Positions 1 to 64,000 of a stretch of 64,000 nucleotides of DNA are shown piece after piece. Made by a program: the position numbers and the translations under genes. The stretch lies in assembly GCF_007558725.1 (NCBI RefSeq), contig NZ_VLPL01000003.1:558001-622000 (forward strand), read 5' to 3'. Within the stretch, counting starts at the first letter, position 1. Every line of letters starts with the position of its first letter. The stretch comes from Fluviicola chungangensis. Lineage in GTDB: Bacteria > Bacteroidota > Bacteroidia > Flavobacteriales_D > Crocinitomicaceae. Below the pieces are notes generated by a model. It saw only the letters and a program-made list of their open reading frames with translations. It had not been told where the DNA came from and ran no database searches.

Positions 1-131
1 ATAGGTTTTTTTGGTTTTGCAAACGAGAGGAATAGAATGGTTACAAGAAAAATGAAAATAGAAACAGAGAATCTTTTCATAAGAGTATTTTTTTGGTTCT
101 ATAAAGATAATTCATCCGGTGGGTTACAAAA

Positions 132-159
132 AAAACTCTCACTTTTCAGTGAGAGTTTT
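132..159 (-). terminator. Intrinsic terminator after the PiT gene
   Basis: An 11-bp perfect stem (arms 132-142 and 149-159, 6-nt loop) lies 20 bp past the stop of the minus-strand phosphate transporter. Read on the minus strand it is followed by a run of eight T, the usual form of a factor-independent terminator. Nothing coding was seen in 1-131. Confidence 0.85.
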
Positions 160-178
160 ATCGTGAATTATCTGAAGT

Positions 179-1654
179 TTAGTGAAACAACTTGGTGATG
201 TAATAAATTCCGGCCGCCAGTAAACCTGATACAGGAATCGTTAAAATCCATGCCCAAAGTAAGTTGATGGTCACCCCCCAACGAACAGCGCTCAAACGTT
301 TGGTAGCCCCAACTCCGATAATGGAACCGGTAATGGTGTGCGTGGTTGAAACCGGAATTCCCAGGTTGGAAACGGTGAACAGGGTCAATGCACCTGCTGT
401 TTCAGCACAAACACCTTCCAACGGAGTTACTTTGGTGATCTTCGTTCCCATGGTTTTCACGATTTTCCAACCTCCCATCATGGTTCCTAAACCAATCATT
501 AAGTAACAGGAAAATGCAATCCAACCCGGCATCGTTTCGGAGTTCACTTTGTCTTTCAGTTTATGACCGCTCAGCAAATTTCCGTCCTTGTCTACATACT
601 CATCAAAGATAGCCGCTTCCATGTATTCTTTGTTCAGCTGTTTTCCTTTAAAGATGACGTCGTGTGTTTTCGCGTCGTAAATATCTTCTCCTTTTGTATA
701 GATCAAAATATGATCTTCTTTTTCAATTTTCAGAGAATCAATGTTTTTGGTATACTCCGGTTTGAATTTCGCTTTTTTACCATCAGCGTCTTCAAACTCG
801 ATCTGGAATACTTCCGAGATCTGGAACATTTTAGGAATATCTCCAACGATTTGTCCCTGGTCATTGCGCTGTGAATTCGCAAATACCATCAATGCCGCAC
901 AAATAATACCCATTACTTTTTGAGAATCGGCACCACCATGTCCCAAAGAAAAAGCTGCAGAAGAAAGTAATTGCAGTTTTTTGTACATGTTTGATTCTTT
1001 CAAAGCGGTCTGGCGCTTTCCGTGAACCAACTGATACCACGTGTAAGTAAGGATGAACAGGATGATCATTCCCATCACGATCCACATCATTATCGGCTTT
1101 ACATCTAAATATTCAACCATGTAATCCATGATGAAATAAGTAATGGTTGAAAGAATTAAAATGGAAATCATTTTCTTGGCAAAGTTTCGGCTTACCGTAA
1201 TTAAAGCGATGACGAAAGCGATAATCCCTCCGATGAACGGAGCCAGGAAAATGAAGAGTGTAACCTTAATGATCTCAGTGGAAGCAATGACGTCAAATCC
1301 TGCATGCGCGACTGCGGCCCCCGCAAATCCACCAATTAAGGTATGCGAAGAAGAGGAAGGGATTCCCAGCCACCAGGTCAGGAGGTTCCAAATCATTGCG
1401 GCGATTAATCCGGAAAGGATAACGTATAAGTCAATGGCACTATTGTCTACTGTTTTTGCTACGGTATTTCCAACACTCATATCAAATACCCAGAAAGCCA
1501 CTACGTTAAAAAGGGCGGCCCAGACAACTGCCTGGAACGGGGTCAATACTTTCGTGGAAACAACCGTAGCAATGGAGTTTGCTGCATCATGAAAACCATT
1601 TACCAAATCAAATAATAAGGCAAGAATGATGATGGCAATTAATAATGAAAACAT
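179..1654 (-). CDS. PiT-family inorganic phosphate transporter
   Basis: A 491-aa multi-pass inner-membrane protein of the PHO4/PiT family, which takes up phosphate with a cation. Both family signatures are visible: an N-terminal one (GFHDAANSIATVVSTK, about residues 20-35) and a C-terminal one (VSTTHTITGSIIGVGATKR, about residues 435-453). The first half contains the SSSSHTLIGG segment. Between the two halves, about residues 258-375, lies a hydrophilic stretch of some 115 residues rich in Asp, Glu and Lys, predicted to be a soluble loop or domain. It is followed 24 bp upstream by a PhoU-like gene in the same direction, a common pairing for PiT transporters, so the two are probably one operon. 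The porin and PhoB-like regulator nearby suggest phosphate as the substrate. A sulfate permease of the same fold is a less likely alternative. Confidence 0.9.
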   Translation of the reverse strand: MFSLLIAIIILALLFDLVNGFHDAANSIATVVSTKVLTPFQAVVWAALFNVVAFWVFDMSVGNTVAKTVDNSAIDLYVILSGLIAAMIWNLLTWWLGIPSSSSHTLIGGFAGAAVAHAGFDVIASTEIIKVTLFIFLAPFIGGIIAFVIALITVSRNFAKKMISILILSTITYFIMDYMVEYLDVKPIMMWIVMGMIILFILTYTWYQLVHGKRQTALKESNMYKKLQLLSSAAFSLGHGGADSQKVMGIICAALMVFANSQRNDQGQIVGDIPKMFQISEVFQIEFEDADGKKAKFKPEYTKNIDSLKIEKEDHILIYTKGEDIYDAKTHDVIFKGKQLNKEYMEAAIFDEYVDKDGNLLSGHKLKDKVNSETMPGWIAFSCYLMIGLGTMMGGWKIVKTMGTKITKVTPLEGVCAETAGALTLFTVSNLGIPVSTTHTITGSIIGVGATKRLSAVRWGVTINLLWAWILTIPVSGLLAAGIYYITKLFH

Positions 1655-1678
1655 ATCTTATTGGTTTACCAATGAATA

Positions 1679-2323
1679 TTAAGCGTATTTTACAACGATT
1701 GATTCGATGACATTCCCTGCATCTTCACACTTGTCCGTTGCAACCTCCATAATTTGGTAGATCTCACGTTTCTTAATTAAGTCTTTTGCGTCAATATCTG
1801 AATCAAACAACTTCTCGATGCTTAAATCAAAAATATCATCTGCCTGATTTTCAACATAGTTGATCTTAATGACGCACTCAACGATTTTCTGTGTATTCTT
1901 CAGGTTACGAAGTTCTTTCACAGCAGCATTTACTGCTAATACCGCATCGTGAATCGCATCAGCCATTTTCAAAATCCCGGAATCGTTCGGATCTACTTTG
2001 TAGAAGTTGATTTTCTTAGCAGAAGCATAGATGTAATCAGCGATATCATCCAATGATGTAGCTAATGAGTGAATATCTTCTCTATCAAAAGGAGTAATGA
2101 AATTTCTACCCAATTCTACAAAGATCTTGTGTGTCAAATCATCGTTTTGATGCTCCAGATCTTCCATCTCTTTAATAATGGTAGCTCTTTTATTATAATC
2201 GGATTCGTTTACACATAATACCAATTTACCTGCGATTGCTTCCAGGTTCTGAGAAGCCTCTTCAAAGAGAGAGTAAAATATTTTGTCTTTTGGTAAGAAA
2301 AACTTTAAAATTCCTGATGCCAT
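1679..2323 (-). CDS. PhoU-like DUF47 protein, partner of the PiT transporter
   Basis: A 214-aa all-helical cytoplasmic protein of the DUF47/TIGR00153 family, distant relatives of PhoU. Members usually sit next to a PiT gene and are thought to modulate it. The start is placed at 2323 (MASGILKFFLP), where family members begin; a longer frame up to 2392 would add 23 residues of unlikely composition and run through the promoter. Acidic helical motifs typical of the family are visible, such as EMEDLEHQNDDLTH and ATDKCEDAGN. It lies upstream of the transporter on the same strand with a 24-bp gap. A promoter box (2350-2357) and a Pho-box-like repeat (2393-2410) lie just upstream, which suggests phosphate-responsive expression (inference). 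Confidence 0.88.
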   Translation of the reverse strand: MASGILKFFLPKDKIFYSLFEEASQNLEAIAGKLVLCVNESDYNKRATIIKEMEDLEHQNDDLTHKIFVELGRNFITPFDREDIHSLATSLDDIADYIYASAKKINFYKVDPNDSGILKMADAIHDAVLAVNAAVKELRNLKNTQKIVECVIKINYVENQADDIFDLSIEKLFDSDIDAKDLIKKREIYQIMEVATDKCEDAGNVIESIVVKYA

Positions 2324-2349
2324 TTTGTTTAAGCTTAATATTGATGGCG

Positions 2350-2357
2350 CAAATGTA
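2350..2357 (-). promoter_or_regulatory. Candidate -7 box for the DUF47-PiT operon
   Basis: The minus strand reads TACATTTG, a perfect match to the Bacteroidota -7 consensus TAnnTTTG, 27 bp upstream of the chosen start. No convincing -33 TTG is present at the usual distance, which fits a promoter that depends on an activator. Confidence 0.6.
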
Positions 2358-2392
2358 ATTGGAGTTTCCCGAGGATGTTTCGTACAATGCAA

Positions 2393-2410
2393 ATGTTAAC
2401 GAAATGGTAA
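2393..2410. promoter_or_regulatory. Pho-box-like direct repeat 1
   Basis: ATGTTAA at 2393-2399 and ATGGTAA at 2404-2410 form a direct repeat with an 11-bp period. That is the geometry of PhoB sites: 7 conserved bases plus 4 AT-rich bases. It lies about 36-53 bp upstream of the -7 box of the DUF47-PiT operon, a plausible activator position. Confidence 0.5.
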
Positions 2411-2486
2411 AGTTGGCCGTTTTCAGAAGCGAACATGAACTATTCCGGATAAAGTGTCAGTATTTGAGCCATTTAAGACAATTTTA

Positions 2487-2504
2487 ATGTTAACTCAATG
2501 TTAA
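2487..2504. promoter_or_regulatory. Pho-box-like direct repeat 2 (perfect)
   Basis: ATGTTAA occurs at 2487-2493 and again at 2498-2504, exactly 11 bp apart. It lies in the middle of the 403-bp gap between the divergent phosphate transporter and porin genes. It shares its heptamer with the repeats on both sides. Confidence 0.55.
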
Positions 2505-2581
2505 GAATCATGCTTCTATTGCCTTGGAAAGTGGAATCAAACAACGAGTTGGAGGTTGAAATGTTGCTTAAATCACTTCTA

Positions 2582-2608
2582 ATGTTACGGTAATATTAAA
2601 AATGTTAT
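2582..2608. promoter_or_regulatory. Pho-box-like direct repeat 3
   Basis: ATGTTAC at 2582-2588 and ATATTAA at 2593-2599 are 11 bp apart; a further ATGTTAT follows at 2602-2608. The group ends about 50 bp before the porin -7 box, so a regulator bound here would sit just upstream of RNA polymerase. Confidence 0.5.
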
Positions 2609-2657
2609 CAAAAAATTAAACTATTATTTCTTGGGGATTAAATCAATGTGAAGCCAT

Positions 2658-2665
2658 TAGTTTTG
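2658..2665 (+). promoter_or_regulatory. Candidate -7 box for the porin gene
   Basis: TAGTTTTG matches TAnnTTTG and lies 61 bp upstream of the porin start. The nearest TTG (2631-2633) is 24 bp away, further than the usual 19 or so, so basal promoter strength may be low. Confidence 0.55.
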
Positions 2666-2726
2666 CCGAAAAAAATAGGAAAGAAGATTAATTTAATAGT
2701 AACACATCCGTAAAATAAAATACGAT

Positions 2727-3941
2727 ATGAAATATTTGCTGCTTTTAACTGGACTTGTAATAGGGAGTTCGCTATTTTCTCAGAAAAAGATAGATTTATC
2801 AATCTTAACGAAACCCCAAAAAGGAATTGAGTTCGTTGGGAAAGATTCTTTATTTTCTATGCGACTTCAGTTCCGAATGCAAAATCGTGCGGCATTCCTG
2901 ACAAGAGATGATAAAGATTTTTCAGCCGGTTCTTATGAGTTTCGAGTGAGAAGACTGCGTTTGAAACTCGAAGGATTCGTGTACAGCCCAAAATTGACGT
3001 ACAAAATTCAATTGGCATTTTCACGAGGAGATATGGATTGGGATATGACCCAGGAATCGCAGGTAAATACGAGTGTGAACATTGTGCGTGATGCGGTAGT
3101 TTATTACGAACCATGGAAAGATTTGAAGTTTGGTTTTGGACAAACAAAACTTCCCGGGAACAGGCAGCGTGTTGTTTCATCCGGTGATCAGCAGTTCGCA
3201 GATCGTTCTATTGTAAATGCAACATTTAACATGGACCGCGACTTTGGTTTTTTCGGAGCTTACAGGCGTAATTACTTTGCCGTTTTGGGATCTGTCACTT
3301 CCGGTGAAGGAAGAAACAGTAGTGGTTCGAACAGTGGTTTGAGTTATACCGGAAGAATTGAAGCATTGCCTTTTGGAGCATTTGCGGATAAAAATGATTA
3401 CCAGGAAGGCGATTTGGCCCGTGAACAAAAACCAAAATTATCCATCGGTGCATCTTACAATTTCAACGATGATGCGGTTCGTGCCGGAGGTCAGTTGGGA
3501 AGAGATTTGTTTGCAAAAACAGATATGGAGACATTCTCACTGGACTTGTTATTTAAGTACAAAGGTTTTGCACTTTACAGTGAATTCATGCAGCGAAATT
3601 GCTCCAATCCGATCACCTACACTTCAGATACTTTAAGTGTTCAGCCAGTTTTTACCGGGTATGGTTTTCTGCAACAGGTGAGCTACCTCTTTAAATCGAA
3701 CTGGGAAATTGCTTTAAGATATGCGGAAGTTACACCCTTTTCATCGGTGTACAATAACCCGGATTTTACTTCAGTTAATCTGAAAAAGAACCAGGAATTC
3801 CAGTTGGGGGTTACCAGATATTTGTATGGTCACCGGGTGAAGGTACAAGGGAATCTTTTGTATCAGTTGACCGGTGATTTAAGAGCTAAGACAGATGCAG
3901 GTAAGTTCGGAGCTATTTTCCAAATTGAATTAGGTATTTAA
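2727..3941 (+). CDS. Phosphate-selective porin O/P-like outer-membrane protein
   Basis: A 404-aa outer-membrane beta-barrel of the OprO/OprP (porin_O_P) family. The first 18 residues or so form a signal peptide (MKYLLLLTGLVIGSSLFSQ). Near residues 45-110 the typical sequence appears: a strand ending RMQNRAAF, then FRVRRLRLKLEGFVYSPKL and YKIQLAFSRGDMDWD. The C-terminal strand ends GAIFQIELGI, as expected for a barrel. It is transcribed away from the PiT operon and shares a regulatory region with it that carries Pho-box-like repeats. In Bacteroidota the same family also includes polyphosphate or general anion porins. Phosphate specificity is therefore inferred from context, not from residues I could identify. 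Confidence 0.85.
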   Translation: MKYLLLLTGLVIGSSLFSQKKIDLSILTKPQKGIEFVGKDSLFSMRLQFRMQNRAAFLTRDDKDFSAGSYEFRVRRLRLKLEGFVYSPKLTYKIQLAFSRGDMDWDMTQESQVNTSVNIVRDAVVYYEPWKDLKFGFGQTKLPGNRQRVVSSGDQQFADRSIVNATFNMDRDFGFFGAYRRNYFAVLGSVTSGEGRNSSGSNSGLSYTGRIEALPFGAFADKNDYQEGDLAREQKPKLSIGASYNFNDDAVRAGGQLGRDLFAKTDMETFSLDLLFKYKGFALYSEFMQRNCSNPITYTSDTLSVQPVFTGYGFLQQVSYLFKSNWEIALRYAEVTPFSSVYNNPDFTSVNLKKNQEFQLGVTRYLYGHRVKVQGNLLYQLTGDLRAKTDAGKFGAIFQIELGI

Positions 3942-3957
3942 TCAGTAGTTCAAACAG

Positions 3958-4050
3958 GTTCAAAAGTTGAAATGGGTTCAAAAAAAATCAATTGAAAATG
4001 TTTTTAATTTGAACATTTGAATCAGCAATGGCTGAAACATTTGAACATTT
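3958..4050. repeat. TTCAAA-type intergenic repeat between convergent genes
   Basis: The gap between the convergent porin and response regulator genes is filled with TTCAAA/TTTGAA modules. GTTCAAAAG at 3958-3966 recurs in the repeat at 22941-22989, and TTTGAACATTTGAA with inverted copies lies at 4007-4050. The arms could fold into imperfect hairpins. A further 8-bp stem (TCCGCTGT/ACAGCGGA) lies near 4081-4112, directly after the regulator gene, without a T run. Confidence 0.5.
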
Positions 4051-4116
4051 ACGTTGTAAAAATCCAGGTAATTGAATGCTTCCGCTGTTGCTTGAGTATA
4101 GGCACAGCGGAGTTTA

Positions 4117-4782
4117 TCATCCTTTAAATTTATACCCGATTCCCTTAACGGTCTGAATGTAGTCATCGCCGATCTTTTCCCGAAGTTTGCGTACATGCAC
4201 ATCAATGGTGCGATCACCGACAACGATATCTGTTCCCCATACCCGCTCAAGGATTACATCGCGCTCAAATACTACTTCCGGTCTGGAAGCTAGAAGTGCC
4301 AGTAATTCGAACTCTTTCTTGGGCAAATGAAGTGTTTCACCGTTTTTAATGACTAAATATTTTTCACGGTTGATAACCAGGTCAGGAGTGCCGGAAGGTT
4401 TTGCCTGAGCAGCCTCTTTTCGTCTCAATAAGGCATGGACACGGCTGATCAAAACCCGTGGTTTGATCGGTTTCGAAATGTAATCGTCAGCTCCGGCATC
4501 TAATCCGGCGATCTGACTGTAATCTTCATTCCTGGCAGTCAGAAAGCAAATCAGCACGTTTTCCAATCCGGGAGTATTCCTGATTTGTTCGCACACTTCA
4601 ATTCCGTCCATACCCGGCATCATGACGTCGAGAATGACCAGGTCCGGTTTTTCCTCTTTACAAAGACTTATTCCGGTTTGTCCGTTCTCTGCAAGAAACA
4701 CTTTGAAACCTTCTTTCTTTAGGTTGTACCCAAGTATTTCCCGGATATCTTCTTCGTCATCAACTATTAAAATTTTATCCAT
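4117..4782 (-). CDS. PhoB/OmpR-type response regulator
   Basis: A 221-aa two-domain regulator. The receiver domain (residues 1-120) has the acidic pair D8-D9, the phospho-acceptor D52 (VILDVMMPGMDG) and a KP motif near residue 105. The winged-helix DNA-binding domain follows (about residues 130-221) with VVGDRTIDVHVRKLREKIG, the recognition-helix region of OmpR/PhoB proteins, and ends with VKGIGYKFKG. No sensor kinase is adjacent. Its position next to a PiT transporter and a phosphate porin, with Pho-box-like repeats nearby, suggests a PhoB role. Other OmpR-family roles cannot be excluded from sequence alone. A TACCTTTG -7 box lies at 4806-4813. Confidence 0.88.
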   Translation of the reverse strand: MDKILIVDDEEDIREILGYNLKKEGFKVFLAENGQTGISLCKEEKPDLVILDVMMPGMDGIEVCEQIRNTPGLENVLICFLTARNEDYSQIAGLDAGADDYISKPIKPRVLISRVHALLRRKEAAQAKPSGTPDLVINREKYLVIKNGETLHLPKKEFELLALLASRPEVVFERDVILERVWGTDIVVGDRTIDVHVRKLREKIGDDYIQTVKGIGYKFKG

Positions 4783-4805
4783 TTTGAATGAGTTCCAGAT
4801 CCATT

Positions 4806-4813
4806 CAAAGGTA
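4806..4813 (-). promoter_or_regulatory. Candidate -7 box for the PhoB-like regulator
   Basis: The minus strand reads TACCTTTG (TAnnTTTG), 24 bp upstream of the ATG at 4782. No clear -33 element was found at the standard spacing. Confidence 0.55.
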
Positions 4814-5204
4814 AGAAAGTATTTTGAGTAGGCTGATTATTCAGAAATTATATTGCAAAAACTAAAACGGAATAGTAAAAATGGGTTTTAGGTAATGAGT
4901 TTGGTCCGGAAATTGCCGAAAAATCCGTTCATCAATCATTTTGTCCATCCAACATGAAAAAGTGCATCTTTTTTAGTCAAAAAAAATCACCTTTCTTGGA
5001 ATCTTAACTTAGTAATGTACCCGGGTAATAATTATTTTATCGACCGTATATGTTGATTAATCGATTCAAATGTAGAAGTAATTGACAGATCAGTGAATTA
5101 TTTAACGGAAGGAATGGGTATTCGTTTAAAGCATTCTTTAAATCCTTTATTTGTCCTTTTTTGTAAGTCTTTCAGAAAAGTGAAAAACCAATGCGATTAT
5201 GCCT

Positions 5205-5286
5205 TATCTTTGTGGCAGTAGTAGTAGGTTAGGTTGATTAGTGTGATAAGAGCTTAGGACGCCCGTCTTGAGCTCTTATCTTTTTT
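5205..5286 (+). ncRNA. Candidate small RNA with its own promoter and terminator
   Basis: The 583-bp gap 4783-5365 has no gene. It holds a perfect -7 box, TATCTTTG, at 5205-5212. It also holds a strong hairpin: GATAAGAGCT (5245-5254) pairs with AGCTCTTATC (5271-5280), and inner pairs extend the stem to about 16 bp around a GCCC loop. Six T follow (5281-5286). No plus-strand gene precedes this terminator and the neighbouring minus-strand gene starts upstream of it, so it has no host gene. A transcript from about 5219 to 5286 (about 68 nt) without an obvious reading frame is the simplest reading. An attenuator of the regulator at 5366 is the alternative, but that gene seems to have its own TATCTTCA box near 5339. 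Confidence 0.45.
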
Positions 5287-5365
5287 ATCCATTCCGTTCC
5301 TATTTTCCGAAGATTATTTCTCCGAAACGATTTCTTAGTATCTTCACAAAAACAATCATTTTAGA

Positions 5366-6058
5366 ATGAAACCAAAGGCTAAAATATTATTGGTTGAAGA
5401 CGATACCAACCTGGGATTTGTTATTTCGGACCAGTTAAAATCAGAAGGATACCAGGTGGTGCTTTGTACCAATGGAATGGACGGTCACATGCGGTTTTCG
5501 GAAGATGAGTTCCACATGTGCATTTTTGACGTAATGATGCCGAAAAAAGATGGTTTTACCCTGGCACGGGAAATTCGGACCATGAACCAGGAAATTCCAA
5601 TCCTGTTTCTGACAGCCAAAGCGATGACAGAAGATAAGATCGCGGGTTTCAACGCAGGAGGAGATGATTATTTGACCAAACCATTTTCGTTTGACGAACT
5701 TTCCGTTCGGGTAAAGGCGCTGTTGAAACGCGTCAATATTCAGGAAGAACCGGAGCAAAAAATAGTTCAGATCGGGACATACACATTTGATACCGAGAAT
5801 TTTACCCTGAAACATCCGGAGTTTGAGAAAACACTGACAAAAAAGGAAGCGATGGTGCTGAAAATCTTATGTAAATTCAAAAATGCAGTGGTCCCGAGAG
5901 AAAACATCTTAACTGCAGTTTGGGGGCAAGATGATTATTTTGCAGGCAGAAGCATGGATGTGTTTATTACCAAATTGAGAAAGTACTTTTCGATGGATCC
6001 TAAAATCGCCATTTCCAACATTCATGGCATTGGATTTAAACTGGAAGTTTTGGCATAA
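5366..6058 (+). CDS. OmpR-family response regulator
   Basis: A 230-aa transcription factor with an N-terminal receiver domain: E11-D12-D13, phospho-acceptor D55 in CIFDVMMPKKDG, and KPF near residue 108. A C-terminal winged helix includes FAGRSMDVFITKLRKYF and ends ISNIHGIGFKLEV. No histidine kinase gene is next to it. tsaB follows after 6 bp and is probably co-transcribed; that pairing looks positional rather than functional. The regulon cannot be told from the sequence. A TATCTTCA box near 5339-5346, one or two bases off the consensus, may be its promoter. Confidence 0.88.
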   Translation: MKPKAKILLVEDDTNLGFVISDQLKSEGYQVVLCTNGMDGHMRFSEDEFHMCIFDVMMPKKDGFTLAREIRTMNQEIPILFLTAKAMTEDKIAGFNAGGDDYLTKPFSFDELSVRVKALLKRVNIQEEPEQKIVQIGTYTFDTENFTLKHPEFEKTLTKKEAMVLKILCKFKNAVVPRENILTAVWGQDDYFAGRSMDVFITKLRKYFSMDPKIAISNIHGIGFKLEVLA

Positions 6059-6064
6059 GTAAGC

Positions 6065-6736
6065 ATGATACGCATTTTACACATAGAAACCGCAACGAAA
6101 GTTTGTTCCGTTGCACTGTCCGTTGACGGGGAATTGGCCCAGATCCGGGAATTCAGTGATGATGGATTTGCGCATGGGGAGCAATTGACGATCCTTATTC
6201 AAGAGGTACTGGACCTTCAGGGAATCACGGCCGGAGATTTATCTGCCGTTTCTGTTTCAGCCGGACCAGGTTCTTACACCGGGTTACGGATTGGAGTGTC
6301 TACAGCAAAGGGCTTGTGTTATGCTTTAACCATTCCGTTAATTTCAACAGATACACTACAGGCAATGGCGGAAGTAGCCAGGATTGTTTACCCGGATTCC
6401 AACCTGTGTCCGATGATTGATGCAAGAAGGATGGAAGTTTTCTCGCTGATTACGAATTTCGAAGCAGAAATTTTAAAACCGGTAAGCGCAGATGTTCTGG
6501 ATGAAAATTCGTACACAGATCTGGAACCTTTTGTTTGTTTCGGGGATGGAGCACAAAAAGTGCAGGAAATGTGGAAGGATCGCAGGATCATTTTTGACCT
6601 GGATTTGAAACCTTCGGCCAGGGGACAGATAGCAAGTTCATACCGGAAGTTTTTGAACGGGGAGTTTGAAGATGTGGCCTATTTTGAACCGGCTTATTTG
6701 AAAGAGTTTTATCAAACACCAGCTAAGAAATCGTAA
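6065..6736 (+). CDS. tsaB: tRNA threonylcarbamoyladenosine (t6A) biosynthesis protein TsaB
   Basis: A 223-aa cytoplasmic protein of the ASKHA fold. TsaB is the partner that activates TsaD in forming t6A37 on tRNAs that read ANN codons. The N-terminal strand-turn (ILHIETATKVCSVAL) and the family signature VSAGPGSYTGLRIGVSTAKG (about residues 74-93) are both present. The length matches the family (about 220-235 aa). It starts 6 bp after a response regulator. Its stop codon overlaps the beginning of an inverted repeat shared with the convergent MFS gene. Confidence 0.93.
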   Translation: MIRILHIETATKVCSVALSVDGELAQIREFSDDGFAHGEQLTILIQEVLDLQGITAGDLSAVSVSAGPGSYTGLRIGVSTAKGLCYALTIPLISTDTLQAMAEVARIVYPDSNLCPMIDARRMEVFSLITNFEAEILKPVSADVLDENSYTDLEPFVCFGDGAQKVQEMWKDRRIIFDLDLKPSARGQIASSYRKFLNGEFEDVAYFEPAYLKEFYQTPAKKS

Positions 6737-6856
6737 ATTGAGAATGGACAATTGAAAAGAATGGATTCTTCTGTTAGCGTATAAATAAGGAGATCTACTT
6801 TTTCGATATGAATGGAGTTTTACAACTTCTCAATTTTCAATTGTACATTTTCAATT
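6736..6856. repeat. 23-bp inverted repeat flanking a convergent intergenic region
   Basis: The segment 6736-6758 (starting AATTGAGAATGG) and 6834-6856 (starting TTTTCAATTG) are inverted copies that match at 21 of 23 positions by hand alignment. The arms overlap the ends of tsaB and the MFS gene. A related copy of the second arm lies at 23924-23946. Such AT-rich palindromes could act as a bidirectional terminator or be a short dispersed element. Confidence 0.6.
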
Positions 6857-8066
6857 ATTTCTGTGCTCTTCTTTTCTTAATATTTGGCAAAAATACAGTT
6901 ACCATCCCGATCAAAGGAAGATAGGAACACAGGTGATAGACATACGTTACACTCGTTTTGTCAATAATTCCACCTAAAATAGCAGAGCCTAATCCACCCA
7001 TTCCAAATGCAAATCCATAAAACAATCCTGAAACCATTCCGATTCGTCCGGGCAATAATTCCTGTGCATAAACCAAAATAGATGAAAAGGCGGATGCTAA
7101 AATGGCTCCGGCACATACAATGCATGCACTGGTCCACCACAAACTGTCAATATAAGGCAGTGCCAGTGAGAAAGGAGCAGCTCCCAGGATAGAGAACCAA
7201 ATGATTTTTTTTCTCCCGAATTGATCTCCCAAAGGACCTCCAAACAAGGTTCCCAGTGTAAATGCAAGCAAATACAGGAATAAATGCATTTGACTGGCAG
7301 TCTCGGATAATCCGAATTTCTCTTCCAGGTAGAAGACATAATAGTTGGAAATACTTGCTGTAAAGAAATATTTGGAGAAAATCAGGATCAATAAAATAAT
7401 AATTGAAAGGATGATCCTGGTTTGAGATAAACCCAGGGGTTCTTCGTTATAGGCATTTTTCTTAAAGGAACTGTGGGTTAAATACCCTTTGTACCAATTA
7501 CTGACCTTGAATAAAATAAATCCGCCGAGAATGGCAAAGAACGCAAAGAACGCAATGGTATATTGACCGAATGGAATGGCAATGAACGCGATCAGTAATG
7601 GACCAACTGCGCTCCCTCCGTTTCCACCCAGCTGAAAAATGGATTGTGCGAATCCCCTTCTTCCGCCGGATGCGTAATAAGCAACACGCGAAGCTTCGGG
7701 ATGAAAAATGGAAGATCCCATTCCGATTAGACAGGCGGCAAGAAGAATTGTTACAAAATTCGAGGCGAAAGAAAGAGTGATCAATCCGGAAAATGCAAAG
7801 AGCATTCCCATGGTGAAGGAATAAGGTTGTGGTCTTTTATCCGTAAACATGCCTACAACCGGTTGCAACAGAGAAGAGGTAATCTGAAAAGCGAACGTGA
7901 TCAAGCCGATTTGTGTGTAACTTAAATTGTAAGCATCTTTTAAGATGGGATAGGAGGCGGGAAGTACAGCTTGCATTAAATCGTTCAGAAAATGACCGCA
8001 ACAAACCGCAAATAAAATAGGATAAACTGTTTTTTTTGCGTCAAATGTCACTGCTTCTGATTTCAT
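6855..8066 (-). CDS. MFS transporter, fosmidomycin-resistance (Fsr)-like
   Basis: A 403-aa protein with about 12 hydrophobic segments, typical of the major facilitator superfamily. The N-terminal part (FAVCCGHFLNDLMQAVLPA, then SYTQIGLITFAFQITSSLLQP) and the segment GMGSSIFHPEASRVAYYASG resemble the Fsr subfamily of efflux proteins: the FHPEA motif and the early HFLND are characteristic. The central GGPLGDQFGRKK loop is the MFS motif between segments 8 and 9. It lies 35 bp downstream of trpA on the same strand and could be read through from the trp operon, but has its own -7 box (8071-8078). The true substrate is unknown; efflux of a small polar or aromatic compound is possible. Confidence 0.82.
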   Translation of the reverse strand: MKSEAVTFDAKKTVYPILFAVCCGHFLNDLMQAVLPASYPILKDAYNLSYTQIGLITFAFQITSSLLQPVVGMFTDKRPQPYSFTMGMLFAFSGLITLSFASNFVTILLAACLIGMGSSIFHPEASRVAYYASGGRRGFAQSIFQLGGNGGSAVGPLLIAFIAIPFGQYTIAFFAFFAILGGFILFKVSNWYKGYLTHSSFKKNAYNEEPLGLSQTRIILSIIILLILIFSKYFFTASISNYYVFYLEEKFGLSETASQMHLFLYLLAFTLGTLFGGPLGDQFGRKKIIWFSILGAAPFSLALPYIDSLWWTSACIVCAGAILASAFSSILVYAQELLPGRIGMVSGLFYGFAFGMGGLGSAILGGIIDKTSVTYVYHLCSYLPLIGMVTVFLPNIKKRRAQK

Positions 8067-8070
8067 GATG

Positions 8071-8078
8071 CAAATTTA
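8071..8078 (-). promoter_or_regulatory. -7 box implying a leaderless MFS transcript
   Basis: The minus strand reads TAAATTTG (TAnnTTTG) only 4 bp before the ATG at 8066. With the usual 5-7 bp to the transcription start, the mRNA would begin at or next to the start codon. Confidence 0.45.
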
Positions 8079-8101
8079 ATGGTTGATTCGATAAATAGTT
8101 G

Positions 8102-8845
8102 TTAACTCAGCAGGTTTTCAAGAAATTCTTTTTCCCTCTGTTCTGACAGGGCTTTTAAATAGGCAGATCCTATAATGACGCCATCCGCATGACTGAATGC
8201 TTCTCGCTTTTGGGAAGCATCGGAAATACCGAAACCCAGGAACAAGGGAACTTCACCACAAAGGGACTTTATCTCGGAATAACGAGCCGAATTAACGGAT
8301 AATGAATACGAGGAACCCGTTATTTTGTTTTGTCCTACCAAATAGATAAACGAACGGGAACTTGCGTGTGCTATTTGAGCGATTCTTAAATCAGACGTTG
8401 CGGGTGTGATTAAGTAAATGAGCGGAACGTCGAAGGAGCGAAAGTAATCCAGGTATTTTTGCTGGACCAGTTCAAAGGAAAGGTCGGGTATGATCAATCC
8501 GGAAACTCCGATGGATTTACATTTCTCCAGGAAAGCAGTCAACCCGAATTGAAGGATTGGATTCAAATACCCCATCAGGACGAGTGGAATTTTAATCTGC
8601 TCTTTGATTTCTGAAAGCTGTTCGAACAGCAGTTTTAAGTTCATTCCGTTTTTCAAAGCGGTGGAACTGATTTCCTGTATAACCGGCCCGTCTGCCATAG
8701 GATCTGAAAAGGGAATTCCGATTTCCAAAAAGTCAATTCCCTGATCTTGGAGCAACTGGATTTGTTCGGGTAGGCTCGTCTTATTCGGATAACCTGCAGT
8801 TATAAAGATGCTAACTGATTTTTCCGTTTTTTTGAATGGATTCAT
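8102..8845 (-). CDS. trpA: Tryptophan synthase alpha subunit
   Basis: A 247-aa TIM-barrel enzyme that cleaves indole-3-glycerol phosphate to indole and glyceraldehyde 3-phosphate; indole is channelled to TrpB. The catalytic acids are visible: E41 in [11 protein letters not shown] and D52 in PMADGP. The phosphate-binding end of the barrel ([21 protein letters not shown]) is also present. It is slightly shorter than the usual 260-270 aa. It is the last gene of the trp operon and its start overlaps the trpB stop by 4 bp. Confidence 0.95.
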
Positions 8846-10032
8846 AAGTTTTTAAATGCTTCTTGATAGGTGTTCATGTCTTTGTCCCCTCTTCCGGAAA
8901 GATTTACGATTACAATCTCATCCTTAAGAAAAGGTAGTTTGGGTAAAGCGGCCAATGCATGGGCACTTTCCAATGCAGGAATAATTCCTTCCAATCGAGA
9001 GCATTCCAAAGCTGCATGGAGTGCTTCCTGATCGGTAACGGACAGTGAGGTAGTTCGTCCTGTTGAAATGGAATTTGCGTGCATCGGGCCAATGCCGGGG
9101 TAATCCAAGCCGGCGGAAATGCTGTGTGGTTCAGCTACCTGACCGTTTGAATCCTGCATTAAAAGGGTCAGGCTTCCATGCAACACGCCAGGTGACCCCA
9201 AAATAGAAGTTGCAGCACTTTTCCCGGATTTTAGTCCCTCTCCGGCAGCCTCCACAGCTATTAATGCTGTTTCTTCCAGGTCGTAAAAATGATAAAATGC
9301 TCCAGCCGCGTTACTGCCGCCTCCTACACAGGCAATTACTTTATGTGGGATTTTGAGTCCGTTTTCATGCAGTTGATTTTGGATCTCTTCTGAAATAACG
9401 GATTGAAAATAAGCTACCATTTGCGGATAGGGATGTGGTCCGACTACCGAACCAATCAAATAATAAGAATCCGGAAAATTGATCCAGTGGCGGATTGCCT
9501 CGTTAGTGGCATCCTTCAGTGTTTTACTTCCACAGGTGGCAGGTCTTACTTCTGCTCCCAGCATCTGCATCCGTTGTACATTCGGCGCCTGACGCTCCAT
9601 ATCTTTTTCTCCCATGTAAACAATGCATTTTAAGCCCATTAATGCACAAACGGTTGCTGTGGCTACTCCATGCTGACCGGCTCCTGTTTCCGCAATTATT
9701 TCAGTCTTGCCCATGTGTTTTGCTAGTAAAATCTGGCCTATTGTGTTATTGATCTTATGTGCGCCCGTATGGCACAGATCTTCGCGTTTGAAGTAGATTT
9801 TAGCACCGTATTTTTGAGCGTAATTTTTGGCAAAATACAAAGGGGTCGGCCTTCCGACATAATTTTTCAGCAGGTCAAGGTATTCTGCTCGGAATGCGTC
9901 TGTAAAACAAAAGCTGCGAAATGAAGTCAATAATTCGTCGATTGCCGGACGAAGTAATTCGGGAATGTATGCTCCGCCGAATTCTCCGTAGAACCCAAGC
10001 TCGTCAGGAGTAATGTGTTTAGAAGTTTTCAT
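8842..10032 (-). CDS. trpB: Tryptophan synthase beta subunit
   Basis: A 396-aa PLP enzyme that condenses indole with serine to give tryptophan. The PLP lysine is K93 in [13 protein letters not shown]. The glycine-rich phosphate loop (VGGGSNAAG), the [12 protein letters not shown] segment and the C-terminal LSGRGDKDM are typical of TrpB1, the form that works with TrpA. It overlaps trpA by 4 bp and the upstream trpF by 14 bp. Confidence 0.97.
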
Positions 10033-10627
10033 GTTTCAATTGTTGAATGAATGATTGGATTAATGGAACATTTTTTTGTTTCGGAGCGATTTCAAAGCGG
10101 CTGTTAACATCGATACCGATGAATTTCGGATGGTTCAATTGCTTTATCCGGTTCACATGCTGTATGGAAATTCCGCCACTTAGAAAGAATGGTGTATTTC
10201 CCTGGTAATCGTTCAAAAGTTCCCAATCAAAGGATTTTCCGCTTCCACCGAATAAGGTGGTTTTGGTATCAAATAAAAAAGCATCCACAATTCCTTCATA
10301 AGCCTTGCATTGGAGAAAATCTGAAGCATTCCGGATCCCAAAAGCTTTCCACTTAGTGATTTTAACCTGCATTTCCCGGATGTCGCGTGCAGATTCTGTT
10401 CCGTGGAATTGAATGACATCAAGCGATTCCTCTTTTATTTTTTCAAGAATAAAATCCGGGTGCGCATTGACAAAAACACCCACTTTTTTAGCTGCGATGG
10501 CTGGTGTTTCTGTAACAAACCTCGGAGAACCGGGATAAAAAATGAATCCGAAATAATCCACTTCAGGGAGATGAAATAGCCCGTTATAGAATTGTTCCGA
10601 GCTGCAGCCGCAAATTTTCAGTTTCAT
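10019..10627 (-). CDS. trpF: Phosphoribosylanthranilate isomerase
   Basis: A 202-aa TIM-barrel enzyme that converts phosphoribosylanthranilate to CdRP, the third step of tryptophan synthesis. The N-terminal LKICGC motif carries the catalytic cysteine, and the general-acid aspartate lies in AFLFDTKT. The phosphate loops FLSGGIS and GIDVNSRFE follow. trpF is separate from trpC here, unlike the fusion of enterobacteria. Its start overlaps the trpC stop by 4 bp. Confidence 0.94.
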
Positions 10628-11397
10628 GGAGCAAAAGATTTTTCAGGTAATCCGAATTGGAAGTTTCCTTTCAGAAGACTCTCGCCAATTAAAGCTCCGT
10701 TATATCCCAATGATCGCAATTGATTTAACTGATCGGAATTTGAGATTCCCGAAGCAGAAATTTTCAGAATGCTTTCAGGCAGGTAAGATGCAAGCCTGAC
10801 TGAAGTTTCCAGATTTGTTTCCTGGGTTTTCAGATCGCGGTTGTTGATCAATAAAATATCGATTTCATCATTGAGTTTATTCAATTCTTCGAAAGAATGA
10901 ATTTCAAACAAGACCTCCAATTCCAAACTTTTGGCAACAATTGTTAAGTGATGCGCTTGCTCTTTTTCCAGGATGGAAGCTATCAATAAGATCGAATCTG
11001 CACCAGCCGCTTTGCTTTCAAAAAGCTGATATTCATCCAGGATGAATTCTTTACGGAGAAGCGGCAGGGGTGTTTTACGACGGATTTGTTTTAAATCCTC
11101 AATAGATCCCCCGAAGTACGAATAATCAGTTAAAACGGAGATTCCTGCAGCCCCTATCACTTCATAACTTTCAACCTGGGAAAGAATGTCGGGGTTTGGA
11201 AATAGTTCACCTGCACTTGGAGATTTCCGCTTGATTTCCGCCACAATTCCAAATTGATCCAGGATGCGCTCCTTCAATGAAATCACAGGTCGATTAAAAA
11301 GAGGGCTTTGAATGTAGTTCGATAAGGATGAAGCTTGTTTTAAAAGTTGAATCTCCCGATACTTATTTGCTACTATTTGGTCTAGAATTGATTTCAT
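10624..11397 (-). CDS. trpC: Indole-3-glycerol phosphate synthase
   Basis: A 257-aa TIM-barrel enzyme that closes the indole ring, converting CdRP to indole-3-glycerol phosphate. Typical blocks are VAEIKRKSPSAGEL (catalytic lysine region), LRKEFILDEYQLFESKAAGA, LLINNRDLKT and ASGISNSDQL with IGESLLK at the phosphate site. The N-terminal MKSILDQIVANKYREI is usual for the family and supports the start. It overlaps trpD and trpF by 4 bp each. Confidence 0.96.
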   Translation of the reverse strand: MKSILDQIVANKYREIQLLKQASSLSNYIQSPLFNRPVISLKERILDQFGIVAEIKRKSPSAGELFPNPDILSQVESYEVIGAAGISVLTDYSYFGGSIEDLKQIRRKTPLPLLRKEFILDEYQLFESKAAGADSILLIASILEKEQAHHLTIVAKSLELEVLFEIHSFEELNKLNDEIDILLINNRDLKTQETNLETSVRLASYLPESILKISASGISNSDQLNQLRSLGYNGALIGESLLKGNFQFGLPEKSFAP

Positions 11398-12374
11398 AAA
11401 CAGGTTTTTTTAAAGGTGTAAAATGATTTTCCACTTTGAATGTGTTCGAATGCCTGACCAAACGCATGATCGAAAGCCAATCCGGGCTCAAAAGTCTGGA
11501 TTGCCAGTGCTACATTTCCTGCAAGAACTGTGTTCTGACTTTTTGTTCCTGCTCCACTTAAGATTGAGGTGAAGATATGTGCCGATTCAGCTACTGAATT
11601 CCCTCCTGAAATCTCATTCGGGTTAATGGGTAATTTGTTGGGAGCGGTTTCAATCAATTCATCACCTGTTGTTTTTAAAACCCTTGTCCCTCCGATAAAA
11701 GTGAGCTCATCATATCCCGAAAGTCCATGCAGAACCGCAAAATGAGTGTGTTTAGATTTCAGAATATGCTGGTATTGTTTCGCAAGTTCCAGTGAGTATG
11801 TTCCGGTCAGTTGATTGGTAGAATGATGCGGACTTACCAAAGGTCCTAAACCGTTGAAAAGAGTTACGATTCCCAATGCTTTCCGCAAAGGAGCAACATG
11901 ATGCAAAGCTTCATGGAATAGCGGCGCATGAATAAAACAGATGTTGTTTCGATCCAGTTGTCTTTGAAGCTCTTCAGGATTTGAGGAGAATTCGTATCCT
12001 AAATATTCAAGCACTGTAGATGAACCGCATAAGGAACTCACGCCGTAATTTCCATGTTTCACAACTTTGTAGCCCATAGATGCCAGGATGAAGGATGTCA
12101 AAGTAGAAATATTGAATGTGTTTTTGCCGTCACCTCCCGTTCCGCAGCAATCAATGCTTCGTTCTGTCTGAAGATGCAGTGGTTTTGCCAGTTCGATCAA
12201 GGCATCCCGGAATCCTTCCAGTTCGGAAAGTCTTACTCCACGTTGTTGAATGCTTGTCAGCACTGCGACGATTTGTACATCTGAAATCTCTTTTTTTCCG
12301 ATTTGGATCATGCAGCTGCGTGCTTCTTCCCGACTTAAAGTGCCGTTGTTTATTAATTTTTTCAGGTAATTCAT
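11394..12374 (-). CDS. trpD: Anthranilate phosphoribosyltransferase
   Basis: A 326-aa enzyme that transfers phosphoribose from PRPP to anthranilate, the second step of the pathway. The PRPP-binding CCGTGGDGKNTFNIST (about residues 76-91) and the KHGNYGVSSLCGSS loop are diagnostic. It is a stand-alone TrpD, not fused to the glutaminase TrpG. Both ends overlap neighbours by 4 bp, so translation is probably coupled through trpG-trpD-trpC. Confidence 0.96.
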   Translation of the reverse strand: MNYLKKLINNGTLSREEARSCMIQIGKKEISDVQIVAVLTSIQQRGVRLSELEGFRDALIELAKPLHLQTERSIDCCGTGGDGKNTFNISTLTSFILASMGYKVVKHGNYGVSSLCGSSTVLEYLGYEFSSNPEELQRQLDRNNICFIHAPLFHEALHHVAPLRKALGIVTLFNGLGPLVSPHHSTNQLTGTYSLELAKQYQHILKSKHTHFAVLHGLSGYDELTFIGGTRVLKTTGDELIETAPNKLPINPNEISGGNSVAESAHIFTSILSGAGTKSQNTVLAGNVALAIQTFEPGLAFDHAFGQAFEHIQSGKSFYTFKKTCL

Positions 12375-12937
12375 AAGGATATATTTAACCAGTTTTGGAT
12401 CATTTTTCTTCCGTGTGGAGTTAAAATCGATTCCGGGTGAAATTGAACTCCGATCGTTGGATATACGTTGTGCTGAATGGCCATTACAACAGCATCTTCA
12501 GTCAATGCAGTAACTTCCAATTCGCTTTCTGCAGCAATTTGAGTTTGCCAGCTGTGGTATCTCCCGACAGTTATTCTCTGCGGAAGGTTTTGGAAAATGT
12601 CCGAATTCTTTGTAAGGATTATTTGAGAAGATTTTCCGTGAACAGGTTCCGGACATGGAATCAACGGATTTCCAAAATAGACCGAGATTGCCTGATGTCC
12701 GAGGCAAATGCCTAAGATGGGTTTTCTTCCGTGGTATCGATTAATTACCTCCAAAAGTTCACCGGCCTCAGCTGGGATGCCGGGTCCCGGGGAAAGTAAA
12801 ATCGCATCAACGGATTCCAATGTTTCAAAATCAATCCGGTTGTTCCGTTGAACAATGACTTCGTGTTGTTCTTCTTTGATGTACCTGATGAGGTTAAAAA
12901 CAAAGGAATCAAAGTTGTCTATTACTGCAATTTTCAT
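12371..12937 (-). CDS. trpG: Anthranilate synthase glutamine amidotransferase component
   Basis: A 188-aa class I glutamine amidotransferase that supplies ammonia to TrpE. The nucleophile is C78 in GICLGHQAI; the His-Glu pair lies in GVQFHPESI near the C-terminus. The oxyanion segment SPGPGIPAEAG is also clear. The start at 12937 (MKIAVIDNF) gives a 4-bp ATGA overlap with trpE, like most junctions of this operon, and is preferred over a frame start at 12961. As in other bacteria, the same subunit might also serve aminodeoxychorismate synthase, since no separate pabA was seen here. Confidence 0.94.
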   Translation of the reverse strand: MKIAVIDNFDSFVFNLIRYIKEEQHEVIVQRNNRIDFETLESVDAILLSPGPGIPAEAGELLEVINRYHGRKPILGICLGHQAISVYFGNPLIPCPEPVHGKSSQIILTKNSDIFQNLPQRITVGRYHSWQTQIAAESELEVTALTEDAVVMAIQHNVYPTIGVQFHPESILTPHGRKMIQNWLNISL

Positions 12938-14313
12938 TGGAAATTTGTTTTTGAGGCACACTTGATCGCTGAGCGGATTGCACCTAATTTGTTTGTCACT
13001 TCTTCTAATTCGCTTTCAGGAACGGAATCCAGAACAATTCCGGCCCCAGCCTGGTAACGCAATGTATTGTTCCTGCTTAACGCGCTTCGAATAATAATTG
13101 CCAGGTTCATGTTTCCATTGGTGTGGATGAATCCGACAGCTCCGCCATAAAATCCGCGTTCGTTTTTCTCATAGAGATTGAGAAGTTCCAAAGCTTTTGG
13201 TTTGGGTGTTCCGGAAAGGGTGCCGGCAGGAAAAGTTCCGTTGAATAAGGACAATGCGTCTTCTTCTGTTTGAGCAGTTACTTTGGAAACTAAGTGGATC
13301 ACATGGGAGAAATGCTGAATTTCCTTGAAGGATTCTATTTTAACCGAATGACAGAACTTGCTTAAATCGTTTCGGGCCAAATCTACCAGCATGGTATGTT
13401 CGGCATTCTCTTTTTCGTCATCAATTAATTGCCGGATAAGTGCATTGTCTGTAATTGGATCACCTGTTTTCCGGACAGTGCCGGCGATCGGATGAATTTC
13501 CGCTTTTCCTTGCTTTAACTGAATTTGTGTCTCCGGCGAAGATCCGAATAAACGATATGATTCCATATCCAGATAAAAGAGATAGGGAGAAGGATTAAGT
13601 CGGCGTAATTGCCTGTAAACCTGAAAATCATCTCCGAAAAACGCTTGTTCAAAAGATCTGGATACAACCAGTTGAAACACATCTCCCCGGTACAAGTGTT
13701 GTTTTGCACGTTGAACCAATTTCAGGAAATCACTTTCGGAAACGAGCGGTTTTTCTCTTTCCGGAACTTCAAATGGCAAATCCGAAGCTTTATTAAATTG
13801 AAGGAGTTCCAGGAATTCCTGATCGCTCTTTGCAGTTTGATCGGTTGAATTAAACAGAATACTTCCGCGATCATGAAAATGGTCTATTACAATCAGGTAT
13901 TCAAAAAGCGTAAATCGGGCCAAAGGAAGAGCAGATGGAGTTCCTAATGAACAAATATGCTCTTCAAAATGAGCAAATTCAAAGCTGAAATAACTTAGGA
14001 AGCCGTTGTTGTCAAGCTGGTTTTGGAACAAATACTTTTCCAGCAAAGGTTGGATTTGATTGGTGATTTTCCGGGTCTGATCAATCGGAATGATAGATAC
14101 TTCATTGGGTTCATTGATCCGAATTTCGGTCGGAAAAACTTGAATATCAATCAGCGGATTGAGTCCGATAAAGGATTTGGATGCAGTTCGGTCGCTGTAC
14201 TCATTGCTTTCAAGCAGGCAAGGGGACCGGAATCTGTTTTTAAATGATAAATAGAGTCCTACGGAAGTGTGGTTATCACTGTTAAAGGAATATTCTTGTG
14301 TGTAAATTTTCAT
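12934..14313 (-). CDS. trpE: Anthranilate synthase component I
   Basis: A 459-aa chorismate-utilising enzyme that makes anthranilate from chorismate, the committed step to tryptophan. An N-terminal LLES motif (residues 33-36) is the known Trp feedback-binding element, so allosteric inhibition is expected. Catalytic-domain blocks include FGSSPETQ, HPIAGTVRKTGDP, LVDLARNDLSKF, FPAGTLSGTPK and GAGIVLDSVPESE. The start at 14313 (MKIYTQEYSF) is chosen because a start at 14367 would place the coding region over the attenuator hairpin. It is the first structural gene of the operon, downstream of the Trp-codon leader peptide at 14386-14433. Confidence 0.95.
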   Translation of the reverse strand: MKIYTQEYSFNSDNHTSVGLYLSFKNRFRSPCLLESNEYSDRTASKSFIGLNPLIDIQVFPTEIRINEPNEVSIIPIDQTRKITNQIQPLLEKYLFQNQLDNNGFLSYFSFEFAHFEEHICSLGTPSALPLARFTLFEYLIVIDHFHDRGSILFNSTDQTAKSDQEFLELLQFNKASDLPFEVPEREKPLVSESDFLKLVQRAKQHLYRGDVFQLVVSRSFEQAFFGDDFQVYRQLRRLNPSPYLFYLDMESYRLFGSSPETQIQLKQGKAEIHPIAGTVRKTGDPITDNALIRQLIDDEKENAEHTMLVDLARNDLSKFCHSVKIESFKEIQHFSHVIHLVSKVTAQTEEDALSLFNGTFPAGTLSGTPKPKALELLNLYEKNERGFYGGAVGFIHTNGNMNLAIIIRSALSRNNTLRYQAGAGIVLDSVPESELEEVTNKLGAIRSAIKCASKTNFQ

Positions 14314-14330
14314 GACGAGATTTTTGGGAA

Positions 14331-14364
14331 TAAAAAAACGGCCTGCCACAAGTGACAAGCCGTT
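14331..14364 (-). terminator. trp attenuator terminator
   Basis: On the minus strand AACGGCTTGTCAC (14364-14352) pairs with GTGGCAGGCCGTT (14349-14337) over about 12 bp around a very short loop, followed by seven T (14338-14332). It lies between the leader peptide and trpE. The competing structure pairs AAGTGAC, inside the leader peptide (14396-14402), with GTCACTT in the 5' arm (14350-14356). A proximal stem, CAGTTA (14410-14415) with TGACTG (14394-14399), would free the terminator when the ribosome reads through the Trp codons. Confidence 0.8.
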
Positions 14365-14385
14365 CAAAAAAATAGGTATAATGAA

Positions 14386-14433
14386 TTATGCGTCAGTCAC
14401 TTTTTGAGTTAACTGCCACCACCAAAATTTCAT
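14386..14433 (-). CDS. trpL: trp operon leader peptide with three tandem Trp codons
   Basis: A 15-codon frame encodes MKFWWWQLTQKVTDA. Codons 4-6 are consecutive TGG (14416-14424), a pattern very unlikely by chance directly upstream of trpE. A promoter (14456-14485) places the transcript start about 15 nt before the ATG, and an intrinsic terminator (14331-14364) separates it from trpE. A ribosome waiting at the Trp codons would cover CAGTTA and free AAGTGAC for the antiterminator. A ribosome that reaches the stop codon would cover AAGTGAC and let the terminator form. The name trpL is used by analogy of function, not sequence homology. Confidence 0.8.
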   Translation of the reverse strand: MKFWWWQLTQKVTDA

Positions 14434-14455
14434 TGTTTGTTGAAAAATCATGGAG

Positions 14456-14485
14456 CAAAGATACAGTTGCAAATGATATTTCCAA
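14456..14485 (-). promoter_or_regulatory. trp operon promoter
   Basis: On the minus strand a -33 TTG (14485-14483), a 19-bp spacer and a -7 TATCTTTG (14463-14456) match the Bacteroidota TTG-N19-TAnnTTTG consensus exactly. Transcription would start near 14449, just before the leader peptide. Confidence 0.75.
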
Positions 14486-14514
14486 GAAAAAATGTGAAAT
14501 AAATAGTTTTATGT

Positions 14515-14547
14515 TTGATTTTGGTTAAATAAATAACATTACTTTTG
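14515..14547 (+). promoter_or_regulatory. Promoter of the aroG(Q)-aroA leader
   Basis: A -7 TACTTTTG at 14540-14547 matches TAnnTTTG, with a TTG at 14515-14517 upstream (22-bp spacer). Transcription would begin near 14553, about 5 nt before the leader-peptide ATG. It is back-to-back with the trp promoter, whose -33 element is only about 30 bp away. Confidence 0.6.
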
Positions 14548-14557
14548 GCGGGTAGTC

Positions 14558-14608
14558 ATGCAAAAAACAACAATAAAATCTTTTCGTTGGCACTTTGAAA
14601 TACGCTGA
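14558..14608 (+). CDS. Aromatic leader peptide upstream of aroG(Q)
   Basis: A 16-codon frame encodes MQKTTIKSFRWHFEIR. Phe codons are at positions 9 and 13 and a Trp codon at position 11. It sits between a promoter (14540-14547) and a four-segment attenuator (14591-14674) upstream of the DAHP synthase/chorismate mutase gene. Codons 12-15 form the first arm of an 11-bp hairpin, so a ribosome stalled at Trp11 or Phe13 would mask that arm. Aromatic codons are fewer than in the E. coli pheA leader, but the RNA folding supports it. Sensing of phenylalanine, possibly with tryptophan, is inferred. Confidence 0.65.
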   Translation: MQKTTIKSFRWHFEIR

Positions 14609-14674
14609 ATTTCGAAGTGTAAATACGTGTTTGTTATCAATCCCGCTTCGTATTAGAGCGGGATTTTTGTTTTT
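14591..14674 (+). terminator. Four-segment attenuator before aroG(Q)
   Basis: Segments 1 and 2: CACTTTGAAAT (14591-14601) pairs with ATTTCGAAGTG (14609-14619), 11 bp with one G-U. Segments 2 and 3: CGAAGTG (14613-14619) pairs with CGCTTCG (14644-14650), 7 bp. Segments 3 and 4: AATCCCGCT (14639-14647) pairs with AGCGGGATT (14657-14665), a 9-bp terminator stem followed by T5-G-T5 (14664-14674). The three pairings are mutually exclusive in the classical 1:2, 2:3, 3:4 order. Confidence 0.75.
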
Positions 14675-14705
14675 AAATGAATTAAAAAAAGTAATTTGGT
14701 AAATC

Positions 14706-15788
14706 ATGAGCAGCATCATTCAAAAAGGAGGAAAAAGACCGATCATTATCGCAGGGCCTTGCAGTGCAGAGACCGAAGAACAAATGATGGAAACGGCATT
14801 GCAAATCAAGGAGTTTTGTAATATCGACATGTTGCGGGCAGGAATCTGGAAACCACGCACCCGGCCCGATTCGTTTGAAGGTGTGGGAGAAGTCGGTTTA
14901 AGCTGGCTGGTGGACGCCGGAAAAGTACTCGGTGTTCCAACAACTACGGAAGTGGCCAACACCAAACATGTGGAGCAAGCGTTGAAAGCCGGTGTAGATA
15001 TTCTTTGGATCGGAGCACGTACGACGGTCAACCCCTTTGCTGTTCAGGATATTGCGGACGCACTGAAGGGAGTGAAGATTCCTGTTATGGTGAAAAATCC
15101 GGTCAATCCGGATCTGGAATTATGGATTGGTGCTTTTGAACGCCTGGAAAAATCCGGAATTACGGAATTGGGAGCAATTCATCGTGGTTTTTCCGTTTAT
15201 AAGCATGCCAAATACCGGAACGTACCCAATTGGGAAATTCCGATTGCTTTGCATGAACGGCTTCCCGATCTGCCGATTATCAATGATCCGAGCCATATTA
15301 CGGGAAACAGGAATTTGCTTTTGGAAGTTTCACAAAAGGCAATGGATTTAAACTTTGATGGATTGATCATTGAGACCCATCGAAATCCGGATGTTGCCTG
15401 GTCGGATGCCGCACAGCAGCTGACACCGGAGAATTTGGGTGTGTTGTTGGATTCACTGGTGTTGAGGTCTCAAAATTCGGAAAAACTGGATAGTGAACAC
15501 ATTTCGGTGATCCGTGAGAAAATAGGGGATCTGGATGATCGCTTATTTGATATCCTGACCGCCAGAATGCAGTTAAGTGAGGAGTTGGGAATTTTCAAAA
15601 AGGAACACAATATCACCATCCTTCAGCCGGAACATTGGAAAAAGATCATTTCCGCCAGGCTCAACCGGGCTTCGGAATATAAATTGAGTGATCGTTTTGT
15701 GCGCCAGGTCATGGATGCGATTCATCAGGAATCGATTCGTCACCAGGTTCGCGTGATGAACCATTCTTCAGATAAGGAAGAGCAATGA
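14706..15788 (+). CDS. DAHP synthase fused to C-terminal chorismate mutase
   Basis: A 360-aa bifunctional enzyme. Residues 1-260 or so are a type I-beta DAHP synthase, which joins PEP and erythrose 4-phosphate at the entry to the shikimate pathway. Motifs are IAGPCSAET, AGIWKPRTRPDSFEG, IGARTTVNPF, IHRGFSVY, INDPSHITGNR and IIETHRNPD. Residues 265-355 are an AroQ-type (CM2) chorismate mutase (VIREKIGDLDDRLFDILTAR). The order DAHPS then CM matches the well-known Bacteroidota enzyme, e.g. of Porphyromonas gingivalis, in which the mutase part mediates feedback by prephenate. Its stop overlaps aroA by 4 bp. Expression is probably controlled by the upstream leader-peptide attenuator. Confidence 0.94.
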   Translation: MSSIIQKGGKRPIIIAGPCSAETEEQMMETALQIKEFCNIDMLRAGIWKPRTRPDSFEGVGEVGLSWLVDAGKVLGVPTTTEVANTKHVEQALKAGVDILWIGARTTVNPFAVQDIADALKGVKIPVMVKNPVNPDLELWIGAFERLEKSGITELGAIHRGFSVYKHAKYRNVPNWEIPIALHERLPDLPIINDPSHITGNRNLLLEVSQKAMDLNFDGLIIETHRNPDVAWSDAAQQLTPENLGVLLDSLVLRSQNSEKLDSEHISVIREKIGDLDDRLFDILTARMQLSEELGIFKKEHNITILQPEHWKKIISARLNRASEYKLSDRFVRQVMDAIHQESIRHQVRVMNHSSDKEEQ

Positions 15789-17023
15789 AGCAGTTAATCC
15801 GTCCGAAGGTTCTTTCAGGGAATATTGCTGTTCCGGCATCGAAAAGTGACGCTCAAAGAGCTGTTCTTTGTGCCGCCCTTGCTGAAGGAACTTCCAGGCT
15901 GACCGGAATGGGAAAGAGTGATGACGAACAGGCAATGCTGCGCGCAGTTGAACAAATGGGAGCTGAGATTGTTCCGATTTCAGATACAATAATTGAAATT
16001 ACCGGTATTAAAAGTCTGCCGGAAGGATTGCACTTGTCTGCCGGAGAATCCGGTTTGGGGTTGCGTTTACTGACTTGTGTTACTTCTGGTTTTAACAGGG
16101 AAGTTTCGCTTACAGGAAGGGGAAGTTTGCTTGCGAGGCCAATGAATTTCTTTGATACTGTTTTGCCCCGGTTTGGTGTTCAGGTTTCAACGAATAACGG
16201 GTTCTTGCCAATAAAAGTCCATGGACCGCTTCAGGGAACAGATTTGCAGGTCGATGGTTCTCTGAGTTCTCAGTTTATTTCGGGTTTGCTGATGGCGCTT
16301 CCTGGAAGCAGGAAGGCGAGTTCATTGGAGGTCATTGACATGAAATCCGGGCCGTATATCCAAATGACAATCCATACTTTAAGTCAGTTTGGAATCGTGA
16401 TTGAAAACGAGCATAACCGGTTTACAATTCCGGGAAAGCAACAATACCGGCCGGCTCACTATTCCATCGAATCCGATTGGAGTTCTGCAAGTTATTGGCT
16501 GGTTGCTGCGGCTATCGGACACCCGGTTTCAGTTTCCGGACTAACTATGCGTAGTTTGCAGGCAGATAAGTCATTATTGAAGGCTCTGATTGCTGCCGGT
16601 TGCAGGATCGTAGCGGAAGAAGATTTAATTCGGGTAGACGGTTCAGGTCTCCGGGCTTTTGAATTTGATGCGACCGATTGTCCCGACTTGTTTCCTGCTT
16701 TGACTATTCTGGCTGCAAAATGTGATGGCGTATCGACCATTCGGGGAGTAAACAGGTTGATTCACAAGGAAAGCAATCGCGGAATAGCTTTGCAGACCGA
16801 ATTTGGAAAAATGGGATTAAAAATTGATTTGAATGACGATCTGATGGTGATTTATGGATCGGGGAAATTGCATGGAACAGAGGTGGATTCACATCACGAT
16901 CACCGGATTGCCATGTCCCTAGGTATCGCAGGAAGTATCGCAAACGGTGACACTATTCTCACAAATGCAGACGCAGTTTCTAAAAGTTATCCCGATTTTT
17001 GGGAGCACTTCAACTCTTTGTAA
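15785..17023 (+). CDS. aroA: EPSP synthase (3-phosphoshikimate 1-carboxyvinyltransferase)
   Basis: A 412-aa enzyme of the shikimate pathway that transfers the enolpyruvyl group of PEP to shikimate 3-phosphate. SKSDAQRAVLCAALA (N-terminal substrate loop), SLSSQFISGLLMALP and DSHHDHRIAMSLGIAG (C-terminal block) identify it. Where class I enzymes have LFLGNAGTAxR, this one has AGESGLGLR (residues 86-94), a substitution also familiar to me from other Bacteroidota. It is translationally coupled to the DAHPS-CM gene by an ATGA overlap, forming a two-gene aromatic operon. Confidence 0.94.
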   Translation: MKQLIRPKVLSGNIAVPASKSDAQRAVLCAALAEGTSRLTGMGKSDDEQAMLRAVEQMGAEIVPISDTIIEITGIKSLPEGLHLSAGESGLGLRLLTCVTSGFNREVSLTGRGSLLARPMNFFDTVLPRFGVQVSTNNGFLPIKVHGPLQGTDLQVDGSLSSQFISGLLMALPGSRKASSLEVIDMKSGPYIQMTIHTLSQFGIVIENEHNRFTIPGKQQYRPAHYSIESDWSSASYWLVAAAIGHPVSVSGLTMRSLQADKSLLKALIAAGCRIVAEEDLIRVDGSGLRAFEFDATDCPDLFPALTILAAKCDGVSTIRGVNRLIHKESNRGIALQTEFGKMGLKIDLNDDLMVIYGSGKLHGTEVDSHHDHRIAMSLGIAGSIANGDTILTNADAVSKSYPDFWEHFNSL

Positions 17024-17319
17024 TCAAATTCAGCCGTTTAGACTGAAAATTAACCACTTATCATATATTCTATTTATTTGATAGAACGACTTTGAAAAAC
17101 CGACTTCCTTTTTTAACTTCGTAAGGCTGAAACACTAATATTCGACATCTACAACTTACTACTAAGTTCCAAGGAGTTTTTTATTTCACGTTACAGCGAT
17201 ATTTATTGCCACATTTGCTGTGTTTGACTAGACCACTCAAAACGCTGCAAGGTTTTTTGATTTCTATAGGTTGGTTATACAGTGAGTGCTGCAATAGTAA
17301 TTTTTCTTCATAATCAGGT
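17024..17319. other. Intergenic region without recognisable genes
   Basis: About 300 bp between the convergent aroA and DUF4139 genes. I see no reading frame, repeat or tRNA-like structure. A short AACTT/AAGTT stem near 17154-17170 followed by a T run about 10 bp later might terminate aroA weakly. The region contains several T runs but no convincing promoter box. Confidence 0.5.
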
Positions 17320-17347
17320 AAAAGCATCAGCCACGGCTGATGCTTTT
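17320..17347 (-). terminator. Terminator hairpin after the first DUF4139 gene
   Basis: AAAAGCATCAG (17320-17330) and CTGATGCTTTT (17337-17347) form a perfect 11-bp stem with a 6-nt loop. A and T runs on both ends make it possibly bidirectional, serving both aroA and the minus-strand gene that ends at 17370. Confidence 0.75.
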
Positions 17348-17369
17348 GAAGTTTAAAAAGTCTGGTTTT

Positions 17370-19379
17370 TTATTCCAAATAAACCGGTTGGCTTTTCCCG
17401 TAATCTACCTGGTAATCAAATTTGAACTGTTTTGTTTCTCCTTTGTTCGTGGTGAATTTCCAGGTCAGGATCCCGGTTTTTTCGTCCAAATCAGCATCGA
17501 CGAATGTTCCGCGTTTCACTTTGATATCGTCATTGACAGAGATCGGGAAGTGATCTTTCACAATGATCGGAATGGAAGCTCCACCGTTATTGCGAATGGT
17601 GAAATCCCAGGTTACTTCGTATTTGTAACGGTTTCCAAGCAGGCGGGTTTTACTCATTTCCTCACTTCGTTTTCTGGAAGCAACAATTTTCTTGTCTTTT
17701 CCTAAAGAAAAGCTCAGGGTATCTTTCGAAGAATTCACATCGATGTAGCTTTTACCGATATACGTTCCGTCAAAGTACAGGTTTGATTCTCCATTTAGAA
17801 GGTTCAATTTTTCCCATCCGGAAATCTGCGCCACCAAATACACCGATTCATCCAGTTTCGGCACAGCGTGGTATTCGTAATCGGCTTTCATTTGATAAGT
17901 GGCAATGGCCACACGGTGGTCTGCATCATCTGAAGGAACCGAGAACGGTGTTTCGATCTGGAATTCCATGCGCAGGTCTTTTTCTACCTGGTTGGCGATG
18001 GTAGTTGAATAAACTCCTTGAGTAACGGCTCCTCTGCTGGTGCCTGGAATCCGCTCCAAATCTCTTTTACTAAGTTTCGCTGTTCTGGTTGCTCCGTCTA
18101 TTTTATAAGCACTGATACTCACTTCGTCTAATTTCCCTGAATAGTCGTCATCCAAGTTCAAATCTTTATTCTGTCCGTTATCAAATCTCCCAAAAGCGTT
18201 TCCACCAATGGGATTATTTAATGTTTCCATAGCAACAGCTTCCGGATAGAGTTGTGTTTTGATATAAGGCGCATTGATGTTGACGTATTGTGAATGATAA
18301 CCCAAATAGGAAATGATATAGCTACGTTCGCCTCTTGGAACAGAGAAGGTAAAATGTCCCGTAGCATCGGTTGTGAAACTGTTCAATGGATTGTTGTTCA
18401 TGGAGATTTTTGCAAAAGCCAACGGCTCGCCGGTGGTTGCATCGGTTACTTCTCCGTGGATGGTTTCGCCGTCAAAATTGTATTCCGGGATGTAACGTTC
18501 AACAACCTGTTTTCTGGGAGCCGGTGTATAATAATTCACATACCACGGATCGATTTTTGGTTCCTGGGTATTGTCGTACGGATCGTTGGTGGAAAGGATG
18601 AGTTTTACATTTTTCCAGTCGATCCCGGTATTTTGTGTCACCAAACCTTTGGCTTCGAGCAAAACCGGTGCGCCAACTCCGTTGCTTCGCATGTCGTAAT
18701 ACGGTTTCCAGGAAGCTTTGTGGGTGATGTAGGTGAAATCGAACTCGATTGTTCCGGCTTTTTCCACATCCAGTTCTACTTCCACTTCCGTGTAATTCAC
18801 CACCGGTAAGCCTTTGCGGGTATTGATTTCCTGTTCGATGGTATTGATCTTGCGGACCACGGCTTCAATCTCGGAATCCAATTGTGATTTGCGGGTGTTG
18901 ATCTCGGACAGCTTTGCATGGAAAAAGGTCGAAGCTTCTTTCAGCTCTGCAATTTTCATGGCCTGCTGCTGACTGCTCAGGCTGTTGTTCTTCATCAAAA
19001 GCTGTTCGTCCAGAAGCAGGACTTTGTATTCGTCACGCAGAGTACGCTCCTGCTTCTCCAATGCTTTTTTGCGATCGTTCTTTTCAGTTAACTCCGTTTC
19101 GGCAATCGTTTTATCGTCGAAATTCTTTCTGGTCCGGACACTTAAGATCGTGGCTGACTCGGAGCATTTCAGCTGAATGGAACTGGGGTCCAAAAAATCG
19201 GTTAGTTTTTGGAATACAACGAATTGTTTCCCGGTTCCCAGGCTGAGTTCTTTTGCATGTTCTACCTGCGCTCCTTCTTTGAAAACAGTGACTTTCCGGA
19301 TCGGGGCTTCTGCTTTGGTTTCCTTCTGGCTCCAGCCAAAAACGGGGAAAAGTACCAGGATTAAAATTATTTTTTTCAT
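17370..19379 (-). CDS. DUF4139 (MuiA-like) exported protein, copy 1
   Basis: A 669-aa exported protein with a signal peptide (MKKIILILVLFPVFGWSQ) that fixes the start at 19379. The N-terminal part (APIRKVTVFKEGAQVEHAKE) and a coiled-coil segment (about residues 90-190, rich in Glu, Lys and Gln) are typical of the DUF4140/DUF4139 'mucoidy inhibitor MuiA' family. A carboxypeptidase-regulatory-like beta domain (IHGEVTDATTGEPLAFAKI) is inserted at about residues 310-385, followed by a linker of some 80 residues, then the rest of DUF4139 (IANQVEKDLRMEFQIETPF to the C-terminus). It is nearly identical to the next gene except in that linker (about 18000-18240). The function of the family is poorly known. 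Confidence 0.85.
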   Translation of the reverse strand: MKKIILILVLFPVFGWSQKETKAEAPIRKVTVFKEGAQVEHAKELSLGTGKQFVVFQKLTDFLDPSSIQLKCSESATILSVRTRKNFDDKTIAETELTEKNDRKKALEKQERTLRDEYKVLLLDEQLLMKNNSLSSQQQAMKIAELKEASTFFHAKLSEINTRKSQLDSEIEAVVRKINTIEQEINTRKGLPVVNYTEVEVELDVEKAGTIEFDFTYITHKASWKPYYDMRSNGVGAPVLLEAKGLVTQNTGIDWKNVKLILSTNDPYDNTQEPKIDPWYVNYYTPAPRKQVVERYIPEYNFDGETIHGEVTDATTGEPLAFAKISMNNNPLNSFTTDATGHFTFSVPRGERSYIISYLGYHSQYVNINAPYIKTQLYPEAVAMETLNNPIGGNAFGRFDNGQNKDLNLDDDYSGKLDEVSISAYKIDGATRTAKLSKRDLERIPGTSRGAVTQGVYSTTIANQVEKDLRMEFQIETPFSVPSDDADHRVAIATYQMKADYEYHAVPKLDESVYLVAQISGWEKLNLLNGESNLYFDGTYIGKSYIDVNSSKDTLSFSLGKDKKIVASRKRSEEMSKTRLLGNRYKYEVTWDFTIRNNGGASIPIIVKDHFPISVNDDIKVKRGTFVDADLDEKTGILTWKFTTNKGETKQFKFDYQVDYGKSQPVYLE

Positions 19380-21415
19380 GAGCTTAAAATCTGTTGTTCT
19401 ATACAATGATGAAAATTTTGTGTAATTCCATAAGATTATTCCAAATAAACCGGTTGGCTTTTCCCGTAATCTACCTGGTAATCAAATTTGAACTGTTTTG
19501 TTTCTCCTTTGTTCGTGGTGAATTTCCAGGTCAGGATCCCGGTTTTTTCGTCCAAATCAGCATCGTCGAATGTTCCGCGTTTCACTTTGATATCGTCATT
19601 GACAGAGATCGGGAAGTGATCTTTCACAATGATCGGAATGGAAGCTCCCCCGTTATTGCGAATGGTGAAATCCCAGGTTACTTCGTATTTGTAACGGTTT
19701 CCAAGCAGGCGGGTTTTACTCATTTCCTCACTGCGTTTTCGGGAAGCAACAATTTTCTTGTCTTTTCCTAAAGAAAAACTCAGGGTATCTTTCGAAGAAT
19801 TCACATCGATGTAGCTTTTACCGATATACGTTCCGTCAAAGTACAGGTTTGATTCTCCATTTAGAAGGTTCAATTTTTCCCATCCGGAAATCTGCGCCAC
19901 CAAATACACCGATTCATCCAGTTTCGGCACAGCGTGGTATTCGTAATCGGCTTTCATTTGATAAGTGGCAATGGCCACACGGTGGTCTGCATCGTCTGAA
20001 GGAACCGAGAACGGAGTTTCGATCTGGAATTCCATGCGCAGGTCTTTTTCTACCTGGTTGGCGATAGAAGCATCGTATAGTCCCGGAGTACTATCCATAT
20101 TATGTGAGAAATTATATGCTTCTGCTTTTTTACCTTTTGAACGTAATTTGCGATCGGCAGAAATACCCGCTGTCAATTCCAATTCACTCAATTCTGTTGT
20201 TCCTAAGGCATCGGTAAGATAGATTTCCTGACCTGTTGTTACTCGACTGATATTGCTTGAGGTCGGGAACATGTTTTCAAGCTTTTCCATAGCGATCGCT
20301 TCCGGATAGAGTTGTGTTTTGATGTACGGAGCATTGATATTTACGTATTGAGCACGGTATCCCAAATAGGAAATAGTGTAACTGCGCTCGCCTCTTGGAA
20401 CAGAGAATGTAAAGTGTCCTGCGGCGTCTGTTGTAAAGCTGTTTAACGGGTTGTTGTTCATGGAAATTTTTGCAAAAGCCAACGGCTCGCCGGTGGTTGC
20501 ATCGGTTACTTCTCCGTGGATGGTTTCGCCGTCAAAATTGTATTCCGGGATGTAACGTTCAACAACCTGTTTTCTGGGAGCCGGTGTATAATAATTCACA
20601 TACCACGGATCGATTTTTGGTTCCTGGGTATTGTCGTACGGATCGTTGGTGGAAAGGATGAGTTTTACATTTTTCCAGTCGATCCCGGTATTTTGTGTCA
20701 CCAAACCTTTGGCTTCGAGCAAAACCGGTGCGCCAACTCCGTTGCTTCGCATGTCGTAATACGGTTTCCAGGAAGCTTTGTGGGTGATGTAGGTGAAATC
20801 GAACTCGATTGTTCCGGCTTTTTCCACATCCAGTTCCACTTCCACTTCCGTGTAATTCACCACCGGTAAGCCTTTGCGGGTATTGATTTCCTGTTCGATG
20901 GTATTGATCTTGCGGACCACGGCTTCAATCTCGGAATCCAATTGTGATTTGCGGGTGTTGATCTCGGACAGCTTTGCATGGAAAAAGGTCGAAGCTTCTT
21001 TCAATTCTGCAATTTTCATGGCCTGCTGCTGACTGCTCAGGCTGTTGTTCTTCATCAAAAGCTGTTCGTCCAGAAGCAGGACTTTGTATTCATCACGCAG
21101 AGTACGCTCCTGCTTCTCCAATGCTTTTTTGCGGTCGTTCTTTTCAGTTAACTCCGTTTCGGCAATCGTTTTATCGTCGAAATTCTTTCTGGTCCGGACA
21201 CTTAAGATCGTGGCTGACTCGGAGCATTTCAGCTGAATGGAACTGGGGTCCAAAAAATCGGTTAGTTTTTGGAATACAACGAATTGTTTTCCGGTTCCCA
21301 GGCTGAGTTCTTTTGCATGTTCTACCTGCGCTCCTTCTTTGAAAACAGTCACTTTCCGGATCGGGGCTTCTGCTTTGGTTTCCTTCTGGCTCCAGCCAAA
21401 AACGGGGAAAAGTAG
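17372..21415. repeat. Tandem duplication of the DUF4139 gene
   Basis: Two direct copies of about 2 kb lie 2060-2066 bp apart. Identity is almost continuous from the stop codons to inside the signal-peptide codons, where it ends abruptly at AACGGGGAAAAGTA (about 19341-19354 and 21401-21414). It is interrupted by one divergent block, about 18000-18240 in copy 1 and 20065-20300 in copy 2. Only scattered single-base differences occur elsewhere. Confidence 0.9.
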
Positions 21416-21436
21416 TAAGAGTATTAATTTGTTCAT
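19436..21436 (-). CDS. DUF4139 (MuiA-like) exported protein, copy 2
   Basis: A 666-aa exported protein with signal peptide MNKLILLLLFPVFGWSQ. It has the same order as copy 1: N-terminal DUF4140-like strands, coiled coil, inserted carboxypeptidase-regulatory-like beta domain and DUF4139. Outside the central linker the two proteins are almost identical. In the linker, after LYPEAIAMEKLEN, the sequences share essentially nothing until SIANQVEKDLRMEF. Here the linker holds a stretch of the type ELELTAGISADRKLRSKGKK. Copy 1 lies 56 bp downstream on the same strand and the two may be co-transcribed. Confidence 0.85.
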   Translation of the reverse strand: MNKLILLLLFPVFGWSQKETKAEAPIRKVTVFKEGAQVEHAKELSLGTGKQFVVFQKLTDFLDPSSIQLKCSESATILSVRTRKNFDDKTIAETELTEKNDRKKALEKQERTLRDEYKVLLLDEQLLMKNNSLSSQQQAMKIAELKEASTFFHAKLSEINTRKSQLDSEIEAVVRKINTIEQEINTRKGLPVVNYTEVEVELDVEKAGTIEFDFTYITHKASWKPYYDMRSNGVGAPVLLEAKGLVTQNTGIDWKNVKLILSTNDPYDNTQEPKIDPWYVNYYTPAPRKQVVERYIPEYNFDGETIHGEVTDATTGEPLAFAKISMNNNPLNSFTTDAAGHFTFSVPRGERSYTISYLGYRAQYVNINAPYIKTQLYPEAIAMEKLENMFPTSSNISRVTTGQEIYLTDALGTTELSELELTAGISADRKLRSKGKKAEAYNFSHNMDSTPGLYDASIANQVEKDLRMEFQIETPFSVPSDDADHRVAIATYQMKADYEYHAVPKLDESVYLVAQISGWEKLNLLNGESNLYFDGTYIGKSYIDVNSSKDTLSFSLGKDKKIVASRKRSEEMSKTRLLGNRYKYEVTWDFTIRNNGGASIPIIVKDHFPISVNDDIKVKRGTFDDADLDEKTGILTWKFTTNKGETKQFKFDYQVDYGKSQPVYLE

Positions 21437-21445
21437 AATTAGCTA

Positions 21446-21476
21446 TAAAAAAAAACGTACCCATTCAGGTACGTTT
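21446..21476 (-). terminator. Terminator after the PD40 gene
   Basis: AAACGTACC (21453-21461) and GGTACGTTT (21468-21476) form a 9-bp stem with a 6-nt loop. On the minus strand it is followed by a T run continuing to about 21447. It separates the PD40 gene from the DUF4139 pair. Confidence 0.8.
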
Positions 21477-21502
21477 ATGTGTTCAATTCGTTCAATAGAA
21501 GA

Positions 21503-22864
21503 TTAAAGTTTTACCGGTAAAATCAATTTGCTTAAATCTATTTCATAGATGTCGATACTACTTTTCTTATCATTTATTGTTAATCCGCTTAAATATGCTT
21601 TCCCCAATTCTTTGTAGATCACAAAATGGGTATCGTCGTTTACTGAATTCACTAAAGGGCCTAAGTTCTTAGCTTTTGTCCAGCCTGTTCCGGTATTTTC
21701 AGAAACAAATATGTCCAATCCACCCATTCCGATGTGTCCTTCAGAGCTGAAGAACAAGAATCTTCCGTCCGGAGAAATGAAAGGAGTAGTTTCACGCATG
21801 TTGGTGTTTACACTATCGCTTAGAATTTTTGCCTCTCCCCAGGTTTTTCCGGTTCGTTGGACCACGTAGATGTCTGTGGAACGTTTATCACCTTTTCTGT
21901 CCGAAACAAAATACATGGTGTTTCCATCTGCAGTTACCGTTGCAGAGCCTTCAAAGAAACTGGTATTGATGGATTTGTTTGGAATGACTTTCGGAACATT
22001 CCATTTCCCTTTTTTGGTAAATTCCACTTCTGCAATATCGGAAGATCCGGTTATTTTTTTCGCGTTGGTTGCTGTATTGTTTATCGTTACAATAGCATGC
22101 AGACCGTCTTTGGAAAGCCAGGACATGGATTCGAATCCGGGACCGTTAATCCGTTCAACATCGTTGTTGATACTGTCATACTTCAGCATTTTCTCATTCC
22201 AAACCCCTGTGTAAACATCTTCGAAATATTCCTGATCATCCGGGTTCATCATTCCACCGGTTGTATTCGCTCTTCTGGAAGTGAAATAGATGCGTTTTCC
22301 GTCCGAGCTGAAAACCGGTGAGTAATCATTGTATCCCGAATTTACATCGCCCATTAAAGGCATTCTCAGATTGGCGGTTCCTTTGTATTGTTTTGCAAAC
22401 CGGACGGAAGCCAGTTTACTTTCCGTATTTAATTCTTTTGCCCGTGATTTGGATAGATGGGTCAAAGCCAACTGGAAATACTGCTCCGCAGAATCCAATT
22501 CATTGATGTTATGACAGGCAATGCCAAGAATGTCGTAAACTTCCGCATCTACGTCCTCCGGACCTTTTGCAATGGCCTCCAGGCCATATTGTTTTGCGTA
22601 GCCGAAATTTTTCAGGCGGTAATGGCAGTAAGAAATCCAAAAAGAGGCTTTCCATGAGTTCGGATCTTTTAGTGCAGCTTCACGGAATACCAATAGTGCT
22701 TCACGGATTTTATTTTCTCCGACCAGTTGTTTCCCCTGATCAATTTTGATCAAAGCAGCAGACTTGTCAATGATTCCTGTTACACTATCCTTTGGAATAG
22801 AAGTAAAAGCGAACGATTTGGTTGCGCAGAGTAGTAATAATAAAGTTCCAAATAGGATTTTCAT
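21503..22864 (-). CDS. Exported TPR and PD40 beta-propeller protein
   Basis: A 453-aa protein; the start at 22864 gives a signal peptide (MKILFGTLLLLLCATKSFAF). Residues 30-150 or so form TPR-like helices (LVFREAALKDPNSWKASFWI, GLEAIAKGPEDVDAEVYDI). The rest has at least four PD40/WD40-like blades (DYSPVFSSDGKRIYFTSRR, FEGSATVTADGNTMYFVSDR, ETTPFISPDGRFLFFSSEG). In Bacteroidota such TPR-PD40 regions usually precede an OmpA peptidoglycan-binding domain, as in PorE/SprE-type proteins of T9SS. The OmpA domain is missing here: the protein ends after the propeller (SSIDIYEIDLSKLILPVKL). A periplasmic or envelope role is likely; no specific function is assigned. Confidence 0.75.
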   Translation of the reverse strand: MKILFGTLLLLLCATKSFAFTSIPKDSVTGIIDKSAALIKIDQGKQLVGENKIREALLVFREAALKDPNSWKASFWISYCHYRLKNFGYAKQYGLEAIAKGPEDVDAEVYDILGIACHNINELDSAEQYFQLALTHLSKSRAKELNTESKLASVRFAKQYKGTANLRMPLMGDVNSGYNDYSPVFSSDGKRIYFTSRRANTTGGMMNPDDQEYFEDVYTGVWNEKMLKYDSINNDVERINGPGFESMSWLSKDGLHAIVTINNTATNAKKITGSSDIAEVEFTKKGKWNVPKVIPNKSINTSFFEGSATVTADGNTMYFVSDRKGDKRSTDIYVVQRTGKTWGEAKILSDSVNTNMRETTPFISPDGRFLFFSSEGHIGMGGLDIFVSENTGTGWTKAKNLGPLVNSVNDDTHFVIYKELGKAYLSGLTINDKKSSIDIYEIDLSKLILPVKL

Positions 22865-22940
22865 ATGTCGATGTTGTATAATTCGAAGACAAAGTAAGAT
22901 AAAAAAATCAAAAAACAACCTATCGGTTGATTGTTCAAAG

Positions 22941-22989
22941 GTTCAAAAGGTTGAAATGTTCAATGGTTTCGATTTTTGAACTTTTGAAC
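22941..22989. repeat. TTCAAA-type inverted repeat
   Basis: GTTCAAAAG (22941-22949) and CTTTTGAAC (22981-22989) are perfect inverted arms. The segment between them (GTTGAAATGTTCAATGG) resembles 3966-3976 in the porin-regulator gap. It may terminate the EI24 gene that ends at 23004. Confidence 0.55.
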
Positions 22990-23003
22990 TGCTTTGCCCC
23001 CTT

Positions 23004-23855
23004 TTACTTTAAAGTGTTTTCCGCGAATGCGTCTCTTGCGTGTGCTTTGAGATCCAGGATGTCATGCATGGCAATCGTTGCAGCAACAATCGCCCAGATA
23101 GGCGCGAAGGAAGCGCAAAACCAAAGCCCCAAGTTGCTGGTGAACGTCAATAGGAATTGTCCCGGGTCTGCACCGAAACCCGACCAATCGAACAGGGTGT
23201 TCAAATCGATAAAGTTCCAGATCAGGATGGAATAAACAGAACCGATCGAAAGAGCAATGCCGCGATTTTCCCTGGCCAGTTGTGTGCTTTCCTGCACATT
23301 CATCTGCAAACGTTCGTGAATGTAATCCATGAACGAGAAACCGTAATAATAGAAACTGATAAAGAACAACACATGTCGCACCGGGCTGCTGCTAAAATCC
23401 CCCCAGCCGATAACCCCGATCAGGAAGATAATCGTAAAAAAGAACACTTCCCACATGATATTCCGAACTCCGATTTTCAAACCGCGTTTGATGTCGTTAA
23501 CCAGTTGTGTAAAGTTGAACCGGTAGCGGTTGCCTGTTAAGATAAATTCGACTTTTTGGGAAATTTTTGAGAATAATGGTGCCAAAAGGATTACCACCAG
23601 GTATTTTGCAAAACGCATCAGGGTGGTTGCAATCAAAATTTCGAAAAGCAATTTGATCAAATACCAAATGATGCCATTCATACTTGTTGCCGTTGCTTTG
23701 GGCTCGTGCAGGTGAATCATGAAACCAAGCTGGTAGATTCCCAGCATCAGGATGGCGGGAAAAATAATGTAGAGATACAATTTGTAATCGACGATTAAAC
23801 GAAATGCCTTGATGTAAGCTTTATAACCGATAAACAGGTTCCTGATGAATCGCAT
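23004..23855 (-). CDS. EI24/CysZ-like inner-membrane protein
   Basis: A 283-aa protein with several hydrophobic segments (YLYIIFPAILMLGIYQLGFM, FFTIIFLIGVIGWG, LLTFTSNLGLWFCASFAPIW) and the EI24-type motif RGIALSIGSVYSILI. The family includes the sulfate permease CysZ, but no sulfate assimilation genes lie nearby. The start at 23855 (MRFIRNLFIGYKAYIKAF) is chosen because the longer frame to 23945 runs through an AT-rich repeat. It is divergent from purB. Function is therefore given only at family level. Confidence 0.75.
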   Translation of the reverse strand: MRFIRNLFIGYKAYIKAFRLIVDYKLYLYIIFPAILMLGIYQLGFMIHLHEPKATATSMNGIIWYLIKLLFEILIATTLMRFAKYLVVILLAPLFSKISQKVEFILTGNRYRFNFTQLVNDIKRGLKIGVRNIMWEVFFFTIIFLIGVIGWGDFSSSPVRHVLFFISFYYYGFSFMDYIHERLQMNVQESTQLARENRGIALSIGSVYSILIWNFIDLNTLFDWSGFGADPGQFLLTFTSNLGLWFCASFAPIWAIVAATIAMHDILDLKAHARDAFAENTLK

Positions 23856-23923
23856 ACTCAAATTTAATATAATTCCGGATTGAAAGGGAACTTCGATTGT
23901 GTTCAGTCTCCTTTTCTTTTCAA

Positions 23924-23946
23924 TTTTCAATTCTCCATTTTCCATT
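23924..23946. repeat. Third copy of the TTTTCAATT arm
   Basis: TTTTCAATTCTCCATTTTCC (first 20 bases) matches the arm at 6834-6856 in 20 of 23 positions by hand alignment. It lies in the gap between the divergent EI24 and purB genes. Confidence 0.45.
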
Positions 23947-23955
23947 ATAAAGAAC

Positions 23956-23963
23956 TATCTTTG
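23956..23963 (+). promoter_or_regulatory. -7 box of purB
   Basis: TATCTTTG matches TAnnTTTG and ends 22 bp before the purB ATG. No clear TTG lies 19 bp upstream, where the AT-rich repeat sits. Confidence 0.6.
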
Positions 23964-23985
23964 CACCTTCCCAAAAAAAGAAAAT

Positions 23986-25350
23986 ATGAGTAATGCAATG
24001 TCTCTCACGTCTTTAACAGCAATCAGTCCGGTAGATGGACGTTATCGTTCTAAAGTGAGCGAGCTGGCCCCTTATTTTTCCGAATTCGGATTGATTAAAT
24101 ACCGGGTGCATGTAGAGGTTGAGTATTTCATTGCGCTGGTCGAAGCCGGAATTGGTCCGTTAAAAGAAGTGTCAACTTCTATTTTTCCCAAACTGAGAGC
24201 AATCGTTACGGCATTCTCGGAAGCGGATGCTTTGGCGATAAAAGAAATCGAAAAAACAACAAACCACGATGTAAAAGCGGTTGAGTACTTCCTGAAAGAT
24301 AAAATGCAGCAACTGGGATTGGAAAACTACCTGGAATTCATTCATTTCGGGTTAACCTCACAGGATATCAACAATACATCGATCCCATTGAGTTTAAAAG
24401 AAGCGGTAAATGAAGTATACATTCCTTCATTGAATGAATTGATTTCTGTTTTGAAAGGATATACCAAGGACTGGTCGGGAATTGCATTATTGGCACGAAC
24501 ACATGGTCAGCCGGCTTCTCCGACAATTTTGGGAAAAGAAATCGGTGTATTTGTTTACCGTTTGGAAACACAACTTGAAATTTTGAAAACAATTCCTTAC
24601 GCAGCTAAATTTGGAGGGGCAACCGGAAATTTCAATGCACACCAGGTTGCTTTTCCGGATACGGACTGGGTCGCTTTTTCTAATCGATTTGTCAATGAGC
24701 AATTGGGACTGAAACGAAGTCAGCTGACAACCCAAATAGAGAATTACGACCAGTTGGCGAACCTGTTCGACTGTTTAAAGCGCATCAATACCATTATCCT
24801 GGATTTAGACCGCGACATGTGGACCTATATTTCCATGGAATATTTCAAGCAAAAATTGAAAGAAGGGGAAGTTGGTTCTTCAGCGATGCCACACAAAGTA
24901 AACCCAATCGATTTTGAAAATTCCGAAGGAAATATCGGGATTGCCAATGCCCTGTATGAACATTTGGCTGCAAAATTGCCGGTGTCGAGACTACAGCGTG
25001 ACTTAACCGATTCGACGGTGTTAAGAGCAATCGGGATGCCGCTTGCACATTCGCTGATCTCATTTAAAGCAACGATTGCAGGATTGAATAAATTACTCTT
25101 GAACGAAGCTGCAATCCAGCAGGACCTGGAAGATAACTGGGCGGTCGTGGCAGAAGCGATCCAGACAATCTTAAGAAGTATCGGTTTTCCAAAACCATAT
25201 GAAGCATTGAAAGGGTTGACGCGTAAAAATGAGAAAGTGACACAGCAAACGGTGCATGATTTTATCGATACACTGGAAGTGGATGTTGCAATGAAAGAAC
25301 GTTTAAAGAAAATCACGCCTTCAAATTATACCGGGGTGAAGCTGGTGTAA
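23986..25350 (+). CDS. purB: Adenylosuccinate lyase
   Basis: A 454-aa enzyme acting twice in purine synthesis: it releases fumarate from SAICAR and from adenylosuccinate. The family signature GSSAMPHKVNPIDFENSEGN (residues 297-316) is complete and includes the flexible catalytic loop. TSQDINNTSIPL and ARTHGQPASPTILGKE carry the other active-site residues. The NPIDFEN form and the length match the E. coli-type enzyme. The start at 23986 (MSNAMSLTSLTAISPVDGRY) is chosen over a frame start at 23899, which lies upstream of the -7 box at 23956. Confidence 0.95.
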   Translation: MSNAMSLTSLTAISPVDGRYRSKVSELAPYFSEFGLIKYRVHVEVEYFIALVEAGIGPLKEVSTSIFPKLRAIVTAFSEADALAIKEIEKTTNHDVKAVEYFLKDKMQQLGLENYLEFIHFGLTSQDINNTSIPLSLKEAVNEVYIPSLNELISVLKGYTKDWSGIALLARTHGQPASPTILGKEIGVFVYRLETQLEILKTIPYAAKFGGATGNFNAHQVAFPDTDWVAFSNRFVNEQLGLKRSQLTTQIENYDQLANLFDCLKRINTIILDLDRDMWTYISMEYFKQKLKEGEVGSSAMPHKVNPIDFENSEGNIGIANALYEHLAAKLPVSRLQRDLTDSTVLRAIGMPLAHSLISFKATIAGLNKLLLNEAAIQQDLEDNWAVVAEAIQTILRSIGFPKPYEALKGLTRKNEKVTQQTVHDFIDTLEVDVAMKERLKKITPSNYTGVKLV

Positions 25351-25381
25351 GGAACTTTTATTATATTACAGAAAAAAAGCC

Positions 25382-26929
25382 TTGCGATTTCTTCAACTCA
25401 TTTTTTTTCTGTTACTGAGCAATTTCTTTTGGGGACAAGTACCTCCTCAAATTGATTGGGGACCGGAAAACCTGGCGCGCCCGAATACGATTGCAATTCT
25501 GCCGAAGGACAACGGAATTTTCTTTACGTTCCATTATGGCAACGGATCCTTGATGCCTTCAGCTAAAATTTCGCGTTTTGAGAATGGAAAAGAGATCTTT
25601 TCCAAACGGATTGAGCCCAGAATTGATCAGAAAATGGTGACTTTGGAAGACATGTTCTTGTTTTCTAATCGCTTATTCGGATTGTTTTCCGACAAAATCG
25701 GCCCGTCGGTGACCTTGTACATGCAGGAATACGATGATGATGTGGATCCTTTTGGTCCGCCATTGGTGGTAGCTTCCTATGTGATTCCGAAAGGCTGGAG
25801 CAGGAATGTATTGGTGACAACGAAAGTTTCTCCCGAAAACAATTTTTTAGTGGTGGATTACCTGATCCCGGCGAAGAAAGAACCATTCGATCGTTTCGGA
25901 TACAACATTCTGAACAAGCAAATGGTTTCTGTGCGTGAAGGAGAGTACGAAATCCCTTATGAGTCGAATCTTTCTGCTGTTGAAGCGAGACATTTGACGG
26001 ATAAAGGAGATTATTTTTTGGGGGTATCTGTTTTCTCCAAAGCATATTACAGTGTCTGGAAAGATTTCGGACAGGTAGATAAATCGGTGTTAATCCACAT
26101 GAGTCCCGGAGATTCCCTGAAGATGTACGAGCTGGATTTGGAGCAGCGAAAAGTCTACAATTTTGTGATTACTTCGAATGATTCCAATGCGATCGTTACC
26201 GGTACCTGGGGCGGAGAAGATTCCAGGGGCGCCAAAGGAGTATTTTATTCGTCTTTTTCCCTGGATTCAAATAGATTGGAATTGCCTAAGTTCCTGGAAT
26301 TTCCGGCGGAAATCCTGGACCAGGAAAATCCGCAAACGGATGATATTTACAGTTACCAGAATATCAACGGAGAACTACTGAATTATGCTTTCCGGAATGT
26401 GATCCTCCTTCCCGACGGTTCGATCAATGTACTGGCCGAGCAATACTACATCTACGAAGTGAATACCACCGATTCGCGCGGGATGAACCAGGTAACGAAT
26501 TATTACAATTACAACGATTGCATTGTGTATTCGCTCTCACATGCGGGGGAACTGAACTGGTTCCGGAAAATTCCCAAGAAGCAGGAATCTGTCAATGATT
26601 TTGGCCAGTTTTCTTCCCTGATAAGTTACGTAAGCAAAGGAAACCTGGTCATTTTTTTTAACGATCATATCCAAAATTACGACCAAATCGGGGAGTATTT
26701 GGGAACTCGGATTCCCTTTTCAAATACCCTGAGGTACAAAGAATATTGTTTGGCAAAAGCGCGCGTAAATCTGGAAAGCGGTGAAACCCAGCGAGTCATG
26801 TTTTCGCCCTACGATGCAATTGAAGCCTTTGTTTGCCTGAAACTTTCCTGTGTGAATTACAGCACGCATCAGGTGATTTTTGCCGCTTCCAACAAGCGGG
26901 ATAAATATGGGTTTCTTACTTTTGAGTAG
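25382..26929 (+). CDS. Exported protein of unknown function, probable TTG start
   Basis: A 515-aa protein with an N-terminal hydrophobic segment ending at a Gln-containing cleavage site (LIFFLLLSNFFWGQ), so it is probably exported. No ATG precedes the signal peptide in frame; TTG at 25382 is the only sensible start. The mature part begins PPQIDWGPENLARPN and contains no domain I recognise. It shares a block with the incomplete protein at 62607: WFRKIPKKQESVNDFG here and WVVKLPKRQYSINDGG there, each followed after some 15 residues by FFND and NY. The C-terminal parts are also similar (VNLESGETQRVMFSP against IDLKSGEFKRELMLKP). The two belong to one uncharacterised family. It starts 31 bp after purB. 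Confidence 0.75.
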   Translation: MRFLQLIFFLLLSNFFWGQVPPQIDWGPENLARPNTIAILPKDNGIFFTFHYGNGSLMPSAKISRFENGKEIFSKRIEPRIDQKMVTLEDMFLFSNRLFGLFSDKIGPSVTLYMQEYDDDVDPFGPPLVVASYVIPKGWSRNVLVTTKVSPENNFLVVDYLIPAKKEPFDRFGYNILNKQMVSVREGEYEIPYESNLSAVEARHLTDKGDYFLGVSVFSKAYYSVWKDFGQVDKSVLIHMSPGDSLKMYELDLEQRKVYNFVITSNDSNAIVTGTWGGEDSRGAKGVFYSSFSLDSNRLELPKFLEFPAEILDQENPQTDDIYSYQNINGELLNYAFRNVILLPDGSINVLAEQYYIYEVNTTDSRGMNQVTNYYNYNDCIVYSLSHAGELNWFRKIPKKQESVNDFGQFSSLISYVSKGNLVIFFNDHIQNYDQIGEYLGTRIPFSNTLRYKEYCLAKARVNLESGETQRVMFSPYDAIEAFVCLKLSCVNYSTHQVIFAASNKRDKYGFLTFE

Positions 26930-26967
26930 CCCTTTCGCAACAGGTTGCTTCTTACCCCGGAATTGCG

Positions 26968-28566
26968 TCAGTTTCTTTTTCTCCGGAAAATACGCAGGAT
27001 CCTTAAGATCAGGAACATTCCGAAACCGACTACTGCAAAATATCCGATAAAATCGCCCAATACCTGGTAAAGTGTTTGTTTGGAGTTGAGTTGAATCGTG
27101 TAATTAAATTGATCTTTTACCCACCAGTTGGTTTGTTTCAAAATTTCTCCGCGATTGGAAATAATTCCCGATGTCCCGGTGTTTGCAGATCGAACCACGT
27201 ATTTATTGTTTTCGATTGCGCGCAGACGGGCAAATTGAAAATGCTGCTTGTAACCCGGCGTATCTCTCCACCAACCGTCATTGGTAATAATTGCTATAAA
27301 TTGGGAGCCATTTTTTGCCTGCTTTGCCAAAAAACCGCCGTAAATGGATTCGTAACAAACTACCGGAGAAAATTTGACCCGGTTTTTCTCAAAAATTTTT
27401 GGTTCGGTTTCTGTTCCCAAACTTCCCGATCCACCTTCCATTTCAACTGCCAATTCTTCCAGGAACGGAAACATTCCGACGAAAGGGATTTTCTCCACAC
27501 CCAATACGAGTTTCGATTTATGAATGATTTTAGGATTGGGAGTATTGTCGAAGAGGATAGAGGAATTGTAATCCTCCACGTAGGCATTCAATGGGGGAAT
27601 GAATTTGCTTGCAGCCGAATTTTTATAGTCAAAGACCTGGAAGGTGGTTGCTCCGATCAATAAACCCGCATTCGCCCATTTAGCACGATGCTCGTTGATT
27701 ACGTAAAAGAACGTTTCCTTGCGTAAGCCTGTTTCGTAAATTTTGGAAGTGGGATAAAGAGATGTTTCGGGTGCGATTACCAGTTGGGTTTCTTTGGAGA
27801 CCGCCTGGTCTGCCTGATCCAAAATCGACTTCAGTTGTTCTTCATTTCCCAATACAAATTTTTCCCCGTACGGGTCAATATTGGGTTGGATAATCGCTAC
27901 GTTGTAGGGTATCCCCTCTGTACTTTTCGAGACATAAAGGATGAGTGATAAGCACAATGGAAGGATAAGAATAAGCAGTGACAAAATGAAATACGTGTTT
28001 CTCAGAAGGTTTTTCGGTCGAATGATCAACTTGTAGAAGAGCAGGTTCATGACGAGTATCCAAAGCGAGCCACCCAGAACTCCGGTAATGGAATACCATT
28101 GAACCCAGGAAGTTCGTGGAGCAAAAACATTTCCTAAAGTAAGCCAGGGCCAGGATAATTCCCAGTGAAAATGCAAAAATTCGAAGCTCAGCCATACGCA
28201 GATCAGGATAGGACCATTCCATTTTGAACCCAATTTTCGTTTCAGTAAATGGTAGACCAAAAATGTCAGTGCCATTAATAAACTATTTGCAAAGAATGCC
28301 ATGTATGCACCTCCTTCACTTGCGTAATAAACCCACCAGGTTGTACCCACATTGTAAATGAAAAAAGCCAAATAAGCCTGGAGAAAAAGACTGAAAGCTT
28401 TCCGTTTCGAATGAAAATAAGACTCAACCAAGAGCAGTGGAACCCATGCTAAGAAGGTGAGAGGAGTGAGATTTCCGGTTTCGGGAAATGAAACGGTTAA
28501 AAGAATTCCCGATAAAATACTTAGTAACCAGCGATTTAGTCTTTTTTGAATGATTTTTTCTATCAT
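26968..28566 (-). CDS. lnt: Apolipoprotein N-acyltransferase
   Basis: A 532-aa inner-membrane enzyme that adds the third acyl chain to lipoproteins. The N-terminal half has several membrane segments. The C-terminal half is a carbon-nitrogen hydrolase domain with the catalytic triad E267 (IAPETSLYP), a lysine at about residue 350-352 (IHKSKLVLG) and C404 (VVCYESIYG). GTSGIISNRGEI and a final membrane helix complete the fold. It is convergent with the exported protein ending at 26929; only 38 bp separate them, with a weak GCAAC/GTTGC stem. Confidence 0.94.
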   Translation of the reverse strand: MIEKIIQKRLNRWLLSILSGILLTVSFPETGNLTPLTFLAWVPLLLVESYFHSKRKAFSLFLQAYLAFFIYNVGTTWWVYYASEGGAYMAFFANSLLMALTFLVYHLLKRKLGSKWNGPILICVWLSFEFLHFHWELSWPWLTLGNVFAPRTSWVQWYSITGVLGGSLWILVMNLLFYKLIIRPKNLLRNTYFILSLLILILPLCLSLILYVSKSTEGIPYNVAIIQPNIDPYGEKFVLGNEEQLKSILDQADQAVSKETQLVIAPETSLYPTSKIYETGLRKETFFYVINEHRAKWANAGLLIGATTFQVFDYKNSAASKFIPPLNAYVEDYNSSILFDNTPNPKIIHKSKLVLGVEKIPFVGMFPFLEELAVEMEGGSGSLGTETEPKIFEKNRVKFSPVVCYESIYGGFLAKQAKNGSQFIAIITNDGWWRDTPGYKQHFQFARLRAIENNKYVVRSANTGTSGIISNRGEILKQTNWWVKDQFNYTIQLNSKQTLYQVLGDFIGYFAVVGFGMFLILRILRIFRRKRN

Positions 28567-28727
28567 ACTACGAAATTACAATTTGTTTGATGATGAAGCG
28601 TCTATTTCGACGAATGCCTTGAAAACAAAGACGAATCGGGCGGTTTAAATGTGAATTATCACACATAAAATTGAAAATAAATTGTTAAAAAATGGAATTT
28701 CTTTCAAAAAGAGACAACTAGCAAACC

Positions 28728-28745
28728 TTTTTTTCGTCACATTTG
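28728..28745 (+). promoter_or_regulatory. Upstream element shared by the two small/large cassettes
   Basis: TTTTTTTCGTCACATTTG lies 23 bp before the first small gene. The equivalent position of the second cassette (36172-36189) reads TTTTTTTCGTCAACTTTG. CACATTTG and CAACTTTG are one base off the -7 consensus TAnnTTTG, so this is probably a conserved promoter. Confidence 0.5.
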
Positions 28746-28768
28746 TCAAGAACTAAAATACTCTTTTA

Positions 28769-29122
28769 ATGAAAAAGAATTTCATTAACTGTTTGTGCTT
28801 TACTACTACGCTCTCTCTTTTTTCCGCGTTGAATAGTTTTGGCCAACAGATTGAAAGACATGATGATGGGGTTTATTTAAATCCACATATTTCCGGTATT
28901 GGATCTCCAACTGTGGTATACCATCTCAGCTCTTCGATAGAAACTACTATTTTAAATGAACTGGAAATTTATCTGGAATCCATGAATGCAATCACTCAGG
29001 TGGATGTAACCGGTCTGGATATTTCCATTGAGTTCAGAGAACCCACGACGAATGAAATGATCTATCCGTTCATTCAGCGAATGGAAATGCTTTATATCTA
29101 TCGAAATCCAAAAATCAGATAA
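28769..29122 (+). CDS. Small exported protein of cassette 1
   Basis: A 117-aa protein with a signal peptide (cleavage after ALNSFGQ). The mature part has about 90 residues and looks like a beta-alpha-beta-beta-alpha-beta arrangement: VVYHLS, ETTILNELEIYLESMNA, TQVDVTG, DISIEF, NEMIYPFIQRMEM, LYIYR. This resembles a ferredoxin-like fold without metal-binding cysteines (inference). It is 79/117 identical, by hand count, to the small protein at 36216, with the same length and no gaps. The gene lies 23 bp before a giant T9SS surface protein, as its paralogue lies 20 bp before a related one, which suggests a functional pair. No function is known to me. Confidence 0.8.
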   Translation: MKKNFINCLCFTTTLSLFSALNSFGQQIERHDDGVYLNPHISGIGSPTVVYHLSSSIETTILNELEIYLESMNAITQVDVTGLDISIEFREPTTNEMIYPFIQRMEMLYIYRNPKIR

Positions 29123-29145
29123 TACTTAATACTACGCTCTCCGGT

Positions 29146-32100
29146 ATGAAAACAACTACTTTTTGGGGTTATTTAATTTTACCTCTATTCGTCCTTTTCC
29201 ATTTTTCCGTTCTTTCGCAAGGAGCGGATACACAGGCAGGTGCTACCTCCGTTCCGATTTCCCTTCCTTTTAATGCAGCGGGTTCAACCACTTCAGCGGC
29301 AAATAATTACAATGCCGCCGGAACGACGTTCGATGATGGTCCGGATTGGTACTATTATTATTGTGCTCCTACAAATGCAACATTGTGGGTCACGATCACG
29401 TTTACACCGGGTGGATTGGCAAACCCGGTTATGCCGTCAATTACTGTTTTGGATGCAACAGGAACTTTACTTGCTCAAACTCAGGTTTTTGGCGATGTTT
29501 CCGGAACTTATGGAATACCATTTACCCCCTTGACAGGACAGTGTTATTATTTTGTAGTTGATAACGATGGAATAAGCGGTCCGCCGGGATTTAATTACAA
29601 CATTCAAATTTCAAATACCACTCCGGCCCATCCTGCTAATCCGACACAACCGGCTTGCACCAATATTGGTTTTGATGCAGGTTCAACTTCCGGATGGTTA
29701 GGTTCCTGGGGACATTCCATGCAAACAGGTGTTTTTCCGCAACCAACTCCGACTTATACACCTATTTTTTACAACACAACCGGCGGTCATCATACCGTTA
29801 CTACTCCGGGAATGGATTTACAGGCCCCGATTCAAACGGTTTGTCCGCAGATTCCCGGAAATACCAATTCACTGATGCTTGGTGACGGACCAAACGGGGC
29901 TTATGGTGGCGCCAGTATCGAACAAAAATTCCAGGTAACCGCCTCAAACGCCCTGTTTACTTATTATTATGCCCTGGTCATTCAGGATGGTGGAGCCTCC
30001 GGGTCAACAGCACACACGGACCAGGAGCAGCCTTATTTTAAGATCGAAGCGCTAAACTGTGCCGGCACTCCCATTACTTGTGGAAACTTATTGGTGACAG
30101 GAGGCCCTGGAATACCCGGGTTTACTCAAATCGGAACTAGCGGAACTTATTGGAAAGACTGGACACCGGTTATGCTGGATTTAACTCCATATATCGGATC
30201 TTGTGTAACCATGCGCTTTACTGTGGGTGACTGTTCTATAGGTGCTCACTATGCATATGCTTACCTCGATGCAACGTGTGCACCTATGAGTATTGTTGCT
30301 CCACCGAATATTTGTCAATTTCAAACTTCGACATTAACTGCTCCGACAGGAGCTGCGACCTATTCCTGGGTAGAAACTTCTTCACCGGGAACCATATTGG
30401 GCACATCGAATATTTTATCTATTACTCCAACTGCAACAGGAACATTTACCTATCAATGTACGATGACATCAATTACGGGATGTAACTCGACCTTGACTTC
30501 ATCGGTTACTGTTTTGCCGACACCGCAAATTACTGTGACTAACCCACCGGCAGTTTGTTCTCCCGGAACAGTTGATTTGACCAGTTCAAGTGTCGTAACC
30601 ATTAACTCCGGCTCCGGAACAATCGGTTATTTTTCGGATGCTGCATGTACAGTCCCGATCGCTTCTCCTAATGCGGTGTCGACTAGTGGGACATACTATA
30701 TCCAAATTCTGAATGCGAATGGTTGCTATGAGATTGAACCGGTTACTGTAACTGTAAATGCCAGTCCGACAGCTAATGTTGTAACAGCGAATCAATCAAT
30801 CTGTACGGGAGCGAGTGTGAATTTGAATGCAACCCTCACGCCGGCCGGTTACAACAATCCAGTAACATTTACAAATACAACCGATTTTGTATTGAATGAC
30901 GGAAGTGTGACACCTGTGAATTCACCGATAGTTGTCAGTGGGATTAGCCCCCAAACGCCGGGAGTTTTGCCGATTGTTTCAGTAAATATGAACATCACAC
31001 ATACATATGACGGTGACATTACCGTTTGGCTTGTTTGTCCGAACGGAAGTACAATTGATCTTACTTCAGATAACGGAGGGTCCGGAGCTAATTATACGAA
31101 TACCACTTTTGTTCCTTCGGGGGCTCCATCGGTTACAACGGGAGCAGCACCTTTTACAGGCAGCTTTACTCCTGAGCAAGCATTTTCGTTGTTAAATTCA
31201 TGTGCTGTGAATGGAACCTGGACCTTGCAGGTATATGATCTTGCAACAGGTGATATCGGGACTTTAACTGATTGGTCGATTACATTTAATAATTATGTAC
31301 CGACAACTTTCGTATGGTCACCAACAACGAATATGACCAATTCAACGACGCTCACCCCGACCGTTTCACCGACAACTACGACCACTTATACCTTAACAGG
31401 AACAAATGCGATTGGAGGTTGTACATCAACGGATAATGTAGTTATTACCGTAAATCCACTTCCTACAGCTACTATCGCAGGAACGACGACAGTTTGTCAG
31501 AATACAGCTGCTCCGACCATTACTTTTACGGGAGCAAGCGGAACAGCTCCGTATACGTTCACTTATAACATCAACGGTGGTGCTAACCAAACGGTAAGCA
31601 GCGGAGCGGGAACAACTGCAACCCTTAATGCTCCAACCGGAACAGCAGGTACATTTACCTATAACTTAGTCAGTGTGACCAGCGCAATGGGATGTTCGCA
31701 AAACCAGTCGGGTTCGGCAACAATTACAGTTACCCAGACTCCAACGGTGAATGCGGTAGCTGCTCAAACCGTTTGTGCAAATGCATCGACAACTGCAGTT
31801 ACTTTCACCGGAAATAATACAGCGACGACCACTTTCAATTGGACGAATAACACGACTTCGATCGGATTGGGAGCGAGCGGCACAGGTAACATCGGAGCAT
31901 TTACAGCCACGAATGCAACAGCTTCTCCGGTTACAGCGACTATCACGGTAACACCAACATTGAATGGTTGTCCGGGAACCCCACAGAACTTTACTATTAC
32001 GGTAAATCCTATTCCGACCGTGAACGCTCCGGCACCGCAAACCGTTTGTGCAAATGCATCGACAACCGCAGTTACTTTCACTGGAAATAATACCGCTACA

Positions 32101-35100
32101 ACTACTTTCAACTGGGCGAATAACACGACTTCAATCGGGTTGGGCGCAAGCGGCACAGGGAACATCGGAGCATTTACAGCCACGAATGCAACCGCTTCGC
32201 CTGTTACAGCGACTATCACGGTAACACCAATATTGAATGGTTGTCCGGGAACCCCACAGAACTTTACTATTACAGTCAATCCATTACCTACGGTAAATGC
32301 ACCTGCGCCGCAAACTGTTTGTGCAAATGCATCGACAACTGCAGTTACTTTCACCGGAAATAATACAGCGACGACCACTTTTGATTGGACGAATAACACG
32401 ACTTCAATCGGGTTGGGCGCAAACGGTATAGGAAACATCGGAGCATTTACAGCTACGAATGCAACAGCTTCTCCGGTTACAGCGAATATTACGGTAACAC
32501 CAACATTGAATGGTTGTCCCGGAACCCCACAGAACTTTACTATTACGGTAAATCCTATTCCGACCGTGAACGCTCCGGCACCGCAAACCGTTTGTGCAAA
32601 TGCATCAACAACCGCAGTTACTTTCACCGGAAATAATACAGCGACGACCACTTTTGATTGGACGAATAACACGACTTCAATCGGGTTGGGCGCAAACGGT
32701 ACAGGAAACATCGGAGCATTTACAGCCACGAATGCAACCGCTTCGCCTGTTACAGCGACTATCACGGTAACACCAACGTTGAATGGTTGTCCGGGAACCT
32801 CACAGAATTTTACTATTACAGTCAATCCATTACCTACGGTAAATGCACCTGCGCCGCAAACTGTTTGTGCAAATGCATCGACAACTGCAGTTAATTTCAC
32901 CGGAAATAATACAGCGACGACCACTTTCAATTGGACGAATAACACGACTTCGATCGGGTTGGGAGCGAGCGGCACAGGGAACATCGGAGCATTTACAGCC
33001 ACGAATGCAACGGCTTCTCCGATTACAGCGACTATTACGGTAACACCGACATTGAATGGTTGTCCCGGAACTCCACAGAACTTTACTATTACGGTAAATC
33101 CTATTCCGACAGTGAACGCTCCGGCATCGCAAACTGTTTGCGCAAATGCATCGACAACCGCAGTTACTTTCACCGGAAATAATACCGCTACAACTACTTT
33201 CAACTGGGCGAATAACACGACTTCGATCGGGTTGGGCGCAAGCGGCACAGGTAACATCGGAGCATTTACAGCCACGAATGCAACCGCTTCGCCTGTTACA
33301 GCGACTATCACGGTAACACCAACATTGAATGGTTGTCCGGGAACCCCACAGAACTTTACCATTACAGTCAATCCAACACCAACAATTGGTGGAACCTTTA
33401 CTGCTTGTGCGGGATCTTCTACTCAATTAGCGGGAAGCGGAACTCCGGCAGCTGCAACCCCATGGGCTTCTTCCAATACTGGGGTGGCGACTGTTTCTTC
33501 AACAGGTTTGGTAACAGGAATTGTGGCGGGAACAAGTACAATTACGTATATGAACTCGAGTGGATGTACGGTGACACAAGCAGTAACAATCACGTCCGGT
33601 GCAACAATATCAGGTAACCTGATTGTCTGTGTTGGTGCTACGACCCAGCTAAGCGGAACAGGAACAGCTAATGCCACGAATCCGTGGGTATCTTCCAATA
33701 CCGCCGTGGCGACTGTTTCCAATACCGGATTGGTTACTTCACTCACAGCCGGAACAACAAACATAACGTATACCAATTCCAGCGGATGTTTGGATACAAA
33801 AGTTGTGACCGTGAATCCGCTTCCTACTGTTACAGGTTCAGATGTATGTATGGGTGGAACGACTCAATTGACAGGTTCCGGAACAGCCAATGCAACGAAT
33901 CCGTGGGTATCTTCCAATACTGCAGTTGCAACTGTTTCAAATACCGGTTTGGTAACAGGTATTTCGGTTGGTTCTACCACGATTACATATACCAATTCCA
34001 ATGGTTGTTCCAATACGATGTCTTTGAATGTAGTTGGAAATCCTGCAATAACCGGAACATTAAGTGCATGCATCGGTGCGACGACCCAGCTATCTGCAAC
34101 CGGAACAGCCAATGTCACGAATCCATGGACCTCTTCCAATACAGCGGTCGCTACCGTTTCAAATACGGGGCTGGTGACCGGAGTTTCTGCCGGAACAACT
34201 ACCATTACGTTTACCAATGCATCTTCGTGTCAAAGCACGGCAGTCGTAACGATTAACCCGTTACCGACAATTACCGGGAACCTGAGTGTATGTGCCGGTT
34301 CAACAACCCAATTAACGGGTTCAGGAACTGCAAATGCATCCGCACCATGGACTTCGTCCAATACAGCGATTGCAACGATTTCGAATACAGGTTTGGTAAC
34401 CGGAATTTCCGCCGGAAACACTACCATTACCTATACCAATAGCAATGGCTGTTCGCAAACAGTTACAGTGGTCGTGAACGCTTTGCCAACAGCAACCATT
34501 TCCGGTGCTTCTACAATTTGTGCGGGGAATTCAACAACCTTTACTCTTTCAGGAACCCCGAATGCGACGATTGTTTATTCCAATGGGACGAGTAACTCGA
34601 ACGTGGTTCTGAATGCTGCGGGAAATGCAACGGTGAACACTGGTATTTTGAATAATATGATTACTTATACCCTTGTTTCAGCTCAATCCGCGGCTCCTGC
34701 TTCCTGCACCAATATTTTAACGGGTTCTGTCACTATAACCGTTGATCCGAATCCTGTAATGGACCCGGTTGCAGACATGCTGGTATGTCCGGGAGATAAT
34801 GTGAGTATTCCGGTGTTTACATCCGTTCCAGCCGGGGCGACTTACAGCTGGACAAATTCAAATACAGCAATCGGTCTTGGTGCAAACGGAAATGGTAATA
34901 TCCCCGTTTTTGCAGCAGTTAACCCGGGAACGACACCTGTTAGTGGAACAATATCGGTTATCCCTACATTGAACGGCTGTTCGGGATCAAGCGTAACATT
35001 TACAATTGGAGTAAGTAATAATCCTACGGCAAATGCGGGTACTGATATTAGTTTGTGTATTAACTCATCGACTGGAAATCAGATCGGTTCGGCAGCAGTT

Positions 35101-36048
35101 GCAGGAAATAGCTATTCCTGGAATCCGACGACCGGATTGAGCGATGCAACGATTTCTAATCCGACGGTAAGCACTACCATTGCAGGAACAACCCAATATA
35201 CCGTAACCGTTACCAATGCGTTGGGTTGTCAGGCTACTGATCTCGTTACGGTTACGATCAATCCGTTGCCATTGATTTCATTCACCAGTGATGCTATCGA
35301 CGGATGTGCACCCGCTTCAATTACTTTTACGAATACCAGTCCGAATTCCGTAAACTGTGTTTGGACCTTTGAAGGTGGAGGAACACAAACAGGGTGCGGA
35401 CCAATTACGCAACAATACGGATCTGCAGGTGTTTACGATGCGACCTTAACCATTACAGATGCGAATGGTTGCAGCAATACGCTGACGAATACCGATATGA
35501 TCACGATATATCCGGAAGTCAATGCGTCTTTCGGAGTAGACGTCTACGAACAATCCATTTTGTACCCGGTATTCCATTTTACAAACACTTCGACCAATGC
35601 CACATCGTATACCTGGGAATTCGGTGATGGAAGTACTTCAAGCCAAACCAGTCCAATTCATACTTACGATGATCAACCCGGCGTGTATCATATTATTTTG
35701 TATGCATCTAACGCAGCCGGATGTTTAGATAGTGCAGTTGCAGTAGTTTCCGTCATAGACGAATTGATTTTCTATGTACCGAATACCTTCACTCCGGATG
35801 GAGATGAGTTCAACAATGTGTTCTTCCCGGTATTCAGTTCGGGATTTGACGGGCAGAATTATACCTTATTGATTTTTGACCGATGGGGAGAGGTCTTATT
35901 TGAATCGCATAATGTGGATTTCGGATGGGACGGAACTTACAGGGGGCAGTTGTGTAAAGAAGGCACGTATACCTGGAAGATTATCATTAAAGAACGCAAT
36001 AAAGACAAACATAACGAGTACGTCGGTCATGTGAATCTCCTGAAATAA
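29146..36048 (+). CDS. Giant T9SS type B surface protein with Ig-like repeats
   Basis: A 2300-aa secreted protein. Domains in order: signal peptide (1-25); PPC-like beta domain (about 32-158); a jelly-roll-like region from NIGFDAGSTSGWLGSWGHS to about 378; Ig-like domains (380-535); a proprotein-convertase P domain (about 570-715, THTYDGDITVWLVCPNGS to GTLTDWSITFN); an Ig-like region; six 91-residue PKD-like repeats (866-1411); five BIG2-type repeats (1412-1778, ATVSNTGLVTGIS motif); more Ig domains; two PKD domains (YTWEFGDGST); and the gliding-motility-associated type B sorting domain (2206-2300, VPNTFTPDGDEFNN to HVNLLK). It is probably an adhesin or gliding-related surface fibre; no enzyme domain was seen. 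The N- and C-terminal thirds match the 801-aa protein at 36590. Confidence 0.88.
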   Translation: MKTTTFWGYLILPLFVLFHFSVLSQGADTQAGATSVPISLPFNAAGSTTSAANNYNAAGTTFDDGPDWYYYYCAPTNATLWVTITFTPGGLANPVMPSITVLDATGTLLAQTQVFGDVSGTYGIPFTPLTGQCYYFVVDNDGISGPPGFNYNIQISNTTPAHPANPTQPACTNIGFDAGSTSGWLGSWGHSMQTGVFPQPTPTYTPIFYNTTGGHHTVTTPGMDLQAPIQTVCPQIPGNTNSLMLGDGPNGAYGGASIEQKFQVTASNALFTYYYALVIQDGGASGSTAHTDQEQPYFKIEALNCAGTPITCGNLLVTGGPGIPGFTQIGTSGTYWKDWTPVMLDLTPYIGSCVTMRFTVGDCSIGAHYAYAYLDATCAPMSIVAPPNICQFQTSTLTAPTGAATYSWVETSSPGTILGTSNILSITPTATGTFTYQCTMTSITGCNSTLTSSVTVLPTPQITVTNPPAVCSPGTVDLTSSSVVTINSGSGTIGYFSDAACTVPIASPNAVSTSGTYYIQILNANGCYEIEPVTVTVNASPTANVVTANQSICTGASVNLNATLTPAGYNNPVTFTNTTDFVLNDGSVTPVNSPIVVSGISPQTPGVLPIVSVNMNITHTYDGDITVWLVCPNGSTIDLTSDNGGSGANYTNTTFVPSGAPSVTTGAAPFTGSFTPEQAFSLLNSCAVNGTWTLQVYDLATGDIGTLTDWSITFNNYVPTTFVWSPTTNMTNSTTLTPTVSPTTTTTYTLTGTNAIGGCTSTDNVVITVNPLPTATIAGTTTVCQNTAAPTITFTGASGTAPYTFTYNINGGANQTVSSGAGTTATLNAPTGTAGTFTYNLVSVTSAMGCSQNQSGSATITVTQTPTVNAVAAQTVCANASTTAVTFTGNNTATTTFNWTNNTTSIGLGASGTGNIGAFTATNATASPVTATITVTPTLNGCPGTPQNFTITVNPIPTVNAPAPQTVCANASTTAVTFTGNNTATTTFNWANNTTSIGLGASGTGNIGAFTATNATASPVTATITVTPILNGCPGTPQNFTITVNPLPTVNAPAPQTVCANASTTAVTFTGNNTATTTFDWTNNTTSIGLGANGIGNIGAFTATNATASPVTANITVTPTLNGCPGTPQNFTITVNPIPTVNAPAPQTVCANASTTAVTFTGNNTATTTFDWTNNTTSIGLGANGTGNIGAFTATNATASPVTATITVTPTLNGCPGTSQNFTITVNPLPTVNAPAPQTVCANASTTAVNFTGNNTATTTFNWTNNTTSIGLGASGTGNIGAFTATNATASPITATITVTPTLNGCPGTPQNFTITVNPIPTVNAPASQTVCANASTTAVTFTGNNTATTTFNWANNTTSIGLGASGTGNIGAFTATNATASPVTATITVTPTLNGCPGTPQNFTITVNPTPTIGGTFTACAGSSTQLAGSGTPAAATPWASSNTGVATVSSTGLVTGIVAGTSTITYMNSSGCTVTQAVTITSGATISGNLIVCVGATTQLSGTGTANATNPWVSSNTAVATVSNTGLVTSLTAGTTNITYTNSSGCLDTKVVTVNPLPTVTGSDVCMGGTTQLTGSGTANATNPWVSSNTAVATVSNTGLVTGISVGSTTITYTNSNGCSNTMSLNVVGNPAITGTLSACIGATTQLSATGTANVTNPWTSSNTAVATVSNTGLVTGVSAGTTTITFTNASSCQSTAVVTINPLPTITGNLSVCAGSTTQLTGSGTANASAPWTSSNTAIATISNTGLVTGISAGNTTITYTNSNGCSQTVTVVVNALPTATISGASTICAGNSTTFTLSGTPNATIVYSNGTSNSNVVLNAAGNATVNTGILNNMITYTLVSAQSAAPASCTNILTGSVTITVDPNPVMDPVADMLVCPGDNVSIPVFTSVPAGATYSWTNSNTAIGLGANGNGNIPVFAAVNPGTTPVSGTISVIPTLNGCSGSSVTFTIGVSNNPTANAGTDISLCINSSTGNQIGSAAVAGNSYSWNPTTGLSDATISNPTVSTTIAGTTQYTVTVTNALGCQATDLVTVTINPLPLISFTSDAIDGCAPASITFTNTSPNSVNCVWTFEGGGTQTGCGPITQQYGSAGVYDATLTITDANGCSNTLTNTDMITIYPEVNASFGVDVYEQSILYPVFHFTNTSTNATSYTWEFGDGSTSSQTSPIHTYDDQPGVYHIILYASNAAGCLDSAVAVVSVIDELIFYVPNTFTPDGDEFNNVFFPVFSSGFDGQNYTLLIFDRWGEVLFESHNVDFGWDGTYRGQLCKEGTYTWKIIIKERNKDKHNEYVGHVNLLK
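31741..33378 (+). repeat. Six tandem 273-bp repeats within the giant gene
   Basis: The heptapeptide QTVCANA recurs at nucleotides 31765, 32038, 32311, 32584, 32857 and 33130, exactly 273 bp apart. Each unit encodes 91 residues with motifs VTFTGNNTATTTF, TSIGLGA, GNIGAFTATNATASP and LNGCPGTPQNFTI. The copies are very similar in DNA, so copy number could change by recombination or be misassembled. Confidence 0.95.
33379..34480 (+). repeat. Five BIG2-like repeats within the giant gene
   Basis: Units of about 72-77 codons share the pattern C-GATTQLSGTGTA, PWVSSNTAVATVSNTGLVTG and TTITYTNSSGC, typical of bacterial Ig-like group 2 domains. They are more diverged from each other than the preceding 273-bp repeats. 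Confidence 0.85.
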
Positions 36049-36072
36049 TATACATGAAAGTACCAGATAAGT

Positions 36073-36102
36073 AAGGCGGTTCTGTAAGTATGGAACCGCC
36101 TT
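36073..36102 (+). terminator. Terminator of cassette 1
   Basis: GGCGGTTC (36075-36082) pairs with GAACCGCC (36093-36100), extended by AA/TT, around a 10-nt loop, 25 bp after the giant gene. The following T run is short (TTTACTGTT). Confidence 0.6.
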
Positions 36103-36171
36103 TACTGTTAATTGAAAGTGGATGAATGTTAAAAAAGGATTAATTTCAACAAAATGGACAACCCAACTCTC

Positions 36172-36189
36172 TTTTTTTCGTCAACTTTG
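36172..36189 (+). promoter_or_regulatory. Upstream element of cassette 2
   Basis: TTTTTTTCGTCAACTTTG is conserved with the element at 28728-28745 and lies 26 bp before the second small gene. It probably contains the -7 box. Confidence 0.5.
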
Positions 36190-36215
36190 CAGAACTGAAC
36201 TAAATTAATCATTTA

Positions 36216-36569
36216 ATGAACAAGCATTTCATTAACTGTTTGAACTTTACTGCTGCGTTTTTCCTTTTTTCTGCGATTACAGCTTACGGTCAACAGTCTG
36301 AAACACATGAAGATCATGTCTACGCCAATCCCAATATTTCGGGAGTGGGGTCTTCTACGATCATCTACCACTTAAAGTCTCCGCTTGAAACTACAGTTTT
36401 AGCTGAATTGGAGAATTACATGGAATCCCTGAATGCAATTACTCAAGTTGATATCAACGGACTCGATATTTCCATTCAGTTCAAAGGAGCTACTACCAAT
36501 CAAATGATCTTTCCATTTATACAACGGATGGAAATGTTGTATATCTACAGAAATCCAAAATCAAGATAA
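36216..36569 (+). CDS. Small exported protein of cassette 2
   Basis: A 117-aa paralogue of the protein at 28769, with a signal peptide ending in AITAYGQ. The most conserved part is the mature C-terminal half: NAITQVDINGLDISIQF and IQRMEMLYIYRNPK differ at few positions from the first copy. It has no cysteine in the mature part. It lies 20 bp before the 801-aa T9SS protein. The same predicted alpha-beta fold and the repeated pairing suggest it acts with its neighbour in the periplasm or at the surface. That is inference. Confidence 0.8.
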   Translation: MNKHFINCLNFTAAFFLFSAITAYGQQSETHEDHVYANPNISGVGSSTIIYHLKSPLETTVLAELENYMESLNAITQVDINGLDISIQFKGATTNQMIFPFIQRMEMLYIYRNPKSR

Positions 36570-36589
36570 TATCGAATACCGCCTTTTTT

Positions 36590-38995
36590 ATGAAAAAAAA
36601 TATTCATTGGACCCATGTCCTTTTGCCTGTATTCTTTCTCCTGAGTTTTACGGGGTTTTCCCAGGGTGCTGATGATCCTACCAGTGCCAGTTTTTCTCCC
36701 ATCTCCTTACCTTTGAATGCGCTTGGATCAACAACTTTCGCTGCAAATGATTACGATGACATAAGTTCGGGATTTGACGACGGACCGGATTGGTTCTATT
36801 ATTATTGTGCTACTTCCAGTGCAACGATCTGGACAACAATTTCCTTTACTCCGGGTGGGACGGCGAATCCTGTATTGCCGCAGATTACCATTTTCGATGC
36901 ATTTACCGGGACGGCTGTGGCACAAACACAGATTTTTGGCGATGATTCAGGGACTTACGGAATTCCATTTGATCCGGTAGCAGGTGACTGCTATTATTTT
37001 ATGGTGGACGGTGGCAATTTGAATGGATTCGATTATGCTATCCAAATTACTACTATCATTCCGGCAGTTCCGCCAAGTCCGACTCAACCCGCTTGTACAA
37101 ATATTGGATTTGATTCAGGTTCGGCATCCGGTTGGTTGGGTTCCTGGGGACATTCCATGCAAACCGGTTCGGCAGGTGATTTAACACCGATTTATACCCC
37201 GATGTTCTTTTCCATGAACTCCGGGCAACACACTATAACGACCGGAGGTGTAGATATCCAGGCTCCAATTGATCAGGTGTGTCCGCTTGTCCCGGGAAAT
37301 ACCAATTCCATTCGTTTGGGAGATGGTCCGAACGGTGCATACGGGGGCTCCAGGATCGAGCAGAAATTCCAGGTAACGTCTTCCAATGCCTTGTTTACTT
37401 ATTATTATGCTGCGGTATTACAAAATGCTTATAACATTGACCAGACAACCGGAGATACGATTCCACACCTTGCTCAAGAACAGCCTTATTTTCAAATCGA
37501 TGCGCAGGATTGTTTCGGAAACCCGATCGCCTGCGGTAATTTATTGGTTACCGGTGGTCCTGGAATTCCAGGATTTACGCAAATAGGGAATACAGGTGTG
37601 TTCTGGAAGGATTGGACACCTGTCATGCTGGATCTGACACCTTATATCGGTTCGTGTATTACGATTCGATTTACTGTGGGGGATTGTTCGCAGGGAGCGC
37701 ATTATGCATATGCTTACCTGGATGCAACGTGTGCACCGATGGAGATTGTTTCCCCGCCGGATGTTTGTCAATTCCAAACTTCTGTGTTGACTGCTCCCGT
37801 TGGGGCAGCGAGTTATTCCTGGGTGGAAACTTCTAATCCGGGAACGGTACTTGGCACATCGAATACGCTATCCATTACACCAACTACAACAGGAACATTT
37901 ACCTACCAGTGCACACTAACATCATTGGCAGGTTGTAATTCTACGGTAACAACTTCCGTAACGGTGGTGCCTGGTCCGGATATTACGGTTACGGATCCGG
38001 CGGCAGTTTGTGCTCCGGAAACAGTTGACTTAACAGCTCCGGGTGTGACTACGATTAATGCAGGTTCCGGAACACTCGAATATTTCTCAGATGCAGCCTG
38101 TACTGTTCCATTGGCATCTCCAAATGCAATTACTACGGCAGGAACTTATTACATCCGGCTTTCAAGCCCTGGGGGATGTTCTGATGTTGAACCCGTTGTA
38201 GTCACATACACTTCTTTACCTGTTCAATTCACCAGCAACGTTATTGGTGGATGCGCTCCTGTTTCTGTGACCTTCACGAATACCAGCCCGGGATCGGTTA
38301 ATTGTGTATGGACATTCGAAGGAGGGGGAACTCAGACCGGTTGTGGATCTGTAACCCAACAATACAGCGCTTCGGGAATTTATGATGTAACCCTGACGGT
38401 TACGGATATAAACGGCTGTACCGGATCATTGACACAAAGTGATATGATTACTATTTCACCACAGGTAAATGCATCTTTCGGGGTCAACGTTTATGAACAA
38501 TCGATTTTATACCCGGTATTTAATTTTACCAATACGTCTTCGAATGCAACGGCTTATGTTTGGGAATTTGGAGATGGTGCGACATCTGCTGCAACGAATC
38601 CAACGCATGCATATCCAAACACGACAGGTGTTTATCACGTGATTTTACATGCAAGCAATGAAAGCGGTTGTAATGACAGTGCCATTGTAGTTGTTTCGGT
38701 TGTGGATGATTTGATTTTCTATGTACCGAATACCTTCACTCCGGATGGAGATGAACACAACAATATTTTCTTCCCGGTATTCAGTTCCGGATTTGACAGT
38801 CAGAATTACACTTTGCTGATTTTCGATCGATGGGGAGAAGTGTTGTTTGAGTCGCATAACCTGGATTACGGTTGGGACGGAACCTACATGGGGCATTTGT
38901 GCAAAGAGGGTGTTTACACCTGGAAAATTGTCATTAAGGAACGTAACAAAGACAATCACCATGAATATGTGGGACATGTGAATTTGCTGAAATAA
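36590..38995 (+). CDS. T9SS type B surface protein, shorter paralogue
   Basis: An 801-aa secreted protein. Signal peptide (1-24), PPC-like domain (about 30-155), the NIGFDSGSASGWLGSWGHS region (about 165-385), Ig-like domains (385-540), two PKD domains (about 545-705, YVWEFGDGAT) and a type B sorting domain (about 706-801, VPNTFTPDGDEHNN to HVNLLK). It matches the 2300-aa protein at both ends but lacks the P domain and all the repeats. The two genes thus differ by a module block of roughly 1,500 residues. It is followed by a strong terminator. Confidence 0.88.
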   Translation: MKKNIHWTHVLLPVFFLLSFTGFSQGADDPTSASFSPISLPLNALGSTTFAANDYDDISSGFDDGPDWFYYYCATSSATIWTTISFTPGGTANPVLPQITIFDAFTGTAVAQTQIFGDDSGTYGIPFDPVAGDCYYFMVDGGNLNGFDYAIQITTIIPAVPPSPTQPACTNIGFDSGSASGWLGSWGHSMQTGSAGDLTPIYTPMFFSMNSGQHTITTGGVDIQAPIDQVCPLVPGNTNSIRLGDGPNGAYGGSRIEQKFQVTSSNALFTYYYAAVLQNAYNIDQTTGDTIPHLAQEQPYFQIDAQDCFGNPIACGNLLVTGGPGIPGFTQIGNTGVFWKDWTPVMLDLTPYIGSCITIRFTVGDCSQGAHYAYAYLDATCAPMEIVSPPDVCQFQTSVLTAPVGAASYSWVETSNPGTVLGTSNTLSITPTTTGTFTYQCTLTSLAGCNSTVTTSVTVVPGPDITVTDPAAVCAPETVDLTAPGVTTINAGSGTLEYFSDAACTVPLASPNAITTAGTYYIRLSSPGGCSDVEPVVVTYTSLPVQFTSNVIGGCAPVSVTFTNTSPGSVNCVWTFEGGGTQTGCGSVTQQYSASGIYDVTLTVTDINGCTGSLTQSDMITISPQVNASFGVNVYEQSILYPVFNFTNTSSNATAYVWEFGDGATSAATNPTHAYPNTTGVYHVILHASNESGCNDSAIVVVSVVDDLIFYVPNTFTPDGDEHNNIFFPVFSSGFDSQNYTLLIFDRWGEVLFESHNLDYGWDGTYMGHLCKEGVYTWKIVIKERNKDNHHEYVGHVNLLK

Positions 38996-39040
38996 GTGAA
39001 GGTACTGTTTCGATATCCGATTCGCGATTGATAATCATTC

Positions 39041-39071
39041 AGGGACGCAATACGTTGCGTCCCTTTTTTTA
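39041..39071 (+). terminator. Terminator of cassette 2
   Basis: AGGGACGCAA (39041-39050) and TTGCGTCCCT (39055-39064) form a perfect 10-bp stem with a TACG loop, followed by a T run up to 39071. Confidence 0.85.
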
Positions 39072-39090
39072 TCCTTTGAAAATCCCTTGA

Positions 39091-39483
39091 TTATTTGGAT
39101 GGAATAGGAGCGAGTTTCCATCTTCCGTAAGCGACAAACCCGGCTATTAATCCGAAGATAATATTGAATCCTATCTGAGGAGTTTCGCCCCGGAAAACAT
39201 GAAAGACACTTGCGCTGATCATCAATAATACAATCCCGAATGCCGCAATGGAGGCCAGAAGCGGTTTGAAACGGAATAGGGAAGGCAGAAGAACTCCCAA
39301 AGCTCCCAACAGATCGATTACACCAGTTGACCGAACCAATGCCGGAGCAATTTCACCTGTCCAGGGCCACATTGTTTTTAATTGTTCGATCGGTTGAAAC
39401 AGTTTGAGGGATGCTGCCCAGATTAATGTGATTCCAAGAAGAAATTGAGCGACCCAAAGGAGTACATGCATTGTTTTTTTCAT
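39091..39483 (-). CDS. DoxX-family membrane protein
   Basis: A 130-aa protein with four hydrophobic segments: residues 5-25 and about 47-65, 70-95 and 100-120. The first contains FLLGITLIWAASLKLFQP, characteristic of DoxX/DoxX-like proteins. These are small quinone-related inner-membrane proteins of unclear function, often controlled by HxlR-type regulators. The divergent neighbour is an HxlR regulator, with a palindromic operator between them. Induction by electrophiles or quinones is therefore a reasonable guess. Confidence 0.8.
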   Translation of the reverse strand: MKKTMHVLLWVAQFLLGITLIWAASLKLFQPIEQLKTMWPWTGEIAPALVRSTGVIDLLGALGVLLPSLFRFKPLLASIAAFGIVLLMISASVFHVFRGETPQIGFNIIFGLIAGFVAYGRWKLAPIPSK

Positions 39484-39526
39484 TGTTTGTTCTGTTTTTA
39501 ATTATCGGATAAAAATAGGTAGCTTT

Positions 39527-39572
39527 GCTATCCAAACGAAAGTACTTCCTGTTTGGATAGCACTATCCAAAT
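39527..39572. promoter_or_regulatory. Palindromic operator between DoxX and HxlR genes
   Basis: GCTATCCAAAC (39527-39537) and GTTTGGATAGC (39551-39561) are a perfect 11-bp inverted repeat with a 13-bp spacer. A third half-site, ACTATCCAAAT, follows immediately (39562-39572). It lies in the 113-bp gap between the divergent genes, so binding by the HxlR protein would control both. Confidence 0.75.
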
Positions 39573-39596
39573 GGGAAGTATTGGATTAAAAGGAAA

Positions 39597-39938
39597 ATGA
39601 TGTTATCAACAGGAGGATGCCCCAAGAATATTTTGTCGATTAAAGATGCGTTGGAAGCTGTCGAAGGAAGATGGAAATTGTTGATCTTATTTGCATTGTC
39701 TGGCGGATCCAAGCGATTCAAGGAGTTAAGCAGAGAGGTTTCGGGGATTACAGACAAGACTTTATCTCGCGAATTGAAATTGTTGGAGTCCAATAAACTG
39801 ATTACGCGAGAAGTGTTTGATACCTTTCCTCCGACGGTACAATATACGATTACAGAACACGGGAAATCCCTGGAAAAAGTGATCGAGGAATTGCATTATT
39901 GGGGCCTTGCCCATCGCAAAGAGGTATTGGGAAAATAA
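39597..39938 (+). CDS. HxlR-family transcriptional regulator
   Basis: A 113-aa winged-helix regulator. Typical HxlR blocks are EGRWKLLILFAL, SKRFKELSREVSGITDKTLSREL, LESNKLITREV and VQYTITEHGKSL. Cys8, in the N-terminal GGCPK, is at the place where redox-sensing members such as Bacillus YodB and HypR carry their reactive cysteine. It probably represses itself and the divergent DoxX gene through the 39527-39572 operator. Two ATG codons (39597 and 39600) are in frame; either may be used. Confidence 0.88.
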   Translation: MMLSTGGCPKNILSIKDALEAVEGRWKLLILFALSGGSKRFKELSREVSGITDKTLSRELKLLESNKLITREVFDTFPPTVQYTITEHGKSLEKVIEELHYWGLAHRKEVLGK

Positions 39939-39951
39939 AATGGTATAAAAC

Positions 39952-39985
39952 AACGTAGGGCCGGAAAATTTTCCGGCCCTACGTT
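39952..39985. terminator. Bidirectional terminator between hxlR-like and OmpA genes
   Basis: A perfect 34-bp palindrome: AACGTAGGGCCGGAAAA and its complement. It lies 14 bp after the HxlR gene and 22 bp after the end of the minus-strand OmpA gene, with short T-rich ends. Confidence 0.8.
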
Positions 39986-40006
39986 TTGTATGATTTTATT
40001 GATTTT

Positions 40007-42439
40007 CTATTGGAAGATCACATTCATTTCTACACGTCTGTTTTTCTGACGACCTTCAGGCGTTGCGTTTGTTGCAATTGGTTTGGTTTGACCATACCAT
40101 TCAGCCTTCAATCGTGTTACATCCACACCTTTATCAGCTAAGTACTTCTTAACTGACTCAGCGCGATCCTTGGAAAGTTTCATGTTTTTCTTCGGATCAC
40201 CTTTGCTATCCGTGTGACCAGCGATTTGTAATTTCCACTCTGGTTTTTTGATTAACAATGCAGCCAGGTCATCCAATGATTTGAATGAAGTTGCAAGAAT
40301 TACTGCTTTACCTGATGCGAATTCCAGGTTCTCAAATGCAGTATTCAGAATCTCTTGTTCTTCTTTCTCGATCTTAGGACAACCGCGATTTTCAATGACA
40401 CCCGGTATGGTAGGACAATCGTCGTCTTTATCGTACAATCCGTCTCCATCCGTATCCGGCCAAGGACAACCATTGTTTTCTTTTGAACCATATTCAGTAG
40501 GACACTTATCTACGTTGTCGAACAATCCGTCGTTATCCGTATCAGGGCATCCCTGGTTAGCCAACGGACCAGGAAGATCCGGACAAGCATCTTCAGAATC
40601 CTGGATTCCGTCACCATCACGATCAGGACAACCGTTGAATGCCGGTAAACCTTTCACAGTAGGACAGCTGTCGTTTGGATCGATGATTCCATCTTCATCT
40701 GTGTCAGGACATCCTCTGAAAGCTGCTAAACCTGCTAAATCAGGACAAGCGTCATCTTTATCCGGAATTTTGTCACCGTCACGGTCAGGACATCCCTGGA
40801 ATTCCAGTAATCCAGGAGTTTCAGGACACAAATCTTCCACATCCTTAATTCCATCCCCATCCGTATCAGGACATCCTTTGAACGCCCAAACACCTGGAGT
40901 TTCGATACACTCATCTTTCTTGTCTGAAACCTTATCGCCATCTCTGTCATCCGGTTTTGTATAAAGAATCGGTAAGCGAAGTCCAAGGAAGAATTCGGTT
41001 CCACGCACTTTTCCTCTTGCAAAAAGCGAGTTGAAATCAACTACTCCAACGGTAATTGGCCCGAGTCTTGAAGCGATACCTGCTTTCCAGCCGGAATAGT
41101 TGTTCACGGAGACAGGAACGTATAATCCAAACCAGGCATAATCGAAACTTGGTGTAATCGCGAATTGGTTCGGAGTTTTTACACGTGAAGGGTTTTTCTT
41201 ACCGATCATGTTGATGTTACCGGTAGCATTAATATAGAACCATTTCCAGATATGGTAATCCAATTGGATATTCAAAGCAGTCGGAGTGTTCATATAATAA
41301 GATGCTCCGGTTCCCTGGTTCGCGTTCCAGCCGGTATCGTTGGTAATTAAACTGTCAATGATCGAATCGAAAGAAGCGAACGATTTTGCTTTGTCAAAAA
41401 TACGCAAGTCAAGCGTCGTGGTATTGACTGAGAAGTCACGGCTTTTACCACCTTTCGTAAATTTCATACCACCGATATCCAAAATGGAAACTCCGGCACG
41501 CAACTCGTATTTATTTTCATTCCGCATCCAAAGATCTGTTTCGCCATCCATTTCATACTTGTACTGTTTGTATTTCGGACGCCATTCGTAAACAACCCCC
41601 AAATCCAAGCCAAATCCAAGTTTCGATGCCGATTTAAAGAAGTCCTTCGCGTGAAAGTTCTTCAAATCATCGTCCAGATTATCCGAATAACCATATTTAA
41701 AGTTTCCTTTTAAGGAAGTTGCCGTATCCTTGTTCAGGAGTTCATAATCCAGCTCATCCGTATAGGCATATGCGGAAGCAACTCCCTGCAATAGTTTAAC
41801 CCGGCCGCCGACTTTGAGAAAATGTTCTCCTTTATCCATCACCACCTGTCCGTAATTGATGCCATATTCGTTCCATGCCATCATGTTTGTAGTGACTAAT
41901 TTGTCTTTTAGCTGCAAGTTCCACAATGTTGCGAAATCCAATCCTTCCTGTGCCAGTTTTGCCAGTTTCGGATCGATATCATCCACGTTGGTGATCATTC
42001 TGCTTTTAGCAGCGAAACCGATGGCGATTTTTGGATTAATGTGGAATGCAAAATTCAGGATATCAATTTGATAGTTCAAATAAACTCCTCTTGTTTTGAC
42101 TCCTGTTTTGTTGTAGTCGTATAAATCAAAAATGGAACGATCGTACAAGGTACTGTCCGGCTTCATCCACATGGTATCTTTCTTGAAAGATTTCAACCAC
42201 CATTTCGGCATGACATCTGTTTTAAAATACTTGGCATTTTGCCAGGCCCCGACATTTGCGCTTGCCAGATTGATGTCGACAATGAATCTTCCGTCGACGA
42301 AGCTGGCAGGCTGCACGTCTAATCCCATAACTCCGGCATAGTTACTACTGTGTACACCCAAATAATTTTGAGAAAATGCGGTCATAGTAGTAACGCATGA
42401 AAAAGCTAAGAAAGTTAATTTACATAACTGTTTCTTCAT
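40007..42439 (-). CDS. Outer-membrane DUF5723-like protein with TSP3 repeats and OmpA domain
   Basis: An 810-aa protein. Signal peptide (1-23), a DUF5723-like beta-barrel region (about 25-500, starting YLGVHSSNYAGVMGLDVQP), seven calcium-binding thrombospondin type-3 repeats (about 505-680, DTDGDGIKDVEDLCPETPG pattern) and an OmpA peptidoglycan-binding domain (about 695-810, IAGHTDSKGDPKKN and GRQKNRRVE). It presumably spans the outer membrane, anchors to peptidoglycan and carries a rigid Ca-binding linker. The gene 42450-44618 is upstream in the same direction with a 10-bp gap, so they are co-transcribed. Confidence 0.87.
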   Translation of the reverse strand: MKKQLCKLTFLAFSCVTTMTAFSQNYLGVHSSNYAGVMGLDVQPASFVDGRFIVDINLASANVGAWQNAKYFKTDVMPKWWLKSFKKDTMWMKPDSTLYDRSIFDLYDYNKTGVKTRGVYLNYQIDILNFAFHINPKIAIGFAAKSRMITNVDDIDPKLAKLAQEGLDFATLWNLQLKDKLVTTNMMAWNEYGINYGQVVMDKGEHFLKVGGRVKLLQGVASAYAYTDELDYELLNKDTATSLKGNFKYGYSDNLDDDLKNFHAKDFFKSASKLGFGLDLGVVYEWRPKYKQYKYEMDGETDLWMRNENKYELRAGVSILDIGGMKFTKGGKSRDFSVNTTTLDLRIFDKAKSFASFDSIIDSLITNDTGWNANQGTGASYYMNTPTALNIQLDYHIWKWFYINATGNINMIGKKNPSRVKTPNQFAITPSFDYAWFGLYVPVSVNNYSGWKAGIASRLGPITVGVVDFNSLFARGKVRGTEFFLGLRLPILYTKPDDRDGDKVSDKKDECIETPGVWAFKGCPDTDGDGIKDVEDLCPETPGLLEFQGCPDRDGDKIPDKDDACPDLAGLAAFRGCPDTDEDGIIDPNDSCPTVKGLPAFNGCPDRDGDGIQDSEDACPDLPGPLANQGCPDTDNDGLFDNVDKCPTEYGSKENNGCPWPDTDGDGLYDKDDDCPTIPGVIENRGCPKIEKEEQEILNTAFENLEFASGKAVILATSFKSLDDLAALLIKKPEWKLQIAGHTDSKGDPKKNMKLSKDRAESVKKYLADKGVDVTRLKAEWYGQTKPIATNATPEGRQKNRRVEMNVIFQ

Positions 42440-42449
42440 AAGTAGTCTT

Positions 42450-44618
42450 TTAATAGTTCAATGGATAACGAATTAAATAACCATTTGCCTGCGAAACTAA
42501 CAAAATCGTCCCATCTGCTTGTCTTTGGAAAACAATTTTATTTGATCCTTCGTAGTTTTCTTTGTTTAATTCATTTCCACGTATTGTATAAATATAACAA
42601 TTATTGGCAATTCCATCGATTATCCCAACAACAGTTTTACCATTCGGTAATTTAATCAGGGAAGCGTCGTCAATGGTTGATATCGTGGAGTTAAACTGTC
42701 CGAGAATAGTCCCCGTTCCGTTAATGACATAAATGGTATTCTGCTGATTCAGGAAGAAAAGTTGTTCGTCACCGAAATGCTGGGTGCTCAGGATTGAAGA
42801 AACATTTCCTACCAACATTGCCCGGGTACCGTTTTCAGTGAGGCGGACAAACTGTTTTTTGGCCAATCCGAGAAGGCTGATCGTTCCGTTTACTTTCACC
42901 AGGTGCCACTCACCCTCACTTAAATTTTGTGATTTGATGACACGTTTGCGCTTGATGGAAATACTCGACCAATTGGAATCCGTACAAATATGTGCAATTA
43001 AATCCCCTTTTTTTCCCTGGATAACTAATTGGGAATTTCGCTGCAGGTTCCCGTTCACCCCAACTTTATAACTGGGTTTTCCGTTGGTTCCAACGCACTG
43101 GATTTGCCCGTCAGCAATAAAGGAAATATAATCCTTTCCGTTCCAGTAATATGAAAACAGGTTACTCGTAACTTCATTGCACGAAATGGGGAAACCTGCC
43201 AGGTTGTTACCGGACCTGTCAAAACCGTGGATCCCTTTTTTGGTGCTCAGGAAAATTCCGTTACCGATTAAAACAGGATTTCCGGTAGGTTCCGAATCTA
43301 AATTCTTACTCCAAAGGATTTGCTTGTTCCCGACCAGATATAGGGTGTTGGATTGTGTAATTGCCAGTAGGTAGTTGGATCCCGGAATCGGGTTTAAACT
43401 GCGTAGGTTATCGTCCAGTCGCAAGGGGTTCAATTTGGGAAGTTCTTTCGAATCGGATTCTGAAGAAGAGGCTTGTCCGTTTAACAGTTGAACGGTCGTG
43501 TGATTTGTTCCCGTCAGGCGACTTAATGTGACTTGTTGTTCCCGGTCAAAATGACGATACGATACTTTTTGCGGACTATCGTTGAACAGTTTGAATTTTA
43601 AGGTGGTGGATTGTTCCAGGGTTGCCCCGGCTTCATACGTGCCGATTATTCGATTGATGCTTTGTTGCGAATTGGAGATAAGCACGCAGTTATTGAAAAT
43701 TTCCAGGTAGACTTTTTTATCGGCTTGAAGAAAAGGAAAAGAATATCCTTTCAGAGTGGCTTGTTTTTGCTTATCGGATAAATCCACATGATCCAATTCA
43801 CTTAGAATGGCCAGCGGATCCTGTCCGGGTTTATAATCCGTAATCAAACAGCTGTCTTTTTGACTGACAATCAGTGCCAAACCGAAATCCATCCATTCGT
43901 TAAGAACAGACTTGACGGGGAATTTGGTAAGCAGGTAATTTTTTTCATAGAATGTATAAGAGTCGAAATCTGCTGGAATAAGTTCCTGGAATAACTCCTG
44001 GTCGTTGACCAAAGGCAGCGGATTGCTCCCGGTATGTGTAATGTATTTCACCTGGTGATTCGAAATGAAATAAGAGTCTTCGATTTCATATGTATTGTCT
44101 GTTGTTTTGTAAACCAATGACAAACTGCTTTTCCGGTCCAGGTATTTCCAGGAAGTAACGCTTTTTAATGCGGGTTCCCAATTTCCGTGATACAAAACAA
44201 GAAATTTTCCATGGAACTCCCCTTTCCAGTCATTGGATAGCGAGAGGTGTTTATGGGTTGAAATAGTCGAAGACAGGGAAAGCTGCTCTGCATAACTCTT
44301 TATAATTTCACTGGTCCATGGCTTGCTTCGTTCCAATAGCACCAAGTCCCGGTTCGTGGAAAAGTAGAAATGCTGAATTCGTTCCGGTTGGTTTAATAAA
44401 ATAGAGTAGAAGGGGATTTTTTGAAGAGACGAAACAATTGCGCTGTTGTAATCAATTTCCAGGGGGTTGTGTACCACGATAATGGTATCGTCTTCCTGAG
44501 AGAAGGTGTTTTCGGGAGTCGGTGGTGCACTTGCTCCTTCAACAAGCGTGAAACCTACATAACTAATCCAGCCCAGCGAGCAGATTACCAGAAAAATAAT
44601 GAGTGAACGATTGAGCAT
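42450..44618 (-). CDS. Membrane-anchored protein with C-terminal propeller-like region, unknown
   Basis: A 722-aa protein with an N-terminal membrane segment (SLIIFLVICSLGWISYVGFTL) and a large extracytoplasmic part. Residues 60-370 or so are of unknown fold and may be related to DUF3352-type proteins (weak impression). From about residue 400 short strand-rich repeats, such as YLLAITQSNTLYLVGNKQ, GIFLSTKKGIHGFDRSGN and TIYVINGTGTILGQF, look like a PQQ-type beta-propeller. No catalytic motif was seen. It forms an operon with the downstream OmpA-TSP3 protein, so an envelope function is likely. A TATTTTTG box lies at 44636-44643. Confidence 0.7.
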   Translation of the reverse strand: MLNRSLIIFLVICSLGWISYVGFTLVEGASAPPTPENTFSQEDDTIIVVHNPLEIDYNSAIVSSLQKIPFYSILLNQPERIQHFYFSTNRDLVLLERSKPWTSEIIKSYAEQLSLSSTISTHKHLSLSNDWKGEFHGKFLVLYHGNWEPALKSVTSWKYLDRKSSLSLVYKTTDNTYEIEDSYFISNHQVKYITHTGSNPLPLVNDQELFQELIPADFDSYTFYEKNYLLTKFPVKSVLNEWMDFGLALIVSQKDSCLITDYKPGQDPLAILSELDHVDLSDKQKQATLKGYSFPFLQADKKVYLEIFNNCVLISNSQQSINRIIGTYEAGATLEQSTTLKFKLFNDSPQKVSYRHFDREQQVTLSRLTGTNHTTVQLLNGQASSSESDSKELPKLNPLRLDDNLRSLNPIPGSNYLLAITQSNTLYLVGNKQILWSKNLDSEPTGNPVLIGNGIFLSTKKGIHGFDRSGNNLAGFPISCNEVTSNLFSYYWNGKDYISFIADGQIQCVGTNGKPSYKVGVNGNLQRNSQLVIQGKKGDLIAHICTDSNWSSISIKRKRVIKSQNLSEGEWHLVKVNGTISLLGLAKKQFVRLTENGTRAMLVGNVSSILSTQHFGDEQLFFLNQQNTIYVINGTGTILGQFNSTISTIDDASLIKLPNGKTVVGIIDGIANNCYIYTIRGNELNKENYEGSNKIVFQRQADGTILLVSQANGYLIRYPLNY

Positions 44619-44635
44619 AATTTCTGACTATTCAT

Positions 44636-44643
44636 CAAAAATA
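44636..44643 (-). promoter_or_regulatory. -7 box for the 722-aa protein/OmpA operon
   Basis: The minus strand reads TATTTTTG (TAnnTTTG), 18 bp before the ATG at 44618. No TTG lies at the standard 19-bp spacing. Confidence 0.5.
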
Positions 44644-44699
44644 ATGCTTCATTCGGCGCGTTTTGCATCTTTCTTGTGAAGTAGTTAACAGCAAAGTGT

Positions 44700-45308
44700 T
44701 TACTCCAGGAACAGGGATAATTGTCCTTTTCCGAGTAGGTTAAAACCCAGGCGGTGATGTGCACAGGCTCCGTGCAGTTCAATTGCTTCCCGATGAACTT
44801 TGGTTGGATATCCTTTGTTTACATTCCAATGGTAGTGAGGAAAGTCTTCATGAAGTCGTTCCATGTATTCGTCCCGGTATGTTTTTGCAAGTATAGAGGC
44901 TGCTGCAATGTTCTTGTATTTCCCGTCTCCTTTTATGATAGCCACAGAAGGAATTTCATTTGAAAGTAAGGTCTTGTTTCCATCGATAAGCAGAAGTTCA
45001 GGTCTCACTTTCAGGTCCATAGCAGCGCGATGCATACCGGTCAGAGAAGCTTTTAAAATGTTTAATTCGGCAATTTCATCCGGTTGTAAAAACTGTACGG
45101 AGAATGCAAGTGCCTCTTTTTCAATAATCGGGCGTAATAAATTCCTGCTTTTTTCGGAAATTTGTTTAGAATCGTTCAAGAGATGGTGCGAAAACCCTTT
45201 TGGAAGTATCACGGAAGCACAAACCACAGGGCCGGCCAAACAGCCTCTCCCGGCTTCATCGCAACCTGCTTCCAGCTTCGTTTCATCAAAATGGTCTAAT
45301 AATTGCAT
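44700..45308 (-). CDS. rnhB: Ribonuclease HII
   Basis: A 202-aa endonuclease that cuts RNA in RNA-DNA hybrids and removes misincorporated ribonucleotides. The catalytic D17-E18 lie in [13 protein letters not shown] and another acidic residue is D109 in LLIDGN. The C-terminal [21 protein letters not shown] segment, with HR and H-AC-HR spacing, is typical of type II enzymes. Length matches the family. It is divergent from a small exported protein gene. Confidence 0.94.
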
Positions 45309-45397
45309 ACGACAAATGTTATCAAAATAATTGTATATTTATCACAAAACAACCTTTAGGTTTTTTATTACGTCTACTTATAAACTGTTATAGAATT

Positions 45398-45757
45398 ATG
45401 AAAAAGTTAATAATGATGTTCGTTTTGTCTTTGGCAAGTTCTTTTGCCTTTAGTCAAAATTCCGCTTCAATTAGTGAATCTCAATTGAAAACAGGAAAAT
45501 CAAACGGAGTATATGAATTTTCAGTTCCTGAATCCATTACCGCTGAAAAAGTGGATGCTGTAAAAGGCTATTACAAAGACTATTTCACAGTTGCTTTTAA
45601 TGAATCGACTGATGTTCTGAAGGTAACTTTGTTGAAGAATGAAGATTCGAATCTGAACGTGGTGAACCGTCTATTGGTAGCTTTGGATTTGCGCACCATT
45701 TCTGTCGGAGGGGAGAATATGACTTTCCAGGATATGAAAGACCGGTATTTGAAATAA
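45398..45757 (+). CDS. Small exported protein, possibly ferredoxin-like fold
   Basis: A 119-aa protein with a clear signal peptide (MKKLIMMFVLSLASSFAFSQ), which fixes the start at 45398. The mature part reads as strand-helix-strand-strand-helix-strand: GVYEFSVP, AEKVDAVKGYYKDY, FTVAFNE, VLKVTLLK, NVVNRLLVALDL, RTISVGG. This is the same pattern as in the 117-aa proteins at 28769 and 36216, though identity is low. It has no cysteine. Two terminators follow, and it appears monocistronic. Function unknown. Confidence 0.75.
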   Translation: MKKLIMMFVLSLASSFAFSQNSASISESQLKTGKSNGVYEFSVPESITAEKVDAVKGYYKDYFTVAFNESTDVLKVTLLKNEDSNLNVVNRLLVALDLRTISVGGENMTFQDMKDRYLK

Positions 45758-45822
45758 GAGTGAGCATTGATAGAAAGCAACACGTTAACACGGTTTTAAA
45801 AGATATATCAATTCATAAATTG

Positions 45823-45856
45823 AATCCCGATTTGCATGGCAGGTCGGGATTTTTTG
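45823..45856 (+). terminator. Terminator after the small exported gene
   Basis: AATCCCGA (45823-45830) and TCGGGATT (45844-45851) form an 8-bp stem followed by a T run (45850-45855). Confidence 0.75.
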
Positions 45857-45913
45857 ATTGTATAAAAGCTGCTTTCCATCACATGAGGTGATAACCGGCT
45901 GTTCCGGATAAAC

Positions 45914-45941
45914 AAACGCCCCGACGTATGCCGGGGCGTTT
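45914..45941 (-). terminator. Terminator of the T9SS type A gene
   Basis: AAACGCCCCG (45914-45923) and CGGGGCGTTT (45932-45941) form a 10-bp GC-rich stem with an 8-nt loop, 23 bp past the stop of the minus-strand gene. T-rich sequence flanks both sides. Confidence 0.75.
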
Positions 45942-45963
45942 TTATGCTCGCTACCTCCGGTTG

Positions 45964-48330
45964 TTATTTGACTAACTGAACTTTGAAAATTTGTTCACCA
46001 GTCGTTACAATCAGCAGGTAATGACCTTTTGCCAATTGACTTGTTTCAACGGTTCCGATGTTGTTATTTATCTTGCTCTCCAAAATCAGTCGCCCTGAAT
46101 TATCAATTAATTGGATGTGTCCGATGGATTGCTTTGTCGATTTTATCTGTATGAAATCGGTCATCGGATTCGGATAAACCATTACACCGAATTGTGCCAG
46201 TTCGTTGATTCCAAGAGAAGAGAAATCGATGATAACAGAATCGGTTATTTCGCAGCCATTTGCATCTGTAATAGTCACAAAGTATGTACCCGGAAGTGTA
46301 TTCGTTATTGAATTCAATGTGCTGCCGTTACTCCAAAGATAAGTATATGGAGCTGTTCCGCCTGCAGGAGAAACGGTTGCGCTTCCATCCGGACAGGTAC
46401 TGCATGTACTGCTTGCAGATGAGGCATTTGCCATTATTGGAGTTGGGTCTGTTAAACTGCCTGAAATAGTTGTGGTGCAACTGTTTGCGTCTGTAACTGT
46501 TGCAGTGTAAGTCCCCGCAGGAGCCGATAACACGGTTGAATCCCCCGGAATATTCCAGCTAACGGTATAAGGTGCCTGGCCATTTTGAATAGCAATTTCT
46601 ATTTCTCCCGAATCACCGATACACAATGGATTTGTTGAAGACAAGATTGTGGCATCCGGAACCGAGGTTGTAGTAATCTCCACCGAATCAATGAATGAAC
46701 AATCCGTATTTGAAATCGTATAGGTATAAAAGCCTGCATTTAAACCTGTAATAACTGTATTGGTAGAGGAATCTTCCCATTCTACGGAATATCCGGGATC
46801 TAAAGTTACAGTCGCATCACCATTCGGAAGCCCACAGGTTGAGTTTGTTGAATCGGATAAGACTCCTCCGATTTCACCGAAACACACATCAAATTGAGGC
46901 CTGATATAAAATGCTTTTCCAAAGCTTGGCCCGAAAGTTTCCACGGGTACAAAGTTCGGCCCGTTCCCTGCCCATTGAACAAAGACAGTATTGTTTTGAA
47001 AGACGGCAGATGTTTGCGCAAGAGCCAATGTGGAGTCAAATTCAATCTGAATAAATCCGTATTTACCGGGAGCAAGTGTCAGCGGTCCTCCGTGTATTGG
47101 AAGGGTGTACATTCGTGCACTGTCATCAATGTAAAGCAAGGTGTCAGTGGATGCGAAAATCGTTGTAGGAACTCCGCTGGCATTCGTATTGAAAATAGCA
47201 GTAGCCAATTGTTTACCGGCATATCCCCGGTTGAAATAAACGTTTACACCGGATACTGAAGTGGTGTTTTCAATATTAAAAACCTGGCCGAGGTAACCAA
47301 CGTATCCTGCGCCAATCCCTAGTTGACCTACAATAACTCCGTTATCGCGCGCCATTTCCGGGTCAGCAACGGTGAGAGACTGAGCAGAAAGAACGGTGTC
47401 GTTTAAGTTGGCCACATCTGCTTCAGTTGCAATTGGAAAATATTTGAAACTGTAAGTCCCATTGGTTGTAGGAAAATAGTTTTCTGTAAATGTGGCAGAA
47501 GCACCCGGTGCGAGCGTTGGAATTGTGCTGCTTGTGAGGGTTGTTAATAGTACGCCATCCTTGATGACCTGGCATCCCAAAGCGACATTTGAACAAGCAA
47601 GCTGGCCATAATTCGCAATAACCCCTTCCAGTTTAAAGTTCTGAGAAGTTGTTAACTGATCAGCAGGAGCTTTTGTGTAAGGATTTTCTGTTGTTGCAGT
47701 GACTGAAAGGTCATAGTTACTAACGACACGTAATTCGATGTCATCAATTACCAGAATGAATTTATCATTCGAATTGTTTCTGAAACCGATGTAAACCGTT
47801 TGGCCGGTATATGCATTTAACGGAACGGAATGACTGGTCCATGATGAACTTTCGGATGCCGTAGAGAAAATAACCGTTGAGGCACTCACTTGATTTCCAA
47901 GAACTCCAGTTCCTCCTCCCGGAGTATTCGGAGCGGTCATGATTCTTACTTCGTAGCCGTCAGGATAGGTTGCATCATAAGCTTTTGCATTCCAAAAAAG
48001 GAGGGTGTTTGCCTGTATTGTTAATGCAGGTGTCCACATAAAGTCATCAGCAGCTCCAACCGGAGAATAAAAGGAGGTGCTGAATGCTACAGAATCGGCA
48101 ACATTCGATCCGAAGTCTTCTCTTCGTTCCCAAGCTTCGTTTATATATGCTACCTGGGCATCAGGTGTTCTGTTGTCAACGTTTCTCAGTAAAAAACCGG
48201 GGGCAAAGGTGTAAGTACCTGCACCACCCGCAGTTGAGCCTGGAATTCCGTCGAAATCTTCCAGGTAATAGGTTTGTGAAAACCCGATGAAGCTCAAAAG
48301 TGAAGCAATGAATAGGATGTGTTTTTTCAT
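45964..48330 (-). CDS. T9SS type A secreted protein with SprB-like repeats
   Basis: A 788-aa secreted protein; the start at 48330 gives the signal peptide MKKHILFIASLLSFIGFSQ. Residues 20-210 or so form a choice-of-anchor/jelly-roll domain (YYLEDFDGIPGSTAGG to DKFILVIDDIELRVV), a fold common in surface proteins that bind other proteins or glycans. CARDB-like and Ig-like domains follow (about 215-500). Several short SprB-type repeats (GDSGEIEIAIQNGQAPYTVSW, then TATVTDANSCTTTISG) occupy about 500-690. The last 80 residues are a type A sorting domain (VMVYPNPMTDFIQIK to EQIFKVQLVK). It is probably a surface adhesin or structural protein; no enzyme motif was seen. Confidence 0.82.
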   Translation of the reverse strand: MKKHILFIASLLSFIGFSQTYYLEDFDGIPGSTAGGAGTYTFAPGFLLRNVDNRTPDAQVAYINEAWERREDFGSNVADSVAFSTSFYSPVGAADDFMWTPALTIQANTLLFWNAKAYDATYPDGYEVRIMTAPNTPGGGTGVLGNQVSASTVIFSTASESSSWTSHSVPLNAYTGQTVYIGFRNNSNDKFILVIDDIELRVVSNYDLSVTATTENPYTKAPADQLTTSQNFKLEGVIANYGQLACSNVALGCQVIKDGVLLTTLTSSTIPTLAPGASATFTENYFPTTNGTYSFKYFPIATEADVANLNDTVLSAQSLTVADPEMARDNGVIVGQLGIGAGYVGYLGQVFNIENTTSVSGVNVYFNRGYAGKQLATAIFNTNASGVPTTIFASTDTLLYIDDSARMYTLPIHGGPLTLAPGKYGFIQIEFDSTLALAQTSAVFQNNTVFVQWAGNGPNFVPVETFGPSFGKAFYIRPQFDVCFGEIGGVLSDSTNSTCGLPNGDATVTLDPGYSVEWEDSSTNTVITGLNAGFYTYTISNTDCSFIDSVEITTTSVPDATILSSTNPLCIGDSGEIEIAIQNGQAPYTVSWNIPGDSTVLSAPAGTYTATVTDANSCTTTISGSLTDPTPIMANASSASSTCSTCPDGSATVSPAGGTAPYTYLWSNGSTLNSITNTLPGTYFVTITDANGCEITDSVIIDFSSLGINELAQFGVMVYPNPMTDFIQIKSTKQSIGHIQLIDNSGRLILESKINNNIGTVETSQLAKGHYLLIVTTGEQIFKVQLVK

Positions 48331-48402
48331 AATAATTAAGTAATAGTGTACGAAGGTATTCATTATTAGCCATTAGAAAAAATCAAGTGACCTGATCAGA
48401 TC

Positions 48403-48438
48403 AAAAAAAGCCATTCGTTATTTAACGAATGGCTTTTA
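48403..48438 (-). terminator. Terminator after the acyl-CoA dehydrogenase gene
   Basis: AAAAGCCATTCGTT and AACGAATGGCTTTT form a 14-bp stem around a short ATTT loop, and the minus strand ends in seven T. It lies 31 bp past the stop of the gene at 48469. Confidence 0.85.
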
Positions 48439-48468
48439 TTTCATGCAGTGCCAGTTGGAAATAAGGAA

Positions 48469-50247
48469 CTACAACGTATAGGCATTTTTGTCAATCAAAT
48501 AGTTCGCAATGGCTTGCCGTTCGTTTTTCGGATTGATCGGATCGATTTTGGTGAATCGTTTGACTCCCGTAACCATCATCCGTGATTCATCTCCTTCTGC
48601 AAAACTGTAAATAGCATCCTTAGCCGCTTTGTCGATCAATTCCGCCACGTCATAGAAATAAGTTTTGACAATGGAAATCGGAATTGCAGCGGCAGCTTCA
48701 CCTTGTTTTTCGATCAATTTTTCTACACGCAACAATACCGATTCGGCCTGATAAATCCAAATAGCTATGTCAGCAATGTTCATGAGTACTTCTTGTTCCT
48801 TCGACATGGTTTGCATCAGTTTCTGAACCGCTGAACCAGCAACCATCAGGATGGTTTTTTTGAATCCGGAAAGTGCCTGACGCTGCGCGGCCAAAGGATG
48901 TGATCCCAATTCCGTCATTTCAGGAATACTCATTAACTCGGAGGCCACTTTCATCGCCGGTCCCATTAAATCCAGTTCCCCTTTCATGGCGCGGCGCAAT
49001 ACCATGTCGACGATCAATAAACGGTTGATTTCATTTGTTCCTTCAAAAATCCGGTTGATCCGTGAATCGCGGTATGCTCTTTCAACGGAGGATTCCGCGG
49101 AATATCCCATTCCACCGAAAATTTGAACTCCTTCATCGGCAACATAATCCAAACATTCAGATCCGGCCACTTTCAGGATCGCACATTCTGGAGCAAATTG
49201 CTCAATTCCTTTTAAGGTAGCAGGTCCTTTTTCCATTCCACCGGCTACGTATGCCTGAATGGCATCATCGATGTTTTGTCCGGCGCGGTAAATGGCAGAT
49301 TCAGCTACATATGCTCTGATGGCTTGTTCTGCAAGTTTGTAACGGATTGCTCCGTATTTTGAGATGTGTCTGCCAAATTGCTCGCGTTCATTGGCGTAGC
49401 GAATGGAGTCGGTAATGGTTTGTTTTGCTCCACCCAATACTCCTGCAGCCAATTTAATGCGGCCGATGTTTAGAATATTCAGGGCGATCTTAAAACCATT
49501 TTCGCGTTCAGAAAGCATGTTTTCAACGGGTACTTTCACATTGTTGAAAAATACCTGGCGTGTTGATGATCCTTTGATTCCCATTTTCTTTTCTTCCGGG
49601 TTTAAACTGATTCCTTCCGAATCTGCTTCTACCAAAAATGCCGACAGGTTTTTGTCATCGTCGATTTTAGCAAAAACAGTGAAAAAATTTGCGAATCCTC
49701 CATTGGTAATCCACATTTTTTGCCCGTTCAATACATAGTGTTTCCCATCCGGTGAAAGAACCGCTTTCGTTTTCCCTGAATTGGCATCTGATCCGGCACT
49801 TGGTTCAGTCAAACAATAAGCAGCTTTCCATTCTCCGCTTGCCAGTTTCGGAATGTATTTTGCTTTTTGTTCTGCATTTCCGTAATACAATAACGGCAAG
49901 GTGCCGATTCCGGTGTGTGCACCGTAAGCTACGGAGAAGGAATGACCTTTACCAAGGTGTTCGGTTGCCAGAAGGGATGTTTTAAAGTCGACACCCATTC
50001 CCCCCAGATCTTCCGGTACGGATAAACCGAGCATGCCCAATTCTCCTGCTTTTTGGAGCAAAGATGGCATCAATCCTTCTTCCATCTTATCAATCCGGTC
50101 CAAAAGCGGTGTAATTTCCTGTTCAATAAAATCATCACAAGTCTGGGCAATCATGCGTTGCTCTTCCGACCATTCTTCCGGGGTGAATATTTCTTGATTG
50201 GTAACATCGCGGATAATGAATTCTCCGCCTTTGATAGCTTGTGACAT
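48469..50247 (-). CDS. Acyl-CoA dehydrogenase
   Basis: A 592-aa flavoenzyme that oxidises acyl-CoA to enoyl-CoA in fatty-acid or branched-chain breakdown. Recognisable blocks: LPLLYYGNAEQKAKYIPKLA, YCLTEPSAGSDANSG (FAD/substrate region), MWITNGGFANFFTVFAK, and GVQIFGGMGYSAESSVERAYRD followed by IFEGTNEINRLLI, whose Glu is the likely catalytic base. It is longer than the 380-aa classical enzymes, with an extra C-terminal domain of about 170 residues, like VLCAD-type proteins of Bacteroidota. The TATTTTAG box around 50290 may be its promoter. No beta-oxidation partner genes are adjacent. Confidence 0.9.
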   Translation of the reverse strand: MSQAIKGGEFIIRDVTNQEIFTPEEWSEEQRMIAQTCDDFIEQEITPLLDRIDKMEEGLMPSLLQKAGELGMLGLSVPEDLGGMGVDFKTSLLATEHLGKGHSFSVAYGAHTGIGTLPLLYYGNAEQKAKYIPKLASGEWKAAYCLTEPSAGSDANSGKTKAVLSPDGKHYVLNGQKMWITNGGFANFFTVFAKIDDDKNLSAFLVEADSEGISLNPEEKKMGIKGSSTRQVFFNNVKVPVENMLSERENGFKIALNILNIGRIKLAAGVLGGAKQTITDSIRYANEREQFGRHISKYGAIRYKLAEQAIRAYVAESAIYRAGQNIDDAIQAYVAGGMEKGPATLKGIEQFAPECAILKVAGSECLDYVADEGVQIFGGMGYSAESSVERAYRDSRINRIFEGTNEINRLLIVDMVLRRAMKGELDLMGPAMKVASELMSIPEMTELGSHPLAAQRQALSGFKKTILMVAGSAVQKLMQTMSKEQEVLMNIADIAIWIYQAESVLLRVEKLIEKQGEAAAAIPISIVKTYFYDVAELIDKAAKDAIYSFAEGDESRMMVTGVKRFTKIDPINPKNERQAIANYLIDKNAYTL

Positions 50248-50598
50248 AATTTTATATTGTTTTAAGTTTCATTTTTCCTTGGGTCTAAAATAGAAAATAA
50301 ATTAATACTATGCAAGCATAACAATGTTTTTATTTTATATAAAATGCAATCCCAACTATTCCGTCCCCGTTGTTGTTTAGTTGAACTAAAAGTTCCACAG
50401 AAATTGGAAGCTTAAAAGACACAAGACCTAAACGAAGGGAACCTGTTTAATTGATATGTCTGTTAATTTACGGGAATTTAGCATAAAAACAGCAGTTTAC
50501 TCATTGTAATGCAACGAACGATAAATTTACTAAAAACTTAGTCCCGGTTGTCACCCGGGTAAGAAAAAATGGACTACATTTGACCATAGTAAACTGCT
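50248..50598. other. Divergent control region of acyl-CoA dehydrogenase and histidine kinase
   Basis: A 351-bp gene-free stretch, AT-rich on the left. A TACATTTG -7 box (50575-50582) serves the kinase. Just upstream lies an interrupted palindrome: CTTA-GT-CCCGG (50537-50547) and CCGGG-TAAG (50555-50563). No reading frame or RNA structure of note was seen in the rest. Confidence 0.5.
50575..50582 (+). promoter_or_regulatory. -7 box of the histidine kinase gene
   Basis: TACATTTG matches TAnnTTTG and ends 16 bp before the ATG at 50599. The nearest TTG (50548-50550) is 24 bp upstream and sits inside the palindrome loop. Confidence 0.55.
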
Positions 50599-52098
50599 AT
50601 GGCACAACAAGATATTCTTTCTACATTGCGTAAGCTCATCTCGGGAATGGATGAGAGTCTGGTTATTTTTGACCAAAACGGGAAGATTCTTCATGCATCA
50701 TTTGAACTGGAAAAATTGCTGAATAAAGAATCTATTGTCGGGACCACCATTTTTGAACATTTGACTTACGAACATGAGCGAATAGAGCATTTTCTGAGTG
50801 ACCTGAATACATCACGGTACATGGATTTACAAGTGGTCCTAAAGCGAGCAGGAGGTGTTTTTTCTGCTCGGATGCGCATGGCAGCGTGGAAAGTCGATGA
50901 AAAAGATTACCTGGTACTCGGCAGTTTAGTTGATGCGACACACATTGAACGCAGAAGGAGGGATTTACTGCGTAAAACCTTAACAATCGAATTGCTTTCG
51001 AAGTCTAAGAAAATCCGGAGTGGGAAACTTCACGACGCAATTTATGAAATCCTTGAGATGTCTTCCAAAGCGGCTGGAGTGACCCGTGTCAATGCCTGGC
51101 TTTTCGATGATTCTCATGAGCATATTGAGTGCATTGGAAATTACGATACACGTGTGGGGAAAATGATCCCCCAGGAATCGCTGCCGGTTATTGAAATGCC
51201 TACTTATTTTATGCTTTTTGAAACCGAGAAGATCATATTGGCAACCAATGCTCAAACTTCGCCGTATACTTCTGAACTGAATGATGCCTACCTGGTGCCC
51301 AACGGGATTGTTTCGATCATGGATATTCCACTGCGTTCCGAAGGAAGCATTATTGGAGTGATCTGCTTTGAACAAGTCAAACAAACCAGGGTCTGGTCTT
51401 TAAATGATCAAAAGTTCGGTTTGATTGCAGCACAAATGGTTTCACTGGCTGTTGAAACATATAAAAGAAAGGTTGCCCAGCATGAATTGGAGGCTGCACT
51501 GAGACAGCAAAAACGCCTGTTGATTGAAACGAATCATCGAATAGTGAATAATTTAAAAATCACGGCCAGCTTGTTGAATATCCAGGTTAGCAAGGCTAGG
51601 GATTCCTATCATAAGAATCTGATGCTGGATTCGGTAAACCGGGTACAAAGTATCCTGAGTTTGCATGAAATGCTGACTGAGAATTCGAAAAATTTGCGGA
51701 TCTCATTGAATCAGTATGTCAACCGTCTGGTCCAGAGTTTGCGCGAAAGTCTTTCCTTCCCTCAGAAGCAATTGCAATTATTAACCAGTATTGACAGTTG
51801 CGAGGTGAAAAGTTCCCTTGCCATGTCGATCGGGGTTATCATTAATGAAGCGGTTTTGAACTCCTATAAGCATGCATTCGGAGAAAATGAAATCGGTGTG
51901 ATCCGCATCGATTTTCAAATGAAGGGCCCTAAAGGCGTGCTGGAGATTTCAGATAACGGAAAAGGAATCAAGGAAAACCGGGAATTAGCCGGAAGTGGTA
52001 TTGAGATTATTCGCGGAATGGTTGAGCACCTGAATGGCAATTTAGATATAGATGGCACAAATGGGATGAAAATCTGCGTTTCGTTTTCCCTACGCTAA
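50599..52098 (+). CDS. PAS-GAF sensor histidine kinase (HisKA_2 type)
   Basis: A 499-aa soluble sensor kinase without membrane segments. An N-terminal PAS domain (residues 10-120, DESLVIFDQNGKILHASFE), a GAF domain (about 150-295) and a HisKA_2 dimerisation domain with phospho-acceptor H313 in NHRIVNNLKITASLLNIQ. The C-terminal ATPase domain has an N box (INEAVLNSYKHAF), a G1 box (ISDNGKGI) and a G2 box (GSGIEII). HisKA_2 kinases often act in general stress or light signalling with separate response regulators. None is adjacent, so it is an orphan. Its 3' end overlaps the convergent GNAT gene by 9 bp. Confidence 0.9.
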   Translation: MAQQDILSTLRKLISGMDESLVIFDQNGKILHASFELEKLLNKESIVGTTIFEHLTYEHERIEHFLSDLNTSRYMDLQVVLKRAGGVFSARMRMAAWKVDEKDYLVLGSLVDATHIERRRRDLLRKTLTIELLSKSKKIRSGKLHDAIYEILEMSSKAAGVTRVNAWLFDDSHEHIECIGNYDTRVGKMIPQESLPVIEMPTYFMLFETEKIILATNAQTSPYTSELNDAYLVPNGIVSIMDIPLRSEGSIIGVICFEQVKQTRVWSLNDQKFGLIAAQMVSLAVETYKRKVAQHELEAALRQQKRLLIETNHRIVNNLKITASLLNIQVSKARDSYHKNLMLDSVNRVQSILSLHEMLTENSKNLRISLNQYVNRLVQSLRESLSFPQKQLQLLTSIDSCEVKSSLAMSIGVIINEAVLNSYKHAFGENEIGVIRIDFQMKGPKGVLEISDNGKGIKENRELAGSGIEIIRGMVEHLNGNLDIDGTNGMKICVSFSLR

Positions 52099-52524
52099 AA
52101 CCTTGAACATTTCAAAATGCTGCAGCATATCAAACAGTTTGTAGGAAGGTCCTACGAGGATATAACCTAATTTTTCGTAGAATGGAAGCGCATAGTCACG
52201 AGCATGAAGAATCAATTTGTGATATCCTCGCTTAAGCGCTTCATTTTCCACAGCAGTCATGATTCTCCGGCCGTATCCTTTGCCCTGTAAATGGGATTCG
52301 ACGGCTACAAAACGCACCTGACAAATGGTTTCATGCACGCAATCCAATCGTGCAACAGCAATGAGCACATCATTTTCGTAAAGTGCAAAATGAATTCCTG
52401 TTTGGTCTCCCTCATTTCGCTCAGAGCCTCGTTCTTTTCCCAATGGTTCTCTTAAAATACGGTAACGCAGATCATAATATGCATCCCATTCTTTTTCTGA
52501 TCCCGGAGTTTTAACTGCTATCAT
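52090..52524 (-). CDS. GNAT-family N-acetyltransferase
   Basis: A 144-aa acetyltransferase. The acetyl-CoA-binding motif A is QVRFVAVESHLQGKGYGRRI with the QGKGYG pyrophosphate loop (about residues 81-86). Motif B (HARDYALPFYEKLGYILVG) follows and resembles ElaA-type or YjcF-type enzymes. The substrate is unknown. Its start overlaps the CoA-transferase stop by 4 bp, so the two are probably translated together. Confidence 0.85.
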   Translation of the reverse strand: MIAVKTPGSEKEWDAYYDLRYRILREPLGKERGSERNEGDQTGIHFALYENDVLIAVARLDCVHETICQVRFVAVESHLQGKGYGRRIMTAVENEALKRGYHKLILHARDYALPFYEKLGYILVGPSYKLFDMLQHFEMFKVLA

Positions 52525-53582
52525 GATTTTAATTGAAAAGCAATTTGTGATACCCGTTTGGTTGGTGTGTTGTCAATTGTTTCGCTTCGTACCAGGTCCC
52601 GGGCAGAAGTTTCTTTAAACACTTCTTCCAGATTCCGGATAAGTCCGGCGGGGACAAAATGCCGGTGCATAAATTCCAGGATATCGTTTGCATCACAGCG
52701 TGAAATAATTTCCTGGATTATTTCAGCGAGTTCCGATCGGTTTTTCACACGTTCCACATTCTCCGAAAAGCGCCTGTCTGAAGTTAAATGTCCAAGTCCC
52801 AGAAAATCGCACAGCAACTCAAAATGCTTATTACTCCCGATTGCAAAAGTGATCAATTTCCCATCATTGGTAATGAAGATTTCTCCATACGGTGCAATAT
52901 TCGGATGCAAGCTGCCAATCCTTTGCGGAATATATCCCTGCATTAAATAATTCGAGGCTTGGTTTGCGAGTGAAGCAATCGCAGCATCATACAATGAAAC
53001 AGACACAACGGCCCCTTTTTGTGTTTTCGTTCGCTGCAATAAAGCAGCCAGAATACCTTCCTTCAATTGGTGTGCGGCTAAAACGTCGATCAAGGCAACG
53101 GGCATTTTAACCGGCCCGGATTCGGGAGTTCCGTTCATCGACATAAAACCGGTTTCAGCCTGGAGAATGAGATCGTAAGCTACGCGGTCACTTGCGGAAC
53201 CGAAACCTGAAATTTTCCCGATAATCAATTGCGGATTAATGGTATGGAGGTATGTATCACTCAAACCAAATTTTTCCGCGTCCCCCTTTTTGAAATTGCT
53301 GAGAAAAATATCTGCGGTTTTAACCAGATCAATCAAGTGATTGCGCTGAAATTCATTCTTAAAGTCAAGTTTTAAATAATTCTTACGGTAATTGACAGAT
53401 GAAAAATAGGCCGAAACGGCAACGTTTCTATCTTCCGATGCCAGTTTCCAGCTCCTGGTTACATCCGGAATTGCGGGATTTTCGATTTTTGTTACACGCG
53501 CACCCAATTCCGCAAAAAAGGTCCCGACAGAAGGGCCTGCCAAAACCGTGGAGCAATCAAGAACGATCAGATCTTCAAACAT
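52521..53582 (-). CDS. CaiB/BaiF-family CoA transferase
   Basis: A 353-aa class III CoA transferase, which moves CoA between organic acids through an enzyme-bound aspartyl intermediate. The N-terminal block VLDCSTVLAGPSVGTFFAELGA and ISGFGSASDRVAYDLILQAETG are typical. The catalytic Asp is most likely that of PVALIDVLAAHQ, near residue 165. It is shorter than the usual 380-410 aa, mainly at the C-terminus, but ends in plausible sequence. The acyl substrate is not evident. It forms a two-gene unit with the GNAT gene. Confidence 0.87.
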   Translation of the reverse strand: MFEDLIVLDCSTVLAGPSVGTFFAELGARVTKIENPAIPDVTRSWKLASEDRNVAVSAYFSSVNYRKNYLKLDFKNEFQRNHLIDLVKTADIFLSNFKKGDAEKFGLSDTYLHTINPQLIIGKISGFGSASDRVAYDLILQAETGFMSMNGTPESGPVKMPVALIDVLAAHQLKEGILAALLQRTKTQKGAVVSVSLYDAAIASLANQASNYLMQGYIPQRIGSLHPNIAPYGEIFITNDGKLITFAIGSNKHFELLCDFLGLGHLTSDRRFSENVERVKNRSELAEIIQEIISRCDANDILEFMHRHFVPAGLIRNLEEVFKETSARDLVRSETIDNTPTKRVSQIAFQLKS

Positions 53583-53694
53583 GCCCTAAAATTAAAAGAA
53601 AAAGCGGTAGTTTTTGAAGATTGATACGCGATCAGCAGCTTTCCGACTGGTGTTGCAGTACCGGGAAGTTAAAATAAGTCATCATGCGACAGGA

Positions 53695-54135
53695 TTAGTC
53701 AGCCTTAGCAACGGGAACCGGAGTGATTTCTTCTACCTTTACTTTGGTGATTCCATTCCGGACAAAGTTCAGTTTTTGGGCACCTGCCATGCTTAAGTCA
53801 ATGATATGTGGAGAAGATTTTCCCATGCGGTCCACCACTTTTACAATAACGATGGAATCATTTTTCAGGTTGGTGACTTTCAGCATCGTTCCGTACTTCA
53901 ATGATTTGTGAGCACAGTACATGCTGTCTTTGTGGTATATTGCACCGGAAGCTGTTCTCCTGCCTTGAAACTTGTTCGAGTAATAGCTTGCATTGCCTGT
54001 TTGTGTAAATGGTCCCTGAAGCTGAAAACTCAGCAGGAAACCACATGTAATTATTCCAAAAATCCAATATCTCAAACTGCCTTCATTTAAAAGTTGGGAA
54101 GCTAAGATAGGGAAAGCTGATCCCACTAACAGCAT
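53695..54135 (-). CDS. RlpA-like double-psi beta-barrel protein
   Basis: A 146-aa exported protein with an N-terminal membrane or signal segment (about 1-45) and an RlpA-like double-psi beta-barrel (about 52-140). The barrel shows GNASYYSNKFQGRRTASGAIY, AHKSLKYGTMLKVTNLKND and VVDRMGKSSPHIIDLSMAGA; the latter corresponds to the RlpA DRGP..R.IDLS region. RlpA proteins are septal lytic transglycosylases that act on denuded peptidoglycan. There is no SPOR domain. The gene lies alone between the CoA transferase and tex. Confidence 0.85.
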   Translation of the reverse strand: MLLVGSAFPILASQLLNEGSLRYWIFGIITCGFLLSFQLQGPFTQTGNASYYSNKFQGRRTASGAIYHKDSMYCAHKSLKYGTMLKVTNLKNDSIVIVKVVDRMGKSSPHIIDLSMAGAQKLNFVRNGITKVKVEEITPVPVAKAD

Positions 54136-54283
54136 ATTTTACAATTCGTTAACAATGAACCGCTTACTCTTCGAAACAAAAGCAAACATTTTTTAACCTG
54201 TTTAAATGCTTGTTTTGCAGCAATTACGTGATTCTTTTTTATGTTGATTCCGATGTTTGTGAAAGACATTTTTAATGAACTTC

Positions 54284-54291
54284 TATATTTG
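54284..54291 (+). promoter_or_regulatory. -7 box implying a leaderless tex transcript
   Basis: TATATTTG matches TAnnTTTG and ends only 5 bp before the tex ATG at 54297, so transcription would start at or next to the start codon. Confidence 0.5.
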
Positions 54292-54296
54292 TATCC

Positions 54297-56408
54297 ATGC
54301 AAAAAAATGAATTCGTTATAAATGCTTCAGGATTAACTGAAAAAGCTATTCAAAATACAATCGGACTCCTGGAAGGAGGAGCAACAGTTCCGTTTATATC
54401 CCGGTACCGGAAAGAGATGACGGGTGGGTTGGATGAAGTTCAGATTGCTCAGATCAGGGATTTAGCGAAAAAATACGATGAGTTGATCGCGCGCCAGCAA
54501 ACCATGATTGCGTCTATTGAAGAACAGGGGAAGCTGACGGATGAATTGAAGAACAAGTTGTTGACGTGTTTTGATTCCGTTGTTCTGGAAGATATGTATT
54601 TACCATACAAACAAAAACGCCAAACGAAGGGAGACAAAGCGAAGAAGTTGGGTCTTGAGCCTTTGGCCCGCATGATCATGTCGCAACGTGGTGGCGATCC
54701 GGAGCAAATGGCAGAACGTTTTCTGAAGGGAGAAGTGGTAGATGAAGAGATGGCCATCCAAGGAGCGATCGATATCATGGCAGAATGGATCAATGAAAAT
54801 GCCATTGCCCGCGGACGTGTCAGAACGTTATTCCAACGAAAAGCAGTACTTACCTCGAAATTGGTAAAAGGTAAAGAAGAGGAAGGTGCGAAATACCGTG
54901 ATTACTTTGATTTTTCCGAACCGTTATATAAAACAGCTTCTCACCGTTTCCTGGCAATCATTCGGGCGGAAAGGGAAGGTATTTTATCCTTAAAGGCTCA
55001 ACCGGATAAAGAGGATGCATTGGAATCATTGGAACGTTTTTTTGTTAAAACGGATGATGAATGTGGTGATTTGGTAGCTAGAGCCTGTAAGGAATCGTAT
55101 TCCCGCTTAATGTGCTCTTCACTTGAAAACGAATTATTGGCACAAGCCAAAGAAAAAGCGGATAAGGAGGCAATTTCGGTGTTTTCAACCAACCTGAAAC
55201 AGTTGCTGCTTGCACCGCCGGTCGGAAATAAGCGTACATTGGCTTTGGACCCGGGCTTCCGAACAGGATGTAAAGTTGTGTGTTTGGATGAACACGGATC
55301 ATTATTGACGAATGTAACGATTTATCCGCATCCGCCACAAAATGAGCGCGACAAAGCAGCTTCAAAAATTGCACAATTGGTTCAGGCATACAAAATTGAG
55401 GCAATTGCTATCGGAGACGGAACCGCCGGTAGAGAGACGGAATCGTTTATCAAGCATATTCGTTTCGACCGGGATTTGGAAGTATATGTAGTACGTGAAG
55501 ACGGTGCTTCTATCTATTCCGCAAGCCCGATTGCCCGAAAAGAATTCCCGGATTACGATGTAACGGTTCGTGGAGCTGTTTCAATAGGTCGTCGTTTGAT
55601 GGACCCGTTGGCTGAATTGGTGAAGATCGATCCGAAATCTGTTGGAGTGGGGCAATACCAGCATGAGGTCAATCAAACCTCCCTGAAAGATGCTTTGGAC
55701 GATGTGGTTGTTTCAGCAGTGAATGCAGTCGGAGTTGATTTGAATACGGCGTCTCCTTATTTACTAAGCTATGTTTCCGGGTTGGGAATCGGTCTGGCAG
55801 AAAACATCGTGGCTTACCGAACTGAAAATGGTGGGATCAAATCGCGCGAGGAGCTGAAAAAAGTAAAGCGATTGGGAGATAAGGCTTACGAGCAGGCAGC
55901 AGGATTCTTGCGGGTCCGTGATGGTGAAAATCCACTAGACAACTCTTCAGTTCACCCTGAGAGTTACAAGTTTGTAAATCAAATGGCAAAGAAATTAGGA
56001 ATAGGCCTGAACGATCTGATCGGGAATGAAGCGAAATTGAATGAGATCAAGCAAGCTGATTTTTCAGAGATTGATTCGTTCACCTTTACTGACATCATCA
56101 AAGAATTGAAAAAACCGGGACGGGATCCGAGAAAGAAAGCAAAGATCCTAGAGTTCGACAGCCGGATCAAAACAATTTCCGATCTGAAAGAAGGAATGAT
56201 CTTAAACGGAATCGTCACCAACGTAACCAATTTCGGTGCTTTTGTGAATATCGGAATTAAAGAAAACGGGTTGATCCATAAGTCCCAATTGGCAGACCAT
56301 TATGTAGAAGATCCGACACAGGTTATTTCCCTGCATGAACACGTGGAAGTGCGTGTGGTAGAAATTGACGAAGTCAGAAAGCGCATCGGGTTGCAGCGAT
56401 TGAATTAA
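54297..56408 (+). CDS. Tex-family RNA-binding transcription accessory protein
   Basis: A 703-aa protein with the complete Tex order: N-terminal helical region (GGATVPFISRYRKEMTGGLDE), YqgF/RNase H-like domain (about 315-440, LALDPGFRTGCKVVCLD and IGDGTAGRETE), helix-hairpin-helix domain (about 480-560, TASPYLLSYVSGLGIGLAENI), and a C-terminal S1 domain (about 635-703, GMILNGIVTNVTNFGAFVNI). Tex binds structured RNA and nucleic acids and affects transcription and ribosome quality. Length is slightly below the usual 720-770. Confidence 0.93.
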   Translation: MQKNEFVINASGLTEKAIQNTIGLLEGGATVPFISRYRKEMTGGLDEVQIAQIRDLAKKYDELIARQQTMIASIEEQGKLTDELKNKLLTCFDSVVLEDMYLPYKQKRQTKGDKAKKLGLEPLARMIMSQRGGDPEQMAERFLKGEVVDEEMAIQGAIDIMAEWINENAIARGRVRTLFQRKAVLTSKLVKGKEEEGAKYRDYFDFSEPLYKTASHRFLAIIRAEREGILSLKAQPDKEDALESLERFFVKTDDECGDLVARACKESYSRLMCSSLENELLAQAKEKADKEAISVFSTNLKQLLLAPPVGNKRTLALDPGFRTGCKVVCLDEHGSLLTNVTIYPHPPQNERDKAASKIAQLVQAYKIEAIAIGDGTAGRETESFIKHIRFDRDLEVYVVREDGASIYSASPIARKEFPDYDVTVRGAVSIGRRLMDPLAELVKIDPKSVGVGQYQHEVNQTSLKDALDDVVVSAVNAVGVDLNTASPYLLSYVSGLGIGLAENIVAYRTENGGIKSREELKKVKRLGDKAYEQAAGFLRVRDGENPLDNSSVHPESYKFVNQMAKKLGIGLNDLIGNEAKLNEIKQADFSEIDSFTFTDIIKELKKPGRDPRKKAKILEFDSRIKTISDLKEGMILNGIVTNVTNFGAFVNIGIKENGLIHKSQLADHYVEDPTQVISLHEHVEVRVVEIDEVRKRIGLQRLN

Positions 56409-56452
56409 TATGGTATAAAAAGTGTATACTTACCTTTTAAAAAACAACGAGT

Positions 56453-56944
56453 ATGAAGAAAACGATTTTTTTAGCGCTGATCTTGGTTTCAGGAGTGGCA
56501 TTAGGTCAGGATTACAGATCAGGGGATGTTGAATTGGATGCAAGTTTGAAAATTGTCAATAATGACGCGAACAAGGATCTGACTTTTTTCAAAGCAAATC
56601 TTGCTAAAACATTTAATGTGGGTCTTCCTAAAGTAGAAACTTGTTTTAAAGTTGGTATGAATGCCGGAGATGTATTTATGGCATTTCAGATTTCGAATAT
56701 CGCAAAAAGACCGATCGAAGATGTGATTTCCGTTTATAAGACAAGTAAGTCAAAAGGGTGGGGAGCAATGGCAAAAGAATTGGGAATCAAACCTGGTTCT
56801 GCTGAATTTCATGCTTTGAAAGGAAAAGCAAAGGATAAATCGAAAGGAAATTCCGGTGCTAAGAGTAATGGAAACGGTAATGGCAAGTCCAATGGAAATT
56901 CCGGGAAATCCAAGGGAAATGGAAACGGAAAAGGAAAGAAATAA
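56453..56944 (+). CDS. Exported protein with Gly/Asn/Ser/Lys-rich tail
   Basis: A 163-aa protein. A signal peptide (MKKTIFLALILVSGVALGQ) precedes a compact domain (about 20-120) with EDVISVYKTSKSKGWGAMAKELGIKPGS, a helix pattern I associate with small uncharacterised Bacteroidota and Gammaproteobacteria proteins. The last 38 residues are a low-complexity tail made almost only of Gly, Asn, Ser and Lys in short repeats (GNGNGKSNGNSGKSKGNG). The tail is strongly basic and might bind polyanions at the surface. Function unknown. It follows tex by 44 bp. Confidence 0.75.
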   Translation: MKKTIFLALILVSGVALGQDYRSGDVELDASLKIVNNDANKDLTFFKANLAKTFNVGLPKVETCFKVGMNAGDVFMAFQISNIAKRPIEDVISVYKTSKSKGWGAMAKELGIKPGSAEFHALKGKAKDKSKGNSGAKSNGNGNGKSNGNSGKSKGNGNGKGKK

Positions 56945-56966
56945 TTCTGAACGATAGTATGTAAAC

Positions 56967-56999
56967 CCCTGAATTGTCTTTACGAATCAGGGTTTTTTT
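56967..56999 (+). terminator. Terminator between convergent genes
   Basis: CCCTGA (56967-56972) pairs with TCAGGG (56987-56992), extended imperfectly inwards, and is followed by seven T. It serves the exported protein gene. Confidence 0.7.
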
Positions 57000-57048
57000 A
57001 TATTCTGGGGATAAGTGCAAGATTATCCACCACTTACCAGGGTAAGTT

Positions 57049-57732
57049 TTAATATTTTGAAAAGATAGGGTCTTTAAAAGGTGTCCAGACACACGCTTTT
57101 TGCCCTGCATGTTTTAATGCATTATTTGTCCAGGTATTACACGTATACGTCATATTATACTCAATAGTGGAATCAAAAAAGAAATCATAAGTTCCATACG
57201 GGTGGTTTTCAATCGCTTGTGCTTTTCCATTCACAAATTGGAAACTGCAATGTATAAAAGTGCATAGTCGCCGGTATTGGTCTTTTGTCAGGTGAAGTTC
57301 AATCATGCTGGACCGATCTAGGTCTTTCGGCGTACACAATATCAGGTGCATGGCTCCCGGGCCTCTTCCGAATACCGTATTGACAACCGTTCCGACCTCC
57401 ATATCACTCCATTCTTTGGTTTTCATGAAGAAGTTTTTATCTCCCCATCCAAATTTCAGATGTGTTTGAAACGTATCCACAGCCAATCCTTTTTCCAGGT
57501 TCAATGTTTTTTCCCAATCCTTTAACGGATGATGAATCGGAAGGATAACATCCGAATGAATGCCATTGGTTGAAAGGTAGATTGTTTCTGTTTTGGGGTC
57601 GTTGGTATCTTCAGCAGGAATACTGAATGGTGAAATAAACAGAAAGATGAGGATGTACAAACTGATAAATGCGAACAGTAATTCAACGAAAACACGAAGG
57701 CTTTTAAAGAGTGTACTTCCGAATTTTTTCAT
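57049..57732 (-). CDS. DUF2459 (TIGR02117) family protein
   Basis: A 227-aa protein with an N-terminal membrane segment (about 15-38, LLFAFISLYILIFLFISPF) and an extracytoplasmic domain. IYLSTNGIHSDVILPIHHP near residue 55, FGWGDKNFFMKT and TCNTWTNNALKHAGQKACVWTP at the end match the DUF2459 family. The conserved His and the Cys of NTWTNNAL-type segments suggest a papain-like peptidase or amidase fold, but activity is unproven. It is convergent with the exported protein and divergent from valS. Confidence 0.8.
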   Translation of the reverse strand: MKKFGSTLFKSLRVFVELLFAFISLYILIFLFISPFSIPAEDTNDPKTETIYLSTNGIHSDVILPIHHPLKDWEKTLNLEKGLAVDTFQTHLKFGWGDKNFFMKTKEWSDMEVGTVVNTVFGRGPGAMHLILCTPKDLDRSSMIELHLTKDQYRRLCTFIHCSFQFVNGKAQAIENHPYGTYDFFFDSTIEYNMTYTCNTWTNNALKHAGQKACVWTPFKDPIFSKY

Positions 57733-57809
57733 AAGCTCGTTTAAACAAATGTAGAAAAATAATCAGATTTCCCCGATTCAAAAATATTGGAAATGCGGAC
57801 TTTCCTGTC

Positions 57810-57839
57810 TTGATAAATTGCCCCGTTTTAGTACCTTTG
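57810..57839 (+). promoter_or_regulatory. valS promoter
   Basis: A -33 TTG (57810-57812), a 19-bp spacer and a -7 TACCTTTG (57832-57839) match the Bacteroidota consensus exactly. The 5' leader of valS would be only about 15 nt, so no riboswitch or T-box is present. Confidence 0.7.
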
Positions 57840-57861
57840 CAACTTAATTAACAGAAACAAC

Positions 57862-60489
57862 ATGGAAATTCCAAAAACGTACGAACCCCGTTCAGCAGAA
57901 GAACGATGGTATAGCCACTGGATGGCTAAGGGTTACTTTCATTCAGAACCAGATGATCGTGAGCCGTTTACTGTCGTCATTCCTCCGCCGAATGTAACGG
58001 GTGTCTTGCATATGGGACACATGTTGAATAATACCATCCAGGACGTGTTGGTTCGCAAAGCACGAATGGAGGGTAAAAACGCATGCTGGGTTCCGGGAAC
58101 GGACCATGCATCCATTGCTACAGAAGCGAAAGTCGTTCACAAATTGCGTGAAGAAGGAATCAAAAAATCAGATCTTTCCCGTGAGGAGTTTTTGAAACAT
58201 GCTTTTGCCTGGAAAGAAAAGTACGGGGGTGTCATCTTACAGCAATTAAAAAAGTTGGGAGCTTCCTGTGATTGGGAGAGAACTGCTTTTACAATGGATC
58301 CGGAGTATTCGGATTCCGTAATTGATGTATTCATTGATTTGTTCAATAAAGGAAAGATTTACCGCGGTGTTCGCATGATCAACTGGGATCCGGAAGCGCG
58401 CACGGCACTTTCTGATGAAGAAGTAATTCATAAAGAAGTAAACTCGAAATTGTTTCATGTTCGCTACAAAGTGGCCGGAACGGATGATCAGTGGTTAACT
58501 ATTGCAACGACACGTCCGGAAACAATTTTAGGAGATTCCGCGATTTGTATTCACCCGGATGATGAGCGTTATAAGCATTTGCATGGGAAACATGCGATCG
58601 TTCCGATTGCCAACCGAACAATTCCGATTATCTGTGACGAATACGTAGAAATGGAATTCGGGACCGGATGTTTGAAAGTAACACCTGCACACGATGTGAA
58701 TGACTACGAATTGGGTAAAAAATACGATTTGGAGACTATTGATATTTTCAACGACAATGGAGTTGTAAACGAGCATGGTTTACATTATGCCGGAATGGAC
58801 CGTTTCGATGTGCGTAAGGAAATTGCAAAGGAGCTGGATGATAAAGGATATTTGGTAAAAGTCGAAGATCACATCAATAAAATCGGTTATTCCGAAAGAA
58901 CAAATTGTGTGATTGAGCCGCGTTTGTCTTTGCAGTGGTTTGTCTCCATGAAAGAATTGGCACAACCGGCCTTGGAAAATGTAATGAATGGAAATATTTC
59001 ATTTCACCCGGATAAATTCAAGAATACCTACCGTCACTGGATGGAGAATGTGAAGGATTGGTGTATTTCCCGTCAATTGTGGTGGGGACATCGCATCCCG
59101 GCATGGTATTTTGGTGAAAACCCGGAAGATTTTGTCATTGCAAAAACCGGTGAGGAAGCACTTAAACTGGCTTCTGAAAAAGCGGGAAAAACCATTTCGG
59201 CAGGTGATTTGAAACAAGACGAAGACGTATTGGATACTTGGTTCTCTTCGTGGTTGTGGCCTATTTCTGTTTTTAACGGATTGACGCAACCCGGAAATAA
59301 GGAAATTAAATATTACTACCCGACCAATGACTTGGTAACTGCTCCGGAGATTATGTTCTTCTGGGTAGCACGTATGATTATTGCCGGATACGAATACATG
59401 GGGGAACTGCCGTTTAGAAATGTATATTATACCGGGATCGTTCGCGATAAGTTGGGACGTAAAATGTCCAAGTCATTGGGGAATTCTCCTGATCCGATTG
59501 AATTGATCGAGAAATATGGAGCGGACGGTGTTCGCCTTGGGATTTTGATCTCTTCTCCGGCAGGAAACGATTTGCCTTTTGATTCCAGTCAGTGTGAACA
59601 AGGAAGAAACTTTACGAATAAAATCTGGAACGCGGCCCGCTTGATAAAAGGTTGGGAAGTAAAACCAATCGAACAACCGAAGGCTTCGATCAAAGCAATC
59701 GAATGGTTTCATGCACGTTTCAACCAGGAATTGGAAAACATCAATGAGTTGATGGCGAAGTTTAAGATCTCAGAAGCGTTGATGGCGATTTACAAATTGG
59801 TGTGGGATGATTTCTGTGCCTGGTATTTGGAAATGATCAAGCCGGGATACGAGCAGCCGATTGATCAGGAAACCTTGAATCAGACGATCGTTTTCTTTGA
59901 AAAATTACTGTGTTTGCTGCAGCCGTTCACTCCATTTGTTGCAGAAGAATTATGGCATTTGTTGAGAGAACGCAAAGAAGGTGAGGACATTATTATTGCA
60001 AAATGGCCAACGGTTGAGAAGTATGATGCAGCTGTTTTAAAGCAGTTTGGAGTGGCAGAAGAAGTGGTGACAAATATTCGCAATATCCGCAAGAAGAATA
60101 ACATTGCCAACAAAGTACGCATTGAATTATTCGTGAAGAAGAACATGGAATTGGATGCTTCATTTGATGCGGTTATTTTGAAAATGGGGAATCTTTCCCT
60201 GATGGAATATACAAATGACAAGATTCCGAATGCGAATTCGTTCCTGGTTCAATCCAATGAGTATTTCATTCCTTTCGGAGACGCCATTGATGTGTCTGCA
60301 GAGAAGGAAAAAATGGAAGAAGAATTGAATTATACCAAAGGCTTCTTGAAAAGTGTTCAGGGAAAACTAAGTAACGAGAAATTCGTGAGCGGAGCTCCGG
60401 AGCAAGTCTTGGCAAATGAGCGCAAGAAAGAAGCAGATGCTTTACAAAAGATTGCCATTTTGGAAGAAAAACTGGCAAGTTTGAATTAA
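57862..60489 (+). CDS. valS: Valyl-tRNA synthetase
   Basis: An 875-aa class I synthetase that charges tRNA-Val. The HIGH-type motif is H50-M-G-H53 in [15 protein letters not shown], and the KMSKS motif is at 534-538 in [14 protein letters not shown]. The editing domain (CP1, about 200-350) contains [19 protein letters not shown] and [17 protein letters not shown]. The anticodon-binding domain and a C-terminal coiled coil ([20 protein letters not shown]) complete the usual order. Length is normal. Confidence 0.97.
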
Positions 60490-60507
60490 GAACTCAAAAA
60501 AAGCAAT

Positions 60508-60547
60508 AAAAGGGGGTATTTGTCAAAAACAAGTACCTCCTTTTTTT
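60508..60547 (+). terminator. valS terminator
   Basis: AAAGGGGGTA (60509-60518) pairs with TACCTCCTTT (60534-60543), with one G-U, and further inner pairs extend the stem. Seven T follow, beginning at 60541. Confidence 0.8.
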
Positions 60548-60666
60548 GTGAAATTTTCATCGGTAATACATCGATTTAGTTAGATTACGGTGTGCAAAAA
60601 GAAAGAACAAATTAGTTGAGAAAATTGAAAAAATCAATTTAATTACTTCATATCAAGATAATTGCG

Positions 60667-60674
60667 TAATTTTG
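60667..60674 (+). promoter_or_regulatory. -7 box of the small/large pair at 60.7 kb
   Basis: TAATTTTG matches TAnnTTTG, 24 bp before the ATG at 60699. No TTG lies at the standard spacing upstream. Confidence 0.55.
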
Positions 60675-60698
60675 TATTGGATTAAACTGCAACTTGTT

Positions 60699-60983
60699 AT
60701 GAAAATACTACTATTTCTTGCGTTAGTCGTTTGTTCTCTCCAGGCGAAGGCACAAACGAGTAAAGAACAAATTCCTTTGGCGTATCCTGTTCAGCAGCTT
60801 TTGGGTATTGAATATGAAATTAAGGATGTACCGCAACCTGACAGTGATCGCTTATTACTTATTCCCTATGTAGAATTAACTGCTCAACGTGCACGCGAAG
60901 TGGATGTAGAGATTTTTGATCCTGCAAGTAATTACACCATTGTACTTTATTCGGATGTGAAGTGTCAACAAAATAAGCACTAA
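60699..60983 (+). CDS. Small exported protein preceding a secreted CUB protein
   Basis: A 94-aa protein with a signal peptide (MKILLFLALVVCSLQAKAQ), which supports the start at 60699 instead of 60672, which lies inside the -7 box. The mature part (about 75 residues) has several strand-like segments (GIEYEIKDV, LLLIPYVELTAQ, EVDVEIFDP, YTIVLYSDV) and one cysteine near the end. No homology to the 117-aa proteins could be recognised, but the arrangement is the same: a small exported protein directly upstream (3 bp) of a larger T9SS-type protein. Function unknown. Confidence 0.72.
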   Translation: MKILLFLALVVCSLQAKAQTSKEQIPLAYPVQQLLGIEYEIKDVPQPDSDRLLLIPYVELTAQRAREVDVEIFDPASNYTIVLYSDVKCQQNKH

Positions 60984-60986
60984 GTC

Positions 60987-62438
60987 ATGAGAATCCTATT
61001 TATCCTTTTGATGCTGGTTCCGTGTGCGCTGCCGGCTCAGACTTATACCCATCCGACTACAGGAATTGCGAATACATATGCCGGAGCCTGCATGGTCAAT
61101 ACATGTTCCGGAACATACTACGATAATGGTGGTTCAGGAGGGAATTATGCAGCGAATATCAATGCGATTTATCGTACGTTTTGTCCAAGTACGGCCGGAA
61201 TGTGTATCCGGGCAACGTTTACTTCATTCAGTATGAACGATACCTATTTCCTTTGTTCCGGTCCGAACAGTTGTTGTGACTATTTACAGATTTTGAATGG
61301 ACCGGCGCAAAATTCGCCTGCTTTGTATAATAATTGCACCACTTCTCCCGGAACAATTACTTCCACATCGCCAAGTGGATGCCTGACTTTTCGTCATACG
61401 ACGGATGGAAGCGTGCAGCTGGGAGGCTGGGCGGCAACACTTTCTTGTGTAGCTTGTGCAGGTGGCCCCACGGGAACTTCCAACCAGGATTGTGTGAATG
61501 CCATTCAGATTTGTGCCGATTCACCATTTTCTTCAACGGTATCCGGTCCGGGATTGGCATCTGAATCGTGTGTAGGATGTACCGGAGCAGGAGGTGAAGT
61601 GTATTCCAGCTGGTATAAATTCCAGGTTTCAAATAGCGGAACGCTTGGTTTGACCATTGATCCTACCAATAATGCAGATGACTACGATTTTGCACTTTAC
61701 GGTCCCGGAGCTACATGTGGTACTTTAGGAAGCCCTATTCGTTGCTCGTATGCGGCAAACTCCAATAATACCGGACTTGGAAATGGCGCTGTAGATGTAT
61801 CTGAAGACGTGACTGGAGATGCTTGGGTTAGTACTCTGCCTGTTACATCGGGAGAAATTTATTACCTCATGGTAAATCAGTGGTCACCAACAGCAGCAGG
61901 ATTTACCCTGGACTGGAACTTAACCGGTGGTGCTTCATTGAACTGTACTCCATTGTCTGTGGAGTTAAAAGACTTTTCCTGCAAACAGGATGAGCGTGCA
62001 TTAGCTGTTGCCTGGACAACTCTTTCGGAGAGAAACACCGATTACTTTATCCTGGAGAAAAGCGAGGACGGCACTAACTTTTTTCCCTTGATCCAATCGA
62101 AAGCACAAGGGGAAAGCTCTTTACCGACAGATTACTTTTTCTATGACAACCAACCGATTGTCGGGACGAACTATTATCGCTTGACTGAAGTCGATATAAA
62201 TGGTGAAAGAACAACTTTTGATGTAACGACCTGCAACTTCAGCCTGGATGCTTTGCGAATTAAAACGATGCGTATTTACAATCAAAGCGGAAGTTTGATC
62301 AAGGAAGCGAACGGGGAAGACCTGAACGTTAAAACAGCATTTGCTGATATGAATCTGCCGGATGGTGTGTATATTTTGGAGACTGTTGACTTTGATGGCG
62401 GAATAGAACGTATTAAACTGATTCAGTTAATGAGGTAA
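60987..62438 (+). CDS. Secreted protein with CUB-like and PPC-like domains, T9SS type A-like end
   Basis: A 483-aa secreted protein. Signal peptide (MRILFILLMLVPCALPAQ). Residues 25-155 or so form a cysteine-rich CUB-like domain (SGTYYDNGGSGGNYAANINA, CCDYLQILNGPAQNSPAL), a fold often used in binding. A PPC-like domain follows (about 160-320, YSSWYKFQVSNSGTLGLTID). The last 160 residues contain a strand region common before T9SS domains (VAWTTLSERNTDYFILEKSE) and a type A-like sorting end (MRIYNQSGSLIKEANG to ERIKLIQLMR). It is probably translocated by T9SS. Confidence 0.8.
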   Translation: MRILFILLMLVPCALPAQTYTHPTTGIANTYAGACMVNTCSGTYYDNGGSGGNYAANINAIYRTFCPSTAGMCIRATFTSFSMNDTYFLCSGPNSCCDYLQILNGPAQNSPALYNNCTTSPGTITSTSPSGCLTFRHTTDGSVQLGGWAATLSCVACAGGPTGTSNQDCVNAIQICADSPFSSTVSGPGLASESCVGCTGAGGEVYSSWYKFQVSNSGTLGLTIDPTNNADDYDFALYGPGATCGTLGSPIRCSYAANSNNTGLGNGAVDVSEDVTGDAWVSTLPVTSGEIYYLMVNQWSPTAAGFTLDWNLTGGASLNCTPLSVELKDFSCKQDERALAVAWTTLSERNTDYFILEKSEDGTNFFPLIQSKAQGESSLPTDYFFYDNQPIVGTNYYRLTEVDINGERTTFDVTTCNFSLDALRIKTMRIYNQSGSLIKEANGEDLNVKTAFADMNLPDGVYILETVDFDGGIERIKLIQLMR

Positions 62439-62457
62439 CGAATTTGAAACTAACGAT

Positions 62458-62490
62458 AAAAGAGTCTGCTTCGGTGGACTCTTTGTTTTT
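62458..62490 (+). terminator. Terminator with TTCG loop
   Basis: AAAGAGTC (62459-62466) and GACTCTTT (62477-62484) form an 8-bp stem. Inner bases can close a stable TTCG loop, and TTTGTTTTT follows. Confidence 0.8.
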
Positions 62491-62606
62491 ATGGAAATTC
62501 ACTAATCAATCACTACCTGTTTTTGATTGAAAATGATTTAATGAAATTAATTTCATTGATATTGAATGGTTTGCGTTTATATTTGTGAACTAATATTCAA
62601 CATTTT

Positions 62607-64000
62607 ATGAAACTACTTAAGTTACTACTATTGCTTTGCTTGATGCATAGCGTTTATTCAAGTGCCCAGACTATTGAATGGGGGGCGGTTGATAAAGAAT
62701 CTGCAGCTCCGGATCTGATATGGGATGAAGGAGGAAGTTTTTATACAAATTCTTACGTAAAAACAGCTTTATATACCAATTTGGCAGAATTTACTTTAGC
62801 ACGTTATGAAAATATGACAAAAGTTGCAGAAGGAAAAATTCAGCGAAAATTGGAAACAGGGAAAGGCGGTGTTTTTGGAAATTTCTGTTTGAATGGCAAA
62901 TTGGTCGTTGTTTTAATGCAAACTGAGAAGACATCGGAGAGCTTTTATTATCAATTATATGATAAAACATGTAAGGCAATTGGTGAACCCGTTTTAATAG
63001 CCGAGTTTCAACTGGAAGATAGTAAAAGAGATAGGGGATACTTTACTTACGAACTTTCACAAAACAAAAAATTCCTGTTAGTGGAATATTTAAAAAAGGG
63101 AAGGAAGGGAGAACAGGATAATCTGATGTTCAAAGTCTTTAATTCTGAGTTTTCCTTAATACAGGAAGGAGAATACCAAACTGCAGAAAATTTAAATAAT
63201 TCAGTTTTAACAAACGAGGGAGAATATGTTATTGGAGTTGCTACCAATAAAAAGAATGAGAAGGGAAAGGAAATCAATCAATTGGAATCTTATCAGATTA
63301 AATTCTTTAAAGGAGGGCAAGAAAACGAATTCACTGTTGATTTAAGTGATAAAGCTCATGCCAACTTTAAAATTTATAATACCAATAGCAATCAATTGGT
63401 TTTGTTAGGGAATTTTTATGATGAGAGGAGTAAAAAGAACGGATATTGTTTTTCAATACTTGATCTTGCAAAAAATAAAGAAACAAAGTGGGTTTATTGT
63501 AATCCGAATTTAGATGCTAAGAATGAGTATATCCGGGAAGTTAGTCTGGACAATGAAGGTAGTTTGATCGTTTTGGTAGAACAGTTTTTTGAAAAATGGA
63601 TACAAAGTTCAAATGGAAATAACAGTACCAGTTACTCATATGAAACAGCTTATGTATTTAAAATGAAAGAGGATGGAAATGCAGAATGGGTAGTTAAACT
63701 TCCGAAAAGACAGTATTCTATCAATGATGGTGGTATAGCTGGATCGTTAATGGGGTATAGTTTAAATAATACATACTATTTGTTTTTTAATGATGATTTG
63801 AGAAATTACGCATCAACGGGTGAGTTTTTAAATCCGAAAGAAGTAGAGGTGTGTGGAAACAGGAAAGGAAAAACAGGTTTTGTAAAGGTTGAAATTGACT
63901 TGAAGTCAGGTGAATTTAAACGTGAACTTATGCTGAAACCGGATGTGCAACCACTTTTTGTAATTCCGTTTTATTGTGAAGTCAATTATGATCGGAATGA
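62607..64000 (+). CDS. Exported protein of unknown function, truncated by the window edge
   Basis: An open frame of at least 464 codons begins at ATG 62607 and has no stop before 64000. The signal peptide (MKLLKLLLLLCLMHSVYSSAQ) is clear. The mature part starts TIEWGAVDKESAAPD, and the section WVVKLPKRQYSINDGG, then FFND and RNY, aligns with WFRKIPKKQESVNDFG of the protein at 25382. The downstream part IDLKSGEFKRELMLKP also matches. It is therefore a paralogue of that protein, but the region is visibly AT-richer than its neighbours. No domain was recognised. Partial: the C-terminus is outside the window. Confidence 0.78.
   Translation, partial: MKLLKLLLLLCLMHSVYSSAQTIEWGAVDKESAAPDLIWDEGGSFYTNSYVKTALYTNLAEFTLARYENMTKVAEGKIQRKLETGKGGVFGNFCLNGKLVVVLMQTEKTSESFYYQLYDKTCKAIGEPVLIAEFQLEDSKRDRGYFTYELSQNKKFLLVEYLKKGRKGEQDNLMFKVFNSEFSLIQEGEYQTAENLNNSVLTNEGEYVIGVATNKKNEKGKEINQLESYQIKFFKGGQENEFTVDLSDKAHANFKIYNTNSNQLVLLGNFYDERSKKNGYCFSILDLAKNKETKWVYCNPNLDAKNEYIREVSLDNEGSLIVLVEQFFEKWIQSSNGNNSTSYSYETAYVFKMKEDGNAEWVVKLPKRQYSINDGGIAGSLMGYSLNNTYYLFFNDDLRNYASTGEFLNPKEVEVCGNRKGKTGFVKVEIDLKSGEFKRELMLKPDVQPLFVIPFYCEVNYDRN

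Follow-up and report, generated by a model that had tools for sequence, protein, structure and literature searches.

A putative tryptophan-led attenuator before the DAHP synthase-chorismate mutase gene of Fluviicola chungangensis and its relatives, back to back with the trp operon attenuator

The stretch of DNA analysed here (the window, 64,000 nucleotides of the Fluviicola chungangensis genome) carries a trp operon on the minus strand that diverges from a gene for a DAHP synthase-chorismate mutase fusion protein (DAHPS-CM), and two opposed leaders lie between them. The features of the locus are as follows:

About 12934-14319, minus strand: trpE, of the trp operon
14336-14365, minus strand: terminator of the trp operon attenuator, a 13 bp stem with a T run
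14386-14433, minus strand: leader of the trp operon, MKFWWWQLTQKVTDA, stop included, on the divergent side
14514-14547, plus strand: putative Bacteroidota promoter, TTTG at 14514-14517 or 14520-14523 and -7 box TACTTTTG at 14540-14547, a match to the flavobacterial TAnnTTTG box
14558-14608, plus strand: leader ORF of 16 codons, MQKTTIKSFRWHFEIR, ATG at 14558 and TGA at 14606-14608; relatives have Trp-bearing leaders in the same place
14582-14584, plus strand: Phe9 codon
14588-14590, plus strand: Trp11 codon, 5 codons before the stop (a conserved distance, mostly 4-5 codons), the inferred main control codon
14594-14596, plus strand: Phe13 codon
14591-14601, plus strand: segment 1, CACTTTGAAAT, the protector strand; the 1:2 pairing is present in the MFE structure
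14609-14619, plus strand: segment 2, ATTTCGAAGTG, which pairs with segment 1
14613-14619, plus strand: antiterminator strand CGAAGTG within segment 2, 7 bp with segment 3, one of them G-U
14644-14650, plus strand: segment 3, CGCTTCG, within the 5' arm and loop of the terminator
14639-14665, plus strand: intrinsic terminator (3:4), arms AATCCCGCT (14639-14647) and AGCGGGATT (14657-14665), 9 bp
14666-14676, plus strand: T-rich tail of the terminator
14706-15788, plus strand: DAHPS-CM, the gene under the proposed control; PF00793 at 5-245 and PF01817 at 269-347, both above cut-off
15785-17023, plus strand: aroA (EPSP synthase), TIGR01356 above cut-off, overlapping the DAHPS-CM stop

The aroA gene presumably belongs to the same operon as DAHPS-CM. 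An earlier note on this DNA had described the 16-codon leader with Phe9, Trp11 and Phe13 and the mutually exclusive 1:2, 2:3 and 3:4 pairings; all were recovered base for base where it had placed them, including the position of segment 1 over leader codons 12-15. Transcription of the leader is predicted to start around 14552, leaving a 5' UTR of about 6 nt; in flavobacteria, the TAnnTTTG box lies at -12 to -5 (PMC9723704). Of 29 relatives, 12 have such a box within the 45 nt that precede the leader ATG, against a mean of 1.35 in shuffles. Another box, GTAATTTGGT (14691-14700), stands right before the DAHPS-CM ATG and reads GTAATCTTGT in more distant members of the genus; throughout the genus it is conserved with the leader present or not. 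Being near TAnnTTTG or TAnnTTGY, it might serve as an internal promoter that would yield an almost leaderless mRNA and bypass the attenuator. Further along the window, two tandem long ORFs on the minus strand (17370-21436; 678 and 666 aa) are near-identical, their main difference being one internal stretch; they are a recent duplication.

The DAHPS leader region folded better than its dinucleotide shuffles (z -2.5, 2/200). When the intervening segment was shuffled, both the 1:2 and the 2:3 duplexes beat about 98% of the shuffles (p 0.020 and p 0.017, respectively). Within 14 kb, the DAHPS-side terminator and that of the trp operon are the top two; the total number of terminator-like sites was not above that of shuffles. 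In the fold of the window sequence, just 4 of the 9 base pairs of the terminator are excluded by the 2:3 helix, and placing a ribosome at Trp11 does not keep the terminator from prevailing at equilibrium. Since the antiterminator is the less stable of the two structures, the decision between them must be kinetic, as it is in the E. coli trp operon.

To compare the region, the DAHPS-CM protein was searched in 150 genomes of the Crocinitomicaceae and 245 of the order, the DNA upstream of the hits was compared and TrpE was sought in the same genomes. Under a strict rule, which required a terminator preceded by an ORF of 8-30 codons that starts with ATG and has an aromatic cluster including Trp, a leader was found in 29 of 52 loci from genomes with trpE and in 4 of 96 from genomes without it (Fisher p 1e-12, uncorrected for relatedness). 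The first fraction is a lower bound, since true leaders at L029, L050, L057 and L074 escaped the strict terminator rule; several of the 23 leaderless loci from genomes with trpE failed only through the terminator thresholds. Where trpE is divergent to DAHPS-CM, nearly all loci have a leader, the exceptions being G124, G007 and G044. We also applied an amino-acid-blind rule, which asked merely for an ATG ORF whose end lies 5-50 nt upstream of the best terminator; 30 loci had such an ORF, and it contained Trp in 29 of them. We estimated the background rate of the strict rule from the regions upstream of 421 ORFs in the window and the relatives' loci: there were 34 matches, 29 before DAHPS-CM or trpE genes and 5 elsewhere, two of the latter being leaders of pheA-type operons. 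Leader sequences diverge fast within the Crocinitomicaceae and retain their Trp codons (examples are MNFSKQNFWWWFKTR, MRKITTYAWLWNDIE, MNTTIKVWWQSMTISL and MKNTEFCLNFYWCSCAH); the closest relatives keep F-W or F-Y-W together with the 2:3 pairing, while the rest of the peptide is divergent. Thus, two checks that bear directly on the earlier proposal, aromatic leader codons and the 2:3 pairing in relatives, both came out in its favour.

The geometry of the element is conserved as well. Among 29 dereplicated leaders, segment 2 begins 0-7 nt after the stop, which the last Trp usually precedes by 4-5 codons. At the same number of loci, the mean energy of the 2:3 duplex was -9.79 kcal/mol for cognate partners versus -6.98 for swapped ones (z -6.7, none of 20,000 permutations as low), and that of the 1:2 duplex -8.2 versus -7.04 (z -2.7, p 0.004). 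These comparisons indicate that the 2:3 pairing is held by coordinated change and that 1:2 is less important. The 1:2 duplex, on which the earlier note had laid emphasis, is strong in the window and weakly conserved across the family; the conserved design consists of 2:3 and of a segment 2 that directly follows the stop. A weak 1:2 with a retained 2:3 is what would be expected if a ribosome standing at the stop covered segment 2 by itself. In folds run without a shuffled control, a ribosome at the last Trp left at least 5 bp sequestering the 5' part of the terminator in 29 of 29 loci; in the same kind of fold, again without a shuffled control, a ribosome at the stop did so in 12 of 29, with weaker energies. 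Several hallmarks of an attenuator can be recognized in the sequence: a leader ORF with end-product codons, an intrinsic terminator, a conserved and exclusive 2:3 pairing and suitably placed control codons, all consistent with a putative attenuator.

Many terminators in 5' regions belong to riboswitches, and the small ORF could be incidental to a terminator controlled by a ligand-binding RNA, a T-box or a protein. We consider this the least likely explanation and highly improbable: no Rfam family (trp leader, T-box or riboswitch) reached its gathering score in the 64 kb window, the gap between stop and terminator is merely 17-36 nt and poorly conserved, and the Trp codons keep a fixed register to the stop.

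Which amino acid is sensed was judged from the leader codons and from the distribution of the leader. Tryptophan makes up 13% of leader residues versus 1.1% expected (in a set partly selected for Trp) and is present in every leader; Phe or Tyr is found near it in 23 of 31. A reading in which Phe (or Tyr) codons count as much as Trp, so that starvation for any aromatic amino acid would turn DAHPS-CM on, can point to the window itself, where Phe9 and Phe13 flank Trp11 and all three lie where a stalled ribosome would leave segment 2 free, and to the fact that DAHP synthase feeds all three aromatic pathways. Of the positions one to three codons ahead of the first Trp, 25 of 91 hold F or Y; the remaining positions of these leaders give 25 of 287, and the trp operon leaders give 8 of 63 (p 0.03 for the latter comparison), although the leaders are related and these enrichment p values are optimistic. 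About a quarter of the leaders lack F/Y near Trp (for example TWNWQ, SWSWG and VWWQS) and none lacks Trp; moreover, the leader is gone from trp-less genomes, which presumably still need DAHP synthase. Equal sensing of several aromatic amino acids is thus rather unlikely in our judgement. Since Phe/Tyr is enriched near Trp without being universal, the description of the element in the earlier note as a "Phe/Trp" attenuator is only partly right: the Trp half is borne out by its conservation and by the gain and loss of the leader with the trp pathway, and the Phe half does not hold for all leaders.

On a 71-row tree of the enzyme, some 10 of 16 phylogenetically independent pairs showed a joint change of leader and trpE, and none showed a change in opposite directions (p ~0.001). 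In the genus of the window organism, six genomes (G010, G104, G088, G059, G030 and G046) lack TrpE, TrpB and the leader. As the leader and the trp operon are neighbours, a single deletion may remove both; in three genomes (G043, G086 and G012), the leader stays with DAHPS-CM and trpE lies on another contig. These three also bear on a rival view, in which leader and terminator do not control DAHPS-CM and are a side effect or remnant of the adjacent trp attenuator, having been duplicated from it or inherited along with the divergent region. The element does lie mostly within the trpE/DAHPS-CM intergenic region, and some leaders persist where the trp operon is decayed or absent. Against this origin, trp leaders are of a different sequence (the NTNWWWHSTNSWCAWR type), the 2:3 pairing is kept by coordinated change in independent lineages, and the leader has remained with DAHPS-CM where trpE is elsewhere; we therefore regard a relic as very improbable. 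The persisting leaders (G069, locus L018; G081, L100; G091, L045) contain Trp and stand upstream of DAHPS-CM; they seem to represent an intermediate stage, in which the pathway has been lost and the leader has yet to go. As for the trp operon leaders of relatives (L016-L107), they show two Trp clusters, with a consensus like NTNWWWHSTNSWCAWR and the second cluster directly before the stop; the window's own (14386-14433, minus strand) retains the first cluster only.

A conserved Trp codon and a leader that tracks tryptophan synthesis together identify Trp as the signal that is conserved; Phe/Tyr probably acts as a secondary input in part of the lineages, the window's included. The parts and their placement, the conservation of the Trp codon and of 2:3, and the co-occurrence with tryptophan synthesis point with good confidence to a ribosome-mediated attenuator of the DAHPS-CM/aroA operon that would read mainly its Trp codon and, in this genus, probably the adjacent Phe codons too. 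In that sense, the presence of a second attenuator beside that of the trp operon, acting on DAHPS-CM as the earlier note had it, is supported by both anatomy and comparison. The mechanism is classical ribosome-mediated attenuation, for which we infer use of the promoter, translation of the leader, stalling and a change in read-through. When charged tRNA-Trp is plentiful, the ribosome would reach the stop and cover segment 2, so that segment 3 would pair with segment 4 and the terminator would stop transcription before the gene. A ribosome stalled at Trp11 (or at Phe9 or Phe13) would halt short of segment 2 and block segment 1; segment 2 could then pair with segment 3 ahead of the synthesis of segment 4, and the polymerase would read on into the gene. 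If the leader were not translated, 1:2 would form and termination would be favoured.

More tentatively, and with rather less than even confidence, one intergenic region of the Crocinitomicaceae may hold two opposed attenuators that differ in their control codons: the trp operon leader would rely on Trp alone, and the leader for the enzyme of shikimate entry would be Trp-led with Phe/Tyr in addition. Through the two together, aromatic tRNA charging would govern both supply and branch flux, with no known repressor involved.

The genome encodes a second DAHP synthase (L239:1459-2457; TIGR01361, 319 bits versus a cut-off of 267.75), so the attenuated DAHPS-CM is one of two isozymes; a type II DAHP synthase was not found in the genome. 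The second enzyme has no leader of the DAHPS-CM type at L239 and may have its role in another pathway. It adjoins a KdsC-like phosphatase and a further ORF upstream (L239:773-2457, minus strand, on contig C1 of G000). The argument that a sole DAHP synthase would have to sense Phe as well as Trp is ruled out by the presence of this second enzyme.

If correct, this reading means that an RNA switch couples entry into the shikimate pathway to the supply of tryptophan. For this phylum, the literature that we searched contains hints of leader-peptide attenuation and hardly any description of it. A transcriptomic study of Flavobacterium psychrophilum reports strong indications that amino-acid operons are preceded by leader-peptide attenuators (PMC9723704). 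The many independent losses of trp in one family also provide a natural experiment on the fate of a regulatory leader deprived of its signal pathway. A puzzle is that shortage of Trp would raise an enzyme whose chorismate mutase domain diverts chorismate from tryptophan. No report of the DAHPS-CM leader in this clade was found in the literature searched, and an earlier prediction may exist. The Trp-led version on DAHPS-CM-aroA, its back-to-back pairing with the trp attenuator and its co-loss with trp appear unreported.

Among known systems, aroR-aroF of Corynebacterium glutamicum is a DAHP synthase attenuator that is Phe-responsive and whose leader contains Phe-Tyr-Phe (Neshat et al. 2014, as described in PMC11802643). 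Attenuation at shikimate entry, which the earlier note had taken for a non-textbook case, is thus known as such, and it is the Trp-led version on DAHPS-CM-aroA that appears unreported. As far as that description goes, both systems place a leader-peptide attenuator before a DAHP synthase gene; here Trp is conserved, the phylum is another one and a divergent trp operon carries its own attenuator. Phe and Tyr, the control codons in aroR, occur near Trp in only part of our leaders. With E. coli trpL, the element shares a short leader with Trp control codons, the 1:2/2:3/3:4 alternatives, a segment 2 just behind the stop and a T-run terminator; it differs in its target (DAHPS-CM/aroA instead of trp genes), in the Phe codons beside Trp, in its predicted near-leaderless start from a Bacteroidota-type promoter and in its poorly conserved 1:2. 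The E. coli pheA leader (pheL) likewise acts on a gene with a chorismate mutase domain, but it is Phe-rich rather than Trp-led, and its target is chorismate mutase-prephenate dehydratase. Phe/Tyr-rich leaders such as MKTLANSFFFFFYFYFWIT were found in Bacteroidales and other Bacteroidia MAGs (L180:1938-1997, L177:1769-1822, L183:1868 and L184:1698). At L177 and L180, such a leader and a terminator precede a pheA-DAHPS-CM operon (pheA-DAHPS-CM-aroB-aroD-aroC in L180); the arrangement resembles ours in the homologous DAHPS-CM and differs in being Phe/Tyr-rich and directly before pheA, and these leaders are a second, putative Phe-type attenuator family for the same enzyme. Finally, DAHP synthases dedicated to Trp, such as E. 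coli AroH and that of Simkania, offer a parallel in which one isozyme is tied to Trp supply and another is present in the genome. AroH is tied to Trp through repression by TrpR. The Simkania enzyme is encoded in the trp operon together with trpR (PMC3937554). In both, the link to Trp is made by means other than an attenuator of the gene's own, unlike that proposed here for DAHPS-CM.
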